Shown here piece after piece: positions 1 to 38,745 of a stretch of 38,745 nucleotides of DNA. The translations under genes were made by a program, and so were the position numbers. Source of the DNA: Treponema sp. Lineage in GTDB: Bacteria; Spirochaetota; Spirochaetia; Treponematales; Breznakiellaceae. The notes under the pieces were generated by a model that worked only from the letters and a program-made list of their open reading frames with translations, had not been told where the DNA came from and searched no databases. Positions within the stretch are counted from its first letter, which is position 1. Every line of letters starts with the position of its first letter. Location: NCBI GenBank assembly GCA_031256635.1, contig JAIRQF010000122.1:1-38745 (forward strand), written 5' to 3'.

Positions 1-311
1 ATTTTGTACTTGTCGGCGCACCATCAGGGCAAAAAGCGCCTGAGCTTACATTATCCATTTGGGGCGAATTAGGTTTGGACTTCTGGTTTGGGCCTGATAC
101 TTATCCTGCAGGCGGAAATCATATGCTGGTCAATTTCAGTATTAATCCTTCACTTAACTGGCAGGTATGGAACAACGGTTCAATCAATTTTGAGTATAAC
201 CTTGGTTCATCTGACATAACCAGGAATAATAATCAAGATTATCCTGCTAGGGCTAGTATTCCTGTACTTGACACAAACAAGTTCACCACCAAATTTAAGT
301 GGACACTCTAG
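1..311 (+). CDS. C-terminal part of an unidentified, possibly surface-exposed protein (5' truncated by window)
   Basis: The reading frame is open from base 3 to the stop at 309-311 with no convincing start, so this is the last ~102 codons of a gene that begins outside the window. The residues are rich in Asn, Trp, Phe, Tyr and Gly in alternating patterns (for example NWQVWNNGSINFEYNLG) and the chain ends in FTTKFKWTL. Such aromatic, beta-rich tails are common in outer-membrane barrels and other exported beta proteins, but no family is recognised and the barrel idea is inference. A strong intrinsic terminator follows about 40 bases after the stop, confirming that a real transcript ends here. 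Confidence 0.6.
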   Translation, partial: FVLVGAPSGQKAPELTLSIWGELGLDFWFGPDTYPAGGNHMLVNFSINPSLNWQVWNNGSINFEYNLGSSDITRNNNQDYPARASIPVLDTNKFTTKFKWTL

Positions 312-351
312 TACGAGTTGAACTAATCTGATTTAGTTGACTGTAAACTGT

Positions 352-382
352 AACCCGGTGCCGGAAGGCGCCGGGTTTTTTT
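352..382 (+). terminator. Rho-independent terminator of the first gene
   Basis: An 11-bp stem (aacccggtgcc at 352-362 with ggcgccgggtt at 367-377, one G-T wobble) closes a GGAA tetraloop and runs straight into a T tract at 376-382. It sits 41 bases after the upstream stop codon. Confidence 0.92.
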
Positions 383-482
383 GTTTGGGTGGGGTGGGTT
401 TTTGTAGTAAATAACGTATTAATTTTGTTATTTGGTAATTTTGCCGCAGCAAAGGTTCGCACTAACCGAGTTTTGCAAACGG

Positions 483-1364
483 CTATTTATCTTCCAGTTT
501 TTTTACAGTTTCTAAGCTAAGGCCAGTAATCTTATGAATAAACTCATGCGTAGAACCTTCTGCAAGCAAGTTTTTCGCGATTTGAATACTTGCCTGTTCA
601 AGTCCTTCCTCACGACCCTGTACAATGCCTTTCTTGAATCCGCGCTCCATCCATTCAGGAATGATTCCGGCTTCTGTAAATACTTCTTCGAATGTTCTTC
701 TTTTGGTCCTCACCGCCATATTCTGCAACTCCTTAAAAATATCAGGATTGGTATCCAGTAATATACTAATATATGCGCTTAATGATAATTTTTCTGTACG
801 ATTTTCGCTTTCTTTTATTATAGCATCAGCGTTACTTATTTCCAAGTAATATTTCAATGATTTCAACCATAAGTTCTCTCTATCTGATAATTTCTTTGAC
901 TCTATTATCTGAATGGGTAAATAATCACCTTTTACATTGTAGATCCCGCTTGATGTCTCTTCAATCTTGTAATGCCGTATTTCTGTAAGGTACTTTAATA
1001 ATTTTCGAGGATATCTGCTTTCTATAAACGTAAGAGTTATATCTAAAAAATCAACATCAGGGGTTATGGCGGCATAAAGGTTTGCATATGCGTATACTTT
1101 TAAGAAATCCTTTATGGATAGATAATCATCAGGGCTTTTGTATTCAATAATATTTTCTGATCTGAATATTTTTCCAATGTTTTTCTCGATTATAAGATCT
1201 TTAGGCTTTTTGATAACAAGCAGATCAATTCGCAGAGGTTCAGTGGTAAGCTGGTATTCATACTTGAACTCAAGGAAATCCAGATAATCATAGAGTTCAT
1301 GCTGAATCGCCTGAAGAAAGGCAGGATGCCAGTTTAATTTTCCTGAAGATTTTTCATTTTTCAA
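483..1364 (-). CDS. Rpn/PDDEXK-family putative nuclease (transposase-like protein)
   Basis: The 293-aa protein resembles the Rpn/YhgA-like PD-(D/E)XK group, whose characterised members are DNA endonucleases that promote RecA-independent recombination. Visible features are an N-terminal acidic region with RIDLLVI, then NIIEYKSPDDYLSIKDFLKV, giving the D...ExK core of the fold near residues 46-75. The tail contains GREEGLEQ followed by a predicted helical segment, as in many Rpn proteins. The start is a TTG preceded by GGGGGAAGAAG on the coding strand; the nearby ATG is out of frame and the next in-frame Met is far inside. It is a lone gene facing the terminator of the first gene. The nuclease activity is inferred from the family. 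Confidence 0.7.
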   Translation of the reverse strand: MKNEKSSGKLNWHPAFLQAIQHELYDYLDFLEFKYEYQLTTEPLRIDLLVIKKPKDLIIEKNIGKIFRSENIIEYKSPDDYLSIKDFLKVYAYANLYAAITPDVDFLDITLTFIESRYPRKLLKYLTEIRHYKIEETSSGIYNVKGDYLPIQIIESKKLSDRENLWLKSLKYYLEISNADAIIKESENRTEKLSLSAYISILLDTNPDIFKELQNMAVRTKRRTFEEVFTEAGIIPEWMERGFKKGIVQGREEGLEQASIQIAKNLLAEGSTHEFIHKITGLSLETVKKLEDK

Positions 1365-1625
1365 CTTCTTCCCCCAAAAAACAACTCAAAAGTTGCTTTA
1401 CCTTATATGGGTTCAAAAGTATTAAAACGCATGACCGAAAATGAAAAATATTAGTTTTTTCCCAAAAATTCTGCGGTCTCTGTGGTTTTTTCTAAAAATT
1501 GCAAATGGTAAATAAAAAAAATATTAATAACTTCTTAAAATACAGAAAAAAACACATGAAATTATTAACATTTATTGCTATATTTTTATATGTAACAAAT
1601 AAATTTTTTCTATCAGGAGGCAAAA

Positions 1626-2141
1626 ATGAAAAGATTTGCTATATTGTTAATTATAACATTTTTTATTTTAAGCTGCGCCAGCACAGGGAGAAACAGCGAA
1701 AATTCCGAAGCTGTTAATGACGTGAGCGGCGAAAGAGGAAATATGGAAACTGTAAATACCGCAAGTGTAATCAACATTCAATGGAATCTGATAGAAGTTT
1801 ACATTGACGGAAATGATACTCAATACAGAAGAGCTTACCAGCCGGCTGTACAAAATGATTTATTCATTTTTAAATTTGATGGAAAAAACATCAGCGGAAC
1901 AGGAGCGCCAAACCGTTTTTCCGCGCCGTATATAATGGGTGAAGGACAGACTCTTGATATAATGCCTTTACGCTCAACAAGAATGGCCGCTCTTTTTGAA
2001 ACGGAAAATCTCAGTGAACATGATTTCTTTACCTATGTGCAGAATACCAATAAATGGCGCATGGTAAATGGAAATCTGGAGCTTTTGTCAATAACCGATT
2101 ACGATCTCCCGGTCCGGATGGTTTTCATGGTTTATCGATAA
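1626..2141 (+). CDS. Small lipoprotein of unknown function
   Basis: This 171-aa protein starts with two basic residues, a hydrophobic stretch and the lipobox FILSC with Cys17, so it should be acylated and membrane anchored. After the Cys comes a low-complexity Ser/Asn/Glu linker to about residue 45, then a compact region of about 120 residues containing QWNLIEVYIDGND and ending in VRMVFMVYR. No enzymatic motif is seen. A strong ribosome binding site (AGGAGG, 5 bases before the ATG) sets the start. The gene converges on the microprotein pair downstream with only 9 bases between stop codons and no clear terminator. It resembles META/lipocalin-like small lipoproteins in size, but this is not established. 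Confidence 0.75.
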   Translation: MKRFAILLIITFFILSCASTGRNSENSEAVNDVSGERGNMETVNTASVINIQWNLIEVYIDGNDTQYRRAYQPAVQNDLFIFKFDGKNISGTGAPNRFSAPYIMGEGQTLDIMPLRSTRMAALFETENLSEHDFFTYVQNTNKWRMVNGNLELLSITDYDLPVRMVFMVYR

Positions 2142-2150
2142 AATTGATCT

Positions 2151-2348
2151 TTACTCTTCCGCCTCGGCAAGCGTAACAATAGCCTGGGCGATTTTTACAA
2201 ATTTTGAAAGCTCCTTTTTACCGAAGGCTTCATTGACCAGCCTTGCGTCATTTTCGCTTACACCGGAAAGCGCGTTAAAAGGAGCTTCTCTAAGCTCCTT
2301 AAATGACATCTTTTCATGTTTTTTATCAAGAAATTTATTTATATTCAT
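2151..2348 (-). CDS. Helix-hairpin-helix-like microprotein, copy 2
   Basis: This 65-aa protein is a paralogue of the gene just upstream (2364-2576): both begin MNINKF, share DKKxExMSxKEL, and end in LAExEE. The middle part, NALSGVSENDARLVNEAFG, follows the pattern of a helix-hairpin-helix motif (hydrophobic, G, hydrophobic, small, then a helix with A..L..AF), as in short DNA- or protein-binding HhH modules. It starts 15 bases after the stop of its paralogue, without a good ribosome binding site, so translation may be coupled. Compared with copy 1 it lacks five residues before the last helix. Function is unknown. Confidence 0.6.
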   Translation of the reverse strand: MNINKFLDKKHEKMSFKELREAPFNALSGVSENDARLVNEAFGKKELSKFVKIAQAIVTLAEAEE

Positions 2349-2363
2349 AAACGGACAAGGATT

Positions 2364-2576
2364 CTACTCTTCACCTTCGGCAAGTACGCAAATTGCCTGT
2401 GCCCATTTAACATATTTTAACTTCGCAAGGTCGGCAATGGTTTTCACTTTAAACGCTTCTTTAAGCAATTTCGCGTCTCCTTCACTGATCCCCTGAATCG
2501 CGTCAACCGGCGCGCTTACAAGCTCCTTAAGAGACATGGATTCATACTTCTTGTCTACAAATTTGTTAATATTCAT
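2364..2576 (-). CDS. Helix-hairpin-helix-like microprotein, copy 1
   Basis: This 70-aa protein is first of a tandem pair. Residues 25-52 (DAIQGISEGDAKLLKEAF followed by KTIADLAKL) resemble the HhH units that end DNA-repair and structural proteins, where G-I/V-S and the following Leu-rich helix form the hairpin. There is no signal peptide or membrane segment, so it should be cytosolic. AGGAGG seven bases before the ATG gives a strong translation start, unlike the second copy. The pair stands alone between two genes on the opposite strand. The relation to HhH is a visual judgement; nucleic-acid binding has not been shown. Confidence 0.65.
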   Translation of the reverse strand: MNINKFVDKKYESMSLKELVSAPVDAIQGISEGDAKLLKEAFKVKTIADLAKLKYVKWAQAICVLAEGEE

Positions 2577-2713
2577 CTTTCTTCCTCCTGTTTTGTCAAA
2601 TATTCATTTCCCTCATTCTAACACAATTACTGTTAAACAGTCGAGACAAATATGCTCTATACACCCGCCGTTACAGAACTTTCTTTACATATACATTTCT
2701 GCTATCATAAGCC

Positions 2714-4714
2714 ATGGATTTAGAACAGGAAGAAGCAATATACGAATTCCTTGAAAACTCAAATGAACCATTCACTTTGGACGATATTACCGTCTATGTG
2801 CAGGCGTCGGGGCAGAAGCCGAACAAGAAACTGGCTTCGGAAATCGGCGCGTACCTTGACGCAAGGAAAATCGCTTTTAAACAGGATGACCAGCGGTGGG
2901 TTTCCCGTAAAACATGCTTTGAGCCTGCTGTGTTTGTAATTACTCCTTCCCGGCTTGAACTGCTGAACGGTATTTTGATTCCAGGGCACCGGTGTATTCC
3001 TTTCGCGAATCCTCTGACTCTGCCTCACCGGTATAAATTTTTCTGGAAAGGCAAACCGGTTCCGGTAACCACTACAGAAGCGCCGCCTGAAGACCTTTAT
3101 CCGTATTATTGCGTTTACGGCGAAGAGTTTGCTCCTCAGTACATCGCAAGGGATAATCCTCAAAATGAAGAATCCTTTAACGCCGATCCGTATGAAGATC
3201 CTCCTGAGGTTTCAATTCACACTCTTGATATGCGCGTCATATACAGGGAGAGCTCTTTTGTTCCGGGAGAACGTTTTATCGCGCGCGTGCTTAACTGGAA
3301 AGAATGTTATTTTGAGCTTGAAAAAGCACCCAAGGATAAATGGCCGCGCGCGGAAATGGATAAATGGATTGAAACCGCGGAGAGCGGCTTTGAAGACAGT
3401 TTCGCGATTCTTGGGCCCGGAGCCAGTATGGAAGAACAGATTGCGTTTGCGTATTGGTTCGGCGGTAAACGAATGAGGGAGATTCCCGCGTATTCACTTG
3501 AAGAATTTTTATTTGAAAAAACAAACCGCATTGATATTGTATCATACGGCCTTGAAACGCGGTTTTGGTTCGCAGGCAAGGATATTCCCGATAATAAACA
3601 TCTGCAAAATTATTCTGTTCCGCCCGATCGCACGTTTATAGAAGATATACTATATAAAAAAAATATTCCAATTTCTGAATTTGTAATTCTTTCCTATATC
3701 AGAGATGCGTTTTTTCGCAATGAAAAAGATATTGATTATGTGATAGACAGGCTTGTTCCGCCTGTTATTCATCTTGATGAAGCTGAATGGGATATTCTGG
3801 CTGATTATATTTCCGAAAACATGGAAGACTTTTCCAAAAGTTATTCGCTTTTTACCGATCAAGGCATCGGGCCTATCCGTCAGCGGGTCGCCGAGCTGCA
3901 CACCGCGGTTATCGATCTTTCAACAAGGCTGCAAAAGGGAGAAATTGAATCCGTGTGGCTGCCGCGCCATACATTCATTGTGCTGTCGCAGATTCAGGGA
4001 CATGCCGCCGTTCTTCTTGAGGATCTTGCTTTTGATGAATCTCCTTCGCCTTCTGATATTACCGCAATGGATAATTCACTGGACAGCATGATCGATACCT
4101 ACACCGATATTAAAGAGCTTATTAATACGGCAATGGATAATTTCAGAAGGAGCAATCTTACATTGATTCACGGAGGAAAATCATCCACGGATTTTAAGGA
4201 ACAAATTTGGCGGATGATTCAGATTAGCATCACAGGGCTTGAAGTCTGGAGGCGCGCGATTGTCTCGCATGAATGTACCATGGAGGAGCTTCATCAGCTT
4301 ATTAAAACCGGAATGAACTGGAAGGGAGAACTTCGTTTTCGTTTTTACTGCGAAACACCGGAAGGCGGAAAGGAATATCTGCATGATAAAATTAAGTTAG
4401 GTGACATTGATTTCCGCGGCAAAAAGGAACTTGTTTACGAATACGGATCAAAATGGAATGTTAAAATTATTATTATGTCCTCGTATCAGCCCGCGAAAAA
4501 CGAAACTACCCGTTTTATCACAGGCGACGGAGCGGCTCCTCCCGAACATGTAGACGGCCCGCGTCATTTCAGAAGGCTTTTAAGCTCTCTTGAACTGGGA
4601 AGAAATTCCGAAAAGCAATCGGCCCAGCGCGAACTGGGATCGGACTTTGTGCCTGATATTTTTGATCTTGACAAGATGAATCAGGAGCTGCGCGCGTTAT
4701 TTCCGGATATATAA
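2714..4714 (+). CDS. Large protein with C-terminal pRiA4b ORF-3-like domain
   Basis: The 666-aa cytosolic protein has two recognisable parts. The N-terminus (about 1-65) looks like a winged-helix-type segment (EFLENSNEPFTLDDITVYV). The C-terminus from about residue 555 matches the plasmid pRiA4b ORF-3-like family: LRFRFYCETPEGG, then YEYGSKWNVKIII, then GDGAAPPEHVDGPRHFRRLL, the family's hallmark 'G.GA.PPE...GP..F' signature. The long middle is acidic and mostly helical with no known motif. Function of the family is unknown. The ATG has no Shine-Dalgarno; a TATCAT hexamer lies five bases upstream at 2703-2708, which could be a -10 box of a leaderless message. The next gene starts one base after the stop, so these genes form an operon. 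Confidence 0.72.
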   Translation: MDLEQEEAIYEFLENSNEPFTLDDITVYVQASGQKPNKKLASEIGAYLDARKIAFKQDDQRWVSRKTCFEPAVFVITPSRLELLNGILIPGHRCIPFANPLTLPHRYKFFWKGKPVPVTTTEAPPEDLYPYYCVYGEEFAPQYIARDNPQNEESFNADPYEDPPEVSIHTLDMRVIYRESSFVPGERFIARVLNWKECYFELEKAPKDKWPRAEMDKWIETAESGFEDSFAILGPGASMEEQIAFAYWFGGKRMREIPAYSLEEFLFEKTNRIDIVSYGLETRFWFAGKDIPDNKHLQNYSVPPDRTFIEDILYKKNIPISEFVILSYIRDAFFRNEKDIDYVIDRLVPPVIHLDEAEWDILADYISENMEDFSKSYSLFTDQGIGPIRQRVAELHTAVIDLSTRLQKGEIESVWLPRHTFIVLSQIQGHAAVLLEDLAFDESPSPSDITAMDNSLDSMIDTYTDIKELINTAMDNFRRSNLTLIHGGKSSTDFKEQIWRMIQISITGLEVWRRAIVSHECTMEELHQLIKTGMNWKGELRFRFYCETPEGGKEYLHDKIKLGDIDFRGKKELVYEYGSKWNVKIIIMSSYQPAKNETTRFITGDGAAPPEHVDGPRHFRRLLSSLELGRNSEKQSAQRELGSDFVPDIFDLDKMNQELRALFPDI

Positions 4715-4715
4715 A

Positions 4716-5396
4716 ATGAAATATAAATGCGTTATTTTTGATTGTGACGGAACTCTTCTTGATACGTTAGGCGATATCGCCTGCGCGATGAACAAAGCGC
4801 TTGTTCTGCACGGTTATCCTTTGATACCTCAAATACAATACCGCGACATGGTAGGCTGGGGTATTTACAAACTCGCCGAACTTTCGCTGCCGCAGGAGGC
4901 GCGCACTGACAGTAATATTAAAACATTGGCGGACTGTGCTGCGCATTTTATGGAGGAAGAAAATAAAAGCCTGACAAAACCTTATCCCGGTATTGCTGAA
5001 ATGCTTTCTAAATTATCAGATATAAAATTACCGCACACAAAAAAATTATCTCTTGCAGTTCTGAGCAATAAACCGGATAGTGTGCTGCGTCAGGTAGTGA
5101 AAAATTTTTTCCCATATATTTACTTTGACGCTGTTTACGGCATGCGTCCCGGTATGAAGCCGAAGCCTGAACCGGAGATGACATGGGAACTTTTAGCTGA
5201 AATTGACTGTCTTCCTCAGGATGCAATTTTCGCCGGAGATTCCGAGGTTGATATTGAAACAGCGCGTAACGCCGGATGTTTTCCGTTAGGTGTCAGCTGG
5301 GGTTTTCGTTCGCGTGAAAAACTGGAAGAGGCAGGAGCGGCGAGGATAATTGATAAACCCGGTGAACTGCTTGAGTTTTTCGGAGCTGTTACATGA
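4716..5396 (+). CDS. HAD-superfamily phosphatase, phosphoglycolate phosphatase-like
   Basis: The 226-aa protein is a Gph-type HAD hydrolase. Motif I is FDCDGTLLDT (nucleophile Asp9 and acid/base Asp11), motif II VLSNKPDS, motif III KPKPEP (Lys), motif IV FAGDSEVDIETARNAG with the metal-binding acidic pair. The inserted helical cap between motifs I and II (about residues 20-95) is that of subclass C1. Likely reactions are hydrolysis of 2-phosphoglycolate or another small phosphorylated metabolite; the substrate cannot be told from sequence. It starts one base after the preceding stop and overlaps the next gene by four bases (ATGA), so all three are translationally coupled. Confidence 0.85.
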   Translation: MKYKCVIFDCDGTLLDTLGDIACAMNKALVLHGYPLIPQIQYRDMVGWGIYKLAELSLPQEARTDSNIKTLADCAAHFMEEENKSLTKPYPGIAEMLSKLSDIKLPHTKKLSLAVLSNKPDSVLRQVVKNFFPYIYFDAVYGMRPGMKPKPEPEMTWELLAEIDCLPQDAIFAGDSEVDIETARNAGCFPLGVSWGFRSREKLEEAGAARIIDKPGELLEFFGAVT

Positions 5397-6565
5397 TACT
5401 CTGCGATCCTTCCGTTATCGCAAATTTCCGTGACTACGGCATCATGCTTCCCATATCAAGAGACCGCGGAAAACAGGTGTTAGACTTTTTAATTAAAAAT
5501 ACGCCTGATAAATTCAAGGTATTTGATTTTTTATCAGCTCAATCTTATTTGGAATTAAACTCTGAAAAATTGCCCGGCAAATTGCCGAAACCTCCGCTGA
5601 ATTCGATTGTACGCCTGGATCAGAATAAATATTTATTAAACAGGGAAGACCTTGAACGCGTTCACAGTAAAACATTTACAGAACAGCTTTACACAGAAGG
5701 GCTTAACGCCGCTATTCTTGACGCGTTTGAACTTATCGACGCGCAGGGAAAGCCCAACCGTTATGAACCGGAACGAGCGGCAAGACCGTTATCTGATCTT
5801 TTTGAGGTTTTGCTCACCCAGGCGGGCGGCACTTATCTTGCATGCCTTCTCGCGTTGACAGATAACGCTTTTCGGGACACGCCAAAAAAGAGCGGATTTT
5901 GCTATTATCTGGGAGGCGGTATGCATCACGCAAGGTATGACGCGCCTTCAGGTTTTTGCCTGTTAAATGATGTAACAGCGGCCGCGGCAAAGATCGCATC
6001 AGAAAAATTAGCGCCTCTTATCTGGATCATCGACATGGACGCGCACAAGGGAGACGGAACCGCCGAGTTGATTCATTTTGCCCGAAAGCGCGGTGAATTA
6101 AAAACACCTGCAGAAGAATCTGCGCAGTCTGTATCAGATAACGATAAACCGTGCATTTTAACCTTGTCGATTCACATGGCAAAGGGCTGGCCTCTTGATG
6201 ATGAAAGCCTTGCTTCCGCTAAAGAAGGACGCGCGCCTTTACTTCCCTCCGATGTGGACATTGGCATCAACTCAGGTGAGGAAGATGAATATTCTTCCCG
6301 GCTTGCGGATGGTATCCGTGAGCTGGAAATAATTAGCGGGAGAACTCCTGATTTTGCCCTTGTTGTAGACGGCGCCGACCCATATGAACATGACGGACTT
6401 TCTTCCAGCAGCCTGTTGCGCCTAACGCTTGAACAATGCGTTGAGCGGGACATGCTTGTTTACCGCTATTTACAGGACAGGAATATTCCCTCCGCGTGGA
6501 TTCAAGCCGGAGGTTACGGCGACAGGGCATGGGAACCCGCGGCGCACTTCTTAATGAGTATTTAA
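5393..6565 (+). CDS. Histone deacetylase-fold amidohydrolase
   Basis: The 390-aa protein carries the arginase/deacetylase signatures of the HDAC superfamily: GGGMHHA with the catalytic His pair at 178-179, SGFCLLND at 186-193, IDMDAHKGDGT supplying zinc ligands Asp216 and His218, and DGADPYEHDGL with the third ligand Asp329, then AGGYG at 372-376. Bacterial members remove acetyl groups from polyamines, acetoin-related substrates or lysines; the substrate here is unknown. About 140 residues precede the catalytic core, with a further insertion near 235-255, so it is longer than simple acetylpolyamine hydrolases. Its ATG overlaps the phosphatase stop by four bases. It converges on the gene at 6575 with no obvious terminator. 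Confidence 0.85.
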   Translation: MILCDPSVIANFRDYGIMLPISRDRGKQVLDFLIKNTPDKFKVFDFLSAQSYLELNSEKLPGKLPKPPLNSIVRLDQNKYLLNREDLERVHSKTFTEQLYTEGLNAAILDAFELIDAQGKPNRYEPERAARPLSDLFEVLLTQAGGTYLACLLALTDNAFRDTPKKSGFCYYLGGGMHHARYDAPSGFCLLNDVTAAAAKIASEKLAPLIWIIDMDAHKGDGTAELIHFARKRGELKTPAEESAQSVSDNDKPCILTLSIHMAKGWPLDDESLASAKEGRAPLLPSDVDIGINSGEEDEYSSRLADGIRELEIISGRTPDFALVVDGADPYEHDGLSSSSLLRLTLEQCVERDMLVYRYLQDRNIPSAWIQAGGYGDRAWEPAAHFLMSI

Positions 6566-6574
6566 TTAAAGCTT

Positions 6575-7117
6575 TTATGAGTTTCGTTTAAACCTGATTT
6601 GGCAGACTCCATCGCCTTTAGCAATTGTTTTTTCTAGTTCCAGTTTACAGCCGAAAACATCGGCAATACCTCTGTCTCCTTCCATTGCCCAATCGCAGAG
6701 TTTATCTATTTCTTCATCAGAACAGCCCTGTTTTTGCCATGCTGTAACAAGAGGGCAGTAGTGAAAATCAACGTCAAATGAATCATCATCCAGTTTTAAA
6801 TACTTCATTTCAAAAACCGCTTTGCCGGTTGATGTAAAAAGGTTTTTCTTTAAAAGGCGGCAGCTTCCTCCCTCAATTTTTTCAGCGCTGTCTGTTATTT
6901 TGGGCGTATGCACCGCTACATCTTTCCCTGTAAGTGCTTTCATGCCGTGGTAAATTCCACAGCGGCGTATTGCGTTAGGCGCAAAATTTTCCGGTTTGAT
7001 TCCAGCTTTAAGAGCTTCGTCGTAAAGAAAGAAAAGCCACAATGCCCGGTGTTCGAAAAATTTGCGGACTATTTTCAGAAAAAATCCGTTTTTTCGCGGT
7101 GTGTTTTTAATTGTCAT
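6575..7117 (-). CDS. L-2-amino-thiazoline-4-carboxylic acid hydrolase family protein
   Basis: The 180-aa protein matches the ATC hydrolase family by its C-terminal half: FHYCPLVTAWQKQGCSDEEIDKLCDWAMEGDRG, then GCKLELEKTIAKGDGVCQIRF. The family takes its name from a Pseudomonas enzyme opening the thiazoline ring on the way to L-cysteine, but most anaerobe members are uncharacterised. Conserved Cys residues (in HYCP, KLCD, VCQI) and acidic residues are retained. An N-terminal basic/aromatic helix (KFFEHRALWLFFLYDEAL) is not a signal peptide. AAAGGAG six bases before the ATG gives a good start. It is transcribed away from the phosphate operon. Confidence 0.8.
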   Translation of the reverse strand: MTIKNTPRKNGFFLKIVRKFFEHRALWLFFLYDEALKAGIKPENFAPNAIRRCGIYHGMKALTGKDVAVHTPKITDSAEKIEGGSCRLLKKNLFTSTGKAVFEMKYLKLDDDSFDVDFHYCPLVTAWQKQGCSDEEIDKLCDWAMEGDRGIADVFGCKLELEKTIAKGDGVCQIRFKRNS

Positions 7118-7203
7118 AAATTACTCCTTTATAAAACATTATAACAGAAAATTTGTTAATAAAACCGTTGTTGATAATTTTGATCTGGAAATAAAAGGCG
7201 GTG

Positions 7204-7274
7204 AGTTTGGTTTAAAGCATTACAGGAGCGCCAGCAGCTGAGAGCTGTAATGTTTTCTCCTTTTTAACCAAACT
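7204..7274. repeat. Nested inverted repeat upstream of the phosphate operon
   Basis: Two sets of arms nest around one centre. The outer arms are AGTTTGGTT (7204-7212) and AACCAAACT (7266-7274), a perfect 9-bp match. The inner arms are GCATTACAG (7217-7225) and CTGTAATGT (7245-7253), with one wobble. The 19-base centre contains a further CAGCTG. The right outer arm lies inside the Pho-box repeats. It could fold as a long cruciform or RNA, or act as part of the control region; no coding frame of note covers it. Confidence 0.6.
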
Positions 7275-7305
7275 TTAACAAATCCTTCATTTTCCCTTAA
7301 CACAT
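7262..7305 (+). promoter_or_regulatory. Pho-box-like array of four 11-bp repeats before pstS
   Basis: Four 11-mers stand head to tail: TTTTAACCAAA (7262), CTTTAACAAAT (7273), CCTTCATTTTC (7284) and CCTTAACACAT (7295). The TTAACA core recurs at exactly 11- and 22-base steps (7264, 7275, 7297), with a degenerate copy at 7286. PhoB/PhoP-family regulators bind direct repeats with this spacing, one helical turn apart. A weak -10 candidate (TACATT at 7312-7317) follows about ten bases after the last unit, the usual geometry of an activated Pho promoter. The likely binder is the response regulator encoded at 11704. Confidence 0.8.
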
Positions 7306-7348
7306 CAAAATTACATTATTTGTAATTCTTTTACTTAAGGAGTAAATT

Positions 7349-8167
7349 ATGAAAACTAAAATTATTGCGGTATTGATGACGGCGTTTATTTTAACGGGAG
7401 CGTTTGCAGGCGGCAGAAATGAAACCGCTTCATCCTCATCTTCGCCATACACAATCGAGGTTGGCGGCTCAACTTCTGTTACACCTTTGATGGAAATGTT
7501 CGCGGAGGAGTACGCTAAGGTAAAGCCAAACATCAAAGTAAACATTAACGGAACAGGTTCGGGTGACGGAATCACAAATACGGGAGTTACCTACCAGATT
7601 GGAATGTCAAGCCGTGATCTTACTCCCGCGGAACAGGGCAGAGGGTTAAAAGCTGAAATTATAGCCATTGACGGAATTGCCGTTATTGTGAACAGCGGCA
7701 ATCCTGTAACAAATCTTTCTGTTGAGCAAATACGCGGTATATACACAGGCGATATAACCAATTGGAGTCAGGTAGGAGGCGGCAGCTCTCCAATCGCGGT
7801 TGTAAGCCGCGAAGCCGGTTCAGGCACCAGAGGCGCTTTTGAAGAAATTATCGGCTTTTCAGGCAGGCTTGTAGCCGGAGCGAATGAATCTACAAGCACT
7901 GGCGCGATTAAAGCAGGCATCGCCCAGAATCCAAACGCGATTGGTTATATTTCACTCGGCTCGCTTGATAATACAGTTAAAGCGCTCTCCGTAGGAGGAG
8001 TCAGCGCTTCTTCAGCTAACGTTGTGAACGGCACATATAAAGTTGCGCGTCCTTTTATCGTACTGACAGGAAATAATGTTCACGCTGAAACTTCCGCTTT
8101 TATTCAGTGGATGCTCGGTTCCGCGGGTCAGGCTATTGTGGCAAGAAGCTGGATACCTGTAAAATAG
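7349..8167 (+). CDS. pstS: Phosphate ABC transporter, substrate-binding protein PstS
   Basis: The 272-aa protein has an N-terminal signal peptide (MKTKIIAVLMTAFILTGAFA) without a lipobox Cys, so it is probably cut by signal peptidase I and lies in the periplasm. Phosphate-binding loops are visible: GGSTSVTPLM at 39-48, the TGSGDG loop at 69-74, MSSRDL near 86-91 and SREAGSGTRGAF at 153-164. It delivers phosphate to PstCA. AAGGAG before the ATG is strong. It is first in a seven-gene operon behind the Pho-box array, so high expression under phosphate limitation is expected. Confidence 0.96.
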   Translation: MKTKIIAVLMTAFILTGAFAGGRNETASSSSSPYTIEVGGSTSVTPLMEMFAEEYAKVKPNIKVNINGTGSGDGITNTGVTYQIGMSSRDLTPAEQGRGLKAEIIAIDGIAVIVNSGNPVTNLSVEQIRGIYTGDITNWSQVGGGSSPIAVVSREAGSGTRGAFEEIIGFSGRLVAGANESTSTGAIKAGIAQNPNAIGYISLGSLDNTVKALSVGGVSASSANVVNGTYKVARPFIVLTGNNVHAETSAFIQWMLGSAGQAIVARSWIPVK

Positions 8168-8185
8168 TTCCGGCTTGTTTTATTA

Positions 8186-9382
8186 ATGAATCGAAAACTT
8201 TTAGATGTTTTTTTTAAACATCTTGTCAGCATTGTAGCCCTCTTTTCCGTTCTGGCATTGGGGGCTATTCTGCTGTTTGTTTTTACTCAGGGCAGTATGC
8301 CGTTTTTTACTTCCACTTATCCGGGAGTACGGCTGGTCGCTCAGAGGATTAATGAAATTACCGTAAACGGTATAACTTATATTGATCATGATACTTTTAT
8401 TGATATTCCGAAAAATACCGGTTTAATTTCTGTCAGTTTTCCCGGAGCTGACACGGAAGAAACGCTTGAAATTAAAATTGATTATAGCGAAAAAGATCCA
8501 AAGAAGGCTCTTTTCTTTGCGCATAACAGTGAAGTGGATATTACATACCCTGAAAGTTATGTGTATACCGTAAGCTGGACTCAAACCGGCAGCTTGGCCG
8601 CAATGCAAAAACGCCTTCACATTATTCTGCCTGAACCTCCATACAATCCTGCTAAATTTCTTGGCGGCCTTCAATGGAGTCCTGACAGGGATAAAATTTT
8701 CGGTATTTTCCCGATGATAATGGGAACTTTAATGGCGAGTTTCGGCGCGATTCTGCTTGGAGTGCCAATCGCTCTGTTATGCGCCCTTTTTATGGCGGAA
8801 TTTTTAAAACCGAAGGCAGCCTCAGTTGTCCGCGCGGGAGTTGAGCTGCTCGCGGGCATTCCTTCTGTTGTTTACGGATTTTTCGGTCTTATGGTAATTG
8901 TTCCCTTTGTGCGCGCTTCTTTTAATATACCGTCAGGCAATACGCTTTTATCCGCGGTTGTTGTGCTTGCGCTGATGATCCTGCCGACTGTAATTACAAT
9001 CGCGGAAACTTCCCTGCGGGCGGTTCCGCTTTCCGTACGCGAAGCAAGCCTTGCGTTAGGCGCAAGCAAGATGCAGACAGCGTGGAATGTCGTTCTTCCT
9101 CACGCGAACTCAGGTGTTATCGCGGGAGTTATACTCGGTATTTCGCGCGCCGTAGGCGAGACAATGGCGGTCATTCTGGTCGCGGGAAATTCACCTCACC
9201 TGACATTTAATCCGCTGACGAGCGTAAGGACGCTGACTTCCACAATCGCGATGGAGATGGGTTACGCGTCAGGCAGGCACAGCGAGATGCTGTTCTCAAT
9301 TGGCGTAACGCTGTTCGCGATCATTTTAATTTTAAACAGCGTGATATTATGGTACCGGCGAAAAGTAGAGAAGGATTTATGA
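8186..9382 (+). CDS. pstC: Phosphate ABC transporter permease PstC
   Basis: The 398-aa inner-membrane permease has TM1 at about 12-34 and a core of five more helices from about 172. The coupling region contains EASLALGASKMQTAWNVVLPHA, the EAA loop that contacts PstB, and GISRAVGETMAVILVAG typical of PstC. It is longer than the usual ~300 residues because about 115 residues (roughly 50-165) separate TM1 and TM2, forming a probable extracytoplasmic domain. The start lies 18 bases after pstS and lacks a good ribosome binding site. The stop overlaps the pstA start (ATGA). Confidence 0.95.
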   Translation: MNRKLLDVFFKHLVSIVALFSVLALGAILLFVFTQGSMPFFTSTYPGVRLVAQRINEITVNGITYIDHDTFIDIPKNTGLISVSFPGADTEETLEIKIDYSEKDPKKALFFAHNSEVDITYPESYVYTVSWTQTGSLAAMQKRLHIILPEPPYNPAKFLGGLQWSPDRDKIFGIFPMIMGTLMASFGAILLGVPIALLCALFMAEFLKPKAASVVRAGVELLAGIPSVVYGFFGLMVIVPFVRASFNIPSGNTLLSAVVVLALMILPTVITIAETSLRAVPLSVREASLALGASKMQTAWNVVLPHANSGVIAGVILGISRAVGETMAVILVAGNSPHLTFNPLTSVRTLTSTIAMEMGYASGRHSEMLFSIGVTLFAIILILNSVILWYRRKVEKDL

Positions 9383-10275
9383 AAATTAAATTACCCGTTT
9401 TTTTTACGTACAGCCGCAGAGGAATAAAGAGAAATTGTATATCAATCGGAAGAAGAAAATTCCTTGACGCATTACTTTACGGCATTATGGCTTTGGCGAT
9501 GGGCGGCGTTATTTTGTCATTATTATTTGTTTTAATTTATATCTTTAGATCGCAGGCCGGGTTTCTTAACTGGACATTTCTAACAAGCGCTGAAACAGGA
9601 ATTTTGCCGATGATCGTAACAACTCTTTATGTAGTGCTTGTTTCAATTGCCGCAGCCCTTCCCGCAGGGCTTGCTGCCGCTATTTTTCTGAATGAATATT
9701 CGGGAAATTCGTTTTTTATCAGGATTCTCCGTCTTGCGATTGAAACGCTTGCCGGAATCCCGTCAATTATTTACGGTCTTTTCGGGCTTCTTTTATTCTG
9801 CCGTACGCTGAACTTCGGCCAGTCAATCATCGCGGGCTCTTTAACATTGAGCATAATGATTCTGCCTGTTATTATCAGAACTACCGAAGAATCGCTTAAA
9901 TCAATTCCGGATTCATTCAGGGAAGGTTCCCTTGCGTTAGGCGCAACAAAGTTCCAGACAATTGTCCATGTTGTGCTGCCCTCCGCTCTTCCGGGAATTT
10001 TAACTTCTGTAATTCTCGCCATAGGCCGCGTTATCGGCGAGTCCGCTCCTGTTTTGCTTACGGTCGGACTTACAAAAAATATGCCACGGAGTATTTTTGA
10101 ATCCGGAAGAACTCTGACAATCCATCTTTTTTACCTTACCAATGAAGCCGTGCGGCCGGAAGATTTCGGCATCGCTTTCGCGACGGCGTCTGTGCTTGTG
10201 ATTCTTGTTGTTATTATAAATACAGCGGCAAAAATTCTTACAACTGACTTCAGGAAAAAACCGGGAGAAATTTGA
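9379..10275 (+). CDS. pstA: Phosphate ABC transporter permease PstA
   Basis: The 298-aa permease pairs with PstC to form the channel. After a basic N-terminal tail (to about residue 25) come six membrane helices. [17 protein letters not shown] is the conserved PstA/PstC stretch, and [26 protein letters not shown] is the EAA loop for Pst[18 protein letters not shown] lies in the penultimate helix region. I chose the ATG at 9379, which overlaps the pstC stop by four bases and has AAGGA just before it, instead of an upstream in-frame ATG at 9349 inside pstC. Confidence 0.95.
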
Positions 10276-10276
10276 T

Positions 10277-11032
10277 ATGAACAATTACAAAATTGACGTT
10301 AAGAATCTCGATCTTTTTTACGGTGATTTTCAGGCGCTTATAAATATTAACTTTACAATTAACAGGGGAGATGTTACAGCTCTTATCGGGCCTTCCGGCT
10401 GCGGTAAATCGACATTTATCAGAATATTAAACCGTATGAACGATCTTATTCCATCATGCCGCATAACGGGACAAGCGCTTATGGATGGAAAAGACATTTA
10501 CAATGATATTGATGTGACAGAGCTTCGCAGCCGTGTCGGGATGGTATTCCAAAAACCGAACCCTTTTAACATGACGGTATTTGACAATGTCGCGTACGGA
10601 AAGCGGATGCAGGGAGTGAAAGATAAAAGAGCGCTTGCTGATATTGTTGAAACATCGCTTAAGAAAGCCGCGCTATGGAATGAAGTAAAAGACAGATTGA
10701 AAAGGCCCGCGCAGGCGCTTTCAGGCGGACAGCAGCAGCGGCTCTGTATCGCAAGGAGCATCGCGATGGAGCCTGAAATAATTTTAATGGATGAGCCGAC
10801 AAGCGCCCTTGATCCAATCGCGACAGGCCGCATTGAAGAACTTATCGTGGAGCTGAAAAAGGATTATACCATTATCCTTGTAACGCACGCGATGCACCAG
10901 GCGTCCCGTGTCAGCAGCAGAACGGCTTTTTTTCTGCTTGGTGAATTGATAGAATATAATGATACAAGGGAAGTGTTTACAAACCCGCGCGATAAACGGA
11001 CAGAAGATTATATTTCCGGAAGATTCGGTTAA
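10277..11032 (+). CDS. pstB: Phosphate ABC transporter ATP-binding protein PstB
   Basis: The 251-aa cytosolic ATPase energises phosphate import. It shows Walker [10 protein letters not shown] (38-46), a Q-loop VFQKPNPF typical of PstB, the signature ALSGGQQQR (147-155), Walker [13 protein letters not shown] (168-179) and the switch His in VTHAMHQA. Length and motif order are normal for the family. A GGGAG ribosome binding site overlaps the end of pstA, with one base between the two genes. Confidence 0.97.
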
Positions 11033-11045
11033 GGGAGGTTTTTAT

Positions 11046-11711
11046 ATGCAGTCAAGAAAATTTTTTTCGGAAGAACTGAACCGCCTGCGCCAGGATATTC
11101 TGGCTGTAGCGATCAGGGTTGAGGAAAACATCGGCAAGGCGCTTACGGCGCTAAGAACGCGTGATTCAAAACTTGCCGCGCAGGTGCGCGCCGATGACGC
11201 CGAAGTTGACGCGCTTCAATATAAAATCGAAGATGACGCCGCGATTTTAATCGCTACCCAGCAGCCTGTCGCGCGGGATCTCCGCGAGATGGTAACAATT
11301 TTTAAACTTACAGGCAGTATCGAAAGAATAGGCGATCACGCCGTGCATCTTGCCAAAGCCGCGAAAAAACTTTCAAAGAAAGGGGAATCTCCCTTTTCGG
11401 CGCAGGAGCATCTTGAAAAAATGGCGCATACAGGCCAGCTTATGATCCGCGCGGCGATTTCCGCCTATATGACGCAGAATTCACAGGCGGCGCGGGAAGC
11501 AGCTCTTATGGACAACATGATTGACAGCGAACATAAACTGTTAACGGAAAATATTTTAAAGGTGATGAAAAAAAATCCGGCTCTTGTAAAAACCGCGGTT
11601 CAGATACTTAATACATCCGGTCAGCTTGAAAGGCTGGGAGATCACATAACAAATATCTGCGAAGCTGTCATCTATATGGCCGAAGGCAAGCATGAGGAAT
11701 TAAATGAGTAG
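11046..11711 (+). CDS. phoU: Phosphate signalling protein PhoU
   Basis: The 221-aa protein is all-helical with the two repeated three-helix PhoU units. Each contains the metal-binding signature (TGSIERIGDHAVHLAK near residue 92 and SGQLERLGDHITNICE near 195). PhoU links PstB to the sensor kinase and damps the Pho response when phosphate is plentiful. The ATG at 11046 is preceded by AAGGGAGG, a far better start than the in-frame upstream codon inside pstB. It overlaps the response-regulator gene by eight bases, so the two are translationally coupled. Confidence 0.95.
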   Translation: MQSRKFFSEELNRLRQDILAVAIRVEENIGKALTALRTRDSKLAAQVRADDAEVDALQYKIEDDAAILIATQQPVARDLREMVTIFKLTGSIERIGDHAVHLAKAAKKLSKKGESPFSAQEHLEKMAHTGQLMIRAAISAYMTQNSQAAREAALMDNMIDSEHKLLTENILKVMKKNPALVKTAVQILNTSGQLERLGDHITNICEAVIYMAEGKHEELNE

Positions 11712-12408
11712 GTCCTCTGTTCTTGTTATCGAAGATGATCCTGCCATTCAGGAACTGCTTTCCCATACAATGTCAAAAGAAGGCTGGAAAATTTTTCAGG
11801 CAAAATCCGGCGAAGAGGGATTGAAAATATTAAAAACAGAAAGGGTAAATTGTATACTGCTTGATATCATGCTGCCTGGCATGGACGGCCTGAAAGCGCT
11901 TAAAAAAATAAAGGAAATTGATCAATGTAAAAATGTGCCGGTGATAATGACAACGGCAAAAGGCGAAGAAACTGATATTGTTACAGGGCTTGAGCTTGGC
12001 GCGGATGACTATGTCGTAAAGCCGTACAGCCCAAAAGTTTTAATTGCGCGAATCCGCGCCGCTGTCCGCCGGCAGGAAGAAGACAGCCTGTCATCTTCAG
12101 TAAATGTTTGGCAGCAGGGCGGACTTAAGCTTGACGCTGATCGTCATATTGCAGCGCTTGGCGGCAGGGAGCTGGATCTTTTCGCAACTGAATTTGAGCT
12201 TTTAAAACTTTTTATGTCCAATCCTGAAATTGTATTTTCGCGTAACAGGATAATAGCAGCTATCCACGGTCCTGATTATCCTGTAACGGATCGTTCCGTT
12301 GATGTGCAGATACTCGGTCTTCGCAAAAAACTGGGCAGTGCCGGAGACATGATAGAAACAATCCGCGGAGTCGGCTATCGGTTTAAAGCATTTGATCAGA
12401 GAGATTAA
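11704..12408 (+). CDS. phoB: Phosphate-regulon response regulator PhoB
   Basis: The 234-aa protein has a receiver domain (1-120) and an OmpR/PhoB winged-helix DNA-binding domain (about 130-230). The receiver acidic pocket is Glu10/Asp11/Asp12, the phospho-acceptor is Asp54 in LLDIMLPGMDG, and the switch residues are in MTTAKG and VVKPY (Lys106). The effector has ATEFELLKLFMSNP and RSVDVQILGLRKKLG, followed by the IRGVGYRF wing, a PhoB hallmark. It is probably phosphorylated by the kinase encoded next, and its target is probably the 11-bp repeat array before pstS. Confidence 0.94.
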   Translation: MSRSSVLVIEDDPAIQELLSHTMSKEGWKIFQAKSGEEGLKILKTERVNCILLDIMLPGMDGLKALKKIKEIDQCKNVPVIMTTAKGEETDIVTGLELGADDYVVKPYSPKVLIARIRAAVRRQEEDSLSSSVNVWQQGGLKLDADRHIAALGGRELDLFATEFELLKLFMSNPEIVFSRNRIIAAIHGPDYPVTDRSVDVQILGLRKKLGSAGDMIETIRGVGYRFKAFDQRD

Positions 12409-12422
12409 AACAGGAGATCATT

Positions 12423-14234
12423 GTGACAATTTTTAGAAAAAGCATGATAACATTAAGCGCCGCAGTTCTTGGCTTTACTCTAATATTCGCCGCGTCTGTT
12501 TTGATTTTTATGAACTCTTTCTATTATGAAATAAATATGAAAAGCCTTGAAAACACGGCTAAAACATTAATGGCGGCAGCCGGAAACGATCGCCTTAACG
12601 CGATATTTTCACATAACGAAGAAAATCAGGATTTTAATTTTCTGCCGCTGGGCGCGGATGATGTTTACCGGCTTACTTTGATTGCTCCCTCCGGTTTTGT
12701 TTTATGGGATTCACATGTTTCTGACAGGCTTGTAAATCATATTGACCGCGAAGAAGTTATTGCCGCGCTTGAAGGCAAAGAAGGAAGCTCAAGGCGCGAA
12801 TCAATTAGTACAGGAATGAAACGTATATACTATTCGCTTCCTGTTTTTAACGGCGGCAGTACAATCGGAGTATTCAGGCTTTCAATTTCAATTCCTGGAT
12901 TTTGGGCGCGGATTTCTCCCGTTTTAATTCCGTTTACTGTCTTTTTTTGCCTGTTTCTGCTTGCCGCTTTTTGGGCGATTATTGCGTATTCGCGCTCTCT
13001 TTCAGCATCGTTCGGGCGGCTTGTAAACATTGTTCGGCCGAGCGCGCCGCTTCTTTCCGGCCTTGAAACCAGCGAGCCTGTTTCGCCTGAATTCCTGAGT
13101 CTTGAAAAAACTCTGCGCGCGATGACACAGGAGCTTAACCTTCGCTTTGAACAGGCAAAATCAGAAGGCAGCCGGCTGGAAGCCATTCTGAACGGAATGT
13201 CCGAAGCTGTTTTCGCAATGGACAACTCTTTAAAACTGCATCTTGTAAATCCGAAAGCAAAAGAGATTTTTTATCTTGCGGATAACAATGATATTCCCGT
13301 TTTAAAAGAAAATACGCTGACATTGCTGGAAGCGACGCGATCCACGGAACTAACTGATATCGCGAAGAAAGCGGTTTCTTCCGGCGTTCCTTTTGAAACT
13401 GAACTGACGTTTCACGCCGGATTATCGGGCACTAAACATTTTCAGGTTTACGCTTCTCCTCTTGTCAGGGACAATAATGCTGATAATGACAGCGGCGGAG
13501 CCGTTCTTGTGCTGCAGGAGATCACGCGCCTTGTTAAACTGGAAAAAATACGCAAAGATTTTGTCGCGAATGTATCGCATGAACTGCGCACGCCAATCCA
13601 GCTTATCAAGGGATTTTCTGAAACCTTGCTGGACGCGGAAAAAATGCTTAAGGAAAATATTCACTTTGTTGATATTATTCACAAGAATGCAATAGTAATG
13701 GAAAATCTTACCAATGACTTGTTAATGCTCAGCAGCCTTGAAAACGCTGATACTCGTGATATGGAAGACTGTCAAATCGCCGCGCTGATTAACGAAGCGG
13801 TATCATCCGTGGAACCGCAGGCAAGGAAAAAGAAAATTGAAATAATTGTCAAATGCAATGAAGATTTTAGCGCCGTGCTTTACGGTTCTTTAATTATTCA
13901 GGCATTGATTAATCTGATTGACAACGGAATTAAATATTCTCCTGCTAAATCCAAAATTTGGGTCAACGCGTTCATGAGCGGCGAATCAGATTTAATATTC
14001 GAAGTGCGCGATAAAGGTATTGGGATTCCTTCTGAGCATCTGGAACGTATTTTTGAAAGATTCTACCGCGTTGACCGCCGTGAAAAAGGCGGTACAGGGC
14101 TTGGGCTTTCCATCGTTCGGCATATCGCGCTTCTTCACAACGGAAATGCCGAAGCGGAAAGTCATGCGGGCAAGGGATCAGTTTTCAGGATTATTATTCC
14201 CAGTAAGAATATGGATCATAATAATCATCATTAA
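12423..14234 (+). CDS. phoR: Phosphate-regulon sensor histidine kinase PhoR
   Basis: The 603-aa membrane kinase has TM1 at about 9-31, an extracytoplasmic sensor region (32-163), TM2 at about 166-190, a linker, a PAS domain (about 250-365, LEAILNGMSEAVFAMDN), the dimerisation box with phospho-His386 in FVANVSHELRTP, and an ATPase domain with the N box INLIDNGIKYSP, DKGIGIP and GTGLGLSI. This matches the PhoR class with a PAS domain between membrane and His box. The start is GTG, preceded by CAGGAG. Its last 41 bases, coding the odd tail NMDHNNHH, overlap the end of the opposite-strand FKBP gene. Confidence 0.93.
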   Translation: MTIFRKSMITLSAAVLGFTLIFAASVLIFMNSFYYEINMKSLENTAKTLMAAAGNDRLNAIFSHNEENQDFNFLPLGADDVYRLTLIAPSGFVLWDSHVSDRLVNHIDREEVIAALEGKEGSSRRESISTGMKRIYYSLPVFNGGSTIGVFRLSISIPGFWARISPVLIPFTVFFCLFLLAAFWAIIAYSRSLSASFGRLVNIVRPSAPLLSGLETSEPVSPEFLSLEKTLRAMTQELNLRFEQAKSEGSRLEAILNGMSEAVFAMDNSLKLHLVNPKAKEIFYLADNNDIPVLKENTLTLLEATRSTELTDIAKKAVSSGVPFETELTFHAGLSGTKHFQVYASPLVRDNNADNDSGGAVLVLQEITRLVKLEKIRKDFVANVSHELRTPIQLIKGFSETLLDAEKMLKENIHFVDIIHKNAIVMENLTNDLLMLSSLENADTRDMEDCQIAALINEAVSSVEPQARKKKIEIIVKCNEDFSAVLYGSLIIQALINLIDNGIKYSPAKSKIWVNAFMSGESDLIFEVRDKGIGIPSEHLERIFERFYRVDRREKGGTGLGLSIVRHIALLHNGNAEAESHAGKGSVFRIIIPSKNMDHNNHH

Positions 14235-14910
14235 TTATTTCGAGTAATTCCACATCAAAGATTAATGTTGAAAAGGCCGGTACATACCCTTGAATACCGT
14301 CTCTCCCGTAAGCAAGGTTTGAAGGTATATAAAAACGGTATTTACTTCCCACGCTCATCAGCATTACACCTTCTGTCCAGCCGGGTATAACCATATCCAA
14401 CGGGATATACGCTCCATCCTCTTCGTATGATTCGTCAAACAATGTGCCGTTTGTTAAAGTCCCGGTGTAATGTACTCTGACCATGGAAAAATTCTCCGGT
14501 TTTTCACCTTCAGTATCTTCGAGAATTTCATACTGGAGACCGCTTTGCGTAACATGTATGCCGGGACGCTGGCTGTTTTTAAAAAGATACTCTTCTTCAA
14601 CGGCGCGGTTTTCCTCCGCTATTTTTTCCATCGCGTCATACAGGGCGGTTTCAATGATTTCCATCGCTTCCTGCTGGCTGAACTGAGGTTCCATGTCTTT
14701 TTCCATTACCGCCCTGACGCCTTCGGTCAATGCTGTATAATCGAATTCCAGACCCAGATCGCTCAGGTCATAATTTGCGCCGATCCACATTCCAAGAGCG
14801 TAGCTAATGCGCGCTTTTTCTTCCGCTTTTCTGTAGTCTTCCTGAATAGCCTTCGCGTTTAATGCCGCCGCGCATGAAAACATGCAAAAAATGAGTATCA
14901 GTTTCTTCAT
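14194..14910 (-). CDS. FKBP-type peptidyl-prolyl cis-trans isomerase, exported (Mip/FkpA-like)
   Basis: This protein of about 238 residues has a signal peptide (MKKLILIFCMFSCAAALNAKA), a helical dimerisation arm (about 25-110, with YALGMWIGANYD as in Mip/FkpA proteins) and a C-terminal FKBP domain. FKBP motifs include VRVHYTGTLTNGTLFDES, VIPGWTEGVMLMSVGSKYRFYIPSNLAYG and STLIFDVELLEI. It should catalyse proline isomerisation outside the cytoplasm. The ATG at 14910 has AGGAG at proper spacing; another ATG six bases earlier overlaps the upstream stop but sits too close to that site. The C-terminal YYDPYSYWE is coded across the phoR overlap. Confidence 0.9.
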   Translation of the reverse strand: MKKLILIFCMFSCAAALNAKAIQEDYRKAEEKARISYALGMWIGANYDLSDLGLEFDYTALTEGVRAVMEKDMEPQFSQQEAMEIIETALYDAMEKIAEENRAVEEEYLFKNSQRPGIHVTQSGLQYEILEDTEGEKPENFSMVRVHYTGTLTNGTLFDESYEEDGAYIPLDMVIPGWTEGVMLMSVGSKYRFYIPSNLAYGRDGIQGYVPAFSTLIFDVELLEIINDDYYDPYSYWE

Positions 14911-14912
14911 TG

Positions 14913-15647
14913 TCATTCTCCTGTTTCAGGGTTTATTTCCAAAAGTTCAACAACAAAAATCAATGTAGAATAGGGCGGTATTATTACTTCTCCTGTCCAC
15001 GGATTTGAATAACCGCCAGAGCCGTAACCAAGCGCGGAAGGAATGTATAAAATATACTGGCTGCCTGTATTCATATATTGTATTCCTTCGCTCCAGCCCG
15101 GAATAACATCGCTCAGTGATAATACAATCGGCTGTCCGTATTCTATGGAACTGTCAAAAACTGAACCGTCTATAAAAGCTCCTTCATAATGCACAAGTAC
15201 GCTGTCTTCAGCGGCCGGTCTTGGCCCTGTTCCTTCAATAATGATTTCGTATTGTAAACCGCTGGATGTAATATTTATTCCGGATCTTTTTGCGTTTTCC
15301 GCCAAAAACGCTGTTTCAGCCTGCTCAGCAACAGCATTTCTTGCGCTCGATATGGAATTAAATGCCGCTTCTATCAGCTCAATTGCTTTATCATTTGTTA
15401 TCCGCGTTTCTTTACCGTTCATTATGTCGCTTATGCCTTTTATGAAATCTTCCAGTTCCGGATAAACACCGCTTGTGATCATGTTGTTTAATAAATCCGC
15501 GCCGATGCTCATACCCATGGCATAAGACGCGTCTTTATTCATGTTTTCTATTCCGGAAAAAGGATTTTCTGGTGTTTCCTTCTTGCAGGCTCCAAAAACC
15601 GCCGCAATTATTAAAATAATAATTAATAAATAATTTTTATACTTCAT
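14913..15647 (-). CDS. FKBP-type peptidyl-prolyl cis-trans isomerase lipoprotein
   Basis: This 244-aa paralogue of the next gene has a lipoprotein signal (hydrophobic run, then VFGAC with Cys21), a helical arm (DASYAMGMSIGADLL onward) and an FKBP domain with VLVHYEGAFIDGSVFDSS, DVIPGWSEGIQYM, YIPSALGYGSGGY and STLIFVVELLEI. It is likely a membrane-anchored folding helper outside the cytoplasm. I chose the ATG at 15647: the longer frame upstream lacks a signal peptide at its front, and a TTTACA-17-TATTAT promoter ends six bases before this ATG. There is no Shine-Dalgarno, so the mRNA may be leaderless. It overlaps the second FKBP reading frame region by stop-start coupling. Confidence 0.88.
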   Translation of the reverse strand: MKYKNYLLIIILIIAAVFGACKKETPENPFSGIENMNKDASYAMGMSIGADLLNNMITSGVYPELEDFIKGISDIMNGKETRITNDKAIELIEAAFNSISSARNAVAEQAETAFLAENAKRSGINITSSGLQYEIIIEGTGPRPAAEDSVLVHYEGAFIDGSVFDSSIEYGQPIVLSLSDVIPGWSEGIQYMNTGSQYILYIPSALGYGSGGYSNPWTGEVIIPPYSTLIFVVELLEINPETGE

Positions 15648-15653
15648 TTTGAG

Positions 15654-15682
15654 ATAATAGCTTATATTGAGGTAAGTGTAAA
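15654..15682 (-). promoter_or_regulatory. Promoter for the FKBP pair, adjacent to the start codon
   Basis: On the minus strand, -35 TTTACA (15682-15677) and -10 TATTAT (15659-15654) are 17 bases apart, each one mismatch from consensus. Only six bases separate the -10 from the ATG at 15647, so transcription would begin at or next to the start codon. Confidence 0.7.
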
Positions 15683-15771
15683 CACCAAGTTCGTATGGTT
15701 TGTATTCATGGCTAAATTCTAGAATTTCCATTGTCAAATTTAGTATTACTGGCGTCAGGATACTTTTTTTC

Positions 15772-15801
15772 TTGAATATTTCACTATAATTGTTGTATAA
15801 T
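15772..15801 (+). promoter_or_regulatory. Promoter directly upstream of the heptamer repeat
   Basis: -35 TTGAAT (15772-15777) and -10 TATAAT (15796-15801) are 18 bases apart. A second TATAAT lies at 15785-15790. Seven bases after the -10 stands an ATG (15809) whose frame runs through the repeat to 16078. The nearest convincing downstream gene is the lipoprotein at 16098, so the repeat is probably in its transcribed leader. Confidence 0.55.
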
Positions 15802-15817
15802 TAACCTCATGAGCAGC

Positions 15818-15939
15818 ACAGCCAACAGCCAACAGCCAACAGCCAACAGCCAACAGCCAACAGCCAACAGCCAACAGCCAACAGCCAACAGCCAACAGCC
15901 AACAGCCAACAGCCAACAGCCAACAGCCAACAGCCAACA
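15818..15939. repeat. Heptanucleotide tandem repeat, 17 perfect copies of ACAGCCA
   Basis: The 7-bp unit ACAGCCA repeats 17 times without error from 15818 to 15936, then breaks off after three more bases. It lies between the divergent FKBP operon and the lipoprotein gene at 16098. Seven is not a multiple of three, so one unit gained or lost changes the frame: the present frame from the ATG at 15809 stays open to 16078, one alternative stops almost at once, and the third runs to 16088. Perfect copies suggest recent or ongoing slippage. Both strands are spuriously open (QQPTANS-type and WLLAVGC-type peptides), which is a product of the period and not proof of a gene. Confidence 0.97.
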
Positions 15940-16030
15940 ATACCATTGTAACAATAAGATTCTTGTCAACTATACATCAGTTTTTTTCTCAATTATTTAC
16001 AAAGAAATTACTTTCTTCCTGCGGAGAAAC

Positions 16031-16074
16031 GCCTCCTGTAACGAACTTAATGCTTTATTACAGAGGCCTTTTTT
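16031..16074 (+). terminator. Intrinsic terminator or attenuator before the lipoprotein gene
   Basis: GCCTCCTGTAA (16031-16041) pairs with TTACAGAGGC (16058-16067) with one bulged base, and six T follow (16069-16074). It lies 23 bases before the lipoprotein ATG. Because the only promoter seen on this strand is at 15772, the hairpin should either end the repeat-bearing transcript or limit read-through into the gene. Confidence 0.65.
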
Positions 16075-16097
16075 ATAAATCTTTTTAGGAGTATCAA

Positions 16098-16880
16098 ATG
16101 AAAAAGACAAAGAGACTTTTCGGGACAATCGCTTTTATTACGGCAATTGTATTCACTTTCTCAACCTGCGGCGGCAACGGCCCTACCGGCCCTTCGCAGT
16201 CAACGTACAATTGGGTTGACGATAACAATATTTATGCGCTGACTATTACCGATGACGGCGCAACAAGAGCAAACGTCACAGCAGGCAGCTACATATTAAA
16301 AATAATTTTATTTAGCGGAATTGTAAAAATCATTGAAGGAATTGCACAAAACGGCGGCGGCGGAAATATCATACTATCTAATTACGATAAGCCTGATATC
16401 TCAATAAATATTACCGGTAATACCGTAACAACAACCGCCGGTGTTATTTATGATGAATCAGGAAACACAGTATCGATGACTGGCGGAGGTCATGATTTGA
16501 TCAAGGGCGGCGGCGCAGATGTAGATGTTACCGGAAGATGGCAGATGAAAACAAGCCTTGATAATTTAGCAAAGGAAATGGCAGCTGAAAATGGTATGAC
16601 TGTACAAGAAACCAAAGCAATGCTTTCGATGTTTGGTGTAACTGATCCGGTAATACTCGCAGAAGTCGAATTTACCAGTGACAATAAGTGTTTAACATAC
16701 GATGTAGATAAAGACGGAACTGTAAGTAATACTCCAGATTCTACAGGCACTTATGCTGTGTCAGGAAAAACTGTAATAGCAGTTGATGAAGAAGGTACAA
16801 TGATTCTCACATCAAGCGGGAATAAGCTTACAGGAACTGCTCCAGACAGCGATATTCCTTTTGAATTAACAAGAAAATAA
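16098..16880 (+). CDS. Lipoprotein of unknown function
   Basis: The 260-aa protein has a lipoprotein signal ending FTFSTC (Cys24) and a Gly/Pro/Ser linker. The body is two beta-rich parts: residues about 36-140 with repeated Thr/Asn/Gly strands, and about 145-260 beginning DVTGRWQMKTSLDNLAKEMA and ending SGNKLTGTAPDSDIPFELTRK. The later part, with 'D.DGTVS..PDSTGTYAVSGKTVIAVDEEGTMILT', resembles repeated small lipoprotein domains in treponemes that report a threshold or 'TGTY' strand pattern. No catalytic residues are evident. AGGAG before the ATG fixes the start. A terminator follows directly, and a hairpin and heptamer repeat precede it, so expression may be variable. Confidence 0.75.
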   Translation: MKKTKRLFGTIAFITAIVFTFSTCGGNGPTGPSQSTYNWVDDNNIYALTITDDGATRANVTAGSYILKIILFSGIVKIIEGIAQNGGGGNIILSNYDKPDISINITGNTVTTTAGVIYDESGNTVSMTGGGHDLIKGGGADVDVTGRWQMKTSLDNLAKEMAAENGMTVQETKAMLSMFGVTDPVILAEVEFTSDNKCLTYDVDKDGTVSNTPDSTGTYAVSGKTVIAVDEEGTMILTSSGNKLTGTAPDSDIPFELTRK

Positions 16881-16888
16881 AATTCTTA

Positions 16889-16923
16889 CTGTAACCCTCT
16901 CTCACAGAGGGTTACAGTTTTTT
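16889..16923 (+). terminator. Rho-independent terminator after the lipoprotein gene
   Basis: A perfect 12-bp stem (CTGTAACCCTCT at 16889-16900 with AGAGGGTTACAG at 16906-16917) has a CTCAC loop and six T. The stop codon of the opposite-strand gene (16912-16914) lies inside the right arm. Confidence 0.93.
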
Positions 16924-17562
16924 CAGCAGCTCAATGTATAGTATCTCATCAAAGTAATCCGAAGCGGAAACGGAGTCCAGCGGAAAAACATTCATATTAA
17001 TTGTATCGATATACAAAACAGCTAATTCCATGTCCGGAGCGATTGATTTTATAACAACGTACAGCAATTCTGAACAATATATTTTACTGTCGTCAAAAAG
17101 GTTAAAGCCCCAATCAAACGGACGGTTCAGGTATTCCAAAGCTTTATCGGAAATTAGTGTTCCGTCAATTGATTTTACCCTGAATACTCCAATATTTAAC
17201 GCTGCCTGTAAAAACTGCTCCAGAGAGTTTTCTTCAACGCCTTTTTCTTTATTTAAGATGGATCCAACTGCATTGATTACCGAGATGTTCCCGTTCCGTA
17301 TCCTTACAATACCCAGGTGTGAAAATCTCTTATCGGTTAATGAAATTTCGCTGAACGGAGAAGATAAAGCTCCGTCACCATGACGCAGAATTATATCGCC
17401 GTCTTTCAGATACGGAATTACTCCTGAACTGTCAATTACAATATTCGGGCTTTTTCGGGGAATTGTAAAAAAAAGAATTATCGCTGTAATAATTAATATG
17501 AATATAACAATTGTAATTATCAGCGGCTTTCTTTTATGAACCGGCAGAAAGTTTTTTATCAT
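16912..17562 (-). CDS. YiiX/YebB-like permuted NlpC/P60 papain-fold enzyme, membrane anchored
   Basis: This protein of about 216 residues has an N-terminal basic segment and one membrane helix (about 14-35), then a YiiX-type domain. The signature is DGDIILRHGDG, FSHLGIVRI with the likely catalytic His, and later FDWGFNLFDDSKIYCSELLYVVI with the catalytic Cys in YCSELLY; Cys following His is the permuted order of this family. Members are thought to be thiol amidases or lipid-linked hydrolases, largely uncharacterised. The start is uncertain: ATG at 17562 or TTG at 17583, neither with a good ribosome binding site. Its stop codon lies within the terminator of the convergent lipoprotein gene. Confidence 0.8.
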   Translation of the reverse strand: MIKNFLPVHKRKPLIITIVIFILIITAIILFFTIPRKSPNIVIDSSGVIPYLKDGDIILRHGDGALSSPFSEISLTDKRFSHLGIVRIRNGNISVINAVGSILNKEKGVEENSLEQFLQAALNIGVFRVKSIDGTLISDKALEYLNRPFDWGFNLFDDSKIYCSELLYVVIKSIAPDMELAVLYIDTINMNVFPLDSVSASDYFDEILYIELLKKL

Positions 17563-17745
17563 GCTATTTTTAAGTGTTCCCAATAATTAACGGCACAGTA
17601 TTTTTATCGGCTTTATATTATCATGTATTACATACCATAAAGTAGCCTTACTGACTTGTTTTTCCATTTATAAATCGTTCTTCGGCTTTAGATATTTGTT
17701 TTCATCTCCTTTAACTTAAAATTACCTGGAGACGATAGAAAATAC

Positions 17746-17774
17746 TTGTGTTATACCTATACCCGTGTTAAAAT
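17746..17774 (+). promoter_or_regulatory. Candidate nifJ promoter
   Basis: TTGTGT (17746-17751) and TAAAAT (17769-17774) are 17 bases apart. The -10 has one mismatch and the -35 keeps TTG only. A leader of about 65 bases would precede the nifJ ATG. Confidence 0.45.
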
Positions 17775-17847
17775 TTTCGCATTGTTTGGGAAATTTCATG
17801 TTCTGTGGGTCTTCTCCAAACCATCTACCAAAAAGCAGAGGAATAAT

Positions 17848-20800
17848 ATGGCAGGTAAAAACATTGCAATGATTGACGGTAATAACGCGGCGGCTCATGT
17901 TGCCCACGCGCTCAGCGAAGTAATCGCGATTTATCCGATTACCCCTTCAAGCCCCATGGGAGAGCTCTCCGATGAGTTTTCCGCGCAGGGACGTAAAAAT
18001 ATCTGGGGCGCGGTTCCCGATGTTATAGAATTGCAGTCCGAAGCGGGCGCGGCGGCGGCGGTTCACGGAGCGCTTACAACAGGCGCGATGTCTGTTACAT
18101 TTACCGCTTCCCAGGGCTTATTGCTCATGATTCCCAACATGTATAAAATCGCCGGTGAACTTACATCCACTGTTTTCCATATTTCAGCCCGCGCGCTTGC
18201 GACATCAAGCCTTTCCATTTTCGGAGACCATCAGGATGTAATGGCCTGCCGCCAGACAGGCTGGGCAATGCTTTCTTCCAACAGCGTTCAGGAAGTAATG
18301 GATCTGGCTCTTATCGCGCACGCGAGCACATTGCGCTCAAGGATACCGTTCCTTCACTTCTTTGACGGTTTCCGTACAAGCCACGAGCTTCAGAAGGTAG
18401 AGGAAATTTCTTACGATGACATGCGCCAGATGATCGATGACGACCTTGTCGCGGAACACCGCAAGAGGGGCCTTACTCCTGAAAAACCGACTATTCGCGG
18501 AACAGCGCAAAACCCCGACACTTATTTCCAGGGCAGGGAAGGCGTTAATAAATATTACCAAAAAACCGCGGCTATTGTTCAGGCAGAAATGGATAAGTTC
18601 GCGAAATTACTGGGACGCTCATATCACATATTTGATTATTACGGCGCGAAAGACGCAGATAAGGTTATCATCATTATGGGTTCAGGCGCGGACACTGTCG
18701 AAGAGACGATTGATTATCTTAACAGTAAAGGCGAAAAAACCGGTTTGGTTAAAGTGCGCCTCTTCCGTCCGTTTGACGCGAAATTATTTGTAAAGGCATT
18801 GCCCTCAACCGTAAAATCAATCGCGGTTCTGGATCGCACAAAAGAGCCCGGCTCGCTTGGGGAGCCGCTTTATGAAGATGTCCGCACCGCAATCGCGGAA
18901 ATGCAGGCTTCAGGCGAGTTCAGTCCCAATCCGTTAATTCTGGGCGGACGCTACGGCCTTGGTTCAAAAGAGTTTACTCCTTCCATGGTAAAAGCTGTAT
19001 ACGATAACCTTTCAGGCAAGAAGATCGCAAACTTTATCGTCGGTATAAAAGACGATGTTCTTGGCAAGAGCCTTGATTATGATCCAGGCTTCTTCATCGC
19101 CGAAGAAGGCATGAACGAAGCGCTGTTCTACGGCCTTGGTTCTGACGGAACTGTCGGCGCCAATAAGAACTCAATTAAAATCATCAGCGAAGCAAGACCT
19201 GAACTTAACTGTCAGGCGTATTTCTCCTATGACTCAAAAAAATCCGGCGGCTTTACAGTTTCCCACCTTCGCTTCGGTAAAAATAAAATCAGGCGTCCGT
19301 ACCTTATCAACTCTGCGGATTTCCTTGCCTGCCATAAATTTTCCTACATGGAAATGTACAACATGCTTTCCAGCATTAAACCAGGCGGAACATTCCTCCT
19401 TAACAGCCCGTTCAAAAAGGCTGATGTGTGGAAAGAGCTTCCTGTCGAAGTCCAACAGAAAATAATTGATAAAAAACTGAAGTTCTATGTTATTGACGCG
19501 GCTGAAATTGCGCGTAACACCGGAATGGGAAACCGCATTAATACGGTCATGCAGGCCGCCTATTTTAAAATTTCAGGCGTACTGCAGGAAGCCGAAGCTG
19601 TAAAACTCATGAAGGAACACATTGAACATTCCTACGGTAAAAAAGGCAAGGATGTTGTAGAAAAGAATTACAAAACTGTTGACGCGGCTTTGGGCGCAGT
19701 TGAAACCGTGGATTATCCTTCAAAAACCGAAGGCAATAACCACATGAAAGTGCCTTTTGCCACCGCGAATGATCCGTGGATTAAGGAAACTCTTGGAACA
19801 GCTTCATTTCAGGCTGGCGATACTCTGTCTGTCAGTAAAATCCCTGAAGACGGAACATTCCCGACAGCTACAACCCAGTATGAAAAACGGTCGGTCGCGG
19901 AGCTTGTCCCGGTATGGAATCCCGATGTTTGTATCCAGTGCGGTAACTGTACTGTTGTTTGCCCCCATGGATGTGTCCGAATGAAAAACGTAAGCGACGC
20001 GGACGCCGCCAAAGCGCCCAAAGGCTTAAAGACCGCGGCAGTTAAACCCAAGCCGGTAGACGGCCAAAAGGCGGCGCTTGTTATTTCCTGCGAAGACTGT
20101 ATGGATTCAGGCGTTTGCGGGCTTTGTATAAATATCTGTCCGATGTCAAAAGACGCAAGTAAACCGTGTGCCCTTTCCAAGAAATCATACGCCGACGATC
20201 CTGTATTCCATGACGAGCAGGCCGCTGTTTGGAATTACTTCCTCAGCCTTCCTGAAACGCCGGCGGCGGGTGAATTGAACAGTCCCAAAGCTCTTGCGTA
20301 CAAACGCCCGTTATTTGAATTCTCAGGCGCCTGCGGCGGCTGCGGTGAGACTCCGTATGTTAAACTTATGTCGCAGCTTTTCGGCGACAGAGCGCTGATT
20401 GCAAACGCAACGGGTTGTTCATCAATTTACGGCGGAAACCTGCCGACAACGCCTTATTGTAAAAACGCCGAAGGAAGAGGTCCCGTGTGGTCAAACTCGC
20501 TCTTTGAAGACGCCGCAGAGTTCGCGCTTGGCTTCAGGCTTACAAGCGACAAGCTTGCCGTTCATGTCCGCGAGATGGCTGTCAAAGCAAAAGGCGAAGG
20601 TATCGCCGTTGCGATCATCGATAAACTGCTTGCAAATACGCAGGCTGACGATGCCGCTATCAATGAACAGCGTAAAAATGTAGACGAGTTGAAAGCCGCC
20701 CTTAAAGGCGACTCAAAGCCGACCGCGAAAATGCTGCTCTCGTTAGCTGATCATTTTGTAAAGAGATCGGTATGGGGATTCGGCGGCGACGGCTGGGCGT

Positions 20801-21411
20801 ATGATATCGGTTTCGGAGGACTGGATCATGTTCTCGCTTCCGGAAAAAATGTCAACCTGCTCTGCCTTGACACAGAAGTTTATTCCAACACCGGCGGTCA
20901 GATGTCAAAATCAACTCCTGTCGGCGCAATCGCGAAATTCGCCTACGCCGGAAAAGATATTGTTAAAAAAGACCTTGGCGCAATCGCGATGAGTTACGGT
21001 TATGTTTATGTAGCGAAAATTTCACTCGGCGCTGATATGAATAAAGCGATCAGGGCATTCCGCGAAGCAGAATCGTACAACGGCCCGTCTTTAATCATCG
21101 CGTACGCGCACTGTATTAATCACGGTATTGATATGAGTAAAGGCCTTGAGCAGGGCAAAGCCGCAGTAACAAGCGGACTATGGCCGCTTTACCGTTACGA
21201 CCCGCGCCTTAAGGATCAGGGAAAGAACCCCTTCCAGCTTGATTCCAAAGAGGCGACCACAGCGATTGAAGACTTCATGTACAAGGAAGTCCGCTTCAAG
21301 AGCCTTAAAGCCGCAGACCCGGCGCGCGCCGATATGTTGCTTGCGAAAGCGAAGAAGCAAGCTGAGCGTGTTTGGAAAGAGTATAAGTATCTTTCGGACA
21401 GGCCGTTCTAA
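17848..21411 (+). CDS. nifJ: Pyruvate:ferredoxin (flavodoxin) oxidoreductase
   Basis: The single-chain enzyme of about 1187 residues oxidises pyruvate with CoA to acetyl-CoA and CO2, reducing ferredoxin or flavodoxin. Domains run in normal order. Domain I carries YPITPSSPMGE. A transketolase-C-like domain follows (to about 410), then the EKR region. The 8Fe ferredoxin domain has CIQCGNCTVVCPHG at about 695-708 and CEDCMDSGVCGLCINICP from about 748. The TPP domain starts at CGGCGETPYVKL (about 828), with GGDGWAYDIGFGG near 978 and YSNTGGQMSKSTP. I chose the ATG at 17848, which has AGAGGA before it and begins the conserved MAGKNIAMIDGN; an earlier in-frame codon adds an unrelated extension. The gene stands alone. 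Oxygen sensitivity of the family implies an anaerobic host. Confidence 0.97.
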   Translation: MAGKNIAMIDGNNAAAHVAHALSEVIAIYPITPSSPMGELSDEFSAQGRKNIWGAVPDVIELQSEAGAAAAVHGALTTGAMSVTFTASQGLLLMIPNMYKIAGELTSTVFHISARALATSSLSIFGDHQDVMACRQTGWAMLSSNSVQEVMDLALIAHASTLRSRIPFLHFFDGFRTSHELQKVEEISYDDMRQMIDDDLVAEHRKRGLTPEKPTIRGTAQNPDTYFQGREGVNKYYQKTAAIVQAEMDKFAKLLGRSYHIFDYYGAKDADKVIIIMGSGADTVEETIDYLNSKGEKTGLVKVRLFRPFDAKLFVKALPSTVKSIAVLDRTKEPGSLGEPLYEDVRTAIAEMQASGEFSPNPLILGGRYGLGSKEFTPSMVKAVYDNLSGKKIANFIVGIKDDVLGKSLDYDPGFFIAEEGMNEALFYGLGSDGTVGANKNSIKIISEARPELNCQAYFSYDSKKSGGFTVSHLRFGKNKIRRPYLINSADFLACHKFSYMEMYNMLSSIKPGGTFLLNSPFKKADVWKELPVEVQQKIIDKKLKFYVIDAAEIARNTGMGNRINTVMQAAYFKISGVLQEAEAVKLMKEHIEHSYGKKGKDVVEKNYKTVDAALGAVETVDYPSKTEGNNHMKVPFATANDPWIKETLGTASFQAGDTLSVSKIPEDGTFPTATTQYEKRSVAELVPVWNPDVCIQCGNCTVVCPHGCVRMKNVSDADAAKAPKGLKTAAVKPKPVDGQKAALVISCEDCMDSGVCGLCINICPMSKDASKPCALSKKSYADDPVFHDEQAAVWNYFLSLPETPAAGELNSPKALAYKRPLFEFSGACGGCGETPYVKLMSQLFGDRALIANATGCSSIYGGNLPTTPYCKNAEGRGPVWSNSLFEDAAEFALGFRLTSDKLAVHVREMAVKAKGEGIAVAIIDKLLANTQADDAAINEQRKNVDELKAALKGDSKPTAKMLLSLADHFVKRSVWGFGGDGWAYDIGFGGLDHVLASGKNVNLLCLDTEVYSNTGGQMSKSTPVGAIAKFAYAGKDIVKKDLGAIAMSYGYVYVAKISLGADMNKAIRAFREAESYNGPSLIIAYAHCINHGIDMSKGLEQGKAAVTSGLWPLYRYDPRLKDQGKNPFQLDSKEATTAIEDFMYKEVRFKSLKAADPARADMLLAKAKKQAERVWKEYKYLSDRPF

Positions 21412-21414
21412 ACT

Positions 21415-21459
21415 GTTTGTATACGATGTTCCGCCGCAGGCGGAATGTCGTATACAAAC
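21415..21459. repeat. Long near-perfect palindrome after nifJ
   Basis: Arms of 21 bases (21415-21435 and 21439-21459) pair with two mismatches around a three-base loop; the core is TTCCGCC-GCA-GGCGGAA. No T tract follows on the plus strand, so it is not a standard terminator, though it begins three bases after the nifJ stop and could end or protect that transcript. Confidence 0.8.
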
Positions 21460-21536
21460 GCGCTGCGACATAAAATCTATAAATTTTAAATGAAAAATTA
21501 ATAATTGTATATTTTTTAATCTATATTAATGAATTT

Positions 21537-21887
21537 CTATAGGTGTTTATAGGTTTTTAGTGTTTTTCGTATTGAATCCAAAAGTGCTTTATCAAAAGAA
21601 ACTCTCAAAGATGTTGAGAAATCATCAAGGCACTTATTCACCGTAATTAATATATCTTCTGGGACTTGTTTTTCAGGTTGAAATAATTCAAAAACTTCAA
21701 TTTCTAAGGCATTTGCCAAATTTACTAAGGATAAAGGTGAAATCCAGCCTCTTTTTGTCTCTATATCAGATAAATAATTAGTTGAAATCCCCATTTTTTC
21801 CGCTAATTTTGCTTGAGTCCAGCCCTTACGTTGACGATATCGTTTTATATTACGGCCAAAAATGTTCCGTAAGCCTGATTCATCCAC
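21537..21887 (-). CDS. XRE-family (Cro/CI-type) helix-turn-helix regulator
   Basis: The 116-aa protein has an N-terminal HTH domain (about 9-66): FGRNIKRYRQRKGWTQAKLAEKMGISTNYLSDIETKRGWISPLSLVNLANALEIEVFELF (given here in two pieces of the same domain) is the standard arrangement, with WTQAKLAEKMG as helix 2 and STNYLSDIE as recognition helix. The rest (67-116) is helical, perhaps for dimerisation. The start appears to be GTG at 21887. It diverges from a lipoprotein gene, and the region between carries repeated AATACY half-sites around a strong promoter, so it is probably a repressor of the neighbour, of itself, or both. Confidence 0.88.
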   Translation of the reverse strand: MDESGLRNIFGRNIKRYRQRKGWTQAKLAEKMGISTNYLSDIETKRGWISPLSLVNLANALEIEVFELFQPEKQVPEDILITVNKCLDDFSTSLRVSFDKALLDSIRKTLKTYKHL

Positions 21888-21924
21888 TATATATTTAATC
21901 CTTATACCTTGAATTATTTATTAT

Positions 21925-21991
21925 GGTATTGGCTTGACAAATTATCCAACAGGCAATACTATTAAATATAATACTAGGTAATACCAGTATT
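21925..21991 (+). promoter_or_regulatory. Strong promoter embedded in five AATACY/GGTATT half-sites (putative operator)
   Basis: TTGACA (21934-21939) and TACTAT (21957-21962) are 17 bases apart. Half-sites are GGTATT at 21925, AATACT at 21955 (overlapping the -10), AATACT at 21970, AATACC at 21980 and its inverse AGTATT at 21986. The last three form the nested palindrome AATACT...GGTAATACC...AGTATT. Placement over and after the promoter fits repression by the divergent XRE protein. Confidence 0.65.
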
Positions 21992-22045
21992 TTAGTTTAT
22001 AAAGATTTAGAATATTGGAGTACTGTAAAAATTATGGAGGAATGT

Positions 22046-22468
22046 ATGACAGAAAAAAGACTTTATTTGGGAAGACTGGTAATAGTGCTGGTATTTGGAT
22101 TAATGGTTGTTGGGTGTGATGATGAACCAAAGAAAACGTATAATACGAAAACGTATTATTATGAGGCTTATTCTATTACAATGTCCCAATATGATACATT
22201 TGTTGGTTCAGTTCCTGCTGGGAATAATTATTCATTCTCAGAAATACAAGGGTTCAGAAATATATTACGAGGATTTGGAGGAACATTTGTTGAATCAAAT
22301 TCTGGTGTAACCGAATCTGAATTGCAATCTTTTGCTAATCAACATGGGCTTGGAGGTGTTGAATATAACCAAGTAAAAGAAGCATTAGATTCTGTTGGAA
22401 ATTTAATTACGTTTTTTTATACTACTTCTCCTTCAACTATGATATGGGTATATGTCGAAAAAGAGTAA
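22046..22468 (+). CDS. Small lipoprotein paired with the XRE regulator
   Basis: The 140-aa protein starts MTEKRLYLGRLVIVLVF and has the lipobox MVVGC (Cys24). A Lys/Thr/Tyr-rich linker follows, then a domain of about 100 residues with YSITMSQYDTFVGSV, GFRNILRGFGGTFVE and SELQSFANQHGLGG, ending in aromatic strands (ITFFYTTSPSTMIWVYVEKE). No family recognised. I chose the second ATG because GGAGGA lies at correct distance before it; the first ATG (22034) overlaps that site. The gene is controlled by the TTGACA/TACTAT promoter with operator-like repeats. It and the regulator look more AT-rich than their neighbours, which may mean transfer. Confidence 0.72.
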   Translation: MTEKRLYLGRLVIVLVFGLMVVGCDDEPKKTYNTKTYYYEAYSITMSQYDTFVGSVPAGNNYSFSEIQGFRNILRGFGGTFVESNSGVTESELQSFANQHGLGGVEYNQVKEALDSVGNLITFFYTTSPSTMIWVYVEKE

Positions 22469-22613
22469 AATTTAAAAAGATTTTACGCTGTCTAACGAGG
22501 CTGTCGAATTTATACAAATGACACATAACATATCTAAAAAGCTTGTGTAAAAAGTAAAAAATGATATAATAACGGCATTATGGTAAGATATAAAGAAAAC
22601 GATATCACACAAG

Positions 22614-22647
22614 GGCTGTTTCTGGTTTACATTAAATAGCCTTTTTT
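22614..22647 (+). terminator. Probable terminator after the lipoprotein gene
   Basis: GGCTGTTT (22614-22621) pairs with AAATAGCC (22634-22641), one wobble, with a 12-base loop and six T. It lies 145 bases after the lipoprotein stop, first of three hairpins in the gene-free stretch 22469-22795. Confidence 0.6.
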
Positions 22648-22649
22648 AG

Positions 22650-22689
22650 GTTTTGAAAAGCAGTTTTTCGGGCTAACGCTCTTCAAAAC
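22650..22689. repeat. Imperfect hairpin A in the 22469-22795 gap
   Basis: GTTTTGAA (22650-22657) and TTCAAAAC (22682-22689) are perfect arms, extended inward by AAGC/GCTC with one mismatch. No T tract follows, so its role is unclear. Confidence 0.55.
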
Positions 22690-22706
22690 TGTGATATTTA
22701 TAGGAA

Positions 22707-22757
22707 GCTCTTACAAAACGCAAACCTTCGGTTTGAAAGTTTTGCAAGAGCCTATTT
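22707..22757 (+). terminator. Hairpin B with T-rich tail, before the LplB-type permease
   Basis: GCTCTTACAAAACGCAAACC (22707-22726) pairs with the stretch 22731-22751 with one internal mismatch and a small bulge, around a TTCG loop. ATTTTTG follows. It is terminator-like and ends a few bases before the -35 of the permease promoter, so it may insulate the sugar operon. Confidence 0.55.
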
Positions 22758-22760
22758 TTG

Positions 22761-22789
22761 TTGACAGGTTTTTTTTATTGATATAGCAT
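22761..22789 (+). promoter_or_regulatory. Promoter of the LplBCA-type transporter operon
   Basis: A consensus -35 TTGACA (22761-22766) is 17 bases before TAGCAT (22784-22789, four of six matches). The ATG follows after six bases, with no ribosome binding site, so transcription could start at the initiation codon. Confidence 0.5.
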
Positions 22790-22795
22790 ATTTAT

Positions 22796-23722
22796 ATGCA
22801 GCCAAAAATAAGATCGAGTTTATTTTTAAAACGGCTAATCGATCAACGTTATTTGCTGCTTTTATCAATTCCTTTCATTATTTGGCTCGCAATTTTCAGG
22901 TATATTCCCCTCTTTGGATGGATCACGGCTTTTCAGGACTATAAACTGCATTTGGGCTGGTTTGGTTCCGCGTTTGTCGGATTTAAAAATTTCGCGGATT
23001 TTTTCAAACACAATCTCTTTCCTTCCGCCATGCAAAATACGCTAGCCATGAGCCTTATGATGCTGGTTTTAGGCACATTCATGGCCATCACTTTCGCCGT
23101 TCTTTTGAACGAACTGCGCTATCTTCCGTTTAAAAGGTTTACGCAGACTGTCTCATATCTTCCGCACTTTGTTTCATGGGTTGTTGTCGCAAATATTGTT
23201 ACCCAAATGCTCGCTATCTCAGGCCCAATTAATGAAATCCTTCTTGAGCTTGGTTTGATTAAAGATCCTACCAATGTAATGATAAAACCTGAGTATTTCT
23301 GGTGGGTAGTAGTATTATCTGATATATGGAAGGAAATGGGCTGGAACGCGATTATTTACCTTGCGGCAATGGCGGGAATTGATTCCCAGATTTATGAAGC
23401 GGCGGAAATTGACGGCGTTAACCGTTTTCAGAAAATTTGGTATGTTACGCTGCCTGGGATTCAGGGCACTATCGTAATTCTTCTTATTTTGAGCATTGGA
23501 AATATTATTAACATCGGTTTTGAAAGACAGTTCATGCTTCAGAACGCTGTTACTTTTCCCAAAGCGCTCACGCTGGATTATTTCGCGTACAGGTACGGCC
23601 TTACAATGTTCAGGTATTCGTTTGGTACTGCCATCGGTATATTTAAGTCAGTGATTAGTATAATTTTGCTTTTCCTTGCCAATTATTTGGCGAAGAGATC
23701 CGGTACAGGAAGGCTGTTCTAA
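22796..23722 (+). CDS. Sugar ABC transporter permease, LplB/YteP type
   Basis: The 308-aa protein has six predicted membrane helices. The opening LLLLSIPFIIWLAIFRYIPLFGWITAFQDYK is typical of LplB-like permeases, and the EAA loop EAAEIDGVNRFQKIWYVTLPGI (quoted as one motif, about residues 200-221) contacts an ATPase. With the next two genes and the GH105 it mirrors the yteP-ytcP-ytcQ-yteR set of Bacillus subtilis, which imports rhamnogalacturonan disaccharides. No ATPase is encoded nearby, as is usual for these importers, which share an MsmX-type ATPase. The start has no Shine-Dalgarno. Confidence 0.9.
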   Translation: MQPKIRSSLFLKRLIDQRYLLLLSIPFIIWLAIFRYIPLFGWITAFQDYKLHLGWFGSAFVGFKNFADFFKHNLFPSAMQNTLAMSLMMLVLGTFMAITFAVLLNELRYLPFKRFTQTVSYLPHFVSWVVVANIVTQMLAISGPINEILLELGLIKDPTNVMIKPEYFWWVVVLSDIWKEMGWNAIIYLAAMAGIDSQIYEAAEIDGVNRFQKIWYVTLPGIQGTIVILLILSIGNIINIGFERQFMLQNAVTFPKALTLDYFAYRYGLTMFRYSFGTAIGIFKSVISIILLFLANYLAKRSGTGRLF

Positions 23723-23734
23723 TAAGGAGAGAAA

Positions 23735-24622
23735 GTGGCGGCTATATATAAAAAGAATTTTATGGATATTATTATTCTTTTTTTTATGATAATTGTTATC
23801 ATAATTACGCTGTATCCTTTCCTGAATGTAACCGCCAAATCTTATAATGATCCGATTGATACCGTAAAAGGCGGCATTCATGTGCTTCCGCGCGCGCCCA
23901 CATTGCAGAATTATATCGGTCTTTTGGAAGCGGGCAGCAATCTGCCCACTGCTTTCCGCAATTCTGTGCTGCGGACTGTAATCGGAGCGGTCAGCGGCGT
24001 TTTGTGCTGCGCGATGTTTGCTTTTGTTCTCAGCAGGAAAGACTTTGTTTTTAGGAAGAGTTTTACAATATTTTTGGTTATTACAATGTATGTAAGCGGA
24101 GGTATAATTCCGGATTTTCTGTTAATAAGGAATTTGGGCCTTGTTAATAATTTCTGGGTTTATATCCTTCCCGGGCTGATAAACGCGTTTAATGTTATAG
24201 TAATCCGGGCATTTATGGATACAATTCCTTATTCATTGCAGGAATCCGCAAAAATAGACGGCGCCAATGATGTTTCAATCTTTTTCAGGATAATACTGCC
24301 GCTTTGTAAACCTGTTCTTGCGACAATCGCTTTATTTATCGCGGTAGGCCAATGGAACAGCTGGTTTGATACTTATATTTACACCCGCAGTAATGATCAG
24401 CTAACAACCCTTCAGTATGAACTTATAAAAGTTCTGGACAGCGCTCAGGCTGTAGGAAGCGCCGCGGATGTTCATTCACAGCAATTACGCACGGCAAGGC
24501 GAAGCCCCGAAGCCATAAAAATGGCAATAACCGTAATTGCGACTGTTCCCATTTTGCTGATTTATCCCTTCCTGCAAAAATATTTTGTTTCTGGGATCAC
24601 TTTGGGAGCGGTAAAAGAGTAA
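23735..24622 (+). CDS. Sugar ABC transporter permease, LplC/YtcP type
   Basis: The 295-aa protein is the second half of the channel. TM1 is about residues 9-29, followed by the LplC-type TAKSYNDPIDTVKGG, then five more helices and the EAA loop ESAKIDGANDVSIFFRIILP (about 165-184). The C-terminus YPFLQKYFVSGITLGAVKE is the standard ending of this family. Translation starts at GTG with AAGGAGAG before it; 12 bases separate it from the upstream stop. It pairs with the 22796 permease and the following binding protein. Confidence 0.92.
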   Translation: MAAIYKKNFMDIIILFFMIIVIIITLYPFLNVTAKSYNDPIDTVKGGIHVLPRAPTLQNYIGLLEAGSNLPTAFRNSVLRTVIGAVSGVLCCAMFAFVLSRKDFVFRKSFTIFLVITMYVSGGIIPDFLLIRNLGLVNNFWVYILPGLINAFNVIVIRAFMDTIPYSLQESAKIDGANDVSIFFRIILPLCKPVLATIALFIAVGQWNSWFDTYIYTRSNDQLTTLQYELIKVLDSAQAVGSAADVHSQQLRTARRSPEAIKMAITVIATVPILLIYPFLQKYFVSGITLGAVKE

Positions 24623-24673
24623 TTAACCTTTAAAAGTTTTTTAAAGGCAAAAATATTTATAAGGAGATGCAAG

Positions 24674-26332
24674 ATGAAAAAACTTACGGTATTTTGGGCA
24701 ATCATGGCAATAGTCATGTCATTGTTCATTTTGGGATGTAACAGGGGAGGCGGCGCTTCCGGAGGTACAACAGCCGGAACAAAAAGCCCTATTACATTTA
24801 CGTTCTTTAATGCGGACGCGATAGAAGACATGCCTTTTACTGATCCTGTTGCAAGGGAAATAACAAGGCGTACCGGCGTTACTCTGGTCACAGATCGCCC
24901 TGTCGGCGGCAATTATAATGAAGTAGTCGGACTCATGATAGCTTCCGGCGAACTTCCCGATATTATTTTCGCGAAAGGCAATCTTAATATGCTGATTGAC
25001 GCCGGAATGGTAATCAGGCTTGATGACCTGATTGAGAGAAAAGGCGCTAATCTTAAAAAATTGTACGGCGATTTGATCGGAAGACTCCGCAACAATACTG
25101 ATGATCCGTACATTTACAATGTAGGAACCTATGCTGTGCATAACGGCGTATGGTCAACTGACGGAACCATGCAGATTCAACACGCTGTTCTAAAAGAGCT
25201 TGGATATCCCAAATTGCAGACATTACAGGATTATGAAAACGCTATCAGAACATACCTTCAAAGATATCCGACCATTAACGGACAGCGGACAATAGGTTTC
25301 TCACTGTTAATAGACACATGGCAGTGGTATATCGATCTTTCCAATCCTTCCTGCTTCCTTCTCGGCTATCCCGATGACGGCCAATGGCTTGTTGATCCTG
25401 TTACTCTGGAAGCTTACTACAAATTCTTCCATCCGCAGGCAAGGGAATATTACAGATGGCTCAGCCGCATGAACGCGGAAGGCATTCTTGATCCTGAATC
25501 ATTTACGCAAACAGAAGATGTATGGAGAGCGAAAATCGCGTCCGGAAGAGTTCTTGGTATCGCGTATCCTGACTGGGGATATGGTGAGTCCAAACAGGCG
25601 CTTATCGGCGAAGGCCGCCTTGACAGAACATTCGCATATCTTCCCATCGGACTTAATGAAAACGTTAGAGTTGTTTCTTTAATGGATTCCGGATTCTCCG
25701 GCGGCTGGGGTATTGCGATCACTACATCCTGTAAAGACCCGGAAAGAGCGTTTGAATTCCTTGACTGGATGGCGTCGGAAGAAGCACAGGTTCTGATTAA
25801 CTGGGGCATTGAAGGCACCAATTACAATGTAGTAAACGGCAAGCGCATAATGATTGAATCTGAAAGACAGGCTTCACTTTCCGATCCCAACTGGGGCAGA
25901 AGAACAGGCGTAGGTATTTACGCGCACCCGTTCCCGATGTACGGCAGGGGCTACATTGATTCGACAGGCAACTATATAACAAGGGACAGTCCGGAAACGC
26001 TCGCGGCGAATTATCACGCTGTTGAAAGAGAAACACTGGCAGCTTACGGGGCGGCAATGTGGACAGACCTTTTTCCATCGACGGAATCTTTGGGCGTAAC
26101 ACGTCACGGGCAGGCATGGCAGTATGCATTGCCTCCTGAACTTGAAGCGGTTATTTCCCAGGCGGATGACTATGTAAAAACCGCGTTGTCAAATATTGTA
26201 CTTGGGTCTCCGTCAAACGTGGATGCCGCGTATGATAACATGCTGGCTCAGCTTCGCCGAATGGGCATTGAAGAAGCGCATACCAGAATGACACAGCTTG
26301 TAAAAGACAAAGTAAGGCTTTGGGGAAATTAA
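24674..26332 (+). CDS. Sugar ABC transporter substrate-binding lipoprotein, LplA/YtcQ type
   Basis: The 552-aa protein has the lipobox FILGC (Cys22) and a Gly-rich linker, then a large family-1 solute-binding fold: FTFFNADAIEDMPF, ITRRTGV, VGLMIASGELPDIIFAKGN and later DSGFSGGWGIAITTSCKDPERAFEFLDWMASEEAQ (the last stretch, about 335-370, is the family hinge region). Length of ~550 and the order permease, permease, binding protein are typical of LplA/YtcQ systems that take up oligosaccharides. It is membrane anchored outside the cell membrane. AAGGAG marks the start and a clear terminator follows. Confidence 0.92.
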   Translation: MKKLTVFWAIMAIVMSLFILGCNRGGGASGGTTAGTKSPITFTFFNADAIEDMPFTDPVAREITRRTGVTLVTDRPVGGNYNEVVGLMIASGELPDIIFAKGNLNMLIDAGMVIRLDDLIERKGANLKKLYGDLIGRLRNNTDDPYIYNVGTYAVHNGVWSTDGTMQIQHAVLKELGYPKLQTLQDYENAIRTYLQRYPTINGQRTIGFSLLIDTWQWYIDLSNPSCFLLGYPDDGQWLVDPVTLEAYYKFFHPQAREYYRWLSRMNAEGILDPESFTQTEDVWRAKIASGRVLGIAYPDWGYGESKQALIGEGRLDRTFAYLPIGLNENVRVVSLMDSGFSGGWGIAITTSCKDPERAFEFLDWMASEEAQVLINWGIEGTNYNVVNGKRIMIESERQASLSDPNWGRRTGVGIYAHPFPMYGRGYIDSTGNYITRDSPETLAANYHAVERETLAAYGAAMWTDLFPSTESLGVTRHGQAWQYALPPELEAVISQADDYVKTALSNIVLGSPSNVDAAYDNMLAQLRRMGIEEAHTRMTQLVKDKVRLWGN

Positions 26333-26360
26333 TCTTTAAGTTTTAATCAGAAACTTTTTA

Positions 26361-26391
26361 CCCGTCCTGTTTAACAGGGCGGGTTTTTTTT
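26361..26391 (+). terminator. Rho-independent terminator of the LplBCA-type operon
   Basis: CCCGTCCTGT (26361-26370) pairs with ACAGGGCGGG (26374-26383), with one G-T pair and a TTA loop, followed by eight T. Its tail touches the stop codon of the convergent GH105 gene. Confidence 0.94.
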
Positions 26392-27434
26392 CAGAGGTTA
26401 TACGTTTTTACTTCCGATGATAACGCCGTCGACATAAACGCAAGAGCGAGACCCTGGCCCCATCCCTGTACCCAGTCCTTGGGAATTTTCCGGTAACCTT
26501 CGCGATCATTCATAACCGCTGTGCCGCCTGATACATTTAATACCCGTCCGTCTTCTGTTATATTATTTAAAACCGCGTCAAACGCTTTTTGAACATATTT
26601 GGTATGAAGCGGATTGTTATTATTTAGCATCGCCGCTCCCAGTCCCGCTGTCGCCGATACTTCGCCGTACGATTCTTCGTCATCAAGAATTGTACGCCAC
26701 AGGCCTTCATCAGTTTGTAAATATTTTACGGCGCTTAACTGATCGCGAAGCGATGCGGTCATGCCCGCCCAGGCGGGATATAAATACGGTTTGGGAAGAA
26801 TTCTGTTTGCCCTGCTTACAGTATACGCCGCCCATGCGTTTGCGCGAGCCCAATAAAAGCCCGACATGTTATTTTTTTCGATATTATTATAACCGTGATA
26901 CCATAATCCGGTCGCGGGGTTTTGCAGATACCTGATATGCCATTCATATTGATTCAGCGCGTCTTTAATTAGGTTTTCATCTCCAAACTCAATGCCGCAT
27001 CTGAGCATAAGATAGGCTGCCATAAATAAAGTGTCAGCCCATGCCTGTTCCGGGAAATCGTTTTTTACGGATACAACATGCTGCAGTACATTATCCGCGA
27101 AACGGGCCGCTTTTGTCTGAAGCCAGTTCAAAGTATCTTTAAGCGGTTCAAGGTATTTTCCTGTTTTCTGATACAGGTATAAAAGAGTATGACCCATCGA
27201 GGCTGTATTGACCGTCGTATCTGGAAGTCCAAGCGTCAGATATTCATCCACCCACACTGAAAGTTTTTCTATGTAACTTTGATTTCCTGCAGCTTCAGCG
27301 GCGCGCGTTATACCGTAAAAACCGACTCCGCATGGCCAGTCCCATGTCAGATCCAATCGCAGCGTCTTTTCGGCTACAGCGTCCATCAATTTTTTTATTT
27401 TTTCTTCGTCGAATTTAAGTTTAATGTTGTTCAT
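26391..27434 (-). CDS. GH105 unsaturated rhamnogalacturonyl hydrolase (YteR-like)
   Basis: This enzyme of about 347 residues removes the 4,5-unsaturated galacturonic (or related uronic) acid left at chain ends by polysaccharide lyases. The (alpha/alpha)6-barrel signatures are WDWPCGVGFYGI, EQAWADTLFMAAYLMLR with catalytic Asp134 (counting from the chosen start), GFYWARANAWAAY and DWVQGWGQGLALAF. No signal peptide, so it is cytosolic. Two ATGs are possible (27443 and 27434). I prefer 27434, because TATAAT lies seven bases before it and the first ATG overlaps that box; neither has a Shine-Dalgarno. It diverges from the GH42 gene and converges on the transporter terminator. Confidence 0.9.
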   Translation of the reverse strand: MNNIKLKFDEEKIKKLMDAVAEKTLRLDLTWDWPCGVGFYGITRAAEAAGNQSYIEKLSVWVDEYLTLGLPDTTVNTASMGHTLLYLYQKTGKYLEPLKDTLNWLQTKAARFADNVLQHVVSVKNDFPEQAWADTLFMAAYLMLRCGIEFGDENLIKDALNQYEWHIRYLQNPATGLWYHGYNNIEKNNMSGFYWARANAWAAYTVSRANRILPKPYLYPAWAGMTASLRDQLSAVKYLQTDEGLWRTILDDEESYGEVSATAGLGAAMLNNNNPLHTKYVQKAFDAVLNNITEDGRVLNVSGGTAVMNDREGYRKIPKDWVQGWGQGLALAFMSTALSSEVKTYNL

Positions 27435-27441
27435 GTTGATC

Positions 27442-27456
27442 ATTATACTATATAAT
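27442..27456. promoter_or_regulatory. Back-to-back divergent -10 boxes forming a palindrome
   Basis: The 15 bases ATTATA-CTA-TATAAT give a perfect TATAAT on each strand: 27451-27456 for the GH42 gene and 27447-27442 for the GH105 gene. Each ends seven bases before its ATG. Weak -35 candidates are TTGTTC (27427-27432, plus) and GTTTCA (27470-27465, minus). Confidence 0.6.
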
Positions 27457-27463
27457 TCAATGT

Positions 27464-29524
27464 ATGAAACTGGCAGGAAAAGTCAGCAAGGTTTTATACG
27501 GAGGAGATTACAATCCCGAACAATGGCCAAGGGATATTTGGAAAGAAGATATGCGTCTTCTTACCTTTGCGGGCATTGATGTCCTGACAATAAATGTTTT
27601 CAGCTGGGCGATATTGCAGCCTTCCGAAGATGAGTACAACTTTTCCGTTCTGGATGACATTGTCGAAACAGTAAGCAAAGCCGGCATGAAGATATGTTTC
27701 GCGACAGGCACCGCGACTCATCCCGCGTGGATGGCGCGCAAGTATCCGGAGGTTTTACGTGTAAATACCGACGGTTCTAAACGCAAATTCGGTGACAGAC
27801 AGAATTCGTGTCCCAGCAGTAAAATATATCGGATGTATTCGGGCAGACTTGCGCATAAAATTGCCGAGCGTTACGGAAAACTGGAAAATATTATCGCCTG
27901 GCATATTTCAAACGAATACGGCGGTTATTGTTATTGCGATAATTGTCAGCATGCGTTCAGGGAGTGGCTCAAAAAAAGATATAAAACGATGGAAGCGCTT
28001 AACGCTGCCTGGAACACCGCGTTTTGGGGGCACACTTACCACGACTGGGAAGATATCGTCTCTCCGAGTTTTTTAGGCGGAGAATGGAGCCGTCAGCCCC
28101 GCGTTTCAGGTTCCTGTCAAATTCAATCGATTGATTACAGACGTTTTTATTCCGACATCCTTTTGGATTGCTTCCTTGAAGAAGCGAAAGTCTTAAAAGA
28201 AATTACACCCTATATTCCGGTAACAACCAATTTTATGGGGACTTTCTGGGATCTTGATTATTTTAAATGGGGAAAGCATATGGATTTTGTCTGCTGGGAC
28301 AATTATCCGTGGCCTGACTGCCCGCATACCCGCATTGCCATGAACCATGCCCTTATGCGCGGCTGCGGAGGCGGACAGCCGTTTTCCCTGATGGAACAAA
28401 CGCCGAGCGTTACAAACTGGCAGCCGTACAATTCACTTAAGCGGCCCGGTATCATGCGACTGTGGAGTTATCAGGCGCTGGCTCACGGCTCTGATACCGT
28501 AATGTTTTTCCAGATGCGCCGCTCGCGCGGCTGCTGTGAAAAATTTCACGGAGCGGTAATAGACCACTGCGGCCATGAGAACACGAGGGTATTCCGTGAG
28601 ACTGCTGCTCTTGGAGATGAACTTAAAAAACTGGGAGACTCATTTATTGACAGCCGTTTTAATTCAAAGGCGGCTGTGCTGTATGACTGGGATAACTGGT
28701 GGGCGACAACATTATCAGCGGGCCCGACACAGGACATGAATTATCCTGAAGAAGTTTACCGTTATTATGACGCGCTTGCGAAGCAAAATTATTCAGTTGA
28801 TATAATTGATGTTGACGCTCCTTTTGATAATTACAAAATACTCTTTGCTCCGGTTCTTTATATGATTAAACCCGGATACGCTGAAAAATTAAAAACATTT
28901 GTAAATAAAGGCGGCACGCTGATTACTACATATTTTTCCGGCATGACCGATGAGAACGACCTTGTTACTCAGGAAGGATATCCCGGTGAGCTGAGAGAGC
29001 TTTGCGGAATATGGGTCGAAGAAACCGACGCTCTGCTTCCCGGAAAAGATAATGGTTTTGTTATTAAAAAAGATCCTTTTAATCAAAACAGCGACAAAAG
29101 TATTATTGGCGCATGGAAAGCGGAACTTTTCTGCGATATTATTCACAGCGAAGGCGCTGAAATAATCGCAAACTATGAAAGCGATTTTTACGCCGGGACG
29201 CCTGCTCTCTGCCGTAATAAATTCGGTCAGGGACAGGTCTGGTATTTCGGCGCAAGGCCCGAGCAGGCTCTTCTGGATCGTTTTACGGTATTGATATGCG
29301 TTGAATGTGGGATTCTGCCTGTATTTCCGGCGCCGGAAGGAATCGAAGCAACCCGCCGCGTAAAGGATGGAAAAGAGTTTACCTTTGTATTGAATCATAA
29401 TAAAACCGCTGCGGAAATTGTAATTCCTGCCTCTTCGCGCGATCTTATAACTGATAAGGTATTTACAGCCAACGAACGTTATTCCCTTCCGGCAGCAGGA
29501 GTTTTAATTCTGGTAAAAAATTAG
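27464..29524 (+). CDS. GH42 beta-galactosidase / alpha-L-arabinopyranosidase
   Basis: The 686-aa cytosolic enzyme is glycoside hydrolase family 42. The TIM barrel begins LYGGDYNPEQWPRDIW; the acid/base is Glu151 in AWHISNEYGG and the nucleophile Glu311 in SLMEQTPS. Cys116, Cys156, Cys158 and Cys161 match the four zinc ligands of Thermus GH42 enzymes. A trimerisation domain (about 400-600) and C-terminal beta domain follow. Family members release beta-galactose, and some alpha-L-arabinopyranose. Being directly upstream of kinase-araA-araD makes an arabinose-releasing role plausible. There is no Shine-Dalgarno; TATAAT lies seven bases before the ATG. Confidence 0.93.
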   Translation: MKLAGKVSKVLYGGDYNPEQWPRDIWKEDMRLLTFAGIDVLTINVFSWAILQPSEDEYNFSVLDDIVETVSKAGMKICFATGTATHPAWMARKYPEVLRVNTDGSKRKFGDRQNSCPSSKIYRMYSGRLAHKIAERYGKLENIIAWHISNEYGGYCYCDNCQHAFREWLKKRYKTMEALNAAWNTAFWGHTYHDWEDIVSPSFLGGEWSRQPRVSGSCQIQSIDYRRFYSDILLDCFLEEAKVLKEITPYIPVTTNFMGTFWDLDYFKWGKHMDFVCWDNYPWPDCPHTRIAMNHALMRGCGGGQPFSLMEQTPSVTNWQPYNSLKRPGIMRLWSYQALAHGSDTVMFFQMRRSRGCCEKFHGAVIDHCGHENTRVFRETAALGDELKKLGDSFIDSRFNSKAAVLYDWDNWWATTLSAGPTQDMNYPEEVYRYYDALAKQNYSVDIIDVDAPFDNYKILFAPVLYMIKPGYAEKLKTFVNKGGTLITTYFSGMTDENDLVTQEGYPGELRELCGIWVEETDALLPGKDNGFVIKKDPFNQNSDKSIIGAWKAELFCDIIHSEGAEIIANYESDFYAGTPALCRNKFGQGQVWYFGARPEQALLDRFTVLICVECGILPVFPAPEGIEATRRVKDGKEFTFVLNHNKTAAEIVIPASSRDLITDKVFTANERYSLPAAGVLILVKN

Positions 29525-29540
29525 TTGCGGAGATTAATCT

Positions 29541-31175
29541 ATGGAAATTAAGCAGGTTATTAATGAAGGAAAAACAGCGCTTGGTATTGAGCTTGGTTCA
29601 ACGCGCATCAAGGCTGTGCTGCTGGATATAACCGCCGGATATAAACCGATTGCCGCAGGCAGCCACGATTGGGAAAACAGGCTGGAAGACGGATTGTGGA
29701 CCTATCGTCTTGATGATGTATGGACGGGTTTGCAAACAAGCTTTAGAAATTTATCATCTGATGTAAAAAAACAATATGGTGTTAATTTGATAACAGTTGG
29801 CGCCGTTGGAATTTCCGCAATGATGCATGGCTATCTTGTTTTTGATAAAGACGGCAGGCAGCTCGCGCAATTCAGGACATGGCGAAATACTACAACCGAA
29901 AAAGCTACGGTCGTTTTAACGGATAAGTTTAAATTCAATATACCTCTGCGCTGGAGCATCGCGCATTTGTATCAGGCAATGCTTAACAAAGAAGATCATG
30001 TAAAGGATATTAATTTTATCACGACACTTGCAGGTTATGTGCACTGGAAACTTACCGGAAAAAAAGTGATTGGAATCGGAGACGCTTCAGGGATGTTTCC
30101 CGTTGACAGCGATTCGCTGAACTACGATTCCGCTATGCTTGATCAGTTTTCCGCTCTTGTGTCGCCCTATAATTTTAACTGGAAAATTAAAGACATCCTT
30201 CCAAAAGTTCTGGCTGCCGGCGAAGACGCCGGCGTCTTAACAGATGAAGGCGCTTTGCTTCTGGCTCCCGGCGGATCATTAAACGCGAAGCAGAGCAGCA
30301 TCCCGCTCTGTCCGCCGGAAGGAGACGCGGGAACCGGCATGATTGCGACTAACAGCATAACTGAAAGAACAGGGAATATTTCTGCGGGAACTTCCATCTT
30401 CGCCATGATTGTTATGGAAAAAAATCTTTCCAGGGTGTATCCGGAAATAGATATCGTCGCTACTCCGGCGGGAAAATCCGTCGCGATGGTTCACGGTAAT
30501 AACTGCACATCTGACATTGACGCGTGGGTTCGCCTTTTCAGGGAAATCGCGGACCTTTCGCAGCCTGTAAAAATGAGCAAGCCCGCTTTTTATGACGCGC
30601 TTTATTTTAAATCACTGGAAGCTGAAGGCGACTGCGGCGGACTTTTGGCCTATAACTTTTTCTCAGGAGAGCCGCTTGCCGGAGTTGACGAAGGCCGCCC
30701 GCTTTTTGCGCGTCTTGCGGACAGCAATTTTACACTGGCGAATTTTATGAGGACGATTCTTTTTTCCGCGCTTGGCACTTTAAAACTTGGAATTGATATT
30801 CTTGAAAAAGAGCAGGTTCGCATTGACAGTCTTTTGGGCCACGGCGGATTTTTTAAAACTAAAGAAGTCGGACAGCGGTTTATGGCGGCAGCTTTCAATG
30901 CGCCGGTTTCCGTTATGGACGATTCCTCTAACCAGGGTTTGAGCGCCGAAGGAGGAGCGTGGGGAATCGCGCTGCTTGCCGCGTTCCTTTTGCAAAACAA
31001 AAATGAAAAACTGTCTTTGGAAAAATTTCTTGCGGAAAAAGTTTTCGTGCGCCTTGCAAGCGTCAAACTGGAACCTAATCCGGACGATGTAAAAAGTTTT
31101 AATATATTTATGGATCGTTTTTCAGCGGGACTTAAAATTGAAAAGTCCGCCATAGAAAATTTAACAAGGAGATAA
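29541..31175 (+). CDS. FGGY-family carbohydrate kinase, probable L-ribulokinase
   Basis: The 544-aa protein has the FGGY fold: the phosphate-1 loop [15 protein letters not shown] at 15-29, [11 protein letters not shown], the nucleotide region GTGMIATNS, and the C-terminal [16 protein letters not shown]. It would phosphorylate a ketopentose with ATP. Its position one base before araA, and the lack of another kinase, point to L-ribulose as substrate. It is not of the classical E. coli AraB sequence type and resembles the alternative kinases seen beside araA/araD in Bacteroides and clostridia, so the substrate is inferred from context. A GCGGAG ribosome binding site precedes the ATG, 16 bases after the GH42 stop. 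Confidence 0.85.
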
Positions 31176-31176
31176 T

Positions 31177-32664
31177 ATGAATCTTAAAAAATGCGAGTTC
31201 TGGTTTATCGCCGGAAGTCAGGATCTTTACGGAGATGAAACGCTCAAACAGGTGGCGGAACATGCGCGCATAATGGCGGACGAATTTAACAAGGATCCTC
31301 TTATCGCGGGAACTGTTGTTTTAAAACCGACCGCCGTTACCCCTTCGGGGATCAGAAGCCTTTTTGAAGAAGCCACCGCCTGCGCGTCCTGCACCGGTAT
31401 TATTACATGGATGCACACGTTCTCGCCTTCGAAAATGTGGATTCATGGGTTGGCTGTAAACCGAAAGCCTATTTTGCACCTGCACACCCAGTATAACCGC
31501 GATATCCCCTGGGCTTCGATAGATATGGACTTTATGAATCTTAATCAATCGGCGCACGGCGACAGGGAACACGGACATATCCACGCGAGGATGCGTTTGC
31601 CGCGGAAAATTGTGGCGGGTTTCTGGCAGGACAGCGAACTGCGACGGCGTATTGGAGTATGGATGCGCGCGGCTGCGGCAAAACAGGACGGAATGAACTC
31701 GGTAGTGCTGCGTCTCGGGGACAATATGCGCGAAGTCGCGGTAACCGAAGGCGATAAAGTCGAAGCGCAAATCAGATTAGGCTGGCAGGTAAATACATGG
31801 GGTATCGGAGAGCTTGCAGACCGTTACGCGAAAATCAGCGGCGAGCGGGCGGAAAAACTTGCGCAGGAGTACGCAGGTTCCTATGAACTTGCCCCTGAGT
31901 TAAAACAGGCGGGAAAAGCAAGAGACGCGATGCTTGAACAGGCAAAAATTGAAATAGCGCTTAAGGAAATGCTCGAAAAAGAAAACGCCGGAGCGTTTAC
32001 AACAACCTTTCAGGATCTTCACGGCCTTCCTCAATTACCAGGCCTTGCGGCGCAGCGGCTTATGGAGCAGGGGTACGGTTTCGGCGCCGAAGGGGACTGG
32101 AAACAGTCAATGCTGACGCGCTGCGCCAAAGTCATGGCATCTGGTCTTGCAGGAGGCGTTTCCTTTATGGAGGATTACACCTATCATTTTGAGCCGGGAA
32201 ACGAAGCAGCCCTCGGCGCGCATATGCTCGAAGTTTGTCCTTCAATCGCGGAAGGAAAACCGCGCATAGAAGTGCATCCGCTGGGAATCGGAGGAAAAGC
32301 CGATCCCGCGCGCATGGTGTTTAACGCAGCGCCTAGAAGCGCTGTGCTCGCTACATTAATCGATCTTGGCTCTCACTTCAGAATGATAGTAAATGAAATC
32401 GAAACCATAAAAATCAAAAATGATATGCCAAAGCTTCCTGTCGCGCGCGCTTTATGGAAACCGCATCCGAATATTTACGAATCAGCCGAAGCGTGGATAT
32501 TGTGTGGCGGGACTCATCACTCTGTATACAGCACTGCTCTTACAGCGGAATATTTCCGCGACTGGGCGCAAATGTGCGGAGTTGAGTTTGTGCTTATAGA
32601 CAAAAACACAAATGTAAACAGACTGCAAGATGAACTGAGATGGAGTGCTCCTTATTATGAATGA
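31177..32664 (+). CDS. araA: L-arabinose isomerase
   Basis: The 495-aa enzyme converts L-arabinose to L-ribulose in the cytosol. It begins with the family signature FWFIAGSQDLYGDETL. The metal and catalytic residues are Glu305 (GAEGDWK), Glu332 (SFMEDYTYHFEPG), His349 (LGAHMLEV) and the His pair 447-448 (GGTHHSVYS), one or two off the E. coli numbering. Length is normal. AAGGAG precedes the ATG, and only one base separates it from the kinase stop. Confidence 0.97.
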   Translation: MNLKKCEFWFIAGSQDLYGDETLKQVAEHARIMADEFNKDPLIAGTVVLKPTAVTPSGIRSLFEEATACASCTGIITWMHTFSPSKMWIHGLAVNRKPILHLHTQYNRDIPWASIDMDFMNLNQSAHGDREHGHIHARMRLPRKIVAGFWQDSELRRRIGVWMRAAAAKQDGMNSVVLRLGDNMREVAVTEGDKVEAQIRLGWQVNTWGIGELADRYAKISGERAEKLAQEYAGSYELAPELKQAGKARDAMLEQAKIEIALKEMLEKENAGAFTTTFQDLHGLPQLPGLAAQRLMEQGYGFGAEGDWKQSMLTRCAKVMASGLAGGVSFMEDYTYHFEPGNEAALGAHMLEVCPSIAEGKPRIEVHPLGIGGKADPARMVFNAAPRSAVLATLIDLGSHFRMIVNEIETIKIKNDMPKLPVARALWKPHPNIYESAEAWILCGGTHHSVYSTALTAEYFRDWAQMCGVEFVLIDKNTNVNRLQDELRWSAPYYE

Positions 32665-33379
32665 ATATAAAACACTTTGCGAAGAAGCATATGAAGCTAA
32701 TTTGGAAATTCAGCGCCGGGGCCTTGCCATATATACATGGGGAAACGCTTCGGCTTTTGATCCTGACAAGGGAGTATTCGCGATAAAACCGTCCGGTGTC
32801 GATTATGACAAGTTAACGCCTATTTCAATGGTGTTACTTGACATTGAAGGAAAAATTATTGAAGACTCGCAGCGGCGCAGCCTGAAGCCGTCGTCGGATA
32901 CAAAGACCCATATGGTTTTATACCGCGAATTTTCTCCGCTAGCAAACATACGCGGTATTACCCACACACATTCTACTTACGCGGTTTCATGGGCGCAGGC
33001 AAAAAAAAATGTTCCTGTTTTCGGAACAACTCACGCGGATCATGGCACGCAGGAAATCCCATGCACTGAGTACATGGATGAAGAGGTTGTAAAAAACAAT
33101 TATGAACTTGAGACAGGCATTCTTATTGCAGACACATTCAGAAAAAGAAATCTGAATCCGTCTTATATAAACATGGTTCTTGTAGCCGGACACGGCCCTT
33201 TTACATGGGGAAGCAGCGCGGCTGACTCTGTGTATAACAGCGCAATTCTGGAAGATATCTGCAAAATGGCCCTTCTTACTTTGACCTTGAATCCTCATGC
33301 AGGGCCGCTTCCCGAACACATTATTAAGAAGCATTGGGATCGCAAACACGGACCCGGCGCTTATTACGGACAAACGTGA
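32657..33379 (+). CDS. araD: L-ribulose-5-phosphate 4-epimerase
   Basis: The 240-aa class II aldolase-fold enzyme makes D-xylulose-5-phosphate, the entry to the pentose phosphate pathway. Signatures are TWGNASAFDPDKG, the phosphate loop KPSGVDYDKL and SLKPSSDTKTH, zinc ligands His103 and His105 in GITHTHSTYAVSWAQA, HADHGTQEIPCTEYM, and His179 in VAGHGPFTWG; GAYYGQ closes the chain as in E. coli AraD. The chosen ATG overlaps araA by eight bases; an upstream non-ATG codon would add four residues. No strong terminator was found in the 37 bases before the convergent GH88 stop. Confidence 0.96.
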   Translation: MNEYKTLCEEAYEANLEIQRRGLAIYTWGNASAFDPDKGVFAIKPSGVDYDKLTPISMVLLDIEGKIIEDSQRRSLKPSSDTKTHMVLYREFSPLANIRGITHTHSTYAVSWAQAKKNVPVFGTTHADHGTQEIPCTEYMDEEVVKNNYELETGILIADTFRKRNLNPSYINMVLVAGHGPFTWGSSAADSVYNSAILEDICKMALLTLTLNPHAGPLPEHIIKKHWDRKHGPGAYYGQT

Positions 33380-33416
33380 GCTTTCTTTTAAAAGGAAAAC
33401 AGGGTAAAAGGACGGC

Positions 33417-34559
33417 CTACCAAATTGAAAATGATTTTCCCAAAATACGAAGCAGCGCTTCTGTGAAAAAATAATCTCCGTAAATAATCGGGACTTCAGT
33501 ATCGTCGCTCTTACCGTGCCACGCGGCTGTTCCGCCTCCGATTATTCCGTCGTTATCAATATTCCAGTCTGCAAATTTTTTCTCGCAGGCGCGCAGAATC
33601 TTCAGCGCGCATCCTGTATAAAATGCTTTTTCGTTTTCACTGACATTCCCGGCGATTTCCAAAAGTCCGCATGCCGTAATCATCGCCGCTGTTGAATCGT
33701 ATTTTAAAGGCTGCGCGGGGGAGCGGAAGTCTACAACCGCAAACCAGTTGTTATACGCAAGATTGGATATCACATAATGGGCGGTATTCTTTGCTGTTAC
33801 AAGATATTTTTCATTGCCTGTATATTTAAAACTTAACGCGAATCCGTAAACTGCCCAGCTTTGCCCCCTGCTCCATGATGAGCCTGACGCGTAACCCTGT
33901 CCCGCCGGTATTTCAAGGCGCAGTCCTGTATCGGGAGATAGGATGACAATGTGGTTACAGCTTCCATCAGGCCGCGCGATTATATTCGCCGCGGTGTCCG
34001 CGTGGCATTGAGCGATTTGAGAATAACGCGGATCGTTTATTTCACCTGAAGCCCAGTAAAGAAGAGGCAGGTTCATAAGGGTGTCGATAATTATCCAGCC
34101 TGAGCGATCGTCTCCGTTCCACGCGCGGATAAATTTTCCCGCCGTATTGTAACGGCCTGCCAGAATGTTCGCCGAATGCAGCGCTCTGCGTCTTGAATCT
34201 GCGCTGCCTGTAAGTTTATAATTCGCGGCTGCCGTATGGAGCCACATGAAACCTACATCGTGATGCAGTCCTTCAAAACCGTAAAGCGCTTCATCAAGGC
34301 GTTTTTCAATCTCCTGCGCGGTTTTTTTTAATGTTTCATTTTCTGACGCATAATACATTTGCCACAATAGGCCCGCCCAAAAACCGTTTGTCCACCAGTT
34401 AATTCCGTCTCCGGTATCAAGATCGCTGTAATGTCCGTTTTTGGAAATATACGGAATTGTATTTCCAAGACGGGCGCATTGTGCTTTTATTTTATCATTA
34501 AGTTTTTCATATGTCTCTTGCGCCCATTTAAGGTCTTCATTCTCCAGTTGATAATCCAT
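33417..34559 (-). CDS. GH88 unsaturated glucuronyl hydrolase
   Basis: The 380-aa cytosolic enzyme removes 4,5-unsaturated glucuronic acid from lyase products by hydrating the double bond. Conserved elements are GINWWTNGFWAGLLWQMYY, HHDVGFMW with Asp101, and GWIIIDTLMNLPLLYWAS with Asp159, the counterparts of the two catalytic Asp of Bacillus UGL. Then SSWSRGQSWAVYGFAL and DSTAAMITACGLLEIA follow as in the family. No signal peptide. AGAGG precedes the ATG, and the start lies within the last 23 bases of the GH2 gene, so the two are coupled. Confidence 0.92.
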   Translation of the reverse strand: MDYQLENEDLKWAQETYEKLNDKIKAQCARLGNTIPYISKNGHYSDLDTGDGINWWTNGFWAGLLWQMYYASENETLKKTAQEIEKRLDEALYGFEGLHHDVGFMWLHTAAANYKLTGSADSRRRALHSANILAGRYNTAGKFIRAWNGDDRSGWIIIDTLMNLPLLYWASGEINDPRYSQIAQCHADTAANIIARPDGSCNHIVILSPDTGLRLEIPAGQGYASGSSWSRGQSWAVYGFALSFKYTGNEKYLVTAKNTAHYVISNLAYNNWFAVVDFRSPAQPLKYDSTAAMITACGLLEIAGNVSENEKAFYTGCALKILRACEKKFADWNIDNDGIIGGGTAAWHGKSDDTEVPIIYGDYFFTEALLRILGKSFSIW

Positions 34560-36345
34560 TTTTTACCTCTTTATAAAATTCCTGCATAACATAAAAAGCG
34601 GGTTTTCTTGTTACCCGATCTTCATCAATAAGTCCCTTGCGGTTAAATTTTTCCTGATAACGGTTGAGCCGTCTTGGACAGCGGAAGTCATAGAGTATCC
34701 ATGGAGTTGTGCCTGCTATAAAGGGACACTTTTTAAATGTTTCAATCTGCTGTTCATAAAGTTTTTTCTGTTTGTCTTCTGTCCAGAGATCGTCGGCGCT
34801 TCCCCTTTGTCCGAGCCGCGCATCTCCGCCGAACTCGCACACAAGCACAGGTTTTTCAGGATTTGAATTATTCAGGATTTTAGGCAGTTTATCAAAATCA
34901 GGATCATACCAGCCGTAATATTCATTTATACCAATCACATCAAGAAATTCTGAAAGGCGATCTTCAATCATTAATTTTTCATGATTGATAAGGCAGGCGG
35001 CTGATACAAGGCGGGAATCATCAAGCTCTTTCGCTTTTTTCGCAAGCTTTGACATGAACTCAAGCCTTGAATCGGTATCATCGTTCTCATTTCCGACTGA
35101 CCAGATTATTACGCTTGCGCGGTTTCGATCGCGCAGTATAAGCTCGCTAAGCTGATTCTCTGCGTCCTTGTAAGTGTTCTGATTGTCAAAAGCGACTGCC
35201 CAGTAAACCGGAACTTCTTTCCACAGAAGCACTCCCTCCTCGTCGGCGATACGCGCAAACCTTCCGTCATGCGGATAATGGGCCAGCCTGAAATAATTTC
35301 CGTTCATCTCTTTTAAGTCACGGATGGTTTTACGGATAATTTCTTCGTTTGTGGTTTTACCTAACGCGAAGTGATCCTCGTGAACGCAGATTCCGCGGAG
35401 AAATATTTTTTTTCCATTAAGAAAAATTTCTTCTCCCTTTGTTTTTATCTCCCTGAAACCGATTTTATCCGTTACAGAATCTGAGCCATATGATATTAAC
35501 ACATCATAAAGCCTTGGATTTCCGCAGCTCCACAGCTGCGGTTTTGCGGAAAATATTATCGATCCCTTTCCGTTTTGAATTTCTATTTCCTGTTTTATGC
35601 CAAGCTCTTTAATTTCCAGCAGCGCTTTTCCGCTGACAGGCGAGTTATCCGCGTTTACTACATCGACATCCGCCTGAATTGCGGAAAAAGTTCCGTCAGG
35701 ACACAGACGTACAAACCAATCCTTGATAAAAATTTTCGGAAGGCGCACAAGATACACATCCCTGTAAATACCGCCGTAATTAAACCAGTCGGTATTTTCC
35801 ATTGGTATACGTACGGGGCTTCTTCTCGCATCGGCGGTTATAACAATACGGTTATCTGTTTTTACTTCATCGCTGATATCAGCATTGAACGGGGTTGACG
35901 CGCCGTCATGCGTACCGATGAATTTTCCGTTTAAAAAAACTGATGTTCTGTACGCGGCTCCTTCAAAGCGGAGCAGCAACCGCTCGCCGTTCGTTTTTGG
36001 AAAATAGCGGAATGTCCTTGTATAAATACCGGAACCCTCAAAATAATGCAGTTCAGGTTTCTCAAGATTCCAGACCGCCGGAACTTTTATTCTGTCCCAG
36101 CTTTCCCAATCATAATCCAGCGGCATCTGCGCGCCTGATGAGTTATATTGGACCTCTTTGAACCAATGCGCTCTGCGGCAGGTATCGTAAAGATCTTCCG
36201 CGAAATTCCACTTGCCGTTCAGGGATTCTGTCGTCCGGCCTGTGATATTTATAAGTCCTGACGCTTCCAGCATGGTTTGCAAATATTCGCTTTCATAATC
36301 CTTGTTATGGATATCCGATTGATAACTGCCTGATTTTTCTTTCAT
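34537..36345 (-). CDS. GH2 beta-glucuronidase
   Basis: The 602-aa enzyme has the sugar-binding, immunoglobulin-like and barrel domains of GH2: FEGAAYRTSVFLNGKFIG, ENTDWFNYGGIYRDVYLV, then LRGICVHEDH, YFRLAHYP, acid/base Glu420 in WSVGNEND, INEYYGWY and nucleophile Glu504 in LVCEFGGDA. Near the end, EKFNRKGL holds Asn568-x-Lys570, the motif that binds the uronic carboxylate in beta-glucuronidases and is lacking in beta-galactosidases. Length is close to E. coli UidA (603). No signal peptide, so it acts in the cytosol. AAGGAG marks the start. It is first of a two-gene unit with GH88. Confidence 0.9.
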   Translation of the reverse strand: MKEKSGSYQSDIHNKDYESEYLQTMLEASGLINITGRTTESLNGKWNFAEDLYDTCRRAHWFKEVQYNSSGAQMPLDYDWESWDRIKVPAVWNLEKPELHYFEGSGIYTRTFRYFPKTNGERLLLRFEGAAYRTSVFLNGKFIGTHDGASTPFNADISDEVKTDNRIVITADARRSPVRIPMENTDWFNYGGIYRDVYLVRLPKIFIKDWFVRLCPDGTFSAIQADVDVVNADNSPVSGKALLEIKELGIKQEIEIQNGKGSIIFSAKPQLWSCGNPRLYDVLISYGSDSVTDKIGFREIKTKGEEIFLNGKKIFLRGICVHEDHFALGKTTNEEIIRKTIRDLKEMNGNYFRLAHYPHDGRFARIADEEGVLLWKEVPVYWAVAFDNQNTYKDAENQLSELILRDRNRASVIIWSVGNENDDTDSRLEFMSKLAKKAKELDDSRLVSAACLINHEKLMIEDRLSEFLDVIGINEYYGWYDPDFDKLPKILNNSNPEKPVLVCEFGGDARLGQRGSADDLWTEDKQKKLYEQQIETFKKCPFIAGTTPWILYDFRCPRRLNRYQEKFNRKGLIDEDRVTRKPAFYVMQEFYKEVKNGLSTGE

Positions 36346-36573
36346 TTATTTCTCCTTGTCGTTTACAGGAAAATCTAATTAATAAAGATGTTTTTTATTT
36401 TATTCCCTGCGGCATTCTTTGTCCAATAAAATTAAATACAGAGAGAAATATTACAGCTTTTTTATATTTTTTTACATGATACTAAACATAAAAAAATCTA
36501 TATATAAAAAAAGTATATATATTTGATAAGTCTTTGTATTCTTTTTATTCCATTTTGAATTATTATATATGGT

Positions 36574-36602
36574 ACAATCCGGACGGGTTGTCATTTTTTT
36601 TT
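36574..36602 (+). terminator. Terminator-like hairpin in the leader of the second sugar transporter
   Basis: ACAATCC (36574-36580) pairs with GGGTTGT (36585-36591), one wobble, with a GGAC loop, followed two bases later by nine T (36594-36602). The next bases are the ribosome binding site of the binding-protein gene. It may be an attenuator; alternatively TACAAT (36573-36578) is a -10 box and the hairpin is coincidence. The rest of 36346-36618 is very AT-rich without a gene. Confidence 0.4.
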
Positions 36603-36618
36603 ACTTAGGAGGAAATTT

Positions 36619-37899
36619 ATGAGAACAAAAACCGTTTTATTCATGCTGATCCTTACTATGGTCTTTTCAGGCTCATTATTCGCAGCAGCAGCAAGTGATC
36701 AGGCGCCGGCAGGAACTACTACCTTAAGGTGGGCAATGTGGGATGCTGATCTTACTGTTTATTACAGACCGCTTATTAACGCATATCAGGCCAGAAATCC
36801 GAATATCAGGATTGAACTTGTAGATCTTGGAAGCGCTGATTATGGAACTGTTGTTGTCACTCAGCTTGCAGGCGGCGCGGATCTGGATATAATCACAGTC
36901 AAGGATATCCCGGGTTACGCAAATCTTGTAAGGCAAAACCGGCTTGAACCGCTTAATACATTCATCAGGGACGCAGGCATAAATACAGCTAATTACGGAG
37001 GGCTTGTTGAACAATTAACTGTTAACGGCGAAGTATATACACTGCCGTTCCGCAGTGATTTCTGGCTTATTTATTATAACAAGGACATTTTTGACAGAGC
37101 GGGCATCCCGTATCCGACAAATGATATGACGCTTGACCAGTATGACGCGTTAGCGCGCAGAGTTACATCCGGAAGCGGCGCCAATAAAATTTACGGCGCT
37201 CATTATCACGGCTGGCGCAGTACTACCCAGCTCTTCGGTATTCTTGATGGAAAAAATACCATCGTTGACGGCACATACGATTTTCTTACTCCTCATTATG
37301 AAAGAGTCATAAAACAGCAGGATGACGGAATTGTTATGTCGCTCGCCGAAATCAGAACATCAGGCACCCATTATTCAGGCGCGTTCTTTAACAGCCAGAT
37401 TGCCATGATGAATATGGGCACATGGTTTATTCCCACCCAGATTCAGCAAGTTCAAAGAGGCGAGGCGTCGTCAAGAAACTGGGGTGTTGTAAAATATCCT
37501 CATCCGGACGGAGTGACTCCCGGCACTACGCTTGGTACTATAACCGGCATTTCTGTTAACAGAAACTCCAGAAATAAGGCGGCGGCGCTCGCTTTTATGG
37601 CGTTTGTCGCAGGTCCCGAAGGAGCTTCGGTTCTCGCGAGAACAGGCACGATTCCCGCAATTATGAGCAATGAAGTTATCAATTCAATTTCTTCAATGCC
37701 TGGTTTCCCGGCAGACGCCAACAGCAAGGAAGCGCTGAATGTTTACAAGACATACCTTGAAATGCCGCTTCATGACAGAGCCGCTGATATTGAAACAGTT
37801 CTTAATGAAGCTCATGAAGCTATTATGCTGAAGAACATAAGTATTGCGGCAGGAATCAGCCAAATGAACACAAGGGTCAGAGCGATTTTGGGAAGATAA
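36619..37899 (+). CDS. Sugar ABC transporter substrate-binding protein
   Basis: The 426-aa protein has a cleavable signal peptide (MRTKTVLFMLILTMVFSGSLFAAA) without a lipobox and a family-1 binding fold: LRWAMWDADLTVYYRPLINAYQARNPNI, ADLDIITVKDI, YTLPFRSDFWLIYYNKDIFDRAGIPYP and the later ALAFMAFVAGPEG. It captures a mono- or oligosaccharide and hands it to the permease that follows. AGGAGG seven bases before the ATG gives a strong start. It is divergent from the GH2-GH88 pair across 273 bases, suggesting a related substrate, perhaps a glucuronic-acid-containing oligosaccharide (inference). Confidence 0.92.
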   Translation: MRTKTVLFMLILTMVFSGSLFAAAASDQAPAGTTTLRWAMWDADLTVYYRPLINAYQARNPNIRIELVDLGSADYGTVVVTQLAGGADLDIITVKDIPGYANLVRQNRLEPLNTFIRDAGINTANYGGLVEQLTVNGEVYTLPFRSDFWLIYYNKDIFDRAGIPYPTNDMTLDQYDALARRVTSGSGANKIYGAHYHGWRSTTQLFGILDGKNTIVDGTYDFLTPHYERVIKQQDDGIVMSLAEIRTSGTHYSGAFFNSQIAMMNMGTWFIPTQIQQVQRGEASSRNWGVVKYPHPDGVTPGTTLGTITGISVNRNSRNKAAALAFMAFVAGPEGASVLARTGTIPAIMSNEVINSISSMPGFPADANSKEALNVYKTYLEMPLHDRAADIETVLNEAHEAIMLKNISIAAGISQMNTRVRAILGR

Positions 37900-37921
37900 T
37901 TTTTCGGGAGTAAAGACGGCA

Positions 37922-38745
37922 ATGAAAAAAAGCACGAAAGAGTCCATTATAGCGTATAGTTTTATTGCACCTAACTTTATCGGTTTTGCCGTCTTTACCC
38001 TTGTACCTCTTGTTTTTGCCCTGTTTCTGTCTTTTTTAAGGTGGGACGGAGCGAATCCGATTCAATGGATCGGGCTGGAAAATTTTTCCCGCCTTTTCGG
38101 TGATGAACGTTTCTGGATTGCCTTTCGTAACACAATCATCTACACAGTCGGCGTTGTGCCTTTTACAATGATCTGCGCTCTTCTTCTTGCCATTTTATTA
38201 AATCAGAAAGTATTTGCGCGTAACTTTTTCAGGACGGTAGCGTTCTTTCCCTATGTCGCATCTCTTGTCGCCGTAGCCGCAGTATGGAATTTTCTTTTTA
38301 GTCCCACAAGAGGGCCTGTAAATAATTTTTTATCCTTCCTTCTGAGCATTCCGATTGAAAACCTTCCCAAGTGGTCTGCCGATCGTACATGGGCGCTTCC
38401 TACTGTTATCTTTTTCAGCATCTGGAAAAACATGGGATACTACATGATAATTTACCTCGCGGGCCTTCAGGGAATAAACCCTGACTATTATGAAGCCGCC
38501 AACATAGAAGGCGCAAGTAAATGGCAGAAGTTCCGGCACATTACTGTTCCCCAGCTTGCGCCTACTACATTTTTCATTCTGATGATTCTCATCATTTATT
38601 CATTCAAAGTTTATGATATTTTTATTAATATATTCGCGGGTCTTGACAATCAGCTAACAGATGCCACGCGGGTATTGGTATATCAGATTTATAATACCGC
38701 TTTCAGATCTCTTGAATTCGGCTACGCAAGCGCAATGGCGATGGT
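37922..38745 (+). CDS. Sugar ABC transporter permease, MalF/UgpA type (3' truncated by window)
   Basis: The frame is open from the ATG at 37922 to the window end, giving at least 274 residues. It begins MKKSTKESIIAYSFIAPNFI, the usual cytoplasmic start of CUT1-family permeases. LFLSFLRWDG and WIGLENFSRLF follow, then the EAA loop EAANIEGASKWQKFRHITVP (about residues 197-216). Five to six membrane helices are visible. The gene begins 22 bases after the binding-protein stop with GGGAG upstream, so both form one operon; a second permease should follow beyond the window. Confidence 0.92.
   Translation, partial: MKKSTKESIIAYSFIAPNFIGFAVFTLVPLVFALFLSFLRWDGANPIQWIGLENFSRLFGDERFWIAFRNTIIYTVGVVPFTMICALLLAILLNQKVFARNFFRTVAFFPYVASLVAVAAVWNFLFSPTRGPVNNFLSFLLSIPIENLPKWSADRTWALPTVIFFSIWKNMGYYMIIYLAGLQGINPDYYEAANIEGASKWQKFRHITVPQLAPTTFFILMILIIYSFKVYDIFINIFAGLDNQLTDATRVLVYQIYNTAFRSLEFGYASAMAM

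Follow-up and report, generated by a model that had tools for sequence, protein, structure and literature searches.

Back-to-back TATAAT hexamers as a probable two-way promoter of leaderless GH105 and GH42 genes in a Treponema genome

Divergent genes for a GH105 and a GH42 glycosidase start so close to each other in a Treponema genome that they raise the question of where their promoters lie and how their mRNAs are translated. We addressed this in a 38,745-nt stretch of contig JAIRQF010000122.1, which was analysed as a whole and is called the window below; the source genome is a draft of 2.48 Mb in 189 contigs and is 89% complete. The closest named relatives of the GH42 protein come from Treponema MAGs (identity up to 80%) that, from their isolate names, we take to be of termite-gut origin. 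The gap between the two genes measures 20 nt from the starts of the longest ORFs and 29 nt from the likely start codons (Table 1), and is the shortest of its kind in 1.0 Mb of the genome, which holds 94 divergent pairs. An earlier note on this DNA had described a palindrome that supplies one TATAAT to each strand, each of them 7 nt before an ATG, and this can be read directly at 27442-27456. At the level of sequence, a symmetric -10 arrangement is available to both strands. We propose that this core is probably a symmetric two-way sigma-70-type promoter and that both of its mRNAs would be leaderless.

Table 1. Features of the GH105/GH42 intergenic region and its surroundings (window coordinates).
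Feature	Position	Strand	Remarks
Symmetric core ATTATA-CTA-TATAAT, 15 bp (ATTATACTATATAAT)	27442..27456	both	two -10 hexamers 3 bp apart
-10 of putative GH42 promoter, TATAAT	27451..27456	+	ends 7 nt before ATG 27464
-10 of putative GH105 promoter, TATAAT	27442..27447	-	7 nt (GATCAAC) before ATG 27434
Weak -35-like TGTTCA	27428..27433	+	17 bp spacer; 3/6 matches to TTGACA
Weak -35-like GTTTCA	27465..27470	-	17 bp spacer; 3/6 matches
GH105 (Pfam Glyco_hydro_88), unsaturated-uronyl-hydrolase-like gene	26391..27434	-	PF07470, E = 9 × 10−73
GH42 beta-galactosidase-like gene	27464..29524	+	PF02449, E = 9 × 10−149; heads GH42-kinase-araA-aldolase run
GH42 start codon	27464..27466	+	GH42 ortholog starts align here; predicted transcription start within ~1-2 nt
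Likely GH105 start codon	27432..27434	-	ortholog MNNIKL begins here; predicted transcription start within ~1-2 nt
Alternative upstream GH105 ATG	27441..27443	-	overlaps -10; probably unused
Intrinsic-terminator-like GC-rich hairpin, T/A runs at flanks	26360..26384		between convergent SBP (transporter) and GH105 genes

The longest GH105 ORF opens at an ATG at 27443, inside its own -10. Because the ortholog in the congeneric genome G033 (89% identical protein) begins at the codon that aligns with 27434, the latter is likely the true start, and the spacing from -10 to ATG is therefore exactly 7 on both sides. An out-of-frame ATG lies at 27460-27462, 4 nt ahead of the GH42 start; a transcript beginning at this ATG could be translated in the wrong frame, and hence the exact +1 matters. 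Searches upstream of GH105 and GH42 found no Shine-Dalgarno (SD) sequence on either side, whereas SD-like stretches precede the kinase, araA, GH88, GH2 and SBP2 genes, in agreement with what had first been noticed for the first four of these. Both genes thereby have the makeup of TA-led leaderless genes, namely a -10-like hexamer about 5-9 nt before the start and no SD. The hairpin downstream of GH105 is probably a terminator for both strands, and since it separates off the upstream transporter operon, GH42 probably needs a promoter of its own.

Each -35-like box falls inside the opening codons of the gene on the other side, and its last two bases, CA, are the complement of part of that gene's start codon: TGTTCA overlaps the GH105 start and GTTTCA the GH42 start. 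On the + strand, TTGTTC at 27427-27432 is an alternative, with an 18-bp spacer. The weakness of both -35s (3/6) speaks against a two-way promoter. No second exact copy of the 15-mer exists in the window, where 0.15 matches are expected even at 2 mismatches, and the exact count in the 2.48 Mb genome is one. The motif TATAAT-N7-ATG occurs three times in the window compared to 0.58 expected, and the GH105/GH42 pair accounts for two of the three.

How common leaderless starts are in this genome was determined from 727 genes with starts, predicted by a simple script caller in 1.0 Mb of genome stretches. Among the 324 genes lacking an SD, an exact TATAAT was found 5-8 nt before the start in 20 cases, where 2.3 were expected from positions 12-60 (about ninefold, Poisson P = 7 × 10−13), and the genome-wide distribution of leaderless -10-to-start spacings peaks at 6 nt. 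The 403 SD genes have their -10 boxes about 25-35 nt upstream. In 68 leaderless candidates, TTGACA-like boxes (at least 4 matches) peak at a distance of 17 bp (18/68 versus 1-9 at other spacings), and such a sharp -35 optimum is as should be expected of real sigma-70 promoters. A Planococcus-group control, with only 25 genes lacking an SD, showed no TATAAT near starts. These patterns indicate that leaderless initiation is frequent in these treponemes, with consequences for how start codons are annotated in their genomes. At the locus itself, the sugar-transporter operon head at 22761-22798 reads TTGACA-17-TAGCAT-ATTTAT-ATG, with a perfect -35 and no SD, and three transcription units (GH105, GH42 and the transporter operon) look leaderless from their upstream regions. 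Elsewhere in the window, TATCAT-AAGCC-ATG at 2703-2716, before the 2714 ORF, is another leaderless-like start.

The arrangement had been thought undescribed in spirochaetes. Leaderless mRNAs as such are known there, as about 440 were found in Leptospira interrogans by dRNA-seq (PMC5243855), and of 18 spirochaete genomes, 6 were predicted to have leaderless genes, with a mean of 3.9% (PMC3160421); the symmetric back-to-back form, however, was not found described in the open-access literature.

The earlier note had also proposed aligning the region in related genomes. In that comparison, no genome other than the source genome showed GH105 and GH42 arranged in this way, but each gene has a leaderless-like counterpart elsewhere in the genus. 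In G033, GH105 is preceded by TGGACA-17-TAGAAT-GCCGTT-ATG, whose TAGAAT, 6 nt before the ATG, aligns with the GH105 -10 (27447-27442, - strand) of the window. In G020, GH42 is preceded by TTGCTT-17-TATAAT-TAAGCC-ATG. SD-led starts predominate among the GH42 orthologs of the genus, for example at three of the loci compared. Considering that in G033 GH105 directly faces the kinase-araA-aldolase operon, with GH42 missing from that spot, the promoter pair is, as judged from these genomes, a lineage-specific arrangement.

This lack of conservation, together with the weak -35s on both sides, is what one would expect if only one direction were real: the near-symmetry of TATAAT could by itself create a second -10 without a role, and the gene on that side would be transcribed from another site or hardly at all. 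We regard this as quite improbable, since in another species the ortholog of each gene carries a leaderless-like -10 of its own, hardly any intergenic room is left where a promoter could lie, and the probable terminator stands upstream. Leaderless initiation at both GH105 and GH42, as originally proposed, is well supported by the comparative evidence and the genome-wide TATAAT signature, with the 5' ends themselves standing as predictions.

We next consider how the core is placed with respect to genes. The source genome contains three ATTATA-N3-TATAAT sites, all three between divergent starts, and they occupy three of the five shortest divergent gaps in the 1.0-Mb sample. In 40 congeners, raw counts gave only weak enrichment (79 versus 64 for the reversed pattern); it is the position relative to divergent starts that is informative, not the raw count. 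When starts were required within 60 nt on both sides, 20 of 71 N3 sites in the genus lay between divergent starts, compared to 0 of 46 sites with other spacings (0-2 and 4-9; P = 2 × 10−5) and 4 of 47 reversed sites (P = 0.01), a control only modestly below N3. A smaller first sample had given 10/28 versus 5/27 for the reversed pattern (P = 0.23, not significant), and the larger numbers were obtained after loci and the 60-nt limit were added; all of these statistics rest on a simple gene caller, partly orthologous sites and mostly draft genomes. The 20 divergent sites represent 14 gene-pair families. Some of these pairs have SD-led starts on one side or on both, which makes the two-way core and leaderlessness two distinct features. 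One such family joins a cytidine deaminase to a conserved partner, with an N3 core in five species, and its cytidine deaminase side is mostly SD-led.

Dyad symmetry between two co-functional catabolic genes also brings to mind an operator, and regulators can bind such sites, as CsoR does over overlapping -10s (PMC5057107). That the palindrome is mainly the operator of a sugar-responsive regulator acting over both promoters is nevertheless highly improbable: there is no exact copy, and hence no shared palindrome, at the other operons of the locus; the sole 2-mismatch match in the window (16368-16382) lies away from sugar genes; and the same core stands between unrelated gene pairs, with arms that are exactly two -10 consensus hexamers. 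Separately, the exact 15-mer was considered as an operator used throughout the family and was rejected, as the genome contains it once and the centre is different in other cores.

We then extended the search to 200 genomes of the family, where ATTATA-N3-TATAAT-N5-8-ATG gave 62 matches compared to 12 for the reversed control; the nine other spacings together gave at least about 250. Counting double-sided sites only when both ORFs had at least 100 aa, we found eight double-sided leaderless families, six at N3, one at N4 and one at N1. Besides GH105/GH42 in the window, the N3 families comprise an amidohydrolase with a nuclease-like partner (L346-L350), a histidine kinase/membrane protein pair, an amylase-like/DUF protein pair, a 3-methyladenine-glycosylase-like/exonuclease-like pair and a sensor kinase/MlaE-like permease pair. 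The N4 family is a thioesterase/NUDIX pair (L369, L370), leaderless-like on both sides, in which the 4-bp core spacing is kept in two species. For families outside the window, these protein names are our own reading of the sequences and should be taken as presumptive. With the window excluded, five of seven families fall at one of ten spacings (binomial P = 1.8 × 10−4). Ten further double sites at the pattern level were discarded for having one ORF under 60 aa; L368 (154/51 aa) was left out of the count, and L375 (111/114 aa, N9) is ambiguous. In a search across spirochaetes, made at the pattern level, few double sites appeared outside the family. The recurrence of the module between other gene pairs in related bacteria suggests that it is no coincidence but a genuine two-way promoter that can be reused at different loci.

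The amidohydrolase/nuclease-like pair offers what we consider the strongest evidence that the module may be functional, and is the best place to test it. Five species belonging to a different genus have it; on either side of the core the starts stand 6-7 nt away (one of them a GTG), and 27-28 nt separate the two start codons. Across four aligned species, 12 of 12 arm bases are invariant, compared to one of three in the centre and two of six and none of six in the flanks to the ATGs; in the five-species pair the centres read tcg, ccg, ccc and cgc. Invariant arms around a variable centre fit two separate -10 elements.

This pair also bears on a more conventional organisation. In the window, the core contains other -10-like hexamers, TATACT on the + strand and TATAGT on the - strand, which could give 6-8 nt leaders. 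A bidirectional promoter of the usual kind would use overlapping TACTAT (+) and TATAGT (-), with starts 18 bp apart and 6-nt leaders. TATAGT has the better -35 (CTGCCA, 18 bp). In E. coli and Salmonella, a spacing of 18 bp is met with most often (PMC12825309, PMC10268837). A shared -10 of this 18-bp type does not fit the amidohydrolase pair, because the variable centre removes any good shared hexamer in its five species while the outer TATAAT arms stay invariant, and the genome-wide leaderless spacing peak at 6 nt also argues against it. We therefore consider a shared -10 unlikely at the GH105/GH42 locus.

Leaderless genes, in spirochaetes among others, and two-way promoters that block each other are each already known. 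Like the bidirectional promoters of Warman and Grainger, the core has a pseudo-symmetric -10 arrangement for both strands, lies between divergent genes and would make opposing polymerases exclusive. By the criteria of the 2023 and 2026 papers, that class has a shared or overlapping -10 and start sites 7-25 bp apart (PMC10268837), with an optimum of 18 and also 10 and 23 (PMC12825309, PMC10268837), whereas here two non-overlapping TATAATs stand 3 bp apart and the predicted starts 28-30 bp apart, outside that range. TA-led leaderless genes (Zheng 2011, PMC3160421; Leptospira, PMC5243855) likewise have a -10 about 5-8 nt before the start and no SD, but were described singly and not as a symmetric pair in one region of less than 30 bp. 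The csoR-cueA divergon of Bradyrhizobium (PMC5057107) combines overlapping opposite -10s, leaderless mRNA and proposed polymerase competition; there, however, one side was mapped leaderless, a 42-nt leader precedes the gene on the other, and the CsoR operator that covers the site is itself the palindrome. In Mycobacterium tuberculosis, both mRNAs of the adjacent divergent genes prpD/Rv1129c were mapped leaderless, though their start codons were reassigned to positions inside the annotated genes and a symmetric -10 core does not appear to be described (PMC3898074). A fixed 3-bp spacing with start codons less than 30 bp apart thus appears undescribed in the open-access literature.

Predicted from the DNA alone, start positions, promoter activity, exclusion and effects on expression would combine at the two-way promoter as follows. 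The TATAAT of each strand, with a -35 in the opposite gene's first codons 16-18 bp away, would set transcription to start at an AUG or 1-2 bases from it. Both the GH105 and the GH42 mRNA would be leaderless, with ribosomes starting on the 5'-terminal AUG without an SD, and the two genes would share one 29-bp control region. Polymerase would bind the core in either orientation but never in both at once, and initiation events would alternate between the two genes. The proposal that initiation is mutually exclusive holds in this geometric sense, as simultaneous occupancy is impossible, but exclusive expression was overstated: in E. coli, all five bidirectional promoters tested were too weak basally for competition, which appears only when one direction is strongly activated (PMC12825309). 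For this reason we stop short of concluding that one enzyme is made only when the other is not. At low activity both genes would be expressed independently, and only if one side were strongly activated would the other be repressed. If the starts are as predicted, this would be nearly as small as a divergent control region can be, with one polymerase site and no leaders, and would offer a natural, sequence-defined system for studying polymerase orientation choice and for asking whether spirochaete leaderless mRNAs translate efficiently.

More tentatively, and with somewhat less than even confidence, termite-gut treponemes might use a distinct promoter class of back-to-back TATAATs with a fixed 3-bp spacing and leaderless starts 6-8 nt away on each side. 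Less than 50 bp would then encode both promoters, both start codons (themselves less than 30 bp apart) and part of both proteins, with the complement of each start codon supplying the CA of the opposing -35. If a -35 ends in the CA of the opposing CAT (complementary to ATG), a spacer of 7+M+N would separate it from its -10, with M standing for the distance from -10 to ATG on the opposing side and N for the core spacing, and N = 3 with M = 6-8 would give 16-18 bp. Such a spacer is implied for 13 of the 16 sides of the eight double families, compared to 30% under uniform N. Once the CA is given, the -35 matches are little better than expected (3-5 of 6). This account of the 3-bp spacing follows from geometry and would leave the N3 preference of SD-led divergent pairs unexplained. 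One further observation concerns the amylase-like/DUF family, of which genome G022 carries two near-identical copies with the same core (L276 and L277, on C12 and C25); these may have arisen by recent duplication, or the assembly may contain a single locus two times.
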